Below are positions 1 to 64,000 of a DNA stretch of 64,000 bases, in pieces. How positions within the stretch are numbered: position 1 is the stretch's first letter; the number at the start of each line of letters is the position of its first letter. Made by a program: the position numbers and the translations under genes. The notes beneath the pieces were generated by a model that was not told where the DNA came from, made no database searches, and worked only from the letters and a program-made list of their open reading frames with translations. The DNA is from Chitinophagales bacterium (lineage in GTDB: Bacteria > Bacteroidota > Bacteroidia > Chitinophagales > Chitinophagaceae). The DNA lies in the NCBI GenBank assembly GCA_013298665.1, contig JAAFIK010000003.1:128641-192640 (forward strand), written 5' to 3'.

Positions 1-1614
1 ACCGGCAAACCACAGACTGATGCCGTTATCCTGTTGCAGGGCGATAAGATACTCGCCACGGGTAAGAAAGGAAAGCTGAAGATACCCGCCGATGCAAAAA
101 TGATTGATGCCGCCGGTAAATGGATTATGCCGGGTATGATTGACGGGCATATACATTTTTTTCAGTCCGGGGGCTTGTACACCCGTCCCGATGCCCTTAA
201 CCTTTCTTCATTTTCATCGTACGAAAAAGACCAGCAATGGATCAAAGACAACCGGGCTGACCTGATGCGGCGTTACCTGGCTTGCGGGATTACCACGATT
301 GTTGATGTGGGCGGGCCGATGAGCAATTTTGATGTACGTACATGGTGCGACAGTACGGTATTGTCGCCTAATGCATTTGTTACCGGTCCATTGATCTCTA
401 CTTACCAGCCGCCCAATCTTGATAAGAAAGATCCGCCGATAATCAAGGTTAACAATGAAGAGGAAGCCCGCGGATTAGTGAGGAAGCAGATTCCGTTCAA
501 ACCCGATTTTATCAAGATATGGTATATTGTACTACCCGGCCAGGGTGCCGAAAAGACCCTGCCGATCATTAAAGCAACCATTGATGAGGCGCATGCGGCC
601 AACCTGAAAGTGGCGGTACATGCTACGGAGTACAAAACGGCTGCATTAGCGGTAGAAGCGGGTTGTGATATCCTGGTACACAGTATTGATGATGCACCCG
701 CCGATCCTGCATTCACCCGGTTGCTGCTGCGTAAGCAGGTTACCTATATCCCTACCCTGGTGGTAGCACGTAAATACCGTGAAACCTTTACCCAGCAACA
801 CCGGCTCAATGCACACCATTTTACCTACGCCAATCCTTTTATGCTCGGTACCCTGTTTGATCTTCAGCACCTGGAAGGGAAGGCGCTGACCATGGATTAT
901 AAAAAGATGCGCAGCCGCATGACGGTCTTTAACGGGGAAGACAGTACTATGCTCCGTAACCTGAAAATGGTGATGGATGCAGGTATAAATGTTGCCACTG
1001 GCACAGATGCGGGTAATATCGGGTCTGCCCATGCCGCTTCATATCTGGATGAACTCCTGGCCATGCAATCGGCCGGTTTGAGTACGATGCAGGTGCTGCA
1101 GGCAGGTACCCTCAATGCAGCCAAAGGCTTTGGTAAGGGAGATATGCTGGGCTCCATTGACAAAGGAAAGCTGGCTGACCTGCTTATCCTGCGTAAGAAT
1201 CCGCTTGAAGACCTCAATAATTTAGAGACCATTGAGCATGTCATTCACCGTGGTGTAATCATCCGCGCCGATACATTGCTGCCGGTATCACCGGCACTTT
1301 TGGTGCAGCAGCAGCTCAATGCCTATAATATGCGCGATATGGAAGCCTTCCTGGCACCTTACAGCGATAGTGTGGTGCTCTATGATTTCCCTAACACACT
1401 GTCGATCAAAGGCAAGGATGCCATGCGTAAAGGATATGCAGGAATGTTTGCCAATATCAAAAACCTGCACTGCCAACTGATCAATCGTATTGTGGAAGGC
1501 AATACCGTTATTGACCAGGAAAGTGTAACCGGTTTTGGTCCGGTACCATTCAAGGCTGTAGCCATTTATACCATTGCCAATGGAAAAATAGCAGAAGTAC
1601 GGTTTGTGCAGTAG
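1..1614 (+). CDS. Amidohydrolase family protein with C-terminal SnoaL/NTF2-like extension (5' truncated by window edge)
   Basis: Frame is open from base 1; motifs GMIDGHIHF, KVAVHATE, TGTDAG, GKLADLLIL typical of metal-dependent amidohydrolases; last approx. 110 aa (QLNAYNMRDMEAFLAPYSDSVVLYDFP...) resemble a SnoaL-like domain. Confidence 0.88.
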   Translation, partial: TGKPQTDAVILLQGDKILATGKKGKLKIPADAKMIDAAGKWIMPGMIDGHIHFFQSGGLYTRPDALNLSSFSSYEKDQQWIKDNRADLMRRYLACGITTIVDVGGPMSNFDVRTWCDSTVLSPNAFVTGPLISTYQPPNLDKKDPPIIKVNNEEEARGLVRKQIPFKPDFIKIWYIVLPGQGAEKTLPIIKATIDEAHAANLKVAVHATEYKTAALAVEAGCDILVHSIDDAPADPAFTRLLLRKQVTYIPTLVVARKYRETFTQQHRLNAHHFTYANPFMLGTLFDLQHLEGKALTMDYKKMRSRMTVFNGEDSTMLRNLKMVMDAGINVATGTDAGNIGSAHAASYLDELLAMQSAGLSTMQVLQAGTLNAAKGFGKGDMLGSIDKGKLADLLILRKNPLEDLNNLETIEHVIHRGVIIRADTLLPVSPALLVQQQLNAYNMRDMEAFLAPYSDSVVLYDFPNTLSIKGKDAMRKGYAGMFANIKNLHCQLINRIVEGNTVIDQESVTGFGPVPFKAVAIYTIANGKIAEVRFVQ

Positions 1615-1740
1615 GGAGAGCAAAAGTTTGTCTTTTTTGGCCACCGGGCATAACAACAGGTCAGGGATGGCGTACCACCTTATCAGTATGGTTGTACGCT
1701 ATTCTTCTTTTTTCTGTACATGCAGGGTATTGAACTGACA

Positions 1741-2322
1741 CTATATTGTATGGCTCAACGCTGCATAGTATTGCTTACCATAGTTGGCAATTAATGCGGC
1801 TTTGTCCGTACCATTGATGATGCGTCTTGCATTCACCCAATCTTCGGTAGCGGGATTGAAATAATCGCTTAGTTTTTTACCGGTAAACCAGCCTTCGTTC
1901 ATACCGTTGAACATAATTTCGCTTGCATTAGCCGGCACGAGGGCCAGCTCAGGGTGCTGGATCAGGTCAATGCCCAGTTTTTTGCCGGCCTTCTGGTAGT
2001 TGTCATACCAGGTCAGTTGTACATAGCCTCTTCCATAGAACAGGTTTGTGGTGTCGGTGTAGCGTGTTTTCTTATCCATTTTCAGGTTTTGTCCGTAAGG
2101 CCGCCCTTTACCTTTTCCAAACTCTTCAATGGGTTGGATGGTAGCCGCTGTTTCATGATGCGCGGTACCGAGCATATAGGCCAGCCAACGGTCGTCTTTT
2201 TTGGCCCAGTTTTTATCCCATTCATCGAGTATAGCGGTGAGGCCGTTTACCTGGCTTGTCCGCAGACTACCGCCGAAGAGGGTACTGCGTACCTGATCGA
2301 AGAAGAACTTTCTGTTTAGCAT
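1741..2322 (-). CDS. GH19 chitinase/endolysin-like hydrolase
   Basis: AYMLGTAHHETA and FYGRGYVQLTWYDNY match the GH19 catalytic core and GRGxxQLT motif; no signal peptide evident. ORF can extend to 2358; ATG at 2322 (MLNRKFFFDQ) preferred. Confidence 0.75.
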   Translation of the reverse strand: MLNRKFFFDQVRSTLFGGSLRTSQVNGLTAILDEWDKNWAKKDDRWLAYMLGTAHHETAATIQPIEEFGKGKGRPYGQNLKMDKKTRYTDTTNLFYGRGYVQLTWYDNYQKAGKKLGIDLIQHPELALVPANASEIMFNGMNEGWFTGKKLSDYFNPATEDWVNARRIINGTDKAALIANYGKQYYAALSHTI

Positions 2323-2599
2323 TGGATTGTGTTTATAAGTGATGAATTGATTACGCATTTGGGATAAGAATGCTTTTGCCCGGGCAAACTGCTTTTGCGC
2401 TGTTGTGTTTGGGCTGCCGGTAATATTTCATACTTGCACCCATGAGATATATTATGATACGCTTTGCTGGTCATAAACAGTAAAAGTAGAACAGGTTTCC
2501 GGCCTTTGCAATACCCCAAAAGTAGTACAAGTTTATGTGCATATACTTTATGTCATTCTACCGGTAAAGCATTATATTTAACTGTCTAAAAAAACTCCC

Positions 2600-5500
2600 A
2601 TGCGTTTCTTTAACCGTAAATCTGCAGTTGCGACAGACAATCCCGTCAATCCATCACGCCGTGCGGTACTCAAATGGTTGAGTGTAGGTACAGCAGCATT
2701 GGCAACAGCTAAGGGAAAGGCGGCCAGTATTGACCGGACACTGCATGCGTTGGCCGATCAGGCCGACGAAAGTGTACAACTGCTGCTGCATCGTCCGCAG
2801 GACCTGCTTTTCCTTGAAATGCGTTTTTTCAATTTCGCCCGGCAGAATGGGGGAGATAGCCTGACCCGTATCGATGGTGGCCGCGCCCTGCTGGTCGTCT
2901 ATTTTCAGCCACAGAGTATGCAGGAGCAGGCCTGGCTTGAAGATGCAGGTTCTGGTCAACCGGTAACCGTTCCCGGCAAAATTATGCTGGCCGGCAAAAG
3001 CCGCCTGGTATTTGACATCCCGGCAAATATTACGTCTATACCGTTAACGGCAGATGCGCTGTTGAACTGGGAACGGTTTGATCTTGTGGTGAATGGCCGT
3101 GCCAGACCACATATTAAAAAGGTGTTACCCCTCTATAAAATACCTCCGGGGTCATTGTTGCAGGCGGATAAGAAACTGGCCATGGCAGCCGAACTCCTGC
3201 AGCGAAATACAGCACCGGCTACCCGGCAGCGCCTTGGCAACTATTTTCAGCGTAAAAATGGTGGTGCAGAAACGCTGACCATCGGCAATGTCAGTACCAC
3301 CGGCAGTAATGTGCAACGGGGTCAGTTGGTATTACCCAGGGGGGGACTGACGGCAGCGGTCATCCGCCTGGCGGGTGGTAACTACCCGGGGCCGGTGGAT
3401 GAAAAAGAAACCGCACTTGAAATCCCCTTCCGGTTGTTTGTATCTCCACCGGCAGGTGCGGGGTGGATACATACCACGCAACTGAATCCGTCGAAGGGAC
3501 TTTTCAAAAATACCAATAATGTATATGCGCTCTGGCATACCCGCCTTGGGGTCAAAACGGGCAATGGCATTATTCCCGATGATAGCGGCGATGCCACCAC
3601 GGCGTATAAAATTATCCGTGCACTCTGGGCTGTTGATGCGGATAAAGAATACAAAGCGCCGGTGAGTCCGGACCTGAGTTTTGTTACCGGTATCTACCGC
3701 GACCAGCGGCACAAAATCGTACATGAATCCTCCAATTTCGGAATACCCTTTTTTGTGCCTCAACCGGCCATGGTCAACAACATGCTGCTCACGACACTCG
3801 GTGCCAGCCTGGATGCAGAAATGAATGTGGAGTATACCGATGATCAAAAGAAGACCCTTCAACCCTGGCTCAATGTGCTGAAATGGAAACATATTGCCAC
3901 GATGGGGCGCGATCATTATGTGGAGATTGTGGAAGCGGGGTATATTTTCCCCTTTGGCCATGAGGCGGCATATGTTCAGGTTACAGCGCGTAAGATCGAT
4001 GCAGCAACGGGAACTGCTGCGAATAAGCAACGTGTATTTGTGGTCATTACGCAGACGGAGAAAAGTTATGTGCAGCGGGACGGAGAGGATAAGGCCTTTC
4101 TGCGTAATCCTTTTGCTGTTGTTCGTTTTGTAACAGAAGTAACCCCTTCGCTGGATCAGCCCATGGCTTTTTCGGGGAATAAATCAACACCGGATAAAGG
4201 GCAATTTATGCCGCAGACGGGTGGAAAACCCTTCCTGTTTGAGATCAAAGCGATCGACACGGAAGGCAATGAAACACATCTGTCTATGCCGATGGTCTTT
4301 ATTGCTGCAACGGCGGGCAGCCAGTTGCCTGGCGTGGTTGCGGAGTACAATAACCTGAAATCGCTGCGTATGGTGGAGGCAGGCGGGCAAAAAATTGCCA
4401 TCGCCCCTTCCCTGATTCCGGGGGATACCAGTTATGAAACCCGCAAACTGCAGTTTGGCGTTTTGCCTTTTGTCAAGGCGGTACAGGGGTTCCTGCCCAT
4501 GGTGGAGGAGCTGTCGATCATCGAGCCTTCTTACCGCCGTATGTCGGGCAACAGCAATGTGCTTGATGTAACACTGGTGGATGATAATAATGCAGGACAG
4601 GTGTTTGCGGCGATCAAAGTACCCGCAGCAGTAAAGTTTGATGCCATACCTGAAAAGTCGGGCGGTACCATTGTGCCCAACTTTTCCATGACGGGGTTGT
4701 CGAAGCTGCAGGGTGTTTTTGGTGGTGCCGTGGCCGATATGCAGGTGATGAAGTTCAACCCCAAAACATATTTCAACGGCAGTACGGCGCTGTTGTTTGG
4801 CATCATCAAACTGAGTGACCTGATTAAGGAAATAGGAACAGTTAGTGCTGATGATTATGCAGGCCAGGTAACGGCCAAAGTACAGCAGCTTGAGCAGTTA
4901 AAGATATCACTGGCTGCTGCTACCGATACGGCGACGGCGGCAGGGATCCGGAAGGAAATGGAAAAACAGGGGCAGGTTCTGCGCGACTTCAATGCTTCGT
5001 ACAAAAACTTCCGCATCCCGATGCTGAAGACCTTTGAAGACGATACCTCCGTGACCACACAGTATGTATGGAAGGGTGCGGCTGTACCTTCCCTTTCGGT
5101 GGGTATCGTAGCTTTTACCTGCCATGACCAGGCTAATGCGATATCGGTAACGACCAACTATATCCAGCGTAAGCAAAGCACCGAAAAACCGGTATTCAAT
5201 ACCACCTCTTCCATCAATGATTTTACCGTTACCATTGCAGGTATGCTTGAAGTGGGCTTTAATAAAGTGGGCTTTTCGGTGGACAATAATGCTAAAGTGG
5301 ATGTAAATGTGGTGATGAAACCCAAGCCGGTCAAATTCCTGGGGGTACTCTCGTTTATCAATGATTTTGAAAAACTCATTCCGGCCGACGGATTTTCTGA
5401 TCCTCCTTTTCTTGATGTCTCAACAGCCGGTGTCAAAACGGGCTTTAGCCTTTCGGTACCCGATCTCCAGTTGGGGGCTTTTACGTTGAGCAATATTGCT

Positions 5501-6064
5501 ATCGGTGCCTACGTCAACCTGCCTTTTAATGGTGAAGCGTTGAGCATCGGGTTTAACTTCTGCGAACGCAACCAGCCTTTTACCCTTACCATATCAGGGC
5601 TTGGTGGCGGCGGGTTCTTTGGCTTTGAGGCTGATTTTAAAGGATTACGCAGACTTGAAGCCGCGCTGGAGTTTGGCGCAGCCATAGCCATCAACCTCGG
5701 TGTAGCCAAAGGGAAAGTAAGCGTTATGGGTGGTATCTACTTTAAAATGGTTTTTAAGGAGGGTATTAATATTGTTGAGCTTACTGGTTATGTACGGATG
5801 AATGGCTGCCTGAGTGTACTGGGACTGATCAGGGCCAGCGTAGAATTCTACATGGGGCTGACGGCTGTTATGACCGGCTCAAAATGCAACAGCGTATACG
5901 GAGAAGTAACGGTCAAGGTGAAGGTTTCAGTTGCCTTCTTCTCTAAAACGGTGAGCATCCACACCAGCCGGGAATTTGCCGGGGCGGGTAATGATCCCAA
6001 CTTTGGTATGATGAATACCGAGCAGGACTGGTTAGACTATTGCAGTGCTTTTGCTGCCGCCTGA
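2600..6064 (+). CDS. Large uncharacterized protein (1154 aa) with putative Tat-like N-terminal signal
   Basis: Single long ORF; N-terminus NPSRRAVLKWLSVGTAALATAKGKA resembles a Tat signal; coiled-coil-like segment and Gly-rich GLGGGGFFGFEADF region; no family recognised. Confidence 0.85.
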   Translation: MRFFNRKSAVATDNPVNPSRRAVLKWLSVGTAALATAKGKAASIDRTLHALADQADESVQLLLHRPQDLLFLEMRFFNFARQNGGDSLTRIDGGRALLVVYFQPQSMQEQAWLEDAGSGQPVTVPGKIMLAGKSRLVFDIPANITSIPLTADALLNWERFDLVVNGRARPHIKKVLPLYKIPPGSLLQADKKLAMAAELLQRNTAPATRQRLGNYFQRKNGGAETLTIGNVSTTGSNVQRGQLVLPRGGLTAAVIRLAGGNYPGPVDEKETALEIPFRLFVSPPAGAGWIHTTQLNPSKGLFKNTNNVYALWHTRLGVKTGNGIIPDDSGDATTAYKIIRALWAVDADKEYKAPVSPDLSFVTGIYRDQRHKIVHESSNFGIPFFVPQPAMVNNMLLTTLGASLDAEMNVEYTDDQKKTLQPWLNVLKWKHIATMGRDHYVEIVEAGYIFPFGHEAAYVQVTARKIDAATGTAANKQRVFVVITQTEKSYVQRDGEDKAFLRNPFAVVRFVTEVTPSLDQPMAFSGNKSTPDKGQFMPQTGGKPFLFEIKAIDTEGNETHLSMPMVFIAATAGSQLPGVVAEYNNLKSLRMVEAGGQKIAIAPSLIPGDTSYETRKLQFGVLPFVKAVQGFLPMVEELSIIEPSYRRMSGNSNVLDVTLVDDNNAGQVFAAIKVPAAVKFDAIPEKSGGTIVPNFSMTGLSKLQGVFGGAVADMQVMKFNPKTYFNGSTALLFGIIKLSDLIKEIGTVSADDYAGQVTAKVQQLEQLKISLAAATDTATAAGIRKEMEKQGQVLRDFNASYKNFRIPMLKTFEDDTSVTTQYVWKGAAVPSLSVGIVAFTCHDQANAISVTTNYIQRKQSTEKPVFNTTSSINDFTVTIAGMLEVGFNKVGFSVDNNAKVDVNVVMKPKPVKFLGVLSFINDFEKLIPADGFSDPPFLDVSTAGVKTGFSLSVPDLQLGAFTLSNIAIGAYVNLPFNGEALSIGFNFCERNQPFTLTISGLGGGGFFGFEADFKGLRRLEAALEFGAAIAINLGVAKGKVSVMGGIYFKMVFKEGINIVELTGYVRMNGCLSVLGLIRASVEFYMGLTAVMTGSKCNSVYGEVTVKVKVSVAFFSKTVSIHTSREFAGAGNDPNFGMMNTEQDWLDYCSAFAAA

Positions 6065-6113
6065 TCCCGCCACTTTTTTATATGTTCTTTAACCAATACT
6101 GTACAGCAACAAC

Positions 6114-9100
6114 ATGAAACAAGAAATTCACATCACCGCACTGCCGGCTGGGATCATTCCCGGGCGTAATGGTGGCGAACCGCAACTGAAACTGTCTGCA
6201 TTTATCAGCATCAAGGTGAAGAATACGGGGGATACCACGCTTGCGGCGCTGCCCGACCTGATGGATTGGACAACAACCATCAGGAAAGCCAAATGGTTGC
6301 TGATGCGGAATGATGCCACGCCTGTAGAAGTGTCCCCGGTTACCGATGCCATTGATGAGGCGTTATGGAAAAAACTGTTTACCCCCACTATAAAGGTTAA
6401 GGCCTTTGCGCAGGAAGACCTGTCGCAAAAGCCCATGTTTACTTTTAACGTGCAGCATGTCCTGGCCTATCTCCACCAGAGCTTTGAAAGTGTGGGTAAA
6501 GCACATGTGGATAAACTTCCGCCTGTTGAAACATTTACCGGAAACCGGTTTTTTACGGATATCGCTGATATCGGTTTGCTGAAAGTTGATCCGGCACAGG
6601 TTGCCCGTCAGGCTGGTTCTGCGGAGGCATTGAAACTTACACAATTCTACGAAAAGCGCAACTACAGCAAGGAAAGGTTTACTACGCAGACGGCAAAGGA
6701 AACCATTCCGGCGTACAGCAGGATGATGAGCCCCGCGCTGACCTTTCAGCATTTCCGTACTTTTCATGATCCTGCTGCACTCCGGCAGCGGGCCAGCATT
6801 CCGCCGATGCCCAACCCGGATTTTGAGTTTCATGATATTCTATCGGTACTGACCCTCTACCCGCAACTGCTGCGAAAACTCGGGCTGGTGATTGATGTGC
6901 TGATGCCGCTTAGTAAAACCCCTTTTGTACTGGCTAACGAAACGGGTACGGTAAGGCTGGTACCTTCGGGTATCAATTTTACCACGGCTACTGATATTTC
7001 CGCGCCGCCCACTGCCTATGAGAAAACCCCCAATGGCTATTATACACAGGAGAAAGCCGGTAGTGATATTGATAAGGGACACCTGAAAGTGGATACGGAA
7101 GACTTTACCATTCTGCAGGTAGATACCGATGGTGCTGCGATGAAAATGGCTGCTATGATGGATACGCTTCAACTGAAACTGGCCCAGCAGAGTTTTGAGT
7201 TGGCAAAGTTTACCTTCCGGCCGCTACCGTTACTGGCTGTTACGAGTACCCGTAAACCGGTGGTAGCGGGTAATATGGTCATCAATGGTGCAGTGCAGAC
7301 ACCCTTGTACAGCGATCTTGACAATGTGAAGCGGGAAGAAGCCATGCCGGGTATGCGCAGCGCCGGTATCGCTATTGCTAAAAATAATATGGCGGGGTTT
7401 CTTCTGCTGAAATCAGCAACCATGCTCAATTTTGCGGGATTGATGTTTCAGAAAGTGCTGGCGGTTCCACCGGTATTCAAAAGCAACAATGCCAATTATT
7501 TCCTGCCTTCAGGTACGCTTTATACCGATGACCTTGTGCAGGGTTACCGTATGGATATTGCCTACAGCAACCAGCCATCGGTATGGTATTCCCTGCACCG
7601 TAAGCAGGACAGCTATACTTACAAGCCCGTTTCGGGTGCTGTACAGGTCATCAATGGTATTGAAGCGGATGAAGGATATGTACAACTGGCCATCAGTGAG
7701 GATGCTACCGGTAAAAAGGTAAACCATGTAAGCGAAGTGATTGCGCGCTGGGAAGGCTGGAGTTTATCTGCACCGCGTCCCGGCCATCTTCTCGACGATA
7801 ACAGTTCGGCTATAACAGGAGAGGGTATCACCGCTGAGCGCCAGAAGTTCCTGCTGCCGGCCTATATTGACTTCCGGCTGGAAGTGCAGACTGTGGCAGT
7901 AAAAGGCAGCTTACCACTTTTGCGTTATGGCCGGGAATATAATATAAAGGTAAGGACGGTTGACCTGGCGGGGAACAGCACGGACCTGCAAACAACGCCG
8001 GAAAATGCAAAGAAGGCTGTGATTCATAATTATAAGTACCTGCGCTACGAACCGGTGGCCCCTCCTTTATTATTGCCTGCAACACCCAATAAAGATGGTG
8101 AGTCTGCCGAGAGAATGGTGATCAGGAGTAATGCCGGTGTAAGTCCGGATCAGTATGAGGCTGCCGTTGCAGGTAAGAATACAGGTAATGCAACCTATGC
8201 GGGTCAGGCGATTCGCCATGTTAAGCCCCCGCGCACGTCTGTACAGATGGCCGAATGGCACGGGATGCTTGATGCAGCTTTTGGTAAGGATCGTGGCGCC
8301 GCTGCGGCACAGATATATGCCCGCCTCACCGCCAAAGACCCCAAAACAGACCCGGCATCTGCTTCATCTGCGCAAACCATTATGCCGGCAGAAGAGCTGC
8401 CCATTGAATACCTGGCAGATCCGATGGCAGCAGGGGTAAGCCTCTTCCTCAGCGAAAACGACCAGAATGGCAAAAAGATACTGGGTGATGGTATCAAACA
8501 GTTCAGTTTCTTTTTTGACCAGGTCAATACACCTGCGGAGGCCAACCAGCCGGTCAGCATGGAAAACTGGCTGAAAGCGAAAGCTTTCCGTATACAGTTG
8601 ATGGAGGGCAATGGCAATTTTGACTGGAACAGTGCAAAACGGCTGTTGACGATCGGACTGCCCAAGGGTACGATTCTGCGGCTGAATTATTCCTGTTTCT
8701 GGCGAAGTGACGACTTATTAAATTCTGCAGGGATGATGCAAACGCTTAAGCTGACCAGTCTTGCCGGTTTTATTGGGGAGAAGATTGCAACAGGCAGACA
8801 CTGGATGTTTTCCCCATGGCGTGAACTGACACTTGTGCATGCGGTGCAGCAACCACTGACGGATCCCGTTTTGCAGGAAATAGCTCCGGAGCGCGATTAT
8901 GGAGAAACCACAGCGCTGCTGCATACCCTCTTTACCACACATAGCGCCAGCACAGAAAAAATAGATATCGAATGTAACTGGGTAGAAACCGTTGACGATC
9001 TGCTCAATCCCGCACCCCTTGAAAATATGCCATTCAGTCAGCATGTAACGACCGTTCCCGTTCACTACAGCTTTCCTGTGTTACGGATGGGTGAGCGGTT

Positions 9101-10340
9101 GCAGAATACCGGTGTTGTGGCAGGGTTGTACAATGCCAAACACCCATTGCTTCACCAGCTCAATGATACGCGGCACCGCAATGTGCAATATAAGATAGTG
9201 GCAACAACACGTTACCGCGAGAACTTTGTTGGGCTTTTAACCCAGGTAAAACCTGCACCACCCATTACCCGGGAGTCCATATACGCTAAAACGGTCAACC
9301 TGTTATCCACTGCCCGGCCACTGGCGCCTGAGATCGCCTATGTATTGCCTTCATTTGAGTGGGAGCGTGCCTTCCAGGGTAAAAAATTAGTCACGGGCCG
9401 GCTGAGTAATATCCGTGTTTACCTGAAGCGGCCATGGTACAGCAGTGGGGATGGGGAATTACTTGGTGTGGTGATTCCGGCATCAGCAAGTGGCAGGGGA
9501 GGGGTGGTACAGTTGATGGCTAATAATAATCCTTCGAATCCCAATCTCCTTACGCAGTGGGGTACAGATCCGACCAAAATTTCCTCCGGACTGATGGCTA
9601 ACGGCGGTGTACAAACAAATCCGGAGCAGGAAAACTTCGTCAACCCCTTCAAGGTGGAGAACAACCTGAGTATACGGGAGGAAAGTAACCGCCGGGTAAA
9701 AGTAATCGGCTACCCGGTACAGTTTGATATTGAAAAGCAACTTTATTTTGCTGACATTCTGTTAAACATCAACGAAGCTTATTTCCCCTTTGTGAAACTG
9801 GCGTTGGCCCGTTACCAGCCCGATTCGCTGCATGAGGAAGGAACCGATTGCTGCCTGTCTCCGATTGTGAACGCTGATTTTATACAGATACCTGCACCCA
9901 GAAGTACTTCGCTTGAGCACGGGCTTACCAAGAATGTATTTACAGTAGCCATTTTGGGTACGGCACCATCGATTGTTACACCAGTTTTTGCCACTGAAGT
10001 GGAAATTATTGTAGAGGATGCCAGTCAGGTGATCAAATCCGGTGATGCCTTTATTAAGGTGCAGGGTGAGGGGCGTGCTGCAAGACCATTGTATGCATTC
10101 CGGCAGCGTATCGAAAGAAAGCACTTCATCAAAGGCAATACATTCTATTTTGCGCACCCGGTAACGATCGGGCTTGAATTTGCACTCAAACCCTTCCGGA
10201 TACGGGTGATGGAGTATGAGATGCTGCCAGGCGATCCCTTACGCAGTGATGGTGTGGCTATCAATATCAGGGGTGTTGCTGCTGACAGTACGCTGCAGGA
10301 AAGGCTTGTCTTTTCAGACGTTTATGAGGTTGGTGGTTAA
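6114..10340 (+). CDS. Large uncharacterized protein (1408 aa), probable operon partner of the preceding ORF
   Basis: Single long ORF starting 50 bp after the previous stop; motifs RPWYSSGDGELLGVV and KVRTVDLAGNSTD (Ig-like); no signal peptide evident. Confidence 0.85.
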   Translation: MKQEIHITALPAGIIPGRNGGEPQLKLSAFISIKVKNTGDTTLAALPDLMDWTTTIRKAKWLLMRNDATPVEVSPVTDAIDEALWKKLFTPTIKVKAFAQEDLSQKPMFTFNVQHVLAYLHQSFESVGKAHVDKLPPVETFTGNRFFTDIADIGLLKVDPAQVARQAGSAEALKLTQFYEKRNYSKERFTTQTAKETIPAYSRMMSPALTFQHFRTFHDPAALRQRASIPPMPNPDFEFHDILSVLTLYPQLLRKLGLVIDVLMPLSKTPFVLANETGTVRLVPSGINFTTATDISAPPTAYEKTPNGYYTQEKAGSDIDKGHLKVDTEDFTILQVDTDGAAMKMAAMMDTLQLKLAQQSFELAKFTFRPLPLLAVTSTRKPVVAGNMVINGAVQTPLYSDLDNVKREEAMPGMRSAGIAIAKNNMAGFLLLKSATMLNFAGLMFQKVLAVPPVFKSNNANYFLPSGTLYTDDLVQGYRMDIAYSNQPSVWYSLHRKQDSYTYKPVSGAVQVINGIEADEGYVQLAISEDATGKKVNHVSEVIARWEGWSLSAPRPGHLLDDNSSAITGEGITAERQKFLLPAYIDFRLEVQTVAVKGSLPLLRYGREYNIKVRTVDLAGNSTDLQTTPENAKKAVIHNYKYLRYEPVAPPLLLPATPNKDGESAERMVIRSNAGVSPDQYEAAVAGKNTGNATYAGQAIRHVKPPRTSVQMAEWHGMLDAAFGKDRGAAAAQIYARLTAKDPKTDPASASSAQTIMPAEELPIEYLADPMAAGVSLFLSENDQNGKKILGDGIKQFSFFFDQVNTPAEANQPVSMENWLKAKAFRIQLMEGNGNFDWNSAKRLLTIGLPKGTILRLNYSCFWRSDDLLNSAGMMQTLKLTSLAGFIGEKIATGRHWMFSPWRELTLVHAVQQPLTDPVLQEIAPERDYGETTALLHTLFTTHSASTEKIDIECNWVETVDDLLNPAPLENMPFSQHVTTVPVHYSFPVLRMGERLQNTGVVAGLYNAKHPLLHQLNDTRHRNVQYKIVATTRYRENFVGLLTQVKPAPPITRESIYAKTVNLLSTARPLAPEIAYVLPSFEWERAFQGKKLVTGRLSNIRVYLKRPWYSSGDGELLGVVIPASASGRGGVVQLMANNNPSNPNLLTQWGTDPTKISSGLMANGGVQTNPEQENFVNPFKVENNLSIREESNRRVKVIGYPVQFDIEKQLYFADILLNINEAYFPFVKLALARYQPDSLHEEGTDCCLSPIVNADFIQIPAPRSTSLEHGLTKNVFTVAILGTAPSIVTPVFATEVEIIVEDASQVIKSGDAFIKVQGEGRAARPLYAFRQRIERKHFIKGNTFYFAHPVTIGLEFALKPFRIRVMEYEMLPGDPLRSDGVAINIRGVAADSTLQERLVFSDVYEVGG

Positions 10341-10718
10341 ACATATATACGGGTTTCCGGAAAAGTCAGGTTGTCACGGTAATTGATCTGTTCCGGTCAG
10401 TGAGGGCAGTTTGGCTTTTTTTGCCCGTTTTGTCATCATTGTGCCATTTTACAGGAGTATGCTGCGCTTCCCCACTCCGATTTTCTTAAGCAAATGCCTT
10501 GAAAATAAGTTGATTATACATCTGGAGTCACTAAGTTGAGACATATCAGGCCAATTTATGGACATTAAAGGCATCTTGTCTACATCTGGCGGTTAATTCC
10601 CTCAACAAGTCTGAGCAGGTCAAGGGTGGTGGACAAATCGGGCATGGCTCAAAGTGTCCTATAGTTGTCTCAGTCTTCACATGGAGATGACTTAATTTTG
10701 TATAAGATCATAAATTAT

Positions 10719-11648
10719 ATGCCCGGTACAAAAGTCATTTTTTTAGTTTTGCCCAATGTTCACCTGCTGGATCTTGCAGGTGTTGATCAGGTTTTCTATG
10801 AAGCCATTGAGCACCATGTTGATATTACCATTGAGTACTGTTCATTTACTGACCACCTGTACACATCAACACATCTCCCTTTTGGAAGCCTGAAACATTT
10901 CAGTGAGATTCAGGTTTCGCATGGCGACTATATTTTTATACCAGGCTCAGACGTCGCGTACCTCAATTCTGAAGAATTGGCCAAAGAAAAATCACTTTTT
11001 GAATGGGTCGTTGCCGCATATGATAAACGTGTTACCCTCTGTACCATTTGTACCGGCGCCTTCTTTTTGGCGATCACCGGATTGCTTGATGGGAAAAATT
11101 GCACCACGCACTGGAAGCGCACCGCCGAACTTCAAAGAATGTATCCAAGGCTTCGTGTTCTTGAAAACATTCTTTTTACCGAAGATGACAGGATATATAC
11201 CAGCGCAGGGGTGACCTCGGGTATTGATATGGCTTTGCATATCATCGGAAAGATTAAAGACGATTATATGGCATATAAGATTGCCCGGGAATTGGTGGTG
11301 TACAATCGTCGTCCCGGCAATCAGGCACAACAAAGTATATTCCTCAATTACCGCAACCATATCCATTCCTGTATTCACAGGGTGCAGGACTGGCTGCAGG
11401 AAAATATAGACAAGAAAGTCACCCTCTATGAACTCTCGGAAATTGCCGGTATGAGTACCAGAACACTCACCCGGGTATTTAAGCGGGAAACCTCAATATC
11501 AGTAAACGAATATATTACGCTGATCAGGAAAGAAAGGATCAATGAGCTTATGAAGAATCCTGACATTTCAAGGGTTGAGATTGCCCAGAAATGCGGATTG
11601 AAAAGTGAGCGACAGGTTACAAGGATTTTAAAGAAGGAAGCGGTTTAG
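10719..11648 (+). CDS. GlxA/FtrA-type AraC-family transcriptional regulator (DJ-1/PfpI-like domain + AraC HTH)
   Basis: N-terminal VIFLVLPNVHLLDLAGVDQVFYEA and TICTGAFFLAITGLLDGKNCTTHW (DJ-1/PfpI-like); C-terminal LSEIAGMSTRTLTRVFKRETSISVNEYI (AraC HTH). ATG at 10719 preferred over TTG at 10665. Confidence 0.9.
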   Translation: MPGTKVIFLVLPNVHLLDLAGVDQVFYEAIEHHVDITIEYCSFTDHLYTSTHLPFGSLKHFSEIQVSHGDYIFIPGSDVAYLNSEELAKEKSLFEWVVAAYDKRVTLCTICTGAFFLAITGLLDGKNCTTHWKRTAELQRMYPRLRVLENILFTEDDRIYTSAGVTSGIDMALHIIGKIKDDYMAYKIARELVVYNRRPGNQAQQSIFLNYRNHIHSCIHRVQDWLQENIDKKVTLYELSEIAGMSTRTLTRVFKRETSISVNEYITLIRKERINELMKNPDISRVEIAQKCGLKSERQVTRILKKEAV

Positions 11649-11775
11649 TCACATCCTTACTCTGCCCTGCTAATACCGATGCCAGCAATCATGCCACACA
11701 GGTTTCGCATGTAAAAAAATACCTGTATTGAATACTTGATGATATTATCAAAACATTGCTCTTAAACAAGGTATT

Positions 11776-14190
11776 ATGGAAAAGTCACTACAAACAATAC
11801 TTACTAAAAAACTGCCCGTCATACTGCTGCTGGTACTGATGGCAATGGCTGGTCAGTCGCAGAACCTGACCCTGACGGGAAAAATCACCGGAAATAAAGA
11901 CAGCCTGCTCGGTGGTGAGGTGCTGATCCTGGATGTCAAAGACGCAAAACTGATTAAAGTAAGCCCTTTTGTAAATGGGGTATTGCATGTTCCGGGTATT
12001 CATGTCACCAATTTTGTGCTTAAAATTGCCGCCCATGGTTATCCCGACACTTCCATAACGGTAAACATTACCCAGCAAACGGCAGATTATGACATCGGGG
12101 CTATCCGTTTGGCACATTTCAACAACCTGAGTGGCGTAACCGTATTCGCCCGGACGCCTATCTCGAAAAAGTCGGATGAAGGAACCATTCTTAACGTAGA
12201 AAATACCGTTCTGGCCTCAAGTTCTAATACTAACGAACTCCTCACGCGTTCGCCGGGTGTTGTGGCAAGCGGTAATACCCTTCAGATTTTTGGTAAGGGC
12301 GAGGCACTGATTTACCTGAATGGTAAACAGATATTGTACGAAAGGATTGCTTCGATCCCGGTAAATCTCGTCAAGCAGGTAGAGATCATCACCAATCCCT
12401 CCGCCAAATACGATGCTAAGGGCCGTGCAGTAATCAATATCATCACCAAAAAATCGACTGAAGAGGGCTGGAAGGCAGTTATTACGCAACACTTTACCGC
12501 AGCCAGGCATTTTATGAGTACTTCCGCTGTCAATCTTTCTTATGCTAAAAAGAAATTATCACTTTCGGGAGACCTCAGCGTACTCACGGGTACCGACTGG
12601 TTTAATAATACCATCAGTTCTTCGGCCAATTACAGTGGGGATGTGTATACGAACTACAATTATTATGAGGCCAATACCAAACAACCGCATATTGCCAATT
12701 ACAAGTTGGGTATGGGGTACGAAATCAATAAAAAATCGGATATCTCGATTCAGTATGATGGCCTGGATGGGTTAAAGAGATCAGGCATGTCCACAAGCGC
12801 GAGGATCGTGGTACCCAACAGCCCTGCTACTTTTATCTCTACATTCAATGATGGCTCCACCCGCAATTCAAATAATTCCATCAACGCCAACTACAACCGG
12901 AAACTGGACGCAGCAGGAAGTACCCTGTTTATTGGCGGGCAATACAATAAATTCAAAACAAGGGTGTATGACCAGATTGCCGAAGATGTTGCCAAAGGCG
13001 GAAGTGCCCGTAAAGCTTACCGCGTAAACGATGGCCGCAACAGCATTGACCTCTTTACCATGCAGTTTGATGTGGTGAAGAAGCTGAAGAATGCCCGCCG
13101 GATTGAGATCGGTGGTAAGTATTCCAGTGTGGTGAATGACGGTTCGGTGATCTTCAAATCAAAGAAAGACCTGAACGATGAACTGACGGCATTCCCCGAA
13201 CTGTCGAATAGTTTTCTCTACCAGGAAAGAATACCGGCTGCATACTTCCAGTTTGCCGACAATAGCCGTTCCAAACTGAGTTTCTCCTTTGGTGCACGTG
13301 CTGAAATGTCGATTGTAAAAGGTACTTCCCGCAAACTGAATAAAGTGGTATTGGATAGCAATTATGTTAATCTCTTCCCGAACGCGAAAGTGTCTTATAC
13401 CATAAACCCTGACTGGTCTGTTGCTGCCAGTTACTCCCGTCGCATCAACCGCCCGCAGTACCAGAGCATTGATCCATTTGTATGGTACCAGGATTCACTC
13501 ACTTCATTCCAGGGTAATACACGATTAACACCTGAATTGGTTAATTCAATAGAGGCCTTGCTTACCTTCAAATCCTTCGGACTGAAACTGGGTTATGCTT
13601 TTTCCAAAAATGTACTGCGTGCGGTATTGGTAACGGGTAATACGGGTCCGAACAGTTTTATCTTCACGATAGACAACCTGCGCAGGTTTAAACAATACAG
13701 TGCCACACTGGAGTTCCCCTACGACACTAAGTACTGGAGTTCCTACAACATGATCAGTTACAACCTGAATCAGTTCTACGATGACCGTCCTCAGTACAAA
13801 ATGAGTATGCCCGTTACACCTATGTGGTACATCTACCTGTACCAGCAGTTTAAGATTCCGAAGTGGTTTAACATCGACCTGACTGCCGAGTATACCTCTT
13901 CGCAAAGTGATGCGATCACATCGCGTCACCCGCTCTATCAGGTAACAACCGGATTGTCAAGATCATTTATGAATAATAAACTGACCCTCCGCTTCCTGTT
14001 CAATGATATGCTCAGGACGCAGCGCTGGTGGGGAGAAAGGGCTTTCGGAAATATCTATGCTACATACGATCAACGTTTTAACACACACTATGCCAGACTC
14101 ACGGCTACCTATCGGTTCGGCAAACTGAAAAAAAGCAACTACAAAAACAAATCGGTTAACGACGACCAGTTTAACAGGATCAAGCGTTAA
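11776..14190 (+). CDS. TonB-dependent receptor-like outer membrane beta-barrel protein
   Basis: Signal peptide, plug-like region (LLTRSPGVVASGNTLQIFGKGEALIYLNGKQI...VKQVEIITNPSAKYDAKGRAVINIITKK), long beta-barrel C-terminus. Confidence 0.9.
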   Translation: MEKSLQTILTKKLPVILLLVLMAMAGQSQNLTLTGKITGNKDSLLGGEVLILDVKDAKLIKVSPFVNGVLHVPGIHVTNFVLKIAAHGYPDTSITVNITQQTADYDIGAIRLAHFNNLSGVTVFARTPISKKSDEGTILNVENTVLASSSNTNELLTRSPGVVASGNTLQIFGKGEALIYLNGKQILYERIASIPVNLVKQVEIITNPSAKYDAKGRAVINIITKKSTEEGWKAVITQHFTAARHFMSTSAVNLSYAKKKLSLSGDLSVLTGTDWFNNTISSSANYSGDVYTNYNYYEANTKQPHIANYKLGMGYEINKKSDISIQYDGLDGLKRSGMSTSARIVVPNSPATFISTFNDGSTRNSNNSINANYNRKLDAAGSTLFIGGQYNKFKTRVYDQIAEDVAKGGSARKAYRVNDGRNSIDLFTMQFDVVKKLKNARRIEIGGKYSSVVNDGSVIFKSKKDLNDELTAFPELSNSFLYQERIPAAYFQFADNSRSKLSFSFGARAEMSIVKGTSRKLNKVVLDSNYVNLFPNAKVSYTINPDWSVAASYSRRINRPQYQSIDPFVWYQDSLTSFQGNTRLTPELVNSIEALLTFKSFGLKLGYAFSKNVLRAVLVTGNTGPNSFIFTIDNLRRFKQYSATLEFPYDTKYWSSYNMISYNLNQFYDDRPQYKMSMPVTPMWYIYLYQQFKIPKWFNIDLTAEYTSSQSDAITSRHPLYQVTTGLSRSFMNNKLTLRFLFNDMLRTQRWWGERAFGNIYATYDQRFNTHYARLTATYRFGKLKKSNYKNKSVNDDQFNRIKR

Positions 14191-14752
14191 ATGATTTGTA
14201 TGGCTAAACCAATTGAAGAGGACCTGGTTGTCCGGTAAAAGAAGCGAAACCATTTTGAAAAACATTGCCTGGTGGGTATAGTACATATTAGTGGCCAGAC
14301 TGAATTGTACTTACTACTGAATTTCTTTTACCGGACATTTTTCATGTTGGTAATGCAACAGGAGATGACCACAATATCCACAATAACCCCAGCAAACAGG
14401 GTTGTTTTGAAAAAGATGAGGTCGTTGCTAATACTAACCGGAAAATAGTATGTTTTACACCTGACGCAGATTTTGCTGATCTGGTGGCTATTCCCAAAAG
14501 GGATAACCGCCAGGTAAACAAAATGCGCATAACCAACGGTATTTGTGCAGTATGTAAGTACCACTGCATGGATCAACCTTTTGACGAGCACGCAGAACCA
14601 CCCGTCGCATTCCTACACACCCCTTTCTTTGGCGGAGGGGGGACACTTGGCCGTAATGCTACCTTTTTTCGGACATAGTCGCTGCTTAGCAGGGCTGTGT
14701 CTTTTTTTTGTCCATAGCTGATGTCCGGCCTTCTTTCTTTTCCATTCCCCTT

Positions 14753-14783
14753 TTGGTTATGTCAGAAATACTTCCTACCTTTG
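14753..14783 (+). promoter_or_regulatory. Putative Bacteroidota-type promoter upstream of fusA
   Basis: TTG at 14753-14755, 20-nt gap, TACCTTTG (TAnnTTTG consensus) at 14776-14783. Confidence 0.45.
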
Positions 14784-15015
14784 CGCCGCCAAAAGGCTGG
14801 TTTTATGGATGGGTACAAGTAAAGTACAGACCAGGTGAATTTGGCAGACTATGAGAGTTTAATACAACATATCATTCACTCCCACTCCCGGGAGCAAGGC
14901 AGACATGCCGGGTAATGGTTATGATTTTATCGCTGCACACATATATTCACCAGCAGAAAGACATAACCGCAATAAAAGAATCACAGTTTCAATTTATCAT
15001 TTTTAACTCAATACA

Positions 15016-17169
15016 ATGGCAGATTTACGTTATCAACGGAACTTCGGTATTGCTGCGCACATTGATGCGGGCAAGACCACCACTACAGAGCGTATCCTGT
15101 ATTACACCGGTGTAAACCATAAGATCGGTGAAGTACACGATGGCGCTGCAACGATGGACTGGATGGCACAGGAACAGGAAAGGGGTATCACCATTACTTC
15201 TGCTGCCACTACCTGTTTCTGGAACTTCCCAACGGTGCAGGGGGCTAAAACTCCTGAAACCAAACAATACAAATTCAACATCATTGATACACCCGGTCAC
15301 GTGGACTTTACTGTAGAGGTAGAGCGCTCACTCCGTGTATTGGATGGGTTACTGGCATTGTTCTGCGCAGTGTCGGGTGTAGAACCCCAGTCTGAAACCG
15401 TTTGGCGGCAGGCCAACCGTTACAAGGTACCGCGTATCGGTTTTGTAAACAAAATGGATCGTGCCGGTGCCGACTTCCTGAATGTGGTAAAGCAGGTGAA
15501 GGAAATGCTGGGTGCCAAAGCTGTACCCCTGCAGTTGCCGATCGGTGCTGAAGACGGATTTAAGGGTGTGGTAGACCTGATCAAAATGGAAGGGATGGTT
15601 TGGGACGATGCTACACAAGGGATGACGTATAAAGTGGTACCCATTCCTGAAGATATGATCGATGAGGTAAACGAATGGCGCCAGCACCTGATTGAAGCCG
15701 TAGCGGATTATGATGATAAGCTCCTGGAAAAATTCTTTGATGATCCCAATACGATCACCGAAGCTGAAATCCACGAAGCCATCCGCAAAGCAACCATTGA
15801 TATCTCTATCATTCCGATGATGTGCGGTTCTTCATTCAAGAATAAGGGTGTACAGACTGCATTGGATGCAATCGTACGCTACCTGCCCGGTCCGATGGAT
15901 ATTGAAGCCATCAAAGGCACGAATCCTGATACAGGCGAAGAAATTCTCCGTCATTGTGATCCAAAGGAGCCATTCAGTGCCCTGGCTTTCAAAATCATGA
16001 CCGATCCATTTGTGGGACGTTTGGCGTTCTTCCGGGCGTACAGCGGCCGTCTGGATTCCGGTAGTTATGTACTCAATACCCGTACGGGCAAAAATGAGCG
16101 CATCAGCCGTATCATGCAGATGCATGCCAACAAGCAAAACCCGGTTGATTATATTGAAGCAGGCGATATCGGCGCGGCAGTTGGGTTTAAGGACATCAAG
16201 ACCGGCGATACCCTGTGTAATGAAAACAGCCCCATCGTGCTTGAAGCGATGACCTTCCCTGAGCCGGTGATCAGCGTGGCTATTGAGCCTAAAACACAGG
16301 CCGATGTTGATAAAATGGGTATGGCGATTGCCAAACTGGTGGAAGAAGATCCTACACTGCGGGTAAAGACCGATGAAGAAACCGGTCAGACTATCCTTAG
16401 TGGTATGGGTGAATTACATCTGGAGATCATCATCGACAGGATGAAGCGTGAGTTTAAAGTAGAGATCAACCAGGGTGCACCTCAGGTGGCCTATAAAGAA
16501 GCTTTCCAGGCAAATGTTGAGCACCGTGAAACGCTGAAAAAGCAAACCGGTGGTCGTGGTAAATTCGCTGATATCGTGTTCGAAATCGGGCCGGTGGATG
16601 AAGAATGGCAAAAAGAAAACCCAGATAAGAATTACCAGTTTGTCAATGACCTGTTTGGTGGCAGCATTCCCCGCGAATTTGTGGCACCGATGCAGAAAGG
16701 TTTTGAGTCGGCCATGTCAACGGGTGTTCTGGCAGCCTATCCGATGGAGAGTATGAAAATACGTGTATATGATGGTAGCTTCCATGCTGTGGATAGTGAC
16801 GGTATGAGTTTTGAACTTTGTGCGAAAGCGGGCTTCCGTAACGCCGGTAAAAAAGCGAAACCGGCATTACTCGAACCCATCATGAAGGTAGAGGTAATTA
16901 CCCCCGATCAATACATGGGTGATGTTACCGGTGACCTGAACCGCCGTCGTGGTATGCTGGAAGGTATGGACAGCAAAGCTGGTTTGCAGGTGATCAAAGC
17001 AAAAGTACCTTTGAGCGAAATGTTTGGTTATGTAACCCAATTGCGTTCGCTGTCATCCGGCCGTGCCTCATCAACCATGGAGTTCAGCCATTACAGCCCT
17101 GCGCCCAATAACATCGCAGAGGAAGTGATTGCCAAACAGAAGGGAAAGATTAAAGTGGAAGAAGAATAA
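15016..17169 (+). CDS. fusA: Elongation factor G
   Basis: [50 protein letters not shown] and full-length EF-G architecture. Confidence 0.98.
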
Positions 17170-17190
17170 GCATGTGTATGCTTTAAACAT

Positions 17191-17224
17191 AAAAGCCCCG
17201 CTCGAAAGAACGGGGCTTTTTTTA
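17191..17224 (+). terminator. Rho-independent terminator downstream of fusA
   Basis: AAAGCCCCG-ctcgaaagaa-CGGGGCTTT followed by T-run. Confidence 0.85.
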
Positions 17225-17252
17225 TTGTACCGGGAAACCCAGAACACTGAAC

Positions 17253-18218
17253 CTAATCTGGCGCGCGCGTAATTACAATGACGGCGTGCTTTTCAAAGCC
17301 TGCACGCAGACGGGCCTCATAACGTTTGTTGTCGTAGGTGATCACCATTAAGGCCGTATTGGGTGGTATGCTGCCCAGGTTTTCGGCCTGCATGATGATT
17401 TCGGTAATGCCATCCGGGCTGTTTAAGTTGATGTCGAAATGAAGTCCCTTATCCGTTAGCCGTTCTTTGACCAGCACCGGTTTTTTGTTGACGAATATGG
17501 TGACGGTATCATCATCCACGATTGCATTGTCGTAAAGAACGATATGTGCCAGTGAATCTTTTATTGTAAGGATATGCTGGATATCCTGTTTTCGATTGGC
17601 AAGCGTTTTGTCTTCGACTGCTTCTGCTGCCGGCGCGGGTTCGGTTATTGCCGGCGCGGGATCAGTTATTGCCGGCGCCAGCGTATCCGGATCAGTATCG
17701 GGTTTACGCATTTTCTGAAAAAAACTGGTGAGTTTCACGCCCAAAAACTGTTCGGGACTGTATTCGGGATCTTTTACTTTCTGGAGAACCACTACCAGGT
17801 CTTCACCAGGAAAGCAACTGGTATCTGCGTCAATACCCATGCCCGACCACTTACCGGCCAGATACTGGGTACGACCAACTTTGTACCATTGGAGGGTGTA
17901 TATTTTTGAACAGGGAAAAAAATCGCGTGGCAGGAGATAAATGGGCGTACCCGTTTCACTGAGTTCGAGGGTTTTGTCTTTTTTGTTCCGGCGACCCTCC
18001 GCACGGAAGAGTACAAAGCGCGCGCTGTCTTTAAAAACAAATGTACTGCCCCATACCGACCGGCCAGACTGGTAGAGTTGTACATCAAGACTTTCAACAC
18101 CATGGCCTATACTGCTGCTGCGGCTGATTTTACCACTCCAGATACCCTCAACACGCTGTGCTGATGCCGTGGACAGGCAAATCACCGTGATGAACAGGCA
18201 TTGCAGAAAGTGCAGCAT
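17253..18218 (-). CDS. Hypothetical secreted protein
   Basis: ORF with N-terminal signal peptide (MLHFLQCLFITVICLSTASAQ); Pro/Ala-rich linker PAITDPAPAITEPAPA. Confidence 0.75.
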   Translation of the reverse strand: MLHFLQCLFITVICLSTASAQRVEGIWSGKISRSSSIGHGVESLDVQLYQSGRSVWGSTFVFKDSARFVLFRAEGRRNKKDKTLELSETGTPIYLLPRDFFPCSKIYTLQWYKVGRTQYLAGKWSGMGIDADTSCFPGEDLVVVLQKVKDPEYSPEQFLGVKLTSFFQKMRKPDTDPDTLAPAITDPAPAITEPAPAAEAVEDKTLANRKQDIQHILTIKDSLAHIVLYDNAIVDDDTVTIFVNKKPVLVKERLTDKGLHFDINLNSPDGITEIIMQAENLGSIPPNTALMVITYDNKRYEARLRAGFEKHAVIVITRAPD

Positions 18219-18352
18219 AGCGGTATACTATTTTGTTATCGCATTATAAATATAAACCAAAAACTGGTGATATAGAACGTTGCTGCGGATGATTGTAAGT
18301 TTTAACAATTCAATGAAGATTTATGTTGCCTGCCTATGGTACAACCACCCGC

Positions 18353-18388
18353 AAAAAGCCGCCTGTATTGTACAGACGGCTTTTGTTT
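18353..18388. terminator. Bidirectional terminator-like hairpin
   Basis: AAAAAGCCGcCTGTATTGTACAGaCGGCTTTTGTTTT between a minus-strand start and a minus-strand stop; usable by the DM13 gene. Confidence 0.65.
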
Positions 18389-18419
18389 TAACACCATATC
18401 CGAACCATATAATCATTGC

Positions 18420-18854
18420 TTACTGAAGTACTGCGTGGCCAAACAGCACTGAAAAATCTTCACACCAGATCAATACCCGGTTGTTGGTACTGTAATTAAT
18501 GGCCGGGGTCAGTTCATAAGAAAAATTACCGGATACCGCGCGTAAGGTACCCACCTGTACATAAGATGATGCACTATTGTTGGGGGATAGCCATACCCGA
18601 AGATCGGGGCCATTATCGGTTTTGAAATTCTCAAAGACGAGGAATTTTTTACCCATACCATCCTGGGTTACTTTTACAGTACCGCTGGTGTTGTGTACAT
18701 TACTTACAAAACTCCCACTTGCAAGAACAGTCCCCATGGGTACTACCTCCACCACATTAACAGGGGTGTTGTTTTCCTTTTTGCAGGCGGGGAGCAGAAA
18801 AGTTACTACAGCCACAGCGAGAAAGGTATTGGCAATTGTGCGTATGGATTGCAT
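18420..18854 (-). CDS. DM13 domain-containing lipoprotein-like protein
   Basis: Lipobox-like LLPACKKE; GSFVSNVHNTSGTVKV...FENFKTDNGPDLRVWLS typical of DM13. Confidence 0.8.
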   Translation of the reverse strand: MQSIRTIANTFLAVAVVTFLLPACKKENNTPVNVVEVVPMGTVLASGSFVSNVHNTSGTVKVTQDGMGKKFLVFENFKTDNGPDLRVWLSPNNSASSYVQVGTLRAVSGNFSYELTPAINYSTNNRVLIWCEDFSVLFGHAVLQ

Positions 18855-18958
18855 CGGCTTTTATTTTTAAATGGTTTTATTCAGTTACGAGATAATAACG
18901 CCAATGGTTTTACCTGAATACCAGCCGATGTGTGACGCCGGGTGGTTACCCACTTGTA

Positions 18959-19543
18959 TCAGCGGTTGCGGATCTTAATGGCACTGATGCTTATCGGGGG
19001 AGAAAATGTTTCACCATTGGCAGGCTCAAGTTGCAACTTGCGTATAATAGTCATGCCTTTGAAAACCTTGCCAAATGCGGCAAAGCCCTCTTTGTCGCCA
19101 TTGTAAGCATTACCATAATCAAACTGGGTCTGGTCGCCGATACAGATAAAGAACTCCGTATTGGCTGAGCCAACCGTGGTACGTGCGAGGGAAATGGTGC
19201 CATCGGTATGACTGAGGCCGGTTTGCCGGGTAGACTCGTGCGGGATACCCGGAACGGTGAGGCTATTGCCTGTAAACATGCCCCCCTGTATGAGTCCGGT
19301 ATTGGAGCCGGGGGTAAGGCCTTCCAGCAGCAATACCCGGTAAAATGCCGCCCTGGTATAAAAGCCCGAATCAATATATGACAGGAAAGCGGCTACTGTT
19401 TTGGGTGCTTTTGCAGGAAAGAGTTCTACTTCAATATCCCCGGCACTTGTTTCAATAATAATGTGGGGATTGGGGTATTGGGGCTGGCTGCATCCCACGA
19501 TGGTGAGGAAGGCTATGGCGATAATGTTTAAGCGTTTATACAT
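18959..19543 (-). CDS. Peptidyl-prolyl cis-trans isomerase, cyclophilin type (lipoprotein)
   Basis: Lipobox IVGCSQ; IIIETSAGDIEVELFPAKAPKTVAAFLSYI, GTISLARTTVGSANTEFFICIGD. Longer upstream start (19666) is repeat sequence and not favoured. Confidence 0.9.
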   Translation of the reverse strand: MYKRLNIIAIAFLTIVGCSQPQYPNPHIIIETSAGDIEVELFPAKAPKTVAAFLSYIDSGFYTRAAFYRVLLLEGLTPGSNTGLIQGGMFTGNSLTVPGIPHESTRQTGLSHTDGTISLARTTVGSANTEFFICIGDQTQFDYGNAYNGDKEGFAAFGKVFKGMTIIRKLQLEPANGETFSPPISISAIKIRNR

Positions 19544-19590
19544 ATCGCAATTTACGTCAAACCATGGTAAAACCAGATTGGAGATTGTTG

Positions 19591-19677
19591 CGGTTACAGG
19601 CAACATTGTCATTGTCATGTGTAACATTGCTGCCGTCATGCGCAACATTACCATTGTACTGTGCAATTGCCGCCGGA
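19591..19677. repeat. Degenerate approx. 21-bp tandem repeat, about 4 copies
   Basis: gttacaggcaacattgtcatt / gtcatgtgtaacattgctgcc / gtcatgcgcaacattaccatt / gtactgtgcaattgccgccgg. Confidence 0.7.
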
Positions 19678-19760
19678 ATACACCTATTATGGATTATTGT
19701 GTAATTTCGTTACCGGTTTCATCAACTGCATGACCACTTAAATCCAGTAAATCGCCCGTT

Positions 19761-22700
19761 ATGACTAAATTATGCTCCGTATTCCTGCTTTTCCTGTTGC
19801 CTGGTCTGGTATCCGCACAGGTGCCTACGATTACCGCATTTGACCCTTTTGCAGGACCAATTGGTACGGTTGTAAAGATCGAGGGGAGTAATTTCAGTAC
19901 CACACCCGCCAGTAATACTGTTTATTTTGGGGCGGTAAAAGCAGTGGTGACGGCGGCTGCAACTGATGAACTCACGGTAGTGGTGCCTGTTGGCGCCAGC
20001 TTTCAACCCATTACGGTTACGGTCAACAACCTGACTGCTTATGCCCCCGAACCCTTTGTGGTTACTTTCCCCGGCGCAGCATCGGTTTTTTCGGCCAACT
20101 CTTTTGCTCCTAAGCTGGATCTTTCTGTTAGCCAGCAGCCCAATTATCTCTCTGCCGGTGATTTTGACGGCGATGGTAAAGCAGATATGGTTGTGGCCGT
20201 ACAAAGCAGCGGCTTTGGTGTACAGGTGCTGCGCAATACCAGCACAACAGGCAATATTGGCTTTACGGGGGTAACTACCCTGCCCTCCAGCACCGTAGGG
20301 ATGACGACTACCCTGGGCGATCTGGATAACGATGGTCGTTTAGATATTGTCATGGCCGACCACAGCAATAAGGTAACCGTATACCGCAATACCAGTACAA
20401 CCGGGAGTATTTCCTTTGCAGCGGGTATCGTGGTACCGCTTGGCTCCGGCTCTTCCCGGGGTATTGCCATTGCTGATCTGGATGGCGATGGCCGGGCTGA
20501 TATGGCGGTTACCAACCAGAACCAAAGCCAGATGGCGGTATTCCGTAACCTGAGCAGCGGACCAGGTAATATCAACTTTAATACGGCACAAAGCTTTGCT
20601 ACCGGCAGCTTACCCTATGGTGTAGCCATTACCGATCTTGACGGCGACGGAAAGGCAGATATCGCCGTAGCCAATGCCTCTTCAGCCTCATTTTCTGTCT
20701 TCCGCAATACCAGTACACCAGGCAATATTACCCTGGCGGCAAAGACGGATTTTACCACCGGTATAGCGCCATACAACCTGGCGGTAGTGGATCTGGATGA
20801 TGATGGTCTCGAAGAAATTGCTGTTACCAATTCCAATTCAAATACCCTTTCCCTTTTTGAAAACACGAGCAGCCCGGGCAGCATCAGTTTTGGTGCCAAA
20901 CAGGACTATGCCACTGCCTCTGCGCCCAGGTCGGTTTCGGCTGGCGATATGGATGGCGATGGCGATGTGGATCTGGTGGTGGGTTACAATAATGGCACAC
21001 AGGCCGTGAGTGTGTTTCAGAATACGAGCATCCTCAACTCAGTCTCCGTAGCTGCTGCTGTTAATTACACGGTTAATGGCTCTTCCGCATTCAGTGTATT
21101 GCTTACCGACCTGGATAATGACGGGAAAATGGATATGGCCACACCCAGCTATTTTAACAAGGTCATTTCCATCCTCCGCAATAAATCCAGCGAACCCGGT
21201 ATCACTACCTTTTCGCCAGTTGCAGCCCTGTCGGGTGCCACCGTTACCATTACCGGTACCAACTTTACCGGTACCACTGCGGTTAGTTTTGGTGGTGTAC
21301 CGGCAACATCATTTACCGTTGTTTCCTCTACAAGCATTACTGCCGTAGTGGGTAATGGTGCATCGGGTAACGTGGTCGTTACTACACCATCAGGTACCGG
21401 TACAGCAGCAGGATTTACCTTTCTGGCCGTGCCGGGTATCACTTCCTTTACGCCCGCAACTGCCAAAACCGGCGACACTATAACCCTTACCGGAACTTAC
21501 ATGAACACGACTACAAGTGTAAAGTTTGGCGGTGTTTCCGCCACCAGTATGGTTATTGTATCTGCAACAGTCCTCAAAGCCGTGGTAGGTAACGGTGCCA
21601 GTGGCAGCATAAATGTCTCCAACAACAATGGCAATTCGTCTTTGCCGGGCTTTACTTATTTACCCCCCATTGCACCCAACTTCTCTTACGGTCCTGCGGG
21701 CAATTTGTATGCCCCGGCCCTTGTGCAGTTGACCGATCTGACCACTGGCCCCCAACCAATACTTTCCTGGTTGTGGAACCTTGGCAATGGTCAAACATCT
21801 ACCCTGAAAGATCCGGTTGTACTCTACACCAGTCCCGGTTTGTATAATATTATGCTGGCCGTAAGCGATGGGGATACCACCGCTTTTGTTACCAAATCCA
21901 TACAGATACTTGCGCCACCACCGGTCATCAGTTCTTTTACCCCGGTATCGGGACCGGCCGGCACTACGGTAACCATCCGCGGACTTCGTTTCAGTAGTAC
22001 TGCCTTAGACAATATTGTATATTTTGGTGCTACCCGTGCCACGGTAACAGCGGCAACTGATACAACCCTCACTGTTGTTGTGCCCATTGGTGCCACTTAC
22101 CAGCCCATCACGGCAACGGTTAGCGGACTGACGGCTTTTGCCGCACAGCCCTTTATACCCACTTATACCGGTGGTGACAATAATCTTTATTTCGCCACCC
22201 GGATCGACTCCGCGATATCCACCACACCGGCAGGCGTAGTGGTGAGCGATGTCAATGGTGATGGCAAACCCGACCTGGCCATCACCAACCAATCTTCCAA
22301 TAACGTTGCCGTATTCCGGAATACCAGTGTACCCGATACCATTCGCCTCAGCCCCCGTGTTAACTTCTCTACCGGAAATGAACCCCGGTACCTTACCTCC
22401 GGTGATATTGATGGAGACGGTAAGCCTGACCTGGTGGTACCCAACAGCCAGGCACCCGGTACGATAACAGTATTACGCAATACGGGTACAGGTGGCATCG
22501 TAGCATTTGCACCAGGTGTTTCCTTTGCCACGGCAGGATACAGTTTCCCCGCAAATGTTGCCATTGGCGATCTGAATGCGGATGGTAAACCTGATCTGGT
22601 GGTCAGCGACAGTACCAATAAATTGTATGTATTTGAAAACAGGAGCAGTATAGGTAGCATTGTTTTTGCCAGTCCGGTGCAGCTTGCCCTGACCTCCTAT

Positions 22701-23729
22701 AACAGTAATTTTGTTGCCATCGGCGATCTTGATGGTGATGGCAAACCCGACCTGGCAGTAGCCAACGACTACAGCGACAGGGTAGGAGTGTTCAGGAATA
22801 CAACGGTAAACGGCATACTGGCCTTTACTGCCGTGACGGATTTTGCAACGGCTTCAAACCCTGTTGTGGTGGCCATCGGTGATCTTGATGGTGATGGTAA
22901 ATCCGATCTGGTTACGGCCAATCAATATGCCAACAACGTATCTATCCTGCGGAATACCAGTACAGCAGGTAACATCGCGTTTGCCCCCCGGGTTGACTCT
23001 GCTGTGGGCAGCCAGCCATATTTTGTTGCCATTGGCGATATCAATGGTGATGGCAAACCGGATATTGCGGTGAGTAACGGGGTTTCGGGATCGGTATCGG
23101 TATTGCGGAATACGTGTACACCGGGCTTACTCTCTTTTGCCCGCCGCATCAATACCCCCACGGGTGCTTATCCGGGCGGTCTGGCCATTGCAGACCTTGA
23201 CGGCGACGGCAAACCCGATATGACAACGGCCAACCGCCTGGGTGGTACGTTTTCACTCCTGCGTAATACCACGGGTACCTATGCGGGCACGATCTTATGT
23301 CCGGGCGCAGGGACCATGCTCCCCGCGGGTATTGCCGGCAGCAGCTACCAGTGGCAGATCAGCACCGACTCGGTCAATTTTACCAATCTCGCCGCAGGCC
23401 CGAACTATAGCGGAACCAATACGGCAATGCTTACGCTTACCAATATGCCATCGGCTGCTTATGGTACGGTATACCGCTGTGTGGTGGATGGGACAAATGG
23501 CAACCGTTACACCATCCGTTTTGTCAACAACTGGATGGGTGCAGTCAACAATGCCTGGGAAGAGCCGGGCAACTGGTCTTGCGGACAGGTACCCGATGGC
23601 AATACCGATGTGGTGATCAGCAGCGGCCTCGTGGTACTGGCTTCAAACGGAATCTGCCGTACGCTCACAGTCAATACCGGGGCGGGCTTTACCATTGCAC
23701 CGGGCTTTGTGCTGACGATTACGCGTTAG
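19761..23729 (+). CDS. Secreted IPT/TIG + FG-GAP/VCBS repeat protein with PKD-like domain
   Basis: Signal peptide; many (D)xDGDGKxD repeats with VFRNTST motifs; TIG units (ITAFDPFAGPIGTVVKIEGSNF, ISSFTPVSGPAGTTVTIRG); PKD-like segment (LSWLWNLGNGQTSTLKDPVVLYTSPGLYNI). Confidence 0.92.
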   Translation: MTKLCSVFLLFLLPGLVSAQVPTITAFDPFAGPIGTVVKIEGSNFSTTPASNTVYFGAVKAVVTAAATDELTVVVPVGASFQPITVTVNNLTAYAPEPFVVTFPGAASVFSANSFAPKLDLSVSQQPNYLSAGDFDGDGKADMVVAVQSSGFGVQVLRNTSTTGNIGFTGVTTLPSSTVGMTTTLGDLDNDGRLDIVMADHSNKVTVYRNTSTTGSISFAAGIVVPLGSGSSRGIAIADLDGDGRADMAVTNQNQSQMAVFRNLSSGPGNINFNTAQSFATGSLPYGVAITDLDGDGKADIAVANASSASFSVFRNTSTPGNITLAAKTDFTTGIAPYNLAVVDLDDDGLEEIAVTNSNSNTLSLFENTSSPGSISFGAKQDYATASAPRSVSAGDMDGDGDVDLVVGYNNGTQAVSVFQNTSILNSVSVAAAVNYTVNGSSAFSVLLTDLDNDGKMDMATPSYFNKVISILRNKSSEPGITTFSPVAALSGATVTITGTNFTGTTAVSFGGVPATSFTVVSSTSITAVVGNGASGNVVVTTPSGTGTAAGFTFLAVPGITSFTPATAKTGDTITLTGTYMNTTTSVKFGGVSATSMVIVSATVLKAVVGNGASGSINVSNNNGNSSLPGFTYLPPIAPNFSYGPAGNLYAPALVQLTDLTTGPQPILSWLWNLGNGQTSTLKDPVVLYTSPGLYNIMLAVSDGDTTAFVTKSIQILAPPPVISSFTPVSGPAGTTVTIRGLRFSSTALDNIVYFGATRATVTAATDTTLTVVVPIGATYQPITATVSGLTAFAAQPFIPTYTGGDNNLYFATRIDSAISTTPAGVVVSDVNGDGKPDLAITNQSSNNVAVFRNTSVPDTIRLSPRVNFSTGNEPRYLTSGDIDGDGKPDLVVPNSQAPGTITVLRNTGTGGIVAFAPGVSFATAGYSFPANVAIGDLNADGKPDLVVSDSTNKLYVFENRSSIGSIVFASPVQLALTSYNSNFVAIGDLDGDGKPDLAVANDYSDRVGVFRNTTVNGILAFTAVTDFATASNPVVVAIGDLDGDGKSDLVTANQYANNVSILRNTSTAGNIAFAPRVDSAVGSQPYFVAIGDINGDGKPDIAVSNGVSGSVSVLRNTCTPGLLSFARRINTPTGAYPGGLAIADLDGDGKPDMTTANRLGGTFSLLRNTTGTYAGTILCPGAGTMLPAGIAGSSYQWQISTDSVNFTNLAAGPNYSGTNTAMLTLTNMPSAAYGTVYRCVVDGTNGNRYTIRFVNNWMGAVNNAWEEPGNWSCGQVPDGNTDVVISSGLVVLASNGICRTLTVNTGAGFTIAPGFVLTITR

Positions 23730-23870
23730 GAGTACTTGGACTGAGTATTCAGTACTCAGTACTCAGTACCAAGTCGTTAGTACAGATGCAGGATATAAGA
23801 TGCAAGATATGAGATATGAGAAGCAAGACGCTCCGGTACCAGATACTTAGTACTCAGTACTGAATAATCA
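23730..23870. repeat. Intergenic inverted-repeat element with internal direct repeats
   Basis: Left arm GAGTATTCAGTACTCAGTACTCAGTACC, right arm (reverse complement) GATTATTCAGTACTGAGTACTAAGTATC; centre has GATGCAGGATATAAGATGCAAGATATGAGATATGAG. Confidence 0.7.
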
Positions 23871-24923
23871 AAAAAACATCCACGGAAATTTATTAGGGCA
23901 AACATCTGATGGGCACTCACCTTCATAATTGGCCGAGCGGCTGTCGTAAAAACCTCCGCCCTCAAAACTAAGTCCGGTGTGGCGGCTGGTAGGGTTGTAC
24001 AGGTACATATCAACACTGCTGCCCAGCCGGTAACGTTTATCCACCCCGTTATTATAAGCGGCCTTTTTATCAAGGAACCGGAAGTTGATACCCGCACTGA
24101 TGCTGTGGCTGCTGTTGCCGCCAAAATCTGCATTGTTGCGGTACCAGATGCTGAGTTCGCTAAAGTATTCTTTAAAATCAATGAGGGCACCCACGGCCAG
24201 GCTGCTGCTCTTACCCTGGAGGTTGAGCACAACGCTGGGTTTGACCACGATGGGCTGCACATTTTCGCGTTCATTATTGTATGATAGATTGGCCGTCAGC
24301 CGCATCGGCAGTCTGCTGCTGCGACTGCTGCCACCGAGGCCATCATGCGGCCTCGTAATATGGTGCAGGGCGCTACCCGCACAGAAATTGCCCCAGGTAG
24401 CAAGCAGACCGGCACCAGCATCAAGATAGTTTTGATTGGGCTGCCTGAAAATTTCAGCGTCTGACGGAATGCCGAGTATGCCCTGTGTTTCGCTAAGCTG
24501 ATCGCCGAACAAAAGTTTACTGGTATTCAACCCCTTCCATACCCAGCCGATCTGCATACCCATACTTATAAAAAGGTCATGACATTCTTCAGTACGGCTA
24601 CCGATGTTTTTAGCCAATGAAAGATAGACCCCCGTGGTACGCAGGTAACCTTCGCTGAAATGGTTGACCATTAAGCCCATTGAAGCCTGTGGATAATACA
24701 GGTGTTTGTCTACCGACACATTGGTGTACATAAGGGGTTGCGGTAACCTTGTCCATTGCATCCGGTTCACGCCGCTTATCCGGAAATCGTTGCGCATGCA
24801 ACCCGTTAGTGCGGGATTCATGTAAAGCGGTGCATAATAAAACTGGCTGAACAACGGATCCTGCGCCTGTACCGAAACGGTAAGCAGCAGGCCGATGATC
24901 AAATGAAAGCTGTATTGTTTCAT
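23868..24923 (-). CDS. PorP/SprF family type IX secretion system membrane protein
   Basis: QDPLFSQFYYAPLYMNPALTGCMRNDFRISGVNRMQW is the characteristic PorP/SprF N-terminus. Confidence 0.95.
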   Translation of the reverse strand: MKQYSFHLIIGLLLTVSVQAQDPLFSQFYYAPLYMNPALTGCMRNDFRISGVNRMQWTRLPQPLMYTNVSVDKHLYYPQASMGLMVNHFSEGYLRTTGVYLSLAKNIGSRTEECHDLFISMGMQIGWVWKGLNTSKLLFGDQLSETQGILGIPSDAEIFRQPNQNYLDAGAGLLATWGNFCAGSALHHITRPHDGLGGSSRSSRLPMRLTANLSYNNERENVQPIVVKPSVVLNLQGKSSSLAVGALIDFKEYFSELSIWYRNNADFGGNSSHSISAGINFRFLDKKAAYNNGVDKRYRLGSSVDMYLYNPTSRHTGLSFEGGGFYDSRSANYEGECPSDVCPNKFPWMFF

Positions 24924-24941
24924 AAATATCTTTTGTTTGTA

Positions 24942-27900
24942 TTACCTGAATAGGGTTACTGTTCCGGAAGACCTTGGCTTAAGGTCTCCATTGTATTGCA
25001 TACCATCCCATTGTGTGCCGTTTCGGAAATCGGCCACCCGGATCACCCATAAATATGCGTCCTGCGGCATATCCTGTCCCTTGTATTTGCCATCCCAGCC
25101 CTCGCTCGGACGGCCATCGGCATCCAGCGCCGTGGTTTCAAACAGGAGTTTACCCAATCCGTCAAATACCTGCAACTGGTAGCGCAGCAAGCCCTTGCCT
25201 TTGGGCAGGAAACTGCGCAGTTCGTATTTCTGGCTGTTGGGGTAAAAGGCATTGGGTACAAACAGGGTGCCATCTACTTTCTCTATCGTTACCCGCACCG
25301 AGTCCCTGCCCCGGCAGCCCGTTTCAAAATCTGTCAGCAGCAGCCGCACCAGGAAACTGCCTGTATTACCATAGGGATGCGTAACCTGCCGGCCCGACCG
25401 GGATACCCCATCACCCATTGTCCACAACCAGGTTTTATTGATGTTTGCCGCCGTGCTATCGGAAAAGGTAAACTGCCGCTCAGGCTGACGAATGACAAAG
25501 CCTGGGGATACGGTGATCTTTGGTCTGGGTGAAGGGAGTACCGTAAAACTGGCGCTGGCCGAAGTATCGCCACAGTTGGTTACCGCTGAAGCAATGGCTT
25601 CAATGGTAAAGACCACGGGTTGACTGCTGCCCGGGGGTACGGTAAAACGGTGGAAATAGGGGTTGCCTGTTCCCACGATCACCCCATTTATCCGCCAACT
25701 ATAAGCCAGCGTACCCGGACCGGTATAATCGCTCCGCGCAATCAGCCTTATGGTGGTATCGGTATTGCAGGTTTGTATCGTATCCGGTTGCAGGATTGTT
25801 TTGGGTTTTGGAAACAGGGTAAAGACCCTGGTGACACTGTCGCGACAACCCGCGCTGTTGGTCACCACCAGTTTAACCGAATAAGAGCCGGGCTGCTGGT
25901 ATTGGTAAGCCGCCGTGCTGCCCGAAGCGGTAAACTGGCCACCTGGCAAGGCAGGGTCAAAAAAGGTCCATTGTATGCTGCCCGCTGCTGTGGTACCCGG
26001 CGCCGTTACCGAGAGGGTATAGCCCGGTGCACAGAGCGGGGCGGTATTGGTGAGGATGATCTGTGCGGGTATCCTCGCCACCACTTCCACCACAATGGCA
26101 GCCGTATCCATACAGAGCAGTCCGGTATTACCGAGTTTTTTGGCGACAAGTTGTACCGTAAAGAAACCCGCCTGGGTAAAGGTATGCGTGGCATTGGTGG
26201 CCGTGGTATTGGTGCCGCCATCTCCCCAGATCCATTCATAGGCATTGGCATTGAGTGAGGTATTGGTGGTGCGGATGCTGTCGCCGGTACAGATCTTTAC
26301 AGCGTTGAGCGTAAACTGGGCTTTTGGTGTGGCATACACCACTACCTGGCGCGTCACCATTGTGTCGGTACAATCGTTAACGAACCGGATTTTCGGAAAA
26401 TAAGTACCCGCATTGACATAGGTATGGTAAAAATTGCCGGGCAGGTTGAGTGTGGTATCGAGCGGACTGCCATCACCATAATTCCAGATGATGAATGCGG
26501 CACCGATGGATGCGTTGAGAAAATTGACGACACCAGGTGCACAGGTCTCCTGTGAAGTACCGCTTACCGTTATGGCTGCTTCGATGGTGCGCGGCGATAC
26601 AATGATATCGGTAACTGCAGTATCCCGCCCGCAAACATTCTCTGCAATCAACCGCAGTTTAAACGTATCGATAGTATTGGTTATATAGACCGGCTTGAGG
26701 ATGGTGTCGCGATTGGCCGTTACAAAACTGCTGCCATATCCATAGTTCCAGTAAAACAGGCTGCTGTTGAGCGATGAGCCATTGGTAATGGAGGGGGTGA
26801 ATGTGGAACAACCCCGTGTGGCTGTGGGCGTAAAGCCAGCACGGGGTTTCGACAGCACACGGATGCTGTCGCGGTATTCCACAATGCTGCAGCCATTGTC
26901 GGCACGCAGTATAATATGGTAAGTGGTATCCCTCGGTAATGGGTTGGGGTTAAACAGGATCGTGCCCGGCTGGGTGCTGATGCTCGTCTGCCCGTTGCCA
27001 AACAACCAGGTAAAGCTGACCGTACCATCCAGCACAGAAGATGTATTGGTAAAGCTCACAGATAGCGGACCGCAGCCAACTGAAACGCTTTTGGTAAAGG
27101 CGGGTACCACATTGCGCGTGGTGATCAACCGGATCGTTTTACTGTCTGGCCGGCAGCCGAAAGCACTCTGTACGTCTAACCGTATGTCCACCGTATCCCC
27201 GGCAAGCGCCATTGTATAACCCGGAAAAGCGCCGGTAGTATTGGGTGTACCCAATGGCACACCATCAGCATACCAACTGTAGAGCCCATTACCGGAGAAA
27301 GGGGTAACCGTAATGGTGGTATCTAATACAGCACCTGCGCAGAGCAGGGTGTCCCTTGCCGTAAAGATGGCTCTGGCATCCGGCCTTACGGTAATGCACA
27401 GCACATTGCTCGGTTGGGGCTGGTTGCTGCCACAGGTGGCTGTGGTTACATTGCGGCGGTAGCAGGCAGACTGTGTCAGTACACCCGGGTCATAATCAGC
27501 GCCAATGGCTCCGGAAATTATGGTCCAGGGTGCCTGTCCATTCGAGCTTTGTTCCCAGCTATAGGTATAGCCACCACCACCACCCTGTGGCGGCGAACCA
27601 CTGATGATACCCGCTGTTGTACCCGTGCAGATTTCACGGTTGGCCGGCAGCGTATTGTTACTGATGCTGCCATTCACCGTTACCTGTACCGCCGTACTGG
27701 TATCGCTGCAGGCACCCGAGCGTATGACGCGCTTATACCAGGTGGATGTTGTTGGGCTGACGGTTATCTGCTGGTTGGGCAGGAGTGGTGCCGGGGTGAG
27801 TGGGGTATAGGTAATATTATCCGTGCTGCTGAGCCATACATAAGTAAAGCTGCCACTGCCACCGGTGGGCAGACTGCCCGTAATGGCGGCGGTATTGTTG

Positions 27901-30900
27901 ATACAGATGGCCTGGGTGGGTGGATTGATGCTGTTGCCGCTGAGTGGCGGGAGGTTGTTAATGGTGACGGTATCCCTTGTTGGGGTACATACACCAGCCG
28001 TACCCGTTACTGTCCATTCAAAGCTATAGGTCTGCCCGGCTACCAGCCCGGTAATGGTGCTGTTGGCCTGCGCCGGATTGGTAATGGTTACAGTAGCAGC
28101 GGGTATTTCGCGCCAGGTACCGCTGCCTACAGCCGGTGATGTACCCTGCAGGGTAAACTCTATGGCATTGCAGAGCGTGGTATCATTACCCGCGCGGGCT
28201 GCAGCCACCCCCGGTAATACGGTTATGCGCCGGATCAGGGTATCGCTGCTGCAGCCATTGGTACTGCCCCATATCCGGTATTCTACTACTGCACTGCCGG
28301 TAGTCGTATTCACCAGTAAGGGGTTGATGGCTGTTACCGCCTGGTTGCTGCCATTGCTGAAACCCGAAGCTGTGCCGCTCACCTGTGCAGCCGTCCAGGA
28401 AAACAGGGTAGGGGTAATGTTGCTGGTGAGTTGGATTGCCGCTGTACTGCCGCTGCAGATGCTGTCTTTAACCACAGTGGCTGTAATGGCGGCCCTGGGC
28501 TTTACCGTAACGGTCAATCTGAAGGTATCACCCGCACAGGTTCCTGACGATGGGATGATGGTGTAAGTTATGATGGCGTCGGTAATACCCGTGTTGACCA
28601 ATGCGTCGCTGATGGTACCACTACCCGGGGATGTATTGCCGGTAGCTGTTCCTGTTGTTACCTGGGATGTCCATTGAAAACTGCTGCCGGGGGTACTGGA
28701 GACGGGTGTATAAGTGATGCGGGTATTGCTGCAAATGCTCAGGCTGCTGTCGCGTCCGGTATTGTTGCCCGACAGCAGTACGAGGATACTGTCTGTGGCA
28801 GCGGCGCAGGCGCTGGGTGTGGTGGGTGTTGCACTGAAGCGGAGTTTGAAACTGCCAGCCGCTTTATCCGCAGCAGAGAGCGTATACACCGTTGCAGCGG
28901 CATTGCCGGGTGTAAAACTGCCCGTGCCGCTGCTGGTCCACAACAAGGTTCCGGCCGGTCCGGTAACCGTGGCCGTGAGGTTGAGGTTATCCGGACTGGC
29001 GCAGAAGCTGAGCGTATCCGGCCCGGCATCTGCCGTTACTTTTTCGCTGAAGCGGATGCGGTGAACAACCGTTTTGGTACCGCAGTTATTGACGTAGACC
29101 AGTGTTATGGTATAGAGGCCATAATCCTGGAAACGGATGATGGGGTAGCGATCGTTTGGTCCTGTGCCACCGGTAAAGTTATGGCCACCCCCTGTTACCG
29201 TCCAGGTATACGATTGGTTGCCCTGGTTGGCATTGTAGTTGGGTTTGTGCAGGGGGTTGGTACCGAAATCAATCGTGACATCTTTGGTACAATAGCCAGT
29301 GTCGGGAGGGAAGGTTACGGTTGCCGAGCCGGTGATGTTGACGATTTTCTTAACATCCTTTACAAAAGTACCACAGCTATTGGTGACTCCAAGGTGTACA
29401 ATATAAATGCCCGGCTGGTGAAAAATGAAATATGGTTCATAGGCACTATCATTGGGTACAATGGTATAGATGCCGCTGTTCGGGTTTACATCCAAGCCGG
29501 TGCTGTAGTAACAAACCCGCCATTTCCATTTGTTCTCGCGGCAATTGTTGGCAGAAGATTGGTTGTCGGTAAAGACCGTATCTCCCGTACAAAGCGCGAT
29601 AGAATCTGCGCCATTGAGAAAATATTCAACAACGGGCCTGGGTTCTACGCAAACGATATGAGTGATCTCGCTGACGCAGGGATTGTTTTCCACGACAAGC
29701 CTGATCGTATAATTGCCAACAGTATTAAAAATGGTGTCCAGGTTTCTCGGTGCATTAATGATCAGGCTTCCGTTTACATACCATTTGTACCTGACCCCGG
29801 CATCGTTACAGGTAACAGCATTTCCCGGAGCGCTTAATCCGGTAGTACTGGTATTGATAAACGTTACCCTTGTATTCAGGCATATATACTGCGGATTAGT
29901 AAAAGCGGCAACAGGCTTTTGAAATACTTTGGGGTATCCTGTAAATGGCTCAAAATTCGAACAATATTTGTTGGAGGCTTTGATGGTAACCCGGAAAGCA
30001 TTGTAAATGGGTGGGGTACCCGGTATTGGTGGCTGACCGCATGAACTTGTGGTATAAAAGTGTTTGATCTCTCCATTGTTTACACTGAGCTCACATTGGG
30101 TGAGTGAATCAATCGGGCTCCCGTCGCCCCATTCGACGGTATAAATACAACCGGGATAATTCAGTTTGTAAGTACTTTCTACTGTGTAGGTTTTGCTTTG
30201 AGGTAAACAAAGCTGGCTACCGGTACCCTGACTTCCGAGGTTAAGGTTGCTTGCTGATGCTAAAACCAGGTAGGCTTTTACACTTTTTGTGCCACCTGAC
30301 ATAAGTGTTGCAAAAAAAGTATAGTAGTTGCCAAGCAGTACATTGAATGTAACCTGGTTACCATTTGTAGTAGTGGATACGGTATTGCCCAGGCTATCTA
30401 CTAAACGGTGACTGAAATTATTTGCTGCGCCATTGCTTTGTAACACAATTTCAAAAGGGTTTTCGGTCATGTCACATTTCCCAAATACCTTCTCCGGTAC
30501 CGAAGCCAGTATATCCGGCCCAACCAGATCATTAGCCGTACCCGCACCTGCCACAATCGTAATTGGTGCCGAGGTAACCGATACGGCCGGGCTGGTGGAC
30601 GTAATCCTGATACGGTATTGTGTACCCTGGGGGGTAGCTGCGGGTATGCGGCCATTCACAAAAGGGGTGAAGAAGCCGGTAAACTGACCGATGACTGTAC
30701 CGGGAAAGTTGCCACTGGCGTCAGAAAGAGAAAGGTCAAACCGGTTGTTGCGGTTGAAGCAACCGTTGAGCCTGATGGGTATGGCAATATCGCTGCCCGG
30801 CCCATAATCTCCGGCTGCAAAATTGGCATTGTCGATGGTAATCGTTTGCGCCCGGGTGGTGATCCCCGCTGTAAGTAAGCCCAGTAAAAAAGCAATGCGG

Positions 30901-30917
30901 TAAAAATGTATGCTCAT
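24942..30917 (-). CDS. Giant PKD-domain protein with T9SS type-B (gliding motility-associated) C-terminal sorting domain
   Basis: Multiple PKD-like repeats; C-terminus VDGTLFVPNAFYPNS...LQVFDGLGKLLFETTALDADGRPSEGWDGKYKGQDMPQDAYLWVIRVADFRNG...GTVTLFR is CHU_C-like. Confidence 0.95.
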   Translation of the reverse strand: MSIHFYRIAFLLGLLTAGITTRAQTITIDNANFAAGDYGPGSDIAIPIRLNGCFNRNNRFDLSLSDASGNFPGTVIGQFTGFFTPFVNGRIPAATPQGTQYRIRITSTSPAVSVTSAPITIVAGAGTANDLVGPDILASVPEKVFGKCDMTENPFEIVLQSNGAANNFSHRLVDSLGNTVSTTTNGNQVTFNVLLGNYYTFFATLMSGGTKSVKAYLVLASASNLNLGSQGTGSQLCLPQSKTYTVESTYKLNYPGCIYTVEWGDGSPIDSLTQCELSVNNGEIKHFYTTSSCGQPPIPGTPPIYNAFRVTIKASNKYCSNFEPFTGYPKVFQKPVAAFTNPQYICLNTRVTFINTSTTGLSAPGNAVTCNDAGVRYKWYVNGSLIINAPRNLDTIFNTVGNYTIRLVVENNPCVSEITHIVCVEPRPVVEYFLNGADSIALCTGDTVFTDNQSSANNCRENKWKWRVCYYSTGLDVNPNSGIYTIVPNDSAYEPYFIFHQPGIYIVHLGVTNSCGTFVKDVKKIVNITGSATVTFPPDTGYCTKDVTIDFGTNPLHKPNYNANQGNQSYTWTVTGGGHNFTGGTGPNDRYPIIRFQDYGLYTITLVYVNNCGTKTVVHRIRFSEKVTADAGPDTLSFCASPDNLNLTATVTGPAGTLLWTSSGTGSFTPGNAAATVYTLSAADKAAGSFKLRFSATPTTPSACAAATDSILVLLSGNNTGRDSSLSICSNTRITYTPVSSTPGSSFQWTSQVTTGTATGNTSPGSGTISDALVNTGITDAIITYTIIPSSGTCAGDTFRLTVTVKPRAAITATVVKDSICSGSTAAIQLTSNITPTLFSWTAAQVSGTASGFSNGSNQAVTAINPLLVNTTTGSAVVEYRIWGSTNGCSSDTLIRRITVLPGVAAARAGNDTTLCNAIEFTLQGTSPAVGSGTWREIPAATVTITNPAQANSTITGLVAGQTYSFEWTVTGTAGVCTPTRDTVTINNLPPLSGNSINPPTQAICINNTAAITGSLPTGGSGSFTYVWLSSTDNITYTPLTPAPLLPNQQITVSPTTSTWYKRVIRSGACSDTSTAVQVTVNGSISNNTLPANREICTGTTAGIISGSPPQGGGGGYTYSWEQSSNGQAPWTIISGAIGADYDPGVLTQSACYRRNVTTATCGSNQPQPSNVLCITVRPDARAIFTARDTLLCAGAVLDTTITVTPFSGNGLYSWYADGVPLGTPNTTGAFPGYTMALAGDTVDIRLDVQSAFGCRPDSKTIRLITTRNVVPAFTKSVSVGCGPLSVSFTNTSSVLDGTVSFTWLFGNGQTSISTQPGTILFNPNPLPRDTTYHIILRADNGCSIVEYRDSIRVLSKPRAGFTPTATRGCSTFTPSITNGSSLNSSLFYWNYGYGSSFVTANRDTILKPVYITNTIDTFKLRLIAENVCGRDTAVTDIIVSPRTIEAAITVSGTSQETCAPGVVNFLNASIGAAFIIWNYGDGSPLDTTLNLPGNFYHTYVNAGTYFPKIRFVNDCTDTMVTRQVVVYATPKAQFTLNAVKICTGDSIRTTNTSLNANAYEWIWGDGGTNTTATNATHTFTQAGFFTVQLVAKKLGNTGLLCMDTAAIVVEVVARIPAQIILTNTAPLCAPGYTLSVTAPGTTAAGSIQWTFFDPALPGGQFTASGSTAAYQYQQPGSYSVKLVVTNSAGCRDSVTRVFTLFPKPKTILQPDTIQTCNTDTTIRLIARSDYTGPGTLAYSWRINGVIVGTGNPYFHRFTVPPGSSQPVVFTIEAIASAVTNCGDTSASASFTVLPSPRPKITVSPGFVIRQPERQFTFSDSTAANINKTWLWTMGDGVSRSGRQVTHPYGNTGSFLVRLLLTDFETGCRGRDSVRVTIEKVDGTLFVPNAFYPNSQKYELRSFLPKGKGLLRYQLQVFDGLGKLLFETTALDADGRPSEGWDGKYKGQDMPQDAYLWVIRVADFRNGTQWDGMQYNGDLKPRSSGTVTLFR

Positions 30918-31537
30918 AAGCTTTTGTGTTGTAGTATGGTTTAGGGTTATGGTTATTGCTAATTACCCTTGCCCCCGGCATATCGTATAACCAGCGGTTA
31001 AAAGTACCGGTATCGGTATTGGCGGCATGTCCCCCGGAGATGGACATGGGGTATAGCACTCCTCTTAAGGTTGTCATGGTATAACCTGTTTGTTACTGTA
31101 AAGCCGTATATCCCGTTTGTTGAAGTAGTTATGCGGTGTGGTTCATACTGGTTAAGGGCATTGTTCCAATGATGGCATAAAGATAGGATGTAAATGTATA
31201 AGCCGGGAGGGGAAAAACCCGGTATTTTGATAAATTAATACTGGAACTACAGGCGTAAGCGGTAGTTTTCCGGAGTAACCGGCCTCAGCATGATGGCTTC
31301 GTGTCTTTGGTGGGGTTTGTACGCGCGAAACGCTGTATGACTTATAATACTATCATTGCAGCGAATAACATCCCCAATCCTGAAGGGCGGGATGGTGATA
31401 TAGAAAATACAAGGTGATGCGGGGGATGACTCCGGAATATCTGTCTGCTATAATTTTAGTGAGGGGATAGCCGAAGCACTATGCTAAGTCAATTGGTTGC
31501 AAAATCACATTGCCCCCGAGGCTTATCCTGCAACCGG

Positions 31538-32092
31538 TTAATTGGAATATTCAGCATCAAACCTGCCATCGGTAATGGTTACACTGATACCTGCAGCGTC
31601 TTTGGCTGTAAAATAGAATCGCCCCGAAACGATTTTATTGAGGGTATCCAGTCTCGTTATGCTAAGTTTACCCGATGTCGCAAAATAGTTTTTATTCGCG
31701 CTTGCATTGCGGTAAACAATACCATCGCAGGGGTAAATACCGTTGCAATTTATGGTGTGTACCAGATTGTATTCGCCGGTACTGAAAACCCGTAATGTAT
31801 TGATAACAACATCACCCGCATGGTCTGATGAGTAGCGGGCATCAATACCACTGACGGATAAAAAGCCAGCCGGGTAATTGGGTGTTGAGTCCCTGAAATA
31901 ATTAACACTGAGTGGTTTGACCAGTCCCAACAGGGTTGTACTGGCAATAAAGGGCTTATCGTTCACGTAACAGCCAAAGGTGTTTTTTCCTTCCTGTGTT
32001 TCTTCGGGAAAGACAATCGGGTCTGGTTTGTTTTTTTTACAGGAAAGGGTAACAATTGTACACAATACCAATGCAAATATTATTCTTTTCAT
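31538..32092 (-). CDS. Hypothetical lipoprotein
   Basis: MKRIIFALVLCTIVTLSCKKNKPDP lipobox; ATG at 32092. Confidence 0.8.
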   Translation of the reverse strand: MKRIIFALVLCTIVTLSCKKNKPDPIVFPEETQEGKNTFGCYVNDKPFIASTTLLGLVKPLSVNYFRDSTPNYPAGFLSVSGIDARYSSDHAGDVVINTLRVFSTGEYNLVHTINCNGIYPCDGIVYRNASANKNYFATSGKLSITRLDTLNKIVSGRFYFTAKDAAGISVTITDGRFDAEYSN

Positions 32093-32348
32093 AACGGATG
32101 GTTTATATTTTATCACAGGTGCCATACACCTGCACGGCATCGTAATACCACCAGACTATAGGTACCCCGCTGCAAAGCTAAAGCGAAAAGGAGTGGTGGA
32201 GCAGTGAAATTTATGAGCGGTTAGATGCGGATAGCTAAACCTTTTTCTGTTGAATGAATCTCGTCTCGCTTCTGCAAATACGTAAACACCTGAGTGTATG
32301 CCTGGGCAATGGCAATACTGTTATATATCCACCCAGACTGATACTGCT

Positions 32349-33059
32349 TTATTTCAAGCCGTATTCCTTCTTAATGAATCCGGCAATATCCTTACCTTTT
32401 TCATGTAAAACTGTTAAGCGTTGACGCAGCCCGGTAAGATTGATTTTCCAGAAAAACCTGTTCGCATAGGCTTCATTTAACAATGTCTTACCCTTTTCAG
32501 GAAGGGGTACCGGTTGCGCAGATGTTTTATTGAGTTGGATGAAATCAAACACCTGGTTAAACAAACTGTTGTTTGCGGCAATGGTATTCATGTTTTCCTG
32601 TGTTACGGAAAGCAAACGTACCACCTGATCGTATTCCATTATTTTATCTGAAACCGCCTTGTTGCGTATGATCCTCAAGGCGCCACTGCTCTTCAATTGC
32701 TGGATCGTTCTGTCGTTCTGTACAAAATCGGGAAACCCGACTGTTGTGAGCCAGTATTGATAGGCCTTGTTGGAATTTTGCTGGATATCGCCGGAAGATA
32801 AGGCTGCTAACAAGCTGTCTGTTTTGCTGATCCTGCTGCTGATCTCTATCACCAGTTTGTCTGTCTGCACAATGTCTGCCTGTATATCCTCAACAATCGA
32901 ATGGATATATTCTTCTTCCCGGTGGTTTTCAATCATGTGTTCAAGCCGCCATTCTGCAAGAAAACCGCAAAAGACGGCCAGGAATAACATCAGAAATTCC
33001 CATACATAAGATTTCCAATTCTTTTTTCCCCCGTGGTGTGCGTGATGATGAACTTCCAT
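32349..33059 (-). CDS. Hypothetical membrane-anchored protein (DUF6090-like)
   Basis: HHHAHHGGKKNWKSYVWEFLMLFLAVFCGFLAEWRLEHMIENHREEEYI is a recognisable Bacteroidota N-terminal pattern. Confidence 0.75.
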   Translation of the reverse strand: MEVHHHAHHGGKKNWKSYVWEFLMLFLAVFCGFLAEWRLEHMIENHREEEYIHSIVEDIQADIVQTDKLVIEISSRISKTDSLLAALSSGDIQQNSNKAYQYWLTTVGFPDFVQNDRTIQQLKSSGALRIIRNKAVSDKIMEYDQVVRLLSVTQENMNTIAANNSLFNQVFDFIQLNKTSAQPVPLPEKGKTLLNEAYANRFFWKINLTGLRQRLTVLHEKGKDIAGFIKKEYGLK

Positions 33060-33185
33060 GTCTGAATGTTACTTATTGTTTTAATACGGATAAAATATCC
33101 GGATTATTGAAACGGTTGCCAAAAATAAGGACAAAATGTTGTACGTATTGCTGAAACAGCAGGTTTAAGTATGATGCGCATCCGG

Positions 33186-33902
33186 TTAATTGTCCTTTAT
33201 ATCAGTATCAATACCCCTGTTAACGGGTTGTTTCCTGAATAGTTCTATAAAAAAACCAAGCTGGAGAAAATCGCGACCTGTTTCATCATTGATTTTATAG
33301 TCAAATTGGTGCAAATAGCCTATTTGTAAAGTGGTTGCCCCGGAAGGCTTGTAGTTGAAGGCCAATAGAAACCTGTTTCTTTCAAAATAAGGCTCTTTAT
33401 CTGTAAAAAAAAGTTCATTACTGGCATTGATTTGACAGGGCTTGTACCCATTGCGCTCTTTCCCGAATGGATAAGCTGCGCCAAGCCTGTAACGAAAACG
33501 GTTCCGATAGCCATTGCTGGTAAACCTGAACTCTACCCTGTATCGTTGTTCTATTTTCAATCTGCCAACGGATTGAAACAAAGTAACCTGGGGCCATATC
33601 CTGAATTCATTATTATTCTTTGGCAACACAAAATCTCCACCTTCTTTATAGGTCTGGTAACTACCGGCGCCCAGCGTTAACGCGGTGTTTTTATGGATTT
33701 TGAAGTTGATGCCACCCTTGTATTCGTAATAATGAAAATCGTTGTAAAATTTCAGCGACCGTAACTGTATTTCTCCAAACAAACTCCATTTGTCATTAAC
33801 CACATATTTTATATTCAGGATATTCCAGCTCCCGGTACCTGTAGTTTGTGCACGGGCTAAAAGGGTACTAAAGAACAGGGGGAGTATTAAGCATTTACGC
33901 AT
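33186..33902 (-). CDS. DUF2490 domain-containing outer membrane protein
   Basis: GTGSWNILNIKYVVNDKWSLFGEIQLRSLKFYNDFHYYEYKGG and beta-rich pattern. Confidence 0.8.
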   Translation of the reverse strand: MRKCLILPLFFSTLLARAQTTGTGSWNILNIKYVVNDKWSLFGEIQLRSLKFYNDFHYYEYKGGINFKIHKNTALTLGAGSYQTYKEGGDFVLPKNNNEFRIWPQVTLFQSVGRLKIEQRYRVEFRFTSNGYRNRFRYRLGAAYPFGKERNGYKPCQINASNELFFTDKEPYFERNRFLLAFNYKPSGATTLQIGYLHQFDYKINDETGRDFLQLGFFIELFRKQPVNRGIDTDIKDN

Positions 33903-34590
33903 CTTTCTTTAATGTTTTCATTTGAATAACATCAACCAGGAACGCAAATGCCATGGAGAAATAGATGTATCCTTTAGGGATTTCAACATGGAATCCCTCG
34001 GCCAGCAGCGATACACCAATCATCATCAGGAAACACAATGCCAGTATTTTAAAGGATGGGTGTTTCCTGATAAACCCGCTGATTGGCTTTGATGCGAACA
34101 GCATAATAAATACCGTTACGATTACTGCGGTGTACATCACCCAGAGTTGCTGAACCATACCCACGGCGGTAATAATTGAATCTATGGAGAATACCAGGTC
34201 CAGTATAATGACCTCTGTAAGCAATTTTTTAAAACTGCCCCGGGATGGGATCTTTGGTGTGCCTTCTTTATTGATTTCCGTTTTATGGTAAATCTCTTTC
34301 GTGCTTTTGTAGATTAAAAACAGTCCGCCCAGGATCAGGATAAGTCCTTTGCCCGAAAAATCGGTTTCAAGGAGCCTGAACAAGGGTTGATCTAATTTCA
34401 AAATCCATGAAATAAAGGCCAGCAGGCATAGGCGCATAACCATCGCTAAACCAATCCCCCAATACCTTAGCTTGTTTCGCTGGTTTTCAGGCAATTTGTC
34501 TGCCAGAATGGAGATAAAGATAATGTTGTCAATGCCAAGGATTACTTCAAGTGCGATTAGTGAAAGGAGAGGGACGATTGCTGCTGTCAT
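33895..34590 (-). CDS. TerC family integral membrane protein
   Basis: LIALEVILGIDNIIFISILADKLP and ILDLVFSIDSIITAVGM motifs. Confidence 0.95.
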   Translation of the reverse strand: MTAAIVPLLSLIALEVILGIDNIIFISILADKLPENQRNKLRYWGIGLAMVMRLCLLAFISWILKLDQPLFRLLETDFSGKGLILILGGLFLIYKSTKEIYHKTEINKEGTPKIPSRGSFKKLLTEVIILDLVFSIDSIITAVGMVQQLWVMYTAVIVTVFIMLFASKPISGFIRKHPSFKILALCFLMMIGVSLLAEGFHVEIPKGYIYFSMAFAFLVDVIQMKTLKKDA

Positions 34591-34901
34591 GATTACGTTT
34601 TATGTGCTTTGCGGATGATAAGCCGGTGGAACAAAATTAATGATTGATTGTTTAGCCGGTGTATATAAAATATTGGTTGCCGGGTCACGCTTTTGCCGGT
34701 AACTACCGGTGGATTACAGCCTGCTCAGATTGCCGGTAATCCTCCACCGAAAGAGGGGTTTTCTCCTTCAATGAGGGCCAATGTCATCGTCAATGCACCT
34801 GAATATGCAGGGATCTGCTGCTGCCATACCCATTTTAAACCACCCTGCCCCAATATCCCCAATCTGCTGTAACCCGCTAAAACCGGGCTTTTAAATGTAT
34901 A

Positions 34902-35242
34902 TTTTCAAAAACAAGGACGTTTTTGAAAAAAACAAGGACGAAATTTTGAAAGACAAGGACGTTTTGAAAAAAGCAAGGACAAAATTTCAAAAGACAAGGA
35001 CGTTTTTGAAAAAAGCAAGGACAAAATTTCAAAAAACAAGGACGTTTTGGAAAAAAACTAGGATAAAATTTCAAAAAGTAAGGACGTTTTGAAAAAAACA
35101 GGGACAAAATTTCAAAAAACAAGGACGTTTTGGGAAAAAACAGGAACAAAATTTCAAAAAGTAAGGACGTTTTGAAAAAGAACAAGGACAAAATTTCAAA
35201 AAAAAAGGATGGTTTTAAAAAAACAGGGGCAAAACTTCAAAG
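34902..35242. repeat. Approx. 42-bp composite tandem repeat array, about 8 copies
   Basis: Consensus about AAAAACAAGGACGTTTTGAAAAAAGCAAGGACAAAATTTC; each unit is two related approx. 20-nt halves sharing AAGGAC. Confidence 0.9.
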
Positions 35243-35273
35243 GAGGGAGGTTTGCAGAGGGAACAGTGATGGG

Positions 35274-36107
35274 TTACACCTGCAAGTCGGCTTGCCAGTG
35301 TACAAAATAGTGTCCGGGCCATTCGTTGACGGGTGGAGGGCTGTTTTTGCTGAACAGTCCATATACCGTGCTGCCGCTTCCGCTCATACTGGCATACACT
35401 GCCCCCTGTGCATAGAGCCAGGTTTTCAGCGCAGCAATTTCGGGATGTGCGGCAAAAACGGGGACTTCAAAGTCATTCCTGAGTAAGGTTACCCATGTGG
35501 TTACCGGTGCAGCAATGGCTTCTTGTACGGAGTGCCGGTGCGCAGGAGATTGCAATTGGGAAAAGGCCCAGCCGGTATTGATATGGATGCCGGGGTTGAT
35601 GAGTAGTAAGCTGTAATCATTCAGTTGAAAGGTTGCCGGGGTTAATACCTCACCACGGCCGGTGGCAAAACAGGGGGCATCCTGTATAAAAAAAGGGCAG
35701 TCACTCCCGAGCTTGATGGCGTACTGCATCAATTGATCGGTAGTGAGTGCAAGGGTATACAGGCTGTTGAGGAGGCGGAGTGCAAAAGCGCCATCGGCGG
35801 AGCCACCGCCCAGTCCTGCGCCTACGGGTATTGCTTTATGAAGATGTATATCTGCCGGAGGTAGTGCGGGGAAGTCTTTTTTGAGCAGGTGCCAGGCTTT
35901 TACACAGAGGTTCTGCTCCGGGGTGGCGCCCGTGGCTATTCCTGTACCGGTAAAGGAGACATCGGTAAGTGCCGGCGCCGGGAGCATCTCAAGCGCATCG
36001 TGGATGGCAATGGGGTAAAACACTGTTTCCAGGTTATGAAAACCATCAGGGCGTTTGTGCAGGATCTGCAGCCCGAGGTTGATCTTGCAATGGGGGAAAA
36101 CAATCAT
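35274..36107 (-). CDS. ispE: 4-(cytidine 5'-diphospho)-2-C-methyl-D-erythritol kinase
   Basis: CKINLGLQILHKRPDGFHNLETVFYPI; PVGAGLGGGSADGAFAL; ASMSGSGSTVYGLF. Confidence 0.96.
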   Translation of the reverse strand: MIVFPHCKINLGLQILHKRPDGFHNLETVFYPIAIHDALEMLPAPALTDVSFTGTGIATGATPEQNLCVKAWHLLKKDFPALPPADIHLHKAIPVGAGLGGGSADGAFALRLLNSLYTLALTTDQLMQYAIKLGSDCPFFIQDAPCFATGRGEVLTPATFQLNDYSLLLINPGIHINTGWAFSQLQSPAHRHSVQEAIAAPVTTWVTLLRNDFEVPVFAAHPEIAALKTWLYAQGAVYASMSGSGSTVYGLFSKNSPPPVNEWPGHYFVHWQADLQV

Positions 36108-36152
36108 GCGCCTGTATTGGAGTGTATGATAAAATACTGCGGGATGGGTGGG

Positions 36153-36734
36153 CTATTTACCCCGGCTCTTGATCTCATCACGGATGGCAATGGCACGGAT
36201 ATAATCCTCCTGCTCCAGCACATCGGTGAGCAGGGTATTGAGTTCCTGCAGCGAAAGGTTCCTGAGGTCGTCACGGTTACCCGGATCAGTAGTGGTGGTG
36301 GTAGCTTTTTTCTTTTTACCATCATCTTCCATGAGTATGCCTGCCTGTTCGAGGATATTATCGTAGGTAAAGATGGGACAACCAAAGCGAACAGCCAGTG
36401 CAAGGGCATCTGATGTACGGCTGTCGATCTCTACGGTATCGCTGTCACTGCTGCAAACAAGTTTGCTGTAAAAGATACCCTCCTGAAGATCGTTGATCAC
36501 GATTTCGATCAGTTCAACGCTGAAGGCCAGCATAAAGTTCTTCATCAGGTCGTGCGTAAGCGGGCGACTGGGCTGCATACGCTCAAGCGCCACTGCAATG
36601 GCCTGTGCCTCAAAACCACCAATCACGATCGGGAGCCTGCGCAGTCCGTTCACCTCACCCAATACTACGGCATAAGAATGTGTTTGTGTAATGCTGTGCG
36701 AGAGTGCCACTATTTCCAGTTCTATTTTCTTCAT
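36153..36734 (-). CDS. Bifunctional nuclease family protein (DUF151) with C-terminal UvrB/UvrC-like motif
   Basis: LPIVIGGFEAQAIAVALERMQPSRPLTHDLMKNF; C-terminal LNTLLTDVLEQEDYIRAIAIRDEIKSR. Confidence 0.92.
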   Translation of the reverse strand: MKKIELEIVALSHSITQTHSYAVVLGEVNGLRRLPIVIGGFEAQAIAVALERMQPSRPLTHDLMKNFMLAFSVELIEIVINDLQEGIFYSKLVCSSDSDTVEIDSRTSDALALAVRFGCPIFTYDNILEQAGILMEDDGKKKKATTTTTDPGNRDDLRNLSLQELNTLLTDVLEQEDYIRAIAIRDEIKSRGK

Positions 36735-36823
36735 GATTACCGCATTTCCCCGGGGGGCTTCTGTGTATTTTTATGAACGACAAATATATCAATTAATGTT
36801 TATCCCAACACAAGGCCCTGCGT

Positions 36824-37630
36824 TTAATTTTGGGACCGGGTTGCCGCTGGTGGATTCTTACGTGCCGGGGAGGATGGGGCTTTTTTTGCGCCTTTTCCGG
36901 GGCGGCGACGGAGCAATGCAGATTTTTCAATAACTGCGTTGGTCTTCACCAGCGAACTGTCGATCGTCTTAAAGGCTGCCATCAGGGAGTCCATTTTTTT
37001 CTGAAGACTGGCTTCATCAATGATGGTATAACCGGTTGGTACTGCCACCAGTGAAGTGTCATCGGTACCCGCCTCAATTTGTATAGCAAAAAGATCGGGA
37101 ACTTCCGATTTGGGGTTACCGGGTATGGACATGGCTTCGAGCAATACTTTTTTAAAAGCAAATCCTGCGGCCTGGTCGTTGAATTGGAGGGAATCGGGAA
37201 TGGTGAGGTAAAGACTGTCGGCGTACCAGATATACCCCATCAGTTCCTGTCCGGAGAAAAAGGAATACCTGCTGGCGCGCTGTCCGAGTATGGTGCGGGA
37301 AAATCCGCTATCGGCCACCAGTTGCCGCTTAGCCTTCTGCTTATACGTAAAACGGGTTTGCATCGCTTTCTGCTGAAATGGCAGTATGGTATAGCTGTAC
37401 CCTTGCTGCCACTGGTGAACAAGGCTTACACTGATGGGTACATTTTCCTTAGGACTGCTGCCGGAAACATTCATCCTGATGCCATTGCTGGCATAACTGA
37501 TGTCGAAATTGAGCCAGGTGGTATCGTTTTTTGCTGAAAGACCGGTGTACATGATTTTACCTGTAAAAGGCTGCTGGCCTTTTGCAGGAACAGTGCAGAA
37601 GAGCAACAGGGGAATACATAATCTTAACAT
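36824..37630 (-). CDS. GLPGLI-like secreted protein
   Basis: Signal peptide then FTGKIMYTG...; similar layout to the adjacent upstream gene. Confidence 0.6.
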   Translation of the reverse strand: MLRLCIPLLLFCTVPAKGQQPFTGKIMYTGLSAKNDTTWLNFDISYASNGIRMNVSGSSPKENVPISVSLVHQWQQGYSYTILPFQQKAMQTRFTYKQKAKRQLVADSGFSRTILGQRASRYSFFSGQELMGYIWYADSLYLTIPDSLQFNDQAAGFAFKKVLLEAMSIPGNPKSEVPDLFAIQIEAGTDDTSLVAVPTGYTIIDEASLQKKMDSLMAAFKTIDSSLVKTNAVIEKSALLRRRPGKGAKKAPSSPARKNPPAATRSQN

Positions 37631-37639
37631 GCGTATCTC

Positions 37640-38452
37640 TTATGGTTTGCGCAGGGTACCTGCTTTTACCACTGTTTTTTTCTTTGTAGCCGGTTTGGCA
37701 GTTTTCTTTTTGGTGATCTTCCGGGGTGCGGGTATGGCCATTGCGGTATCTGACATGGGCATCACCATGGCCGAATCTGCTATAGCCTGTACTGTTTCGG
37801 GTATTTCCTTTGTAAACCCATCGGGGATGGTAAACTCAGCAGCGGGGATGGGGTCGGTATTAACAGCGGTGGCAACAGCCGAAATAACCGTGACGGCTTC
37901 ATCCACTTTACTATCGGCATAAGCGCCCATATTCAGGGTAACCGTCATACCGAGTACAATATGGTTGTTTTTTACCATGAGCAGTTCGCGGCAGCCCGTG
38001 TATTGCTGCGGAACGGGGTAATAAAGGCTGTCGGCAGTTTCAACGACAATGGAACCTGTTGACAGGATACCGCCAAACAATTGGTTGAGGGGGCTGTCCG
38101 TTTCTTCGGGAGATGGTGTTGTGTGATAACCGGCAATGATACGCGGAGCAGGGAACTGGCGCTTTTCGATAGCTTTTAAAGCCGTTTCGGTATATGTTTT
38201 TGCCGTGTAATTGATGTTATAGACTTTACCTGTTTCCAGATCAACCAGCAAGCGTTTATCGTACGCTGCATCAGCGGTTTCCTTAAGTACCATCTTAATC
38301 TTGCCGGGGCCAAGCCAAACGTTTGCAACTGCGTCTTCTTCTTGTCTTTCGCTGGTGTGGAGGGTATAACTGATCATGCCGGTAAAGGGTGTTTGCGATT
38401 GACCGGCAATGGTAAAGAGTATTGCACAACAGGCGAGTACGATTTTTTGCAT
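37640..38452 (-). CDS. GLPGLI-like secreted protein
   Basis: MQKIVLACCAILFTIAGQSQTPFTGMISYTLHTSE; ATG at 38452 preferred over 38515. Confidence 0.65.
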   Translation of the reverse strand: MQKIVLACCAILFTIAGQSQTPFTGMISYTLHTSERQEEDAVANVWLGPGKIKMVLKETADAAYDKRLLVDLETGKVYNINYTAKTYTETALKAIEKRQFPAPRIIAGYHTTPSPEETDSPLNQLFGGILSTGSIVVETADSLYYPVPQQYTGCRELLMVKNNHIVLGMTVTLNMGAYADSKVDEAVTVISAVATAVNTDPIPAAEFTIPDGFTKEIPETVQAIADSAMVMPMSDTAMAIPAPRKITKKKTAKPATKKKTVVKAGTLRKP

Positions 38453-38494
38453 ACAGGTAAATTTGCGCGAAGGTATTTGTTTCCGGGGGAATGG

Positions 38495-38533
38495 CATAAA
38501 AAAGAGGCTGCTCATGCTTTTGAGACAGCCTCG
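38495..38533 (-). terminator. Rho-independent terminator downstream of etfA
   Basis: Minus strand GAGGCTGtCTCaaaagcatGAGCAGCCTC followed by TTTTTT. Confidence 0.8.
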
Positions 38534-38577
38534 TTGTATAAGATTCAGGGCAGACAGGCTTTTATCCTGCTACCGGA

Positions 38578-39543
38578 TTAAGCGTTGCTTTTGAGCTTCC
38601 TCACCGCGTCAATGATTTTGGGCATTACCTCAAAGGCGTCGCCAACAATACCATAGTCAGCGGCTTTGAAGAAAGGGGCTTCCGGGTCTTTGTTGATGAC
38701 CACAATCACTTTACTGCGGTTAACGCCTGCCAGGTGCTGGATGGCACCGCTGATACCGATGGCAAAGTAAAGATTGGGGGCAATGGCGAGACCTGTCTGA
38801 CCAACGTGTTCGTGGTGCGGACGCCAGTGTGCATCGGCAACGGCACGGCTACAGGCGGTTGATGCGCCGATCAGTTTGGCAAGATCGGTTACCAGTCCCC
38901 AGTTTTCAGGACCTTTTAATCCGCGACCACCGCTGATCACCAGTTCGGCTTCGGTGAGCGGCACTTCACCTTCCACTTTACTTACACCCGTTACGGTAAC
39001 GCGTGATGCAGGAATGGTAACAGCGAGTTCGGCAACGACGGCAGTAGCTTCGGTTGTAGTAATGCTGAAGGCATTCGGGCTGAGGGCGATGATCTTTATC
39101 GCGGTAGACACGGATATGCTGGCAGTAGCTTTACCGCTGAATACGCTTTTCTTTACCACAAATCCGTTGCTGGTATCGGGCAGGGCGATGGCGCCGCTCA
39201 CCAGGCCTGCTTTAAGGCGGGCGCTGAGACGGGCAGCAATAGCCTTACCGGTAAGGTTGTTGCTGAAAACCACTACTGAAGCATTGCTGGTGGCGGCGGC
39301 TTCGGCTATCACCTGGGTGAATACCTGTGCGTCTAAATGGTTCAGTTGGGTATTGCTTACGGTGTGTACCTTACTGATGCCATAATTGCCCAGTGCTGCA
39401 AGGTTGCTGGTAACCGCGCCCAATACAATGGCTTCGGCGGCAGTACCCATTTGTGCAGCTACTTTTGCGCCATAGCAGGCGGCTTCAAGCGAGGCTTTTT
39501 TGATCTGGCCATCGGCCTGGTCTAAGAATACTAAAACACTCAT
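38578..39543 (-). CDS. etfA: Electron transfer flavoprotein subunit alpha
   Basis: VISGGRGLKGPENWGLVTDLAKLIGASTACSRAVADAHWRPHHEHVGQTGLAIAPNLYFAIGISGAIQHLAGV. Confidence 0.96.
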   Translation of the reverse strand: MSVLVFLDQADGQIKKASLEAACYGAKVAAQMGTAAEAIVLGAVTSNLAALGNYGISKVHTVSNTQLNHLDAQVFTQVIAEAAATSNASVVVFSNNLTGKAIAARLSARLKAGLVSGAIALPDTSNGFVVKKSVFSGKATASISVSTAIKIIALSPNAFSITTTEATAVVAELAVTIPASRVTVTGVSKVEGEVPLTEAELVISGGRGLKGPENWGLVTDLAKLIGASTACSRAVADAHWRPHHEHVGQTGLAIAPNLYFAIGISGAIQHLAGVNRSKVIVVINKDPEAPFFKAADYGIVGDAFEVMPKIIDAVRKLKSNA

Positions 39544-39616
39544 GATCTTATTTTTTTACACAGTGCGTACACTGTATGCGGTTTTGATGAATATGGGGAA
39601 GCCTTGCTCCCGCTGG

Positions 39617-40360
39617 TTAAAATGCCTTGGCTTCTTCGTGGAGCAGGCGAACTAATTCTTCCGGGTTGTCGGCCGGTACGAGCTTTACACCCGCTTTGGC
39701 AGGGGGCAGTTCAAAAGCTACAACCTGTGTAAGGGCTTCAATGGCCACGGGCTCAATCGCTTTAAGGGGTTTGCTTCTCGCACCCATAATGCCTTTCATA
39801 TTGGGAATGCGTTGCTCGGCCATGCCTTTCTGGCAACTGATGACAAAGGGCAGTGCCACTGTATTTGTTTCTTCTCCACCCTCAATTTCGCGGTTGATGG
39901 TGGCCTGTGTACCACTGATGCCGAGTTTCGTGGCCAATGAGATAAAGGGCAGGTCCAGCAGTTCGGCCACCATACCACCGATGGATGAACCATTATAATC
40001 GATCGTTTCTTTACCGGTCATCACCATATCGTATGCACCCTCTTTGGCAACGGCCGCAATCTGTGAAGCGATGTAAAAACTATCGTGACTGTCTGCATTG
40101 ATGCGGATGGCTTCATCTCCACCAAGGGCGAGGGCTTTGCGGATGATCGGGTCGGCATCAGCGCCGCCAACGGTTACCAGGTGAATAACTGCAGAAGCGT
40201 CTGCTTCTTTTAACTCGATCGCCCTTACCAGAGCATACCATTCGTCGTAAGGATTGATGATCCACTGCACACCATCAGTAGCAAACTTGGTGTTGTTATC
40301 CGTGAAGGCTATTTTTGCCGTGGTATCAGGCGTTTTGCTGATACATACTAAAATCTTCAT
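39617..40360 (-). CDS. etfB: Electron transfer flavoprotein subunit beta
   Basis: MKILVCISKTPDTTAKI; VMTGKETIDYNGSSIGGMVAELLDLPF. Confidence 0.95.
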   Translation of the reverse strand: MKILVCISKTPDTTAKIAFTDNNTKFATDGVQWIINPYDEWYALVRAIELKEADASAVIHLVTVGGADADPIIRKALALGGDEAIRINADSHDSFYIASQIAAVAKEGAYDMVMTGKETIDYNGSSIGGMVAELLDLPFISLATKLGISGTQATINREIEGGEETNTVALPFVISCQKGMAEQRIPNMKGIMGARSKPLKAIEPVAIEALTQVVAFELPPAKAGVKLVPADNPEELVRLLHEEAKAF

Positions 40361-40397
40361 ACTGATATTTTATAGAAAGTTGTTTATGCAACTAATG

Positions 40398-40405
40398 CAA
40401 ATATA
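40398..40405 (-). promoter_or_regulatory. Putative Bacteroidota -7 promoter element upstream of etfB
   Basis: Minus strand TATATTTG (TAnnTTTG) about 40 bp upstream of the etfB ATG. Confidence 0.35.
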
Positions 40406-40463
40406 TGGCGAAGATTGGACATAAAAATAAATTGTACAAAATAATTATACCGTAAGCGGCACC

Positions 40464-40781
40464 ATGGCAGACAGAATCGCAAAACTGATGGAATTTTTAA
40501 CAGCCACGCCGGAAGACAGCTTCCTGCAGCACGCGCTGGCACTCGAACACATCAAACTGGGTGATGATGCGGCTGCCCGGGTACTTTTTGAAACCATCTT
40601 ACAGCGTGAACCGGGTTATACCGGCAGCTATTATCATCTGGCCCGCTTGCTCGAACGAACGGGCGAAACGGAGCAGGCCATTGCTGTTTATGAGCGGGGG
40701 ATGTCGGCTTGTAAACAGGCGGGCGATAACCACGCCCTTAACGAGCTGCGCATGGCCTGGGAAGAACTTATGGACATGTAA
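40464..40781 (+). CDS. Tetratricopeptide-repeat protein (small)
   Basis: LALEHIKLGDDAAARVLFETILQREPGYTGSYYHLARLLERTGETEQAIAVYERGM TPR pattern. Confidence 0.85.
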   Translation: MADRIAKLMEFLTATPEDSFLQHALALEHIKLGDDAAARVLFETILQREPGYTGSYYHLARLLERTGETEQAIAVYERGMSACKQAGDNHALNELRMAWEELMDM

Positions 40782-40811
40782 CGCTTCCATCACCGGGTTA
40801 AAACAACCATT

Positions 40812-42164
40812 ATGCACAAACGTTTGATCAATTATGTTCACCAGCACCAGCTTTTCAACAGGGGTAACCGGTTGTTGCTGGCGATAAGTGGTGGCCTCGA
40901 TTCTGTGGTGCTTGCCGATTTACTGCACCAGTCGGGTTTTGTTTTCGGGATGGCGCATGTCAATTTTGGTTTGCGTGGTGCGGAAAGCAATCGTGATGAA
41001 ATGTTTGTGCGTCAACTGGCTACACAGTACGGTGCAACATTATCGGTAGCACATTTTGATGCTAAACAATTTGCGGCAACCGAAGGCTGTTCGGTACAGG
41101 TGGCGGCGCGTAAGTTGCGCTACGATTGGTTTGACCGGCTGACCAGCAGTAATGGCGGTAATGAAACAATACCCACACATATCCTTACCGCGCACCATGC
41201 GGATGACAATACCGAAACCCTGCTGATGAATTTTTTTAAGGGTACGGGCATCAGCGGATTACGGGGGATACTGCCCAGGCAGGGTAAACTGGTGCGACCG
41301 ATGCTTTGCTTTACGCGGGAAGAGATTATGCAATACGCCACGGAAAAAAAGTTAGCATGGGTGGAAGACAGTTCCAATGAGTCGGATGCCTATACCCGCA
41401 ATTATTTCCGGCATCAGGTGATCCCGCTCGTGGAAGCACAATTCCCGGCGGTGATGCAGAACCTGCAGGATAATGCCTTACGCTTCAGGGATATTGAATT
41501 GCTTTACCGCCGGCAAGTGGCATTGGCCAAAAAACAATTGCTGGAACAGAAGGGAAACGAGGTGCATATTCCTGTGCTGAAGCTGCAAAAAACAGTGGGC
41601 TTACGCACCATCCTGTATGAAATCATTACAGAATATGGCTTTACGGCCTTGCAGACGGATGAGGTGCTTGCACTGCTGAACAGCGAAACCGGCAAATATG
41701 TGGCTTCGGCTACACACCGGGTAATTAAACACCGGTATTGGCTGATCATTGCACCACAACGCGTGGATGATGCAACGATATTTATTGCAGAAGGGGAGGG
41801 GACTGTTGCGCTTCCGGGTGGAGAATACCTGCGGGTGGAATTATTGGAAAACCAGACCCGGGAAATCGTGCCGGCACCGGAAGTGGCCTTGCTGGATGCT
41901 GACCTGGTGCAGTTTCCGCTGCTGATCCGCGGGTGGAAAAGCGGGGATTACCTGTACCCGCTGGGGATGCGGAAAAAGAAAAAAGTCAGCCGTTTGCTGA
42001 GCGACCTTAAGCGATCAATGGTGCAGAAAGAACATACACGGGTGGTGGAAATGAACCGTAAACTGCTGTGGGTGATCAACGAACGGATAGACGACCGGTT
42101 TAAAATAACACCAGCCACAACCCGTGTGCTGCGATTGACCTATGCTAAAAAGAAGGGTGGATGA
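40812..42164 (+). CDS. tilS: tRNA(Ile)-lysidine synthetase
   Basis: LLLAISGGLDSVVLADLL PP-loop; AHVNFGLRGAESNRDE; ILTAHHADDNTETLLMNFFKGTGISGLRGI. Confidence 0.96.
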   Translation: MHKRLINYVHQHQLFNRGNRLLLAISGGLDSVVLADLLHQSGFVFGMAHVNFGLRGAESNRDEMFVRQLATQYGATLSVAHFDAKQFAATEGCSVQVAARKLRYDWFDRLTSSNGGNETIPTHILTAHHADDNTETLLMNFFKGTGISGLRGILPRQGKLVRPMLCFTREEIMQYATEKKLAWVEDSSNESDAYTRNYFRHQVIPLVEAQFPAVMQNLQDNALRFRDIELLYRRQVALAKKQLLEQKGNEVHIPVLKLQKTVGLRTILYEIITEYGFTALQTDEVLALLNSETGKYVASATHRVIKHRYWLIIAPQRVDDATIFIAEGEGTVALPGGEYLRVELLENQTREIVPAPEVALLDADLVQFPLLIRGWKSGDYLYPLGMRKKKKVSRLLSDLKRSMVQKEHTRVVEMNRKLLWVINERIDDRFKITPATTRVLRLTYAKKKGG

Positions 42165-42786
42165 GCCTGTACCATGATTCTGCGAGTAAGTCCGGTCTTT
42201 TGACCAGCATGAGTAGTACCGTAATGACAAAACCAAAGACAGAGCCCCAGAGATGCGCGTCGTGGTTGATATTGCCGATACCCCGTTTGGCCATATACAC
42301 GCAATAAATGAGGTAGAGAATGGCATACGCGATAAAAGGGAAGGGGATGCCATATAGGCGGATCAGCCCCCAGGGGTTGAAAAGAATACAGGCAAATACC
42401 ACGGCCGAAACGGCACCCGAAGCACCAAGGCTCCGGTACTGCTGGTTGTCCTGCTGTTTGACATAAGTCGGCAGGTCAGACACGATTAAACCGAGAAGGT
42501 AGAGTGCTATATAGGCAATGCTTCCGCCAAGCTCATATTCCCTGAAATAGATTTCCACTGCCCGGCCAAAAGAGTAAAGGGTAAACATATTGAAGAACAG
42601 GTGGATAAAATCGGCGTGGATAAACCCAGAGCTGATAAAGCGGTAATACTGCTTTGCCCTTTTGACACCGTATGGCCACATAATGAGCTGGTTAATGGTA
42701 TTGCCGTTGTTGAAACCGATCAGCGATACGATGACGTTGATCGCAATCAGCAGCATGGTTATGGGATAATTTTGAATTTCAGACAT
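42145..42786 (-). CDS. Rhomboid family intramembrane serine protease
   Basis: FIHADFIHLFFNMFTLYSFGRAVE; SLGASGAVSAVVFACILF (GxSG catalytic motif); NHDAHLWGSVFGFV. Confidence 0.93.
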   Translation of the reverse strand: MSEIQNYPITMLLIAINVIVSLIGFNNGNTINQLIMWPYGVKRAKQYYRFISSGFIHADFIHLFFNMFTLYSFGRAVEIYFREYELGGSIAYIALYLLGLIVSDLPTYVKQQDNQQYRSLGASGAVSAVVFACILFNPWGLIRLYGIPFPFIAYAILYLIYCVYMAKRGIGNINHDAHLWGSVFGFVITVLLMLVKRPDLLAESWYRLIHPSF

Positions 42787-42798
42787 AATAGTATCCAG

Positions 42799-43272
42799 TT
42801 AAAGGTGATGGTATTTTTCGTTACGCAAAATTGTGCAGGCGCGATAGACCTGTTCTGCAAGCACCAGCCTGACCAACTGGTGCGGAAAAACAAGGGGTGA
42901 TAAACTCCAGGTAAACTGTGCGCGTTGAGCGACGGTTTTATCCACCCCGTAAGCACCGCCTATCAAAAAAACAATTTGCTTTGTACTTTCGTTTGCCCTT
43001 GCCTGTACCAGACTGGCCAGTCCCTCGCTGTTCAGCAGTTTACCCCGTTCGTCCAGCAATACTAAATAATCCTCTTTCTTCAGCAGACTAAGGATATTTT
43101 CGCCTTCTTTCTGTCTGAGTGTTTCGGGTGAAGCCGGTCCGGCGTTCCTGGGCGGGGGAATCAGCAGCCATTCTGTTACAAAGTAATGCTGCAGGCGTTT
43201 GGTAAACATATCCACCCCCTCTTTTACATATGCTTCATGCGCTTTGCCTACCGACCAGAATTGGAGCTTCAT
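42799..43272 (-). CDS. rlmH: 23S rRNA (pseudouridine1915-N3)-methyltransferase
   Basis: MKLQFWSVGKAHEAYVKEGVDMFTKRL; VFLIGGAYGVDKTV; SLSPLVFPHQLVRLVLAEQVYRACTI. Confidence 0.96.
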   Translation of the reverse strand: MKLQFWSVGKAHEAYVKEGVDMFTKRLQHYFVTEWLLIPPPRNAGPASPETLRQKEGENILSLLKKEDYLVLLDERGKLLNSEGLASLVQARANESTKQIVFLIGGAYGVDKTVAQRAQFTWSLSPLVFPHQLVRLVLAEQVYRACTILRNEKYHHL

Positions 43273-43281
43273 TCCTTGCAA

Positions 43282-45132
43282 TTATTTTATCAGCTCAGTA
43301 ACCCACATGGTCATGGCAGGAATTTTTACTTTTCCGGTGAGGGCTACCACTGCTTTATTGAATACATTCAATCCCTGTTTGAACCCTGTGGTGCGTTCGG
43401 TGAAGCGGGACATGTCCACTTCTTTTTCGCCCTTATCCGTATTCATGATGCACATGATTGTTTGCTTACTGTCGTACCGGAAATAAACATATACACCTTC
43501 CTGTGGTACAAACTGCATGAGTTTGCCCGTTTTGAGTGCAGAGGAGTATTTGCGGATATTGGCGAGGGTACGGATATAGGTAAACATTTCATTTTCCTTA
43601 TCCGTTCTGCCGCTTGCTGTAAATTTATTGGTGGCATCACCCGGCCAGCCCCCGGGGAAATCCTGGCGTACATGGCCATCATTGGGTTTGGTGAGTCCCG
43701 TCAGCAACAGTTCGTTGCCATAATACATTTGCGGGATACCCCTGAATGTGAGCAGCCAGGCAAATGCCATTTTGTATTTATCAAAATCCTCCTGTATCAC
43801 CGAGTAAAAGCGGGGCAGGTCGTGGTTGTCGAGAAATATAACCTGCCGCATGGGATCACGGTAAATAAAGTCCTGTGCCGTGGTGGTGTATAATTTGCTT
43901 ACCCCTTCCGTCCAGCCAAAGCCTTTGGTAAGCGCTTCCTGTATGCCATAAAAGAGCAACTGGAAATCGGTGGTAGCCTGCAGGTTACTTTTATAGGGAA
44001 TATCGTATTTGTTCTGACAGAAATAACTCTGGTTAGGTACACCGTGTACCCAGGTTTCACCAAAGATGGTGAGGCGGGGATATTCATCATAAAGCGCCTG
44101 GTTGCAGCGGTTCATGAAACCCAGATCGTTGTAGGAGTAGGTGTCGATGCGCCAGCCGTCGATACCAAAGTTTTCAACCGTCCAGATGGCGTGCTGGATG
44201 AGGAAGTTGGCCAGGTAAGGGTTGTTCTGGTTGAGGTCGGCCATAGAGGGTACAAACCAGCCATCCGCCATTTTCTTTATTTCTGATGGCGCCGCGTACG
44301 GATCAAAAAGTGTCTGTTCTTTATAACTGGTATTGGTATATGCCGGCCATTGATGCACCCAGTCTTTCATGGGCATATCCTTGATAAAAAAATGTTCGAT
44401 TCCTACGTGGTTGTACACAGCATCCTGTATCATCTTCATACCTCTGGCGTGTGTGGCATCAATGAGCGCCTGGTAAGCAGCATCGCCACCAATACGCCTG
44501 TCGACCTGGTAATGGTTCGTAAATGCGTATCCATGCTCTGTACGATCGGGCATATCATTTTCGATCACGGGGTTGAGCCAGAGGGTGGTTACGCCAAGAT
44601 CATCCAGGTAATCGAGGTGGTTTTGTATGCCTTTAAGATCGCCGCCATGCCGGTTGAATACCGTGTCGCGGTTGAGGGTTTGATCGAGCATACCCGATAT
44701 CCGGTCGTTTGAAGTATCGCCATTGCTGAAGCGGTCGGGCATGATGAGGTACACCATATCGGCCGAAGTAACGCCCTGGGCATAAGCTGTACCATTGCCT
44801 TTACGGCGGGGCTTGATGGCAAAGTCGATGGTAAAACTGCCGCTCTCCCTTTTCACCTGTATTTTAGCGGTGCCGGGTTGGGTACCGGCCGCGATGTCGA
44901 GGTCGAGAAAAATATAATTTGTATTCTCAACCCTGTTGACTTTCAGTAATTTGATACCGGGATAACTGATACTGAATGTACCGGCATTGGCAATGGCATC
45001 GCCATGTACCATCACCTGTACTTTTTTCCATTTCATACCCGGCCACCAGTTGGCCGGGTAGCAGGTGTAACCCTGCTGGGCAAAAAGACAGTTGCTTAAC
45101 AGCAATAACGGGAACAGAAAAACTTTCTTCAT
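43282..45132 (-). CDS. GH13 alpha-amylase family protein (cyclomaltodextrinase/neopullulanase, SusA-like)
   Basis: MIQDAVYNHVGIEH, FGIDGWRIDTYSYND, IFGETWVHG, FLDNHDLPR GH13 motifs; N-terminal Ig-like domain and signal peptide. Confidence 0.93.
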   Translation of the reverse strand: MKKVFLFPLLLLSNCLFAQQGYTCYPANWWPGMKWKKVQVMVHGDAIANAGTFSISYPGIKLLKVNRVENTNYIFLDLDIAAGTQPGTAKIQVKRESGSFTIDFAIKPRRKGNGTAYAQGVTSADMVYLIMPDRFSNGDTSNDRISGMLDQTLNRDTVFNRHGGDLKGIQNHLDYLDDLGVTTLWLNPVIENDMPDRTEHGYAFTNHYQVDRRIGGDAAYQALIDATHARGMKMIQDAVYNHVGIEHFFIKDMPMKDWVHQWPAYTNTSYKEQTLFDPYAAPSEIKKMADGWFVPSMADLNQNNPYLANFLIQHAIWTVENFGIDGWRIDTYSYNDLGFMNRCNQALYDEYPRLTIFGETWVHGVPNQSYFCQNKYDIPYKSNLQATTDFQLLFYGIQEALTKGFGWTEGVSKLYTTTAQDFIYRDPMRQVIFLDNHDLPRFYSVIQEDFDKYKMAFAWLLTFRGIPQMYYGNELLLTGLTKPNDGHVRQDFPGGWPGDATNKFTASGRTDKENEMFTYIRTLANIRKYSSALKTGKLMQFVPQEGVYVYFRYDSKQTIMCIMNTDKGEKEVDMSRFTERTTGFKQGLNVFNKAVVALTGKVKIPAMTMWVTELIK

Positions 45133-45135
45133 AAA

Positions 45136-46491
45136 CTATATTTTCGCTGGTTTATCTTCTTTGACAAAAAAGTAACAAATCAACGCAGCCAAAATCAGCA
45201 TACCACCCCCAATCTGTACGGCGAGTACCCGATCGTTGTTGAGTACATGTTTCATAATCGAGCCAAAACCAAAGGAGGCCATGATTTCGGGTAATACGAT
45301 AAAGAAATTGAAGATACCCATATAAATGCCTACGCGGTTTCTGGGAAGACACCCGCTGAGCATGGCATAAGGCATACTCAGGATACTCGTCCACGCAATG
45401 CCCACTCCTGTCATACAGAGGTAGAGCATCTTTGGGTTTTCAACCCAGCCCACACTGATGAGGCCTATTGCACCACAAAGCAGGCAGAGGCTATGGGTAA
45501 GTTTTCTGCCGAGCCTGTCTGCGATGGACGGCAGCAAAAAGGCGAAACCAAAAGTAATGACATTATAAAAGGCAAGCGTAAGGCCGGCAAAATCAGCACC
45601 TTTTGCATACAAGGGATCGCTGTTGTCTACGCCATGATATACGTTAACTGCTACGGCAGTGGTATAATAAAACCACATGAGGAACAAGCCGGGCCAGGTA
45701 AAGAATTGCACCAAGGAAAGTATCTGCATGCGTTTGGGCATATTCAGGAATGCATTAAAAAAACTGCTGATACCCCCACCGGAAGATTTTTCATTCTTTT
45801 CAGTATGGTCATCATCAAATTGTCCGGGAGGATATTCTTTTGTTGTGAAGACGGTGTATAAGACGGCTGCGAGGAAGAAGAAGGCACCGGTATAAAAACT
45901 CCATTTGATATTATCGGAGATCACCCCTTGTACCGAAGTGTTTTGAAACCCGAAAATGTTTTTGAATATCCAGGGAAGGGCTGATGCGATGCTTCCCCCA
46001 AGCCCAATCATCAAACTCTGCATGATAAATCCTCTGTTTACCTGGCTTTCCGGCAACTTGTCGGTTACAAAGGCACGAAAAGGCTCCATAGACACATTCC
46101 CAAAAACATCCAGAACCCATAACAACCCTGCTGCCATCCATAATGCACTGCTGTAGGGCATGAATATCAAAGCGATGGAACTGAGTATGGCACCGATAAG
46201 AAAATAGGGTCTTCTTCTGCCCCATTTGGGATGCCAGGTATTATCGCTCATATAGCCGATTAATGGCTGAACCAGTAATCCGGTGAGTGGCGCTGCCAAA
46301 AATAACAAGGGTACTTCATCAGGATTAGCACCCAGGTTTTCATAAATACGCCCCATATTGGCTCTTTGCAGATCCCAGCCAAACTGGATACCAAAAAAGC
46401 CAACACTCATATTGATGATTTCTGAAATGGGCAGACGGGGTTTGGATGTTGTGCGTAAGTCTTCTGCCATGGGCTGGTTATTATTTGCCAT
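45136..46491 (-). CDS. MFS transporter, SLC45/maltodextrin-like
   Basis: FGIQFGWDLQRANMGRIYENLGANPDEVPLL, LTGLLVQPLIGYMSDNTWHPKWGRRRPYFLIGA; adjacent to GH13. Confidence 0.9.
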   Translation of the reverse strand: MANNNQPMAEDLRTTSKPRLPISEIINMSVGFFGIQFGWDLQRANMGRIYENLGANPDEVPLLFLAAPLTGLLVQPLIGYMSDNTWHPKWGRRRPYFLIGAILSSIALIFMPYSSALWMAAGLLWVLDVFGNVSMEPFRAFVTDKLPESQVNRGFIMQSLMIGLGGSIASALPWIFKNIFGFQNTSVQGVISDNIKWSFYTGAFFFLAAVLYTVFTTKEYPPGQFDDDHTEKNEKSSGGGISSFFNAFLNMPKRMQILSLVQFFTWPGLFLMWFYYTTAVAVNVYHGVDNSDPLYAKGADFAGLTLAFYNVITFGFAFLLPSIADRLGRKLTHSLCLLCGAIGLISVGWVENPKMLYLCMTGVGIAWTSILSMPYAMLSGCLPRNRVGIYMGIFNFFIVLPEIMASFGFGSIMKHVLNNDRVLAVQIGGGMLILAALICYFFVKEDKPAKI

Positions 46492-46569
46492 TGCAATCGT
46501 TTAATGATGAATAAATGTGTAGTTTATACACAATTCCTGATATACTGCTGTAATGATAACCGTTATGCA

Positions 46570-47847
46570 TTAAATCACCGTACCGTTGGTGAGTATGGCA
46601 CCTTTTTTCAACACCACAATACCTTCTTTTACGGTATAAAGCGCATGATCACCATCGGGCAGGTGCGGGCCGCCGTTGATGCGGACGTCGTTGCCAATGC
46701 GGCAGTTTTTATCCACAATCACGTTCTTGATGTAGCAGCGGTCGCCGATTCCTACCTTGGGGATACCTTTTTCTTCTGAATGGGCTATCTCTACCAGTGT
46801 TTCGTAGTAATCACTACCCATGATGTAGCAGCTTACGATGGTGGTACCTGCGCCGATGCGGGTACGGATGCCCACCACACTGTTTTCGATACGGCTGGCA
46901 TTGATGATACAACCTTCGGCAATAAGGGTTTTCTCCAAAGTGGATCCACTGATCTTGGCCGGCGGCAGCATACGTGCACGGCTATAGACGAGTTGTGTAT
47001 TGTCGAAGAGGTTGAAAGGAGGGATATCCATCGTGAGCGCCAGGTTGGCCTCAAAGAAAGAGTAAATATTTCCGATATCCGTCCAGTAGCCATCATACTG
47101 GTAGCTGACCACTTTATACTTGTTGATAGAGGAGGGGATGATTTCCTTGCCAAAATCAGTCGCGTCTTTTTTCTCTTCATTGAGCAGATCGAAGAGCATT
47201 TTGCGGTTGAAAATGTAGATACCCATGGAAGCCAGGTAATTCCTGCCCTGTTCTTTCATTTCCTTACCTGTGTCGCTTACCCATTCGGGTAATATGTCTT
47301 TATCGGGTTTTTCAATAAAAGAAGTAATGGTATTGTCTGCATCAGATTTCAATATGCCAAATTCCGGTGCTTCGCGCTCGCCCACGGGAATGGTAGCAAT
47401 GGAGATGTCGGCACCCATCGCTTTGTGCGCGTCGAGCATGGTGGCAAAGTCCATCTGGTACAACTGGTCGCCACTGAGGATGAGTACATATTCAAATTCG
47501 TTGTTGCCGATATGCCTCAGGCTTTGGCGTACGGCATCGGCGGTACCCTGAAACCAGGTGGGGTTATCGGGTGTTTGCTCTGCGGCAAGGATATCGACAA
47601 AACCGCTGCTGAATGCACTGAACTGGTAAGTGTTCTTGATGTGCTTGTTCAGCGAGGCAGAGTTGAACTGCGTAAGTACAAACATGCGGTTGATGTTTGA
47701 GTTGATGCAGTTGGAGATGGGAATGTCCACAAGCCGGTATTTACCCGCGATAGGAACGGCGGGCTTACTACGGGTAGACGTGAGCGGGTATAACCTGCTT
47801 CCGGCACCCCCGCCAAGAATTACGGCAACTGTTGATTTACTGATCAT
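46570..47847 (-). CDS. glgC: Glucose-1-phosphate adenylyltransferase
   Basis: AVILGGGAGSRLYPLTSTRSKPAVPIAGKYRLVDIPISNCINS; HLPDGDHALYTVKEGIVVLKKGA. Confidence 0.96.
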   Translation of the reverse strand: MISKSTVAVILGGGAGSRLYPLTSTRSKPAVPIAGKYRLVDIPISNCINSNINRMFVLTQFNSASLNKHIKNTYQFSAFSSGFVDILAAEQTPDNPTWFQGTADAVRQSLRHIGNNEFEYVLILSGDQLYQMDFATMLDAHKAMGADISIATIPVGEREAPEFGILKSDADNTITSFIEKPDKDILPEWVSDTGKEMKEQGRNYLASMGIYIFNRKMLFDLLNEEKKDATDFGKEIIPSSINKYKVVSYQYDGYWTDIGNIYSFFEANLALTMDIPPFNLFDNTQLVYSRARMLPPAKISGSTLEKTLIAEGCIINASRIENSVVGIRTRIGAGTTIVSCYIMGSDYYETLVEIAHSEEKGIPKVGIGDRCYIKNVIVDKNCRIGNDVRINGGPHLPDGDHALYTVKEGIVVLKKGAILTNGTVI

Positions 47848-47899
47848 ATGAATGGTGTGATGATTTGATACAATGAAAATATTTTATTGTTCCCTGAAG

Positions 47900-49324
47900 C
47901 TATGCTACAGGCATGGTCGATTTGTACACGTCTATATATTTACCCGCACTGTTTTCCCAACTGTGATCGATTTCCATCATCCGGCTGCGGATGGCTGTCA
48001 TACGTTCCTTGTCGGCGTAGAGCTCCACACCGCGGTGAATGGAGTACGTAATGTCCCACACGGAGGCATTGTTGAACCGGATACCAAAGCCATCGGGTTC
48101 ACCAAAATCGGTTACGGTATCTTTTAACCCTCCTGTACTTCTTACAATGGGGATGGTGCCATAGCGCAGGGCATAAAGCTGGTTGAGGCCGCATGGTTCA
48201 ACGCGGCTGGGCATGAGCAGAAAGTCGGCCCCGGCATACATCAGGTGGCTCAGCTTTTCATTGTACCCGATGGTGGAATTGTAATAGCCCACAAATAACC
48301 CCCGAAGGGCTTCCAACTGGTTTTCCACGGCGGGATCGCCACTGCCGAGGATGAGGAAATTCATTTTTGATCCTACGTGGGTGAGCGCGTCATAAATGGC
48401 TTGCGGGAGCAGATCGGCAGCTTTTTCGCCTACGAGCCGGCCGATAAACACAAAGAGCGGCTTTTCGATATCAAGACCATATTCATCGCAAAGTTGTCTT
48501 TTGTTCAGTTTTTTCCCTGCATCGGCGTCAGCACTGGTATAATTGTCAAGAATATAGGTATCCGTAGCGGGATCCCATACCTTATTATCGATGCCGTTCA
48601 GGATGCCCGTACATTTACCCTGTTCGTACTCAAAGAGCATTTCCAGTCCGTTGGCCTGGTACTTCAGTTCGGCCATATAGCTTGGGCTTACAGTGGTTAC
48701 CTTCCAGGCGCATTTGATGCCGGATGCAAGCGGGTTAATGGTGTTCGACCAGTCTAATGAACCCCAGCGCCAACTGTCCCATGCCGGGAGGTAGTTTTGT
48801 TTCTCCCAACCCATCCAGCCCTGGTATTGTGCGTTGTGTATGGTAAGTACAGTGGGGATACCCGACAAATGACGGTAAGCAAAACAATGCTGCATCATAA
48901 AGGGGATAAGCGCAGTATGGTGATCGTGTACATGTACCACATCCGGGCGGTGCTGCCATTGGCTGATCCAATCCACCACAGCAATCTGAAAGGCCATGAA
49001 GCGTTCGGTATCGTCGTCGTAGCTGTAAATACGTTCCCGGTCGAGCAGGCCGTAGATGTCAACAAGGTAGAGGTCGAAGTCTAATTTGTTGGTTTTTTCC
49101 TTAATGATGGTATAATCGCAGTAACGGGTACCCATGTGGAAACCGCCCTTGTGTACGACTTCAAACTCATTTTCATAAAGAAACCGGGTGCGATACATCG
49201 GCATCACCACTTTGGCGATATGCCCCAGCAGGTTCTGGTATTTGGGCAAAGCGCCTACAACATCACCCAGCCCCCCCGCTTTGGCTACGGGGTAACACTC
49301 CGCACTAACGTGAATAATTTCCAT
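47900..49324 (-). CDS. glgA: Glycogen/starch synthase
   Basis: IIHVSAECYPVAKAGGLGDVVGALPKY; VVHVHDHHTALIPF; SRVEPCGLNQLYALRYGTIPIVRSTGGLKDTV. Confidence 0.95.
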   Translation of the reverse strand: MEIIHVSAECYPVAKAGGLGDVVGALPKYQNLLGHIAKVVMPMYRTRFLYENEFEVVHKGGFHMGTRYCDYTIIKEKTNKLDFDLYLVDIYGLLDRERIYSYDDDTERFMAFQIAVVDWISQWQHRPDVVHVHDHHTALIPFMMQHCFAYRHLSGIPTVLTIHNAQYQGWMGWEKQNYLPAWDSWRWGSLDWSNTINPLASGIKCAWKVTTVSPSYMAELKYQANGLEMLFEYEQGKCTGILNGIDNKVWDPATDTYILDNYTSADADAGKKLNKRQLCDEYGLDIEKPLFVFIGRLVGEKAADLLPQAIYDALTHVGSKMNFLILGSGDPAVENQLEALRGLFVGYYNSTIGYNEKLSHLMYAGADFLLMPSRVEPCGLNQLYALRYGTIPIVRSTGGLKDTVTDFGEPDGFGIRFNNASVWDITYSIHRGVELYADKERMTAIRSRMMEIDHSWENSAGKYIDVYKSTMPVA

Positions 49325-49438
49325 GTATTTGATTATCAGGTTTCAAATTAAGCACTAATTGCCAGCAAACAAAAATTTAGTTTAGTTTTTGCAGATAAAA
49401 TAATTAGTTTATTTTCATCCGATAAAACAAAACCAAAT

Positions 49439-50896
49439 ATGAGTAACCAACAAACAAAATGGTCACAATTCGGCGTCTTAGTGAGCGTTTTCTTCTTTTG
49501 GGGCTTTGTTGCTGCGAGCAACGATATCCTCATTCCTGTATTTAAAGACAAATTGCATTTGACGCAGGTACAGGCACAGATGGTTTCCTTTGCCTTTTAT
49601 GTGGCCTACTCCGTTGGTGCATTGATTTACTTTTTTGTGAGTAAAGCGATCGGGCAGGATCTGCTGAACAAGATCGGGTATAAGAATGGTATTGCACTAG
49701 GGTTGTGCATCTCGGCATTGGGTACCATCCTTTTTGTGCCTGCGGCAAGTATGGAATCCTTCCCCCTCTTCATTTCCGGTTTGTTTATTGTAGGGCTGGG
49801 CTTTTCTCTCCAGCAAACGGCGGCCAACCCCCTGGCCATCAATATGGGTTCACCCAGTACAAGTTCGCAGCGCCTGAGTATGGCGGGCGGTGTAAATAAT
49901 TTCGGCACCACTATTGGTCCGTTGATTGTAAACCTCGCCATTTTTGGGGGCATCAGTTCTGTTACCGTGGCTACCCTTAATTCAGTAAAGACGCCTTATC
50001 TTATTCTTGGGGCGGCTTTTTTGGTGGTAGCGGTGATCTTTTATTTTTCCTCTGTACCGAATAAATTGGTAAGCAATACGGCTGCGGATGATGCGGCGAA
50101 TAAAAACTGGGTGGACAAGGGGTCGCCATTCAAATACCCCCAGTTGATCTTTGGCATGATTGCCATCTTTGTATATGTGGGTGTGGAAGTGAGTACGGCG
50201 GCCAACCTTCCGGAGTTTATGAAACAGAAACTGGGTACGGATACCAACGAGATTGCCCCGTATATTTCCCTTTACTGGGCCAGTTTGATGATTGGCCGGT
50301 GGACAGCGGCTTCCGGCGCCTTCGGATTTTCGGAGGGCATAAAGAAATTGATGCAGGTATTGATGCCTTACCTGGCTTTCGGTGTATTTCTGCTGGTGAA
50401 TACCATTGCAAAACATGACATTACTCCCTTCTATGTATATGCAGCGGTAATTGTCGTAATGATTATCGGTAACTATATGAGCCAGGGAAACCCTGCAAGG
50501 CAGTTGCTGATCTTCAGCCTGATGGGCATTGCGGCCCTGTTAATTGGTATTTTCTCGCCTAATCACCAGGTAAGTGTGTATGCTTTCTGTAGTGTGGGTT
50601 TGTTTTGCTCTACATTATGGCCCTGTATTTTTACACTCGCTATTGCCGGGTTGGGTAAGCATACCAGCGAAGGTTCCAACTTCCTCATTTTTATGATTAT
50701 GGGTGGTGGGGTGATCAGTGTGACGCAGGGATTTCTTTCGTCTGATCTTTACCTCGGTATCGGAATGTCTTACTTCGTAGGTATTGCCTGCTTTGCTTAT
50801 CTGGCTTATTATGCGGTTAAGGCTACGCGTGACCTGAAAGCGCAGGGCATCGATCTTGACGCCATAGCCAAAGGAAGCAGTGGTGGTGGTCATTAA
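49439..50896 (+). CDS. FucP-like sugar MFS transporter
   Basis: FFFWGFVAASNDILIPVFKDKLHLTQVQAQMVSFAFYVAYSVGALIYFF; LGFSLQQTAANPLAINMGSP. Confidence 0.92.
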   Translation: MSNQQTKWSQFGVLVSVFFFWGFVAASNDILIPVFKDKLHLTQVQAQMVSFAFYVAYSVGALIYFFVSKAIGQDLLNKIGYKNGIALGLCISALGTILFVPAASMESFPLFISGLFIVGLGFSLQQTAANPLAINMGSPSTSSQRLSMAGGVNNFGTTIGPLIVNLAIFGGISSVTVATLNSVKTPYLILGAAFLVVAVIFYFSSVPNKLVSNTAADDAANKNWVDKGSPFKYPQLIFGMIAIFVYVGVEVSTAANLPEFMKQKLGTDTNEIAPYISLYWASLMIGRWTAASGAFGFSEGIKKLMQVLMPYLAFGVFLLVNTIAKHDITPFYVYAAVIVVMIIGNYMSQGNPARQLLIFSLMGIAALLIGIFSPNHQVSVYAFCSVGLFCSTLWPCIFTLAIAGLGKHTSEGSNFLIFMIMGGGVISVTQGFLSSDLYLGIGMSYFVGIACFAYLAYYAVKATRDLKAQGIDLDAIAKGSSGGGH

Positions 50897-50930
50897 TGAA
50901 TCAAGTGTCATTCATATAAGTAAATTAAAA

Positions 50931-51899
50931 ATGAGTACAGGCAACGATTATGCCATCGGTATTGATATTGGTGGCACCAATACGGTCTTTGGCATTGTAG
51001 ATCATCGTGGAGACATACTCTACCGCGGTGCTATTTCTACGCGTAAACATGATGAGATTGAACCTTATCTGGAAGAATTGTTTCAAGCGCTCCAACCTGC
51101 TATGGATCAGGTGGGCGGGATCAGTAATATCAAGGGTATTGGTATTGGTGCGCCCAACGGCAATTTTTATAAGGGAACGATTGAATATGCGCCCAATCTT
51201 AAATGGAAAGGGATCGTACCATTGGTTGACCTTGTAACGGCAAAATTTGGATTGCCGGCAGCGCTGACCAATGATGCCAACGCCGCAGCGGTAGGAGAGA
51301 TGATGTATGGGGCCGCAAGGGGCATGAAGGATTTTATCATGATTACCCTTGGTACGGGTGTAGGTAGTGGTATTGTGGCCAATGGTCAGTTGATCTACGG
51401 CCATGATGGCTTTGCAGGTGAACTTGGGCATACCATTATTGTACCTGATGGCCGTCTTCATGAGGGTACCGGGGCGTATGGCAGTCTTGAAGTGTATGCC
51501 AGTGCAACAGGGGTGGCGCTTACTGCTATAGAATTTCTGGAGCAGCATAAGAGTGAGGACAGCCTGTTGCGCAATTACGCCAAAGAAGAGATAGACAGCC
51601 GCATCGTATTTGACTGCGCCATGCAGGGCGATGCCATTGCAAAAGAAGTATACGCTTTTACGGGTAAAATACTGGGTCAGGCCCTGGCAAACTTTGTCAT
51701 GTTTTCCTCGCCGGAGGCCATTATCCTTTTCGGGGGTATGACCAAGGCGGGTGACCTTATCCTTTCGCCAACGCGTGAGCACATGGAGAAAAATCTGCTG
51801 CCCATCTTTCAGAACAAGGTTAAGCTTCTTTTCAGTGAACTTAAGGAAGCTGACGCAGCGATTCTTGGTGCCAGTGCATTGGTATGGGAGATGAAATGA
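50931..51899 (+). CDS. ROK family sugar kinase (glucokinase-like)
   Basis: AIGIDIGGTNTVFGIVD; NDANAAAVGEMMYGAA; ITLGTGVGSGIV; ATG at 50931 (MSTGNDYAIG) preferred over 50880. Confidence 0.93.
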   Translation: MSTGNDYAIGIDIGGTNTVFGIVDHRGDILYRGAISTRKHDEIEPYLEELFQALQPAMDQVGGISNIKGIGIGAPNGNFYKGTIEYAPNLKWKGIVPLVDLVTAKFGLPAALTNDANAAAVGEMMYGAARGMKDFIMITLGTGVGSGIVANGQLIYGHDGFAGELGHTIIVPDGRLHEGTGAYGSLEVYASATGVALTAIEFLEQHKSEDSLLRNYAKEEIDSRIVFDCAMQGDAIAKEVYAFTGKILGQALANFVMFSSPEAIILFGGMTKAGDLILSPTREHMEKNLLPIFQNKVKLLFSELKEADAAILGASALVWEMK

Positions 51900-51980
51900 A
51901 AGGGGAAGGAAGCCTCCACAGTAAAATGAACACCGGGAGAATCGCTTAAACGACTACCTGTTTCCATCAGGAATCCAAAT

Positions 51981-52023
51981 AAAAGGAGGCTGTCTCCGGC
52001 TTTTGAGACAGCCTCCTTTTATT
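51981..52023. terminator. Strong (bidirectional) terminator hairpin
   Basis: AAAAGGAGGCTGTCTCcggcttttGAGACAGCCTCCTTTT between convergent genes. Confidence 0.85.
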
Positions 52024-52031
52024 TCCGGTTA

Positions 52032-52652
52032 TCAGAATCTTCTGCCAACTGTCAATGACAGTTGCGTAACCTGATCACCATTGGTGGCCTGCTGCAGTCC
52101 GCCAAGTATACCAATACTGATGGTATTACTGAATGTATAATTGAAGGCAGCCTGTATTGTTCCTCCGGTCATCATGGTTTTTTGTTTTGCTTCGTTTACA
52201 ATAACATACCGGGGGTATGCTGGCTGGGGAGAATTATAAATGATGCTGTATTCCCTGAGCAGCGTGGAGGATTGGTAGCGTACAAATGCTCCGCCACGGA
52301 TCTGCAGTTCGTATTTTTTATTGCGTACAAGGCTGTAGCCGATATGTGACAATACCTGAGCGCCTGCTGCTGTTTGCCGCAGTGAACCGTCGGTGGGCAG
52401 GAGGTTTGAAGGATCGATATAGGTCACATTAACTACGTCGTTGTGAATCGTACCGCCAATACCAACAGCCCAGGAAAGTTCAGGCCGGAAATACCGTGTA
52501 TATTCCGTGGTAAAAATCATACCGGGTCTGCCTGAACGGTGATACAGTGTACTGGTGCCAGCAGAAAGTTGTAACTGTCTGTCTGGCAGAATGGTTTGTG
52601 CAGAAATGATACAGGTGGGCATAAGCAATAATGCAAGTAAAATTGGCCGCAT
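52032..52652 (-). CDS. Hypothetical outer membrane beta-barrel protein
   Basis: Signal peptide, beta-rich pattern, C-terminal VTQLSLTVGRRF. Confidence 0.75.
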   Translation of the reverse strand: MRPILLALLLMPTCIISAQTILPDRQLQLSAGTSTLYHRSGRPGMIFTTEYTRYFRPELSWAVGIGGTIHNDVVNVTYIDPSNLLPTDGSLRQTAAGAQVLSHIGYSLVRNKKYELQIRGGAFVRYQSSTLLREYSIIYNSPQPAYPRYVIVNEAKQKTMMTGGTIQAAFNYTFSNTISIGILGGLQQATNGDQVTQLSLTVGRRF

Positions 52653-52795
52653 GTGTAATGGTTTTTATTGTTAAAGTATACACCTGCTATTCCAAACCAT
52701 ATGCCATGGATACCTCCGATGCTGACATTAACATTTCTTTATACCGGTTATGTTCCGGGTACAGCCGCAAGGATTGTTGTATTGTCTGATGTGGG

Positions 52796-53251
52796 TTAAA
52801 ACCGGTAGCGTACAGAAAGTCCTACCCCGGATGCCTCAAAGCCTACTTTTTCAATAAGGTTCAGTTCGGGCTTCCAGTCTAAGGAGAGGTTGAGGGGAAT
52901 ATTGCTGAAATTATAATCGAGTCCCACTATGCCAGCCCCCCCGATATTGGTTACTTTACCTGTAAACCCTGCATATCCGCCAAACCCGATAAACCATTGC
53001 AGATTGTCAACACTCAACGGCTTGTGTATTTCATACATGGCGCAGAGGGTAACACCATCGCCAAAACTCACGATACCTTCGAGGGCATTGTTATTGGCCA
53101 GGAAGTGTTTGAAACTTACCCCGCTTTTTACGGCCGGGGTTGAAGGGCCAAGGCGGACACCCACGGCATTGTTGTAATTGCTGTTGTCTTGTGCCAGTGC
53201 TGTTGAGGAGATGCCTGCCATGAGAAAGAGGCTTACCATAATTTGTTTCAT
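52796..53251 (-). CDS. Hypothetical small outer membrane beta-barrel protein
   Basis: Signal peptide MKQIMVSLFLMAGISSTALAQ; terminal SGVGLSVRYRF. Confidence 0.75.
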   Translation of the reverse strand: MKQIMVSLFLMAGISSTALAQDNSNYNNAVGVRLGPSTPAVKSGVSFKHFLANNNALEGIVSFGDGVTLCAMYEIHKPLSVDNLQWFIGFGGYAGFTGKVTNIGGAGIVGLDYNFSNIPLNLSLDWKPELNLIEKVGFEASGVGLSVRYRF

Positions 53252-53662
53252 CTTGTTTGTTTTTTTGGAGTGTTACGAAAACAATGCCAGTTTATACCGG
53301 GTTTGTTTGCATAGAACGGTAACAGCACGATGATATTTTGTAATGCCCTGCCGGCGAAGGTGTAAAGGTGTGAATCAGGCATACTTTAACATTTTCTTAC
53401 AAAATTGGTTCGTGGTGCGACAAACCAAAACGGTGGTGCGTCCTTTATTTTACCAGCCTTATCTTAAGGGTATTTCTGAACCTGATACCGGGTTACTTAC
53501 TATTACGGTCTGGTAAAGGGCTGGTGAAGATGAAAGCGGGTGTTTGGGTTGGCTTCAATATTTTGGTGTTCTTGCCCATGTAAAGACAGGAAGAGTTATA
53601 CCCATAGGCGCTACTGCTCCGGCAGCTATTCCGGGTTTCATTAGTTATTCGTATATTCAATT

Positions 53663-53674
53663 ATTGTTAACAAT
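53663..53674. promoter_or_regulatory. Perfect 12-bp palindrome ATTGTTAACAAT just upstream of a start codon (candidate operator)
   Basis: Palindrome ends 14 bp before the ATG of 53689..54129. Confidence 0.35.
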
Positions 53675-53688
53675 TAAATTATCCATTT

Positions 53689-54129
53689 ATGTACCAGGTA
53701 CAAGCATTACAGGCACCGGTTGTTCAAACTGCCTCATTATTACATGGCGGCGATGTTGACAAAATGCAAGCGGTTTCCTGGCGCGGCAATTTCATCGAAA
53801 GCCGTGCAGCCGGCACCTTAAACGCGGCACAATGTCCGGAAGCGGTGGTCTTTAATCTCGATCGTTTAAAAAGTTTCCTGGAAAAAGTGGAAGAAGTGTA
53901 TAACCGTTTGAATATACCCGTGACTGACAGGGGTATTGCAGTTATGCCGATGCTGTATGAAAAGGATGGAATGATGAATATGATGTTTACACCCTGTATC
54001 AAAGATGCGCAGGGCAACATCGTTCATACGTTCACTGTAACGGCTGAGAATGGTGATACTCCCGGTGGAGATGATTGGTGGGAACTGCTTTGGGAGTCGA
54101 TCTGGAATCATGGTAGCGGGATTTTTTAA
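53689..54129 (+). CDS. Uncharacterized protein (146 aa) with Trp/Gly-rich C-terminus
   Basis: Only plausible ORF in the interval; coherent helical middle (LDRLKSFLEKVEEVYNRLNIPVTDRGIAVMPM) and C-terminus GGDDWWELLWESIWNHGSGIF. Confidence 0.65.
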   Translation: MYQVQALQAPVVQTASLLHGGDVDKMQAVSWRGNFIESRAAGTLNAAQCPEAVVFNLDRLKSFLEKVEEVYNRLNIPVTDRGIAVMPMLYEKDGMMNMMFTPCIKDAQGNIVHTFTVTAENGDTPGGDDWWELLWESIWNHGSGIF

Positions 54130-54411
54130 TGCGTTGCCGAAAGGACGAAACAACCCTGCTGCGTGCTGTTGTCCGGCAGTAAGTGCCGGTATAACCGGAG
54201 GCCGATGTAATGTCTTGCTGATATGATCTTCCTTCTTGTTTTCAACAGACCCCCGTATTGTTGTTCATACCGTACTGCTGATTAAATTGTCCGGTTCAGG
54301 CATGGCATAATCAAAGCAGATCTGCATTATACCGGAAATAACGGACTGATTACTATGTATTGGGCTAAGATAATGTTGCCGGTGGGTACCCCTTCTGATT
54401 GCGGAAGTTTA

Positions 54412-55488
54412 TTATTGGCTGAGTAAGTCAACAATCCTTGACCGCAGGTAAGCGTTCATGGGTGTTTCTGCATTAGACAGGAAGATAAAACAGATATCGC
54501 GATCGGGCAAACGGTAATAATAATGGGTGAAGCCCGGACGTATGCCGATATGGTACAGTATTTTTCCTGCTTTGTCGTGCTGGCTGATGGACCAACCGAA
54601 ACCGTAGCTGATGGTTTTGCCATTTTTCGTTTTAACGAGGGCTTGTCCGCCATAGGGTGTAGTTGCTTCGGTAAGCAAGGCCGGTGGCAACTTACTTGTC
54701 CTGAGCATCCTGTCCCATAAAAACAGGTCGAATGCTGATCCGGTAATGACTGCCGGATCCTCAAAAATGTCTGCGGCATCGGTATCGGGTATGGTGATAA
54801 AGGTACGCGCGGTACTGTCGAAGCGGTGGCCGCTGGTGAGGCGCTTTGATCTTGGTAAACCGGGCTTTCCTGCACTTGCTGCGAGCATTCGGGCGGGCCG
54901 GAAAAGATAATGCTGCATAAATGCTGTGTACGAAAGGCCCGACACCTGCTCAATAAGCAATGCGAGCAGTTGATAACCTAGTTCTGAATACAAAAATGCT
55001 TTACCGGGTGCAGAGAGGAGGCTGGGTGCATAGGTGGTGATGCTGTCGGGTAGTGTATTGAGCTTGCCGGTAAAGGCATGCTTGTCTTCATAGCCTGGCA
55101 AACCTGCAGTATGGGTAAGGAGGTGACGTATGGTAATGGAGGGGTAGGGGAAACGAGGGATATAATGGGTAAGGCTGCTGTCGAAGTCCAGCAGCCCTTT
55201 TGCCTTGAGTAATGTTATTGCATAACCCGTTAGGGGTACTGATAAACCACCCAGTGGAAAGATACCCGAGCGCTGCATGGGTGTGGCTTCGCTGATGTCT
55301 GTAAAGCCAACAGCTTTGGCATATACAATCCTGCCTTCTGCTGCGATAAGAATGTTGCCGCTGATGGTATGCAAACCCAGCAGGGAGTCTACCACGTAAG
55401 GAATGCGGTGAAATTGCTGTGCTGCCGTTTCCTGCCGGGTAAATAACAGTATGCACAGGAAAACCAGACCGGAGACATAACTCTTCAT
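54412..55488 (-). CDS. Serine hydrolase (beta-lactamase class C / DD-peptidase-like)
   Basis: ITIRHLLTHTAGLPGYED, FLYSELGYQLLALLIEQVSG. The expected SxxK motif is not obvious (around SGIFPLGGLSVPLTGYA). Confidence 0.8.
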   Translation of the reverse strand: MKSYVSGLVFLCILLFTRQETAAQQFHRIPYVVDSLLGLHTISGNILIAAEGRIVYAKAVGFTDISEATPMQRSGIFPLGGLSVPLTGYAITLLKAKGLLDFDSSLTHYIPRFPYPSITIRHLLTHTAGLPGYEDKHAFTGKLNTLPDSITTYAPSLLSAPGKAFLYSELGYQLLALLIEQVSGLSYTAFMQHYLFRPARMLAASAGKPGLPRSKRLTSGHRFDSTARTFITIPDTDAADIFEDPAVITGSAFDLFLWDRMLRTSKLPPALLTEATTPYGGQALVKTKNGKTISYGFGWSISQHDKAGKILYHIGIRPGFTHYYYRLPDRDICFIFLSNAETPMNAYLRSRIVDLLSQ

Positions 55489-55600
55489 CAGCAGCTTTTG
55501 TATGCAACTAAATTAAGGGTTCTGCTGCAACCTGACTAATAATTTTATAACCGGTTTTTTCAGGGGCTATTGTCTGCTGCTGCAATGGTTGTGGCCGGGG

Positions 55601-56434
55601 CTACAGGTTTGCCGGGCAACCGGTTTTGTTTTTACCTGCCAGTGCTTTGCCTTGTCCAAGCAGATAGCTTATGTGTACACCTGTAAAATAATACCAGTCT
55701 TTGTAGCGGGGGCTGCCGCGTTGTGCTCCGTCGGCGGGGTAGCTGAGTCCTGTCTTCAGTTCATCACCCCGAAATGCAAGGTCAACTGCGCGTGGGCCGC
55801 GGTTGGTGAGCAGCAGTGCCTGGTCGACATAATTGGTACTGACATCGTCGAGGTAATCGCTGAAGGTTTTCCGTAAACCTACTTCCACACCAATCATTAT
55901 TTTATCGCTGAGGGCCATTTTAAGACCACCGCCAAAGGGTATGGCAAACTGTGTAAGTGCATAGTTGCTGCGACCGGGATAAAAGCCCTGTCCCTCTGTA
56001 CTGAGCGGACGAAGTGCAACCTTATTACCCGCTGAATCTATGGCTTTGGGATTGTAATGAAAAACGGCCACACCGGCAAAGACATAGGGTGTTACAGAAC
56101 GCTCGTAAAGGCTGAAGAGATGGTATTCAATCCCGGCATTGAGTTCGGTGATGCGCGACGTGAAGTTGAGGTTCCGTATGCTGTTGCGGTTATTGTACCG
56201 GTCGTTGGCACTGATGGTGCCGATGGCCAATCCTGCGCGGGCATAGATTTTCTCGGTGAGTTCGTATTGCAAACCCAGGCCGAGGGCAAGATGGGATTGG
56301 TTGAACGTAAACCGTTTGGCCTGAAGATCGCCCTGGTAGTTACTCGTACCCGCAAAGAAAGTTGCAGAAAGACGCTGCGCCCGGCCCGGCATAAACATGC
56401 CTGCCATGGCGAACATGATGAGGATTCGCTTCAT
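55601..56434 (-). CDS. DUF6089-like outer membrane protein
   Basis: FFAGTSNYQGDLQAKRFTFNQSHLALGLGLQYELTEKIYARAGLAIGTISANDRYN. Confidence 0.8.
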   Translation of the reverse strand: MKRILIMFAMAGMFMPGRAQRLSATFFAGTSNYQGDLQAKRFTFNQSHLALGLGLQYELTEKIYARAGLAIGTISANDRYNNRNSIRNLNFTSRITELNAGIEYHLFSLYERSVTPYVFAGVAVFHYNPKAIDSAGNKVALRPLSTEGQGFYPGRSNYALTQFAIPFGGGLKMALSDKIMIGVEVGLRKTFSDYLDDVSTNYVDQALLLTNRGPRAVDLAFRGDELKTGLSYPADGAQRGSPRYKDWYYFTGVHISYLLGQGKALAGKNKTGCPANL

Positions 56435-56748
56435 GGATGATGTATTTTTCCTTACCTATGCAAGGATCATACCTCAACCACGCAAAAGGCTGCATAGCAG
56501 TTGTTAAAGTTTTCTAAATATGTGTTGTTCAATAAATCAGGGCAAAGCGGGTGCATTTTAGATTTTCGTCCCGGGAATTTTTCATATGTAATCATAATGA
56601 TTATCCCCGGCAGGTATTTTTTCTTTCCGGAGAGGAGAAAAAGAGATTCGAAGTCCATTACAATGTTCCGGTAGTTATTGGAGTAATGCTATAGCTAAGC
56701 GGGCACCAGCACGATTAATTGTGAAAATAAAAATTACACCATGGCAGT

Positions 56749-57990
56749 TTATACAGCCTTAAATTTTACCGCATGTACCTGCACGTCATTCTGTGTTTTA
56801 CCGCCCTGTAGTGTGTAGCCGGCAGCAATCCATGTCTTATTATCCGGTGCAAAAGGCCGTACGGTAATATAATCCCCCCACTTGCCTTGTACCGGACCAT
56901 TGGTACCTTCGCGAACCATTTTGAGTATCCATTTCGTGGTAGCTGTATTAAAGCTACCCACCAGATGGGTAGGGTTTTTGATGCCGCCACCAAGAAAAAG
57001 GGTGATGCCTACTTCTCCGCTGGCATTGGGATAAGCATCGGGATAGGCAAAGGCATAGTCCGGACTCCAGATATCCGGTTCATCGAGTTTTGCCATTGTG
57101 GCCGCATTTATTCTTACCACCCGTATGTGCGGAAAAGGGCGATCGGTACCTCTTTTATTGGCTGTCCACATAAAACCGAGTATGCCGTTGCTTAACCAGG
57201 CTCCGGTGATACGATAATCTGCACGCATAAGCCAGTTGGTATTGTCTGGCCCTTTGGCCTCGTATTGACCGCCAGACCATGCGGTAACTGCAATATCTGT
57301 TTTGGTTACAGTTGTACTGTTCTCGGGCCATGCAAATACCCGCAATTTATTATTGCCGGTTGTACCTGCATGTGCAACGAAGTACATGGTTGTTGTAGCC
57401 CCTTGTACACAGCGCAGTGAAAAGTCTGCCTTGGTTTCGTAGTAGTCGAACGTGAAGTTTTGTCCCGTTTCCAGACTTTTTAACGGGATGCGGATGATAA
57501 TGCTGCGTGTGAAAACATCATTGGTATTGAATACATTGGTGCCGATGTACAGAAAATTATCAGATAAGGCAGCGTGGTTGTAGTCCAGCCACTGGTTTTT
57601 CCAGGCGGGGTTGATGCTTTGCGGGGAGAAATCCCAGAGCTGCCAATCTTTCTCCTTATTGAGGGTCTTACCTTTTTTAACGGCAAGGCGCAGGGTATTG
57701 GTACCCTGTCTTTCCAAATACTGCAGCAGCCAGAAGGTGAGGTCCCGGCCTTTGTCATACAGGAGGGTTTGGTCGCAGCAAAAACCACCATCCGCAATGG
57801 GAAAATTGCTGACCGGGCTGATGTGTGTCCATGTGTTACCGCCGTTTAATGATTTGCTGGCAAACCAGTTGCCGGTAAGTAATATCTGGGAACCATTGTT
57901 GGCGATGCTGCATTCGCAAATGGTAGAAGTCTGGTCGTTGGTAACGGTATCCGATAGTATGGATAGTTTTGTGATTTTGACGTCGTTCAT
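56749..57990 (-). CDS. Uncharacterized BNR/sialidase-like beta-propeller protein, no signal peptide
   Basis: WFASKSLNGGNTWTHISPVSNFPIADGGFCCDQTLLYDKGRDLTFWLLQY resembles BNR/Asp-box-type repeats. Confidence 0.65.
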   Translation of the reverse strand: MNDVKITKLSILSDTVTNDQTSTICECSIANNGSQILLTGNWFASKSLNGGNTWTHISPVSNFPIADGGFCCDQTLLYDKGRDLTFWLLQYLERQGTNTLRLAVKKGKTLNKEKDWQLWDFSPQSINPAWKNQWLDYNHAALSDNFLYIGTNVFNTNDVFTRSIIIRIPLKSLETGQNFTFDYYETKADFSLRCVQGATTTMYFVAHAGTTGNNKLRVFAWPENSTTVTKTDIAVTAWSGGQYEAKGPDNTNWLMRADYRITGAWLSNGILGFMWTANKRGTDRPFPHIRVVRINAATMAKLDEPDIWSPDYAFAYPDAYPNASGEVGITLFLGGGIKNPTHLVGSFNTATTKWILKMVREGTNGPVQGKWGDYITVRPFAPDNKTWIAAGYTLQGGKTQNDVQVHAVKFKAV

Positions 57991-58040
57991 GCGTAAAGGG
58001 GTATAACAGGTATAAAAATAAGGAATGACAGTATCGGGAG

Positions 58041-58346
58041 TCAGCTTACCTCTGTGGGGCCGGCTTCCATTTCATTACCAAAACTCCGTAGTTTTTTTTC
58101 GGGTAATGGGGCAAATTTGGGTCCGCCTTGTTTTCTTGCGGTACCCTTGGAGGCTTGCCGTTTTTGTGTCATGGCTTTGGTAAACCTGAAGGCTTCCTCG
58201 TTTTGTGCAGCAGCGATTCCCCGGCGTTTACCGGAGTCGGTTTGCGCGACTTTTACCATTGGCTTTTTGGCTGTTTTGGCTTCGGTGACGACAGTTTTGA
58301 TTGCTGCGGCAGTGGCTTTCGCTTTTTTTAGTGCAGTTTTTTTCAT
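58041..58346 (-). CDS. Small basic Lys/Ala-rich protein (histone H1-like composition)
   Basis: MKKTALKKAKATAAAIKTVVTEAKTAKKPMVKVAQTDSGKRRG...; ATG at 58346 preferred. Confidence 0.6.
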   Translation of the reverse strand: MKKTALKKAKATAAAIKTVVTEAKTAKKPMVKVAQTDSGKRRGIAAAQNEEAFRFTKAMTQKRQASKGTARKQGGPKFAPLPEKKLRSFGNEMEAGPTEVS

Positions 58347-58526
58347 GCCTTTTCTTTTAAAAGATAAACGCGGGTGTATTATTATGACAGGTAAGATAAA
58401 CAACAAAAATGAGGATTCCAAATGTTTGTGCAGATGTATGCTGCCCCGGACATGGTTGATATAAAAGCAGTTTTATATATCCTTATTGTTTTACTTTAGC
58501 TGTGCATATCTACAATTTTTTATAAC

Positions 58527-60221
58527 ATGACGGCAAACCATCAGCAGGCAAAAGGCATGGGTTTTATTATCGGGGCATCTTCAGTGGGAACACTGATTGA
58601 GTGGTACGATTTTTACATTTTTGGGATGCTGGCTACGATCATTTCCAAACAGTTTTTTCCCGAAGAGGCGGGGGCTTCTGCTTTGCTGAGCACACTGGCC
58701 ATTTTTGCGGCAGGCTTTATCGTCCGGCCATTCGGGGCGCTGGTGTTTGGACGGCTGGGCGATCTGGTGGGCCGCAAATATACTTTCCTGCTCACCCTGG
58801 TACTGATGGGGGGATCTACTTTTGCCATCGGCCTGGTGCCGGGGTATGCCAGCATTGGCTGGGCCGCGCCAGTACTGGTGTTGCTGCTGCGTTTGCTGCA
58901 GGGGTTGGCGCTTGGGGGTGAATATGGCGGAGCAGCTACCTATGTGGCTGAGCATGCGCCCCCGCACCGGCGGGGATACTGGACAAGCTGGATACAAACA
59001 ACGGCTACCCTGGGTTTGTTCCTTGCGTTGGGGATCATTCTGCTGATCCGGCAGGGTCAGGGAGTAACCCGGTTTACCGCAGAATGGGGCGGGTGGCGTT
59101 ATCCGTTCTGGTTGTCGGCTGTACTGGTGCTGGTATCGGTACTGATCCGTATGCGGATGCAGGAGTCGCCGATGTTTGCCCGGGTAAAAGCAGCGGGTAT
59201 GGGAGCCGTAAATCCGTTAAAAGAGAGTTTTGGCCGTCGTGCTAATTTTAAAATGGTATTGCTGGCTTTGTTTGGCGCGGTGATGGGGCAGGGGGTGATC
59301 TGGTACACCGGACAGTTTTATGCCCAGTCGTTTATTGAAAATGTGTGTAAGGTTAATTTTGTCGATTCGAGAAACATCATCCTGGTAGCGATACTGCTGG
59401 CTACTCCTTTTTTTATTTTCTTTGGGGCGCTGAGTGACCGGGTAGGCCGGAAATGGATCATGCTGGCGGGAATGCTGCTGGGGGTTATTGCTTACCGGCC
59501 GATTTACCGGAATTTTATCCAACTGACTGATCCTGCGGGGAAGCGACTGACTGTTGATGCCTCGGGCACAAAGGGGTTGCCCGGAGTTGCGGCAATGGAT
59601 GTCCGGGATAAAACGAAGCTGGTGGTAACGGCTGTTGTAGATACGGCTTATACGGATGGGGCTGTTTTCCGGACAACGCGGACGGATACCATTGGCCTGG
59701 CTGTGCCTTTTACCGGACAAACCGGAAGGCTTGGTTATCTGCTGCCCCGTAAGGATGTGCCGGGCATGGATACGGCTGTTGTTCAACTGAAAGCATTGCC
59801 GGGGGTGGAACTTCGCGATGGTATTACTTATGTTGCGGCGATTGGCCAATCTCACCGGCCGGGTATCCTTATGGAGAAATCATTGAGCAGGGGTGATTTC
59901 TGGCGGATGGTATGGCTTGTTTTTATACAGGTGATCTTTGTAACGATGGTTTATGGCCCGATGGCGGCCTTCCTGGTGGAGTTGTTTCCGACAAAAATTC
60001 GTTATACGTCCATGTCGCTGCCTTATCATATCGGCAATGGTGTTTTTGGCGGCCTGGTTCCCTTTCTCGGCACATTGATTGTGGAGTTGACCAAGACGAA
60101 GGACAATCCGGCTGGCGACCCGCTGGCCGGGCTCTGGTACCCTATTGGTGTGGCCGGGCTTTGTTTGATCATCGGGGTGGTATACCTGCGGAATGCCACC
60201 CGGCAACAACAAATCGATTAA
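58527..60221 (+). CDS. MHS-type MFS transporter with large soluble insert
   Basis: GTLIEWYDFYIFGMLATIISKQFFPE, GRLGDLVGRKYTFLLTLVLMGGSTFAIGLVPGY, LLQGLALGGEYGGAATYVAEHAPPHRRGYWTSWIQTTATLGL; approx. 115-aa polar insert mid-protein. Confidence 0.93.
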   Translation: MTANHQQAKGMGFIIGASSVGTLIEWYDFYIFGMLATIISKQFFPEEAGASALLSTLAIFAAGFIVRPFGALVFGRLGDLVGRKYTFLLTLVLMGGSTFAIGLVPGYASIGWAAPVLVLLLRLLQGLALGGEYGGAATYVAEHAPPHRRGYWTSWIQTTATLGLFLALGIILLIRQGQGVTRFTAEWGGWRYPFWLSAVLVLVSVLIRMRMQESPMFARVKAAGMGAVNPLKESFGRRANFKMVLLALFGAVMGQGVIWYTGQFYAQSFIENVCKVNFVDSRNIILVAILLATPFFIFFGALSDRVGRKWIMLAGMLLGVIAYRPIYRNFIQLTDPAGKRLTVDASGTKGLPGVAAMDVRDKTKLVVTAVVDTAYTDGAVFRTTRTDTIGLAVPFTGQTGRLGYLLPRKDVPGMDTAVVQLKALPGVELRDGITYVAAIGQSHRPGILMEKSLSRGDFWRMVWLVFIQVIFVTMVYGPMAAFLVELFPTKIRYTSMSLPYHIGNGVFGGLVPFLGTLIVELTKTKDNPAGDPLAGLWYPIGVAGLCLIIGVVYLRNATRQQQID

Positions 60222-60238
60222 CTTTAAAAGATCAGGAC

Positions 60239-60469
60239 ATGAATGTGATCAAACGATACCTCGGTGTAATATGGATGTTGCTGGCGCCGCTGCTGGTTGC
60301 TTTTATGTGCTGGCAGGCAGTGGTGAAAATTACGCATGCACCTGCGGCTGCACAATCGAATGTGATCCTGCAATGGGTGATCATACTCCTGATCTTTATT
60401 CCCATCTGCACAGGGCTGTTTATTTTCGGCTACTATGCGGTGAAGGGGGAGTATGGAGACGGGAGATGA
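60239..60469 (+). CDS. Small two-TM membrane protein (MFS transporter small-subunit-like)
   Basis: MNVIKRYLGVIWMLLAPLLVAFMCWQAV...VILQWVIILLIFIPICTGLFIFGYYAVKGEYGDGR; starts 17 bp after the MFS stop. Confidence 0.8.
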   Translation: MNVIKRYLGVIWMLLAPLLVAFMCWQAVVKITHAPAAAQSNVILQWVIILLIFIPICTGLFIFGYYAVKGEYGDGR

Positions 60470-60660
60470 GGAAGTTACAGGTACCGGTATCCTCTACGTA
60501 GCGTGCAGGATGTGAGATACAAAGCGCGCGCTCCTGATACTTGCTGCATATCATCCTGCTGCTATTTCCGATGTGAAATGGATTCCCTGTACAAAAAAGC
60601 GACAACTCACTCCCTTGAGTAAGGTTGCCGCGTATGTTGATGTGCCCGTTTTAACGCAGA

Positions 60661-60960
60661 TCAATCCTTCGTTTGTGCCCAGAATGTTTCCAGACATGCC
60701 TTTAGTTTTTCCGCCGTATCGGTATTGGGCTTGGGAATGATGAACAGTTCCCGGTCTTCCCATTGTACCGGTACGCCGAGTTTGTATTCGAGCCATTTGT
60801 CGAAGATGTCGAATACATGATCTTTGGCGGGTTCGCCGGCTGCGTTGTGTGCCGGCATAAAGTTGAACATGATTTCGATATGTCCATCATCGTATACATT
60901 AATCTCCGGCTCGCCGAGCTGATCAAAACCTTCAACAGCGATTGTTTTAAAGTCTTCCAT
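60661..60960 (-). CDS. Hypothetical protein (99 aa)
   Basis: Coherent ORF MEDFKTIAVEGFDQLGEPEINVYDDGHIEIMFNFMPAHNAAGEPAKDHVF... Confidence 0.7.
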   Translation of the reverse strand: MEDFKTIAVEGFDQLGEPEINVYDDGHIEIMFNFMPAHNAAGEPAKDHVFDIFDKWLEYKLGVPVQWEDRELFIIPKPNTDTAEKLKACLETFWAQTKD

Positions 60961-60981
60961 ATTGTATTAAGTTTACTGTAA

Positions 60982-61635
60982 TTAAAATTGTAATGCCTGT
61001 AATGTTTGGGTGCTTTTGTCCTGCAGAAATGCGGCAACGGTTTCAAAACTGCCGAGTGCGTCCATTGCGGTCAGGGTTTCGCGATAGCGGTTAACCATGC
61101 CATCATATGCGCGGAAGTCTGCCAGTTTTGCTGCTACCAGACCTGCTTCTGCATGCAGGGTAGGGTGGTCTAAGTACGAACATTCCCCTAATGGCACACT
61201 GTTGAGTACCCGGTGAATGTCGTCAATGCTGTTGAACGCCTGAAAGAAAATGGGATTACAAATGGTATAATAGGTTTTGCAGGCCTGTGCCCATCTTTCG
61301 AGATCAGGTATTCCGGTTACCCGGTAATTTTCCAGAAACCGGTGGGTAGTGAGTAACTCTTGTTTGATACACCAGGACTGTTCCACAGCAGCCCTGCTCT
61401 GCCCCAGTGCGAGGGCATAGACAATGGCAAACTGTCTGTGGTGAATGACCATGTTGATGAACATACCAAACTCAACCTTGTAATTGGCGGCATCAATGAT
61501 AATCGTATCCCTGCATTCCAGCCTGTTGCGGTGCAGGTATATACCCTCGGGCTTTGGCTGCACACTGAATCCTTCCTGTTCAAACAGGGAGGTAAATACA
61601 TTCCTGATCTCCTGCTTTAATGTTTTGTAATCCAT
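60982..61635 (-). CDS. Hypothetical protein
   Basis: ORF MDYKTLKQEIRNVFTSLFEQEGFSVQ...; ATG at 61635 preferred over 61791, which overlaps the upstream gene. Confidence 0.7.
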   Translation of the reverse strand: MDYKTLKQEIRNVFTSLFEQEGFSVQPKPEGIYLHRNRLECRDTIIIDAANYKVEFGMFINMVIHHRQFAIVYALALGQSRAAVEQSWCIKQELLTTHRFLENYRVTGIPDLERWAQACKTYYTICNPIFFQAFNSIDDIHRVLNSVPLGECSYLDHPTLHAEAGLVAAKLADFRAYDGMVNRYRETLTAMDALGSFETVAAFLQDKSTQTLQALQF

Positions 61636-61642
61636 CTTTCTG

Positions 61643-62230
61643 TTATAATACCATATACCGGGGAAATGGCGCAGTGGTATAGGCTGCTGCCGGTTTGGTG
61701 ACAAAAAACTGTACCCCGGTTTTTGCGGCTGTGTAGAACGAGGTGGTAATATCCCGATCCACAGCGAGGTTAATCGCAGCCAGGTTAACACCGCCTTTTA
61801 CCACCACTTTGGTAACGGTACCCTTTACCAGGTTAATGGCGGGGTAAATTACTTTCTGGTTGGCAGTGCATACTGAAGTAAGGTCTGCGGCACCGGCAAG
61901 GTCTTTTGATACACTGGCCTTGGCATCGCCTACCTGATACCTGGTTCCGTTCATAAACAATACGTCTGCAACAATACGCTTGGTGGGTGTAGTGGCATTG
62001 TCCAGGTACACATCCAGCGATACCTGCGTGGCATACTTGGTACCTTTATTGGTCAGGTACGTGTTAACGGTTCCTTCAAAGACCTTCCAGTTGGGTTCGG
62101 TAACGACGGTGGCGGTTGTTTCTTCCGTAATCTCTGATGCAGGCGTGGCCTGCGCAAATAACTGGACATTCAAAGCTAAGCCTAAAAAGAATAAAATCCC
62201 TTTCAGGTGCTGCAAAATAGTTTTTTTCAT
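61643..62230 (-). CDS. Hypothetical secreted protein
   Basis: Signal peptide-like MKKTILQHLKGILFFLGLALNVQLFAQA. Confidence 0.75.
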   Translation of the reverse strand: MKKTILQHLKGILFFLGLALNVQLFAQATPASEITEETTATVVTEPNWKVFEGTVNTYLTNKGTKYATQVSLDVYLDNATTPTKRIVADVLFMNGTRYQVGDAKASVSKDLAGAADLTSVCTANQKVIYPAINLVKGTVTKVVVKGGVNLAAINLAVDRDITTSFYTAAKTGVQFFVTKPAAAYTTAPFPRYMVL

Positions 62231-62676
62231 TGTTACATTTTTTTGTGTTAATAGATGATTGTTTATATAGTGAACTGATGTTGGACAAGCTTATTGAAGG
62301 ATAACAGGTATACTCCAGGAGTCATTATCTTTCATGAACATACATAAGGGTTATCGTGAACCGTTACTACTGATGTACAGTCAATAATCCTTAGAAATAT
62401 GGTACCATTATTATTGCCGGCAAGGAAACCGAAATTCGGGTATTGTTTTTTCCGGAGGTTACTCCTCTTAAGAATAAGGTTAAGTGCGTTTATACGTTAA
62501 AGGTAGTTATTTTCCGGAGAAAAAAAATATTTTTATCCGTTCTGTGCAGGGCGTACAAAATACCGTATGTTTTTGTATCCAATACTCACCATTTACGTTA
62601 GGGCGGGGAGCCATTTTTCTCCGGATGGGTTCTTTTTGTTTGTTGTAGTTTCCCTGAACTGTTATAGATTTGGGTT

Positions 62677-64000
62677 ATGGATCTTCATTTACCCAGGCGT
62701 ATACATTTTATCGGCGTAGCCGGAACGGGCATGAGTGCCATCGCGCAATACCTCGCCGGTACCGCGCATATCGTGAGTGGCTCAGACAGAGCGTTTGGCA
62801 AAGCCGGGGCTCAAACCATTGAACGGCAGCTAACCGAAGCGGGTATAACCTGTTACCCGCAGGATGGCAGCGGTATCACACCTGCGCTTGATGCGGTGGT
62901 GATATCTACTGCCATAGAGGATACAGTACCCGAGTACAGAAAGGCCAAAGACCTTGGTATAGTCATCCTGCACCGTGCAGATATGCTGAAAGCCATTACG
63001 GATACTAAAAGAACAATAGCAGTATCGGGTACTTCGGGCAAGAGTACAACATCTGCTATGCTTTTTCATATCCTGCATGAGTCTGGTATGGATGCTTCGA
63101 TTATTTCGGGAGCGGGGTTGGTGAGCCTTCAGCGGCAGGGATTAATTGGCAATGCTTTTGCTGGCAAGGGTGATTGGCTGGTTATTGAAGCGGATGAGAG
63201 TGATGGTACATTGGTGAAGTATTATCCCGAAATGGGAGTGGTGCTGAACCTGGATAAGGATCACAAGGAGATGGATCAATTGGAGGAAATATTTACAGCC
63301 TTCCGGCAACATGTACAGCGTACGCTTATTGTGAACCGTTCACATCCCGGGGCATCAGCATTTTCGCGGAATAAGGACTGTGATTTTGGGTATATGGATG
63401 ATGTGGGTTTTGTGATGCGGGATTTTATACAGGATACGGCTTCCATTAGTTTTACGATTAACAGGGTACCTTTCAGGGTGCCGGTGTTGGGGGTATATAA
63501 TATGGAGAATGCTGCCGCGGCTGTGGCTGCTGCGGTATTGGCGGGTGTAACGCCGGAGCAGGCGGCAACGGCTCTTCAGGGGTACCAGGGTATTTATCGC
63601 CGTATGCAGTTGCTGAAAGTGATCAATGGTGTAGCGGTATATGACGATTATGCGCACAACCCGGTAAAGATTGCTGCGGCCATCAGGGCATTACAGCCGC
63701 TGACGTCAAGGGTGATTGCCTGGTTTCAACCACATGGCTACGGTCCCACGCGTTTTCTCCGCAATGATTTCATTGAAGAAATAGCACACGCCCTCCGCCC
63801 CGAAGACCAGGTATGGATGAGCGAAATATTTTATGCGGGGGGAACAGCGGTAAAAGATATTTCAGCCAATGATCTGATTATGGGTATTGCGGATCGGGGT
63901 AAGGCTGCCTTTTTTGTTGAAGACCGCTCGGAACTTCCCCAACGGTTGAAGGATGTGTTGCAGCCGGGGAATATACTGCTGCTGATGGGTGCAAGGGATC
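62677..64000 (+). CDS. Mur ligase family protein, UDP-N-acetylmuramate--alanine ligase-like (3' truncated by window edge)
   Basis: Manual translation from ATG 62677: MDLHLPRRIHFIGVAGTGMSAIAQYLAGTAHIVSGSD...TKRTIAVSGTSGKSTTSAMLFHIL...IEADESDGTLVKYYPEMGVVLNLDKDH...YDDYAHNPVKI. Not in the ORF track because it runs off the end. Confidence 0.92.
   Translation, partial: MDLHLPRRIHFIGVAGTGMSAIAQYLAGTAHIVSGSDRAFGKAGAQTIERQLTEAGITCYPQDGSGITPALDAVVISTAIEDTVPEYRKAKDLGIVILHRADMLKAITDTKRTIAVSGTSGKSTTSAMLFHILHESGMDASIISGAGLVSLQRQGLIGNAFAGKGDWLVIEADESDGTLVKYYPEMGVVLNLDKDHKEMDQLEEIFTAFRQHVQRTLIVNRSHPGASAFSRNKDCDFGYMDDVGFVMRDFIQDTASISFTINRVPFRVPVLGVYNMENAAAAVAAAVLAGVTPEQAATALQGYQGIYRRMQLLKVINGVAVYDDYAHNPVKIAAAIRALQPLTSRVIAWFQPHGYGPTRFLRNDFIEEIAHALRPEDQVWMSEIFYAGGTAVKDISANDLIMGIADRGKAAFFVEDRSELPQRLKDVLQPGNILLLMGARD

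Follow-up and report, generated by a model that had tools for sequence, protein, structure and literature searches.

Two giant neighbouring genes, here termed A and B, form a real and undescribed two-gene module that crosses bacterial phyla, and we state this with high confidence. Both lie in the window, the 64,000-nucleotide stretch analysed here (G000:C32:128641-192640), which belongs to a Chitinophagales genome of 4.83 Mb in 108 contigs, a Bacteroidota genome that its nearest relatives place in Chitinophagaceae. An earlier note, made from the sequence alone, had described three open reading frames at one end of this stretch, a GH19-like hydrolase gene and two giant ORFs of unrecognised family, and had proposed them as a single candidate system. 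Rechecking the ORFs bore out the positions, sizes and strands of all three, with 49 bp between A and B. The features of the locus are as follows.

1741-2358, minus strand: GH19 endolysin-like gene, 205 aa, with a Pfam and a PHROG match
2600-6064, plus strand: gene A, 1154 aa, 125 kDa, twin-arginine N-terminus, no known family
2651-2737, plus strand: twin-arginine (Tat-like) region of A, PSRRAVLKWLSVGTAALATAKGKAASI, from a motif scan
4730-5005, plus strand: helical segment of A (residues 711-802), predicted with low confidence
5021-5983, plus strand: C-terminal domain of A (residues 808-1128), conserved and the best family marker
6065-6113, plus strand: gap between A and B, 49 bp
6114-10340, plus strand: gene B, 1408 aa, 156 kDa, beta-rich and multi-domain, no known family
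7734-7976, plus strand: motif block with the highest conservation in B, RWEGWSLSAPRPG ... LPLLRYGREYNIKVRTVDLAGNS, resembling FN3/Ig on inspection by eye and in a weak fold match

The GH19 gene is divergent from A, with a gap of 241 bp, and the short spacing of A and B on one strand suggests that these two are likely co-transcribed. Scans around the genes for the Bacteroidota -33/-7 promoter pattern, sigma-70 promoters and terminators returned nothing above chance. A and B have a GC content of 0.48-0.52, a little higher than the 0.43-0.49 of the downstream flank. Collinear, nearly full-length homologues of both genes were found across genera, and dN/dS between close homologues is about 0.05-0.14, indicating purifying selection; together, these results mark the giant ORFs as genuine coding frames rather than chance ones.

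Of 396 Bacteroidota genomes, 19 were found to have A with a profile of its C-terminal domain; a B profile, in a search of equal size and draw, identified B in 20, and 18 genomes have both. The unpaired cases were a distant A in G522 and marginal B matches in G371 and G452. At every locus where both genes are whole, the order is A then B on one strand, as observed in the Bacteroidota loci L020-L026 and L048-L064 and in G717. The same order recurs in Cupriavidus metallidurans CH34, Rhizobium, Diaphorobacter, and Streptomyces (profile E-values 1e-131 to 1e-292) as well as in Sinorhizobium meliloti and Ruegeria, where a plasmid or megaplasmid carries the pair, and on further Rhizobium, Streptomyces, and Agrobacterium plasmids. 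Exceptions to an intact pair are contig ends (L011/L027 and L063), a split A (L075 and L122), and a split B (L120), and B remnants with no detected A were observed at L114, L116, and L117. A and B share one evolutionary history: a Mantel comparison of the distance matrices for 21 proteins each of A and B gave an r of 0.965, matched by none of 2000 permutations, a value that is partly due to shared ancestry, which alone gives a high figure. The view of the two giant ORFs as an undescribed unit therefore held up on co-occurrence, fixed order, matrix correlation, and purifying selection.

As single sequences, A and B had no match in Pfam, NCBIfam, PHROGs, PADLOC, or PDB sequences, in agreement with the earlier failure to recognise a family in either protein. 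As family profiles of 20-21 members, they had no Pfam or PDB match except low-scoring helix matches. The PADLOC models matched none of A, B, the GH19 protein, or the products of two further genes, C and D, that are described below; with no PADLOC match, a known anti-phage defence system was ruled out for the pair. The full text of open-licence papers held nothing on the A-B pair. Judged by these searches, A and B would be categorically new as protein families, and their biochemical role could prove ordinary. Their conserved residues are mainly glycine, proline, aromatic, and scattered charged residues, with no recognisable catalytic motif among them, so that scaffolds would seem to fit A and B better than enzymes. 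The two genes have stayed side by side in carriers that range from Chitinophagaceae to plasmids of Streptomyces, yet the pair lies outside the curated libraries and solved structures searched.

The distribution of A-B, which spans at least three phyla (Bacteroidota, Pseudomonadota, and Actinomycetota), is patchy. In the window's genus, A occurs in 2 of 93 genomes, namely the window genome and G717, the latter with a distant version of the pair. The B tree groups the window with Chitinophagales MAGs (support 100/99) and places G717 far away on a long branch. The patchy distribution, the distant position of G717, and the plasmid carriage suggest that A-B may have moved horizontally. The largest A homologues observed include one of 3052 aa in Sinorhizobium (L112:1900-11058) and one of about 3300 aa in Ruegeria (L113). 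On an Agrobacterium vitis plasmid (L120:7416-12957), a dpd gene cluster has A and a split B immediately upstream.

Some observations concern the surroundings of the pair. The window has fusA (15016-17169) 4.7 kb downstream of B, and rpsG is on a different contig. In G020 (L022, identical to L009, 1527-13336), the giant pair sits as an insertion between rpsG and fusA. In G133 (L010 and L019), the genes are at two contig ends, A behind rpsG on the one and B ahead of fusA on the other, which is consistent with the same rpsG-fusA placement as in G020. The window also encodes a 1991-aa secreted protein (24942-30917) with PKD-like repeats and a C-terminus of the gliding type, recognised by eye, adjoined by a PorP/SprF-like gene (23868-24923, also by eye).

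The GH19 gene stands outside the unit formed by the pair. Its description as a GH19-like hydrolase was correct, given a PF00182 score over the Pfam cut-off (33.4 vs 25.5 bits) and a match to PHROG endolysin family 181 (3e-32), and tblastn matched it to 363 phage records. No GH19 relative was found beside any other A-B copy; G717 has A-B and no such GH19, and G714, which holds the best GH19 relative in the genus, has no A. The unlinked loci and these two genomes rule out GH19 as a member of the A-B unit. The neighbourhood check suggested in the earlier note thus upheld linkage of A with B and not of the trio: the three genes showed no conserved linkage in related genomes, a result set beforehand as refuting a single system. 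From these sequence comparisons, the GH19 gene is probably a stray phage-type endolysin unrelated to A-B.

Our best explanation, held tentatively and as somewhat short of probable, takes A to be a giant protein exported through Tat and B to be its obligate partner. A would cross the membrane as a folded protein by the Tat pathway, and at its C-terminus it would have a beta-sheet domain of long strands that is probably amphipathic. B would be a string of Ig/FN3-like beta domains with no signal of its own, a dedicated partner that is either carried along with A or meets it later. Together, they would build a cell-envelope or extracellular assembly, which in some Bacteroidota would be completed by secreted C, which may have an RCC1 propeller at its end, and by the outer-membrane-barrel-like D.

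A motif scan placed the twin-arginine motif of A, PSRRAVLKWLSVGTAALA, at residues 18-35, with SRRAVLK at 19-25, a feature that the earlier note had not mentioned. Such a motif, followed by a mildly hydrophobic stretch, lies close to the N-terminus in 18 of the 21 Bacteroidota A proteins that were aligned and also occurs in A from a Streptomyces, a Sinorhizobium, and an IMG/VR contig. It is from the motif and the hydrophobic stretch that we infer a signal function and regard A as a putative Tat substrate; the Pfam TAT_signal model scored 11.7 bits on A, below its cut-off of 22.7. Independent support for a Tat link comes from two loci in which a tatA-family gene (PF02416 over cut-off) directly follows B, one on Sinorhizobium meliloti LMB1 plasmid pC (L112:16424-16591) and one plasmid-borne in Ensifer adhaerens (L116:15546-15710). 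TatC was found in the window genome, in 23 of the 24 genomes checked, and also in 11 of 14 controls, so its presence or absence does not discriminate.

Eight loci from four Bacteroidota families have the secreted genes C and D flanking A-B (L057:686-5421; L050:532-4545; L054, L056, L058-L060, and L064). C has a conserved N-terminal domain, with an RCC1 propeller in two of its scanned members, and D is about 620-690 aa long and barrel-like by pattern. The 11 strongest D matches in the 396 genomes all fall in genomes with A/B. The window genome has one weak D paralogue, located away from the pair.

Several points weigh against this explanation. Tat export of an A protein of 125-330 kDa would be extreme, and that of A plus B more so; B has no export signal, and neither C nor D lies beside the window's pair. 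If A is a Tat substrate, its size would be exceptional, and the dedicated TatA genes would offer a testable example of a translocase component devoted to a single giant cargo. The most extensive form of the idea, a secreted assembly spanning phyla, with a Tat-exported giant of 125 to >300 kDa, a dedicated TatA on some plasmids, an obligate giant partner with no signal, and a barrel and propeller in some Bacteroidota, we consider rather doubtful as a whole.

Three Bacteroidota A proteins, all from family f18, lack the twin-arginine motif, as do those of Cupriavidus, Rhizobium (L075), Diaphorobacter, and one Streptomyces (S. xanthophaeus); the start codons of these sequences may have been misannotated. 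Taken as they stand, these sequences mean that Tat export is not universal. They would also suit a large cytoplasmic or only sometimes exported complex, in which the twin-arginine N-terminus is a lineage-specific add-on, as would the heterogeneous neighbouring genes and a B that never carries a signal. We nonetheless judge such a complex unlikely, as the motif is retained in most Bacteroidota A proteins despite identities of 20-45%, recurs in Streptomyces, Sinorhizobium, and the IMG/VR contig, and is accompanied by the tatA-family gene after B at two loci.

Hydrolase genes beside the pair were considered as signs of a delivery or toxin-like module, with the flanking hydrolases as exchangeable cargo or wall-opening accessories. 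In addition to the GH19 gene of the window, there is a gene 46 bp upstream of A in G717 for a CHAP protein with a GH75 chitosanase domain below the cut-off. An M23 peptidase gene directly follows the B remnant in Bradyrhizobium, an astacin gene abuts the end of B in Rhizobium phaseoli, an M35 peptidase gene comes after B in Ruegeria, and a patatin gene neighbours the pair in Rhizobium. Wall-type hydrolases beside the pair in G147 (L027) and in the IMG/VR contig L122 were recognised by eye, without Pfam support. Upstream of the pair, G717 (L124 and L125) also has a gene with RHS repeats that weakly matches Peptidase_M91; this gene would be in keeping with such a module. However, the neighbours are mostly ordinary housekeeping or unknown genes, no hydrolase trend was seen in Pfam's most frequent families among 55 sampled neighbours, the GH19 gene points away from the pair, and the pattern is post hoc and based on small numbers, so that we find a delivery role quite improbable. 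Wall hydrolases linked to A-B are thus a lead from a few loci, noticed afterwards. What survives of the earlier pairing of a wall hydrolase with giant proteins is that CHAP (G717) and M23 (Bradyrhizobium) genes do sit beside the pair, in numbers too few for a link; the connection to GH19 does not survive.

The AlphaFold models are poor, with a mean pLDDT of 42 for A and 50 for B residues 209-1408, and statements on fold are therefore weak and the Foldseek lists only hints. Foldseek on these models, proposed in the earlier note as a check, gave only weak matches with TM-scores too low to count. The C-terminus of A was modelled, at low confidence, as a continuous meander of long antiparallel strands, and B, also at low confidence, as strings of beta-sandwich domains; no signal-like segment was found at the B N-termini. 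The helices of A weakly match Pfam Apolipoprotein in 5 of 21 relatives, and apolipoprotein homology was ruled out, since these are only low-scoring coiled or amphipathic-helix matches. The long antiparallel strands of A, its weak resemblance in Foldseek to porins, OmpT and OmpU among them, and the barrel-like D might point to an outer-membrane beta-barrel of the porin or autotransporter kind and to A-B as an outer-membrane surface machine. The TM-scores of these matches are only 0.05-0.12, however, and the C-terminal domain is also found in A from Streptomyces, a monoderm genus with no outer membrane, which argues against a porin for the A family as a whole and leaves the barrel reading very improbable.

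A tailocin or eCIS, as raised in the earlier note, or a particle of the phage-tail type, with GH19 as its lysin, deserves hardly any credence and is largely refuted, because a phage-like GH19 endolysin, giant protein size, and weak Ig-type matches of B that include T5 and lambda tail-tip proteins are set against the lack of any PHROG match for A or B, of any match to either in 50,697 phage records, and of any visible sheath, tube, baseplate, or spike gene among the pair's neighbours, as well as an unlinked GH19. A phage or viral origin of A-B was ruled out on the same phage records and on IMG/VR, where the pair was found on one fragmentary contig (L122).

Four kinds of known system come closest to the genes of the locus. 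The neighbouring GH19 protein resembles phage-type GH19 endolysins (PHROG 181; Glyco_hydro_19) in identity (up to 53%), similar length, and the lack of a visible signal peptide, but it stands alone in the chromosome, with no other phage genes seen nearby. A has weak Foldseek matches to lipid-transfer or TULIP-type sheets (microsomal triglyceride transfer protein, apolipoprotein B, and P47), but the TM-scores of 0.04-0.11 offer no evidence of a shared fold, and there is no sequence homology. The B model matches tandem FN3 and macroglobulin-like chains in Foldseek, as would be expected of tandem FN3/Ig scaffold proteins, but the likeness is local, with query TM-scores of up to 0.14, and none of 20 B proteins has a Pfam FN3 match. 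Tat substrates with hitchhiker partners, such as E. coli PaoABC (PMC4273604), are cofactor enzymes and far smaller, whereas A and B have no recognised cofactor or enzyme domain; the likeness to A-B is that one subunit bears the twin-arginine motif, as A does, and the other, like B, has none.
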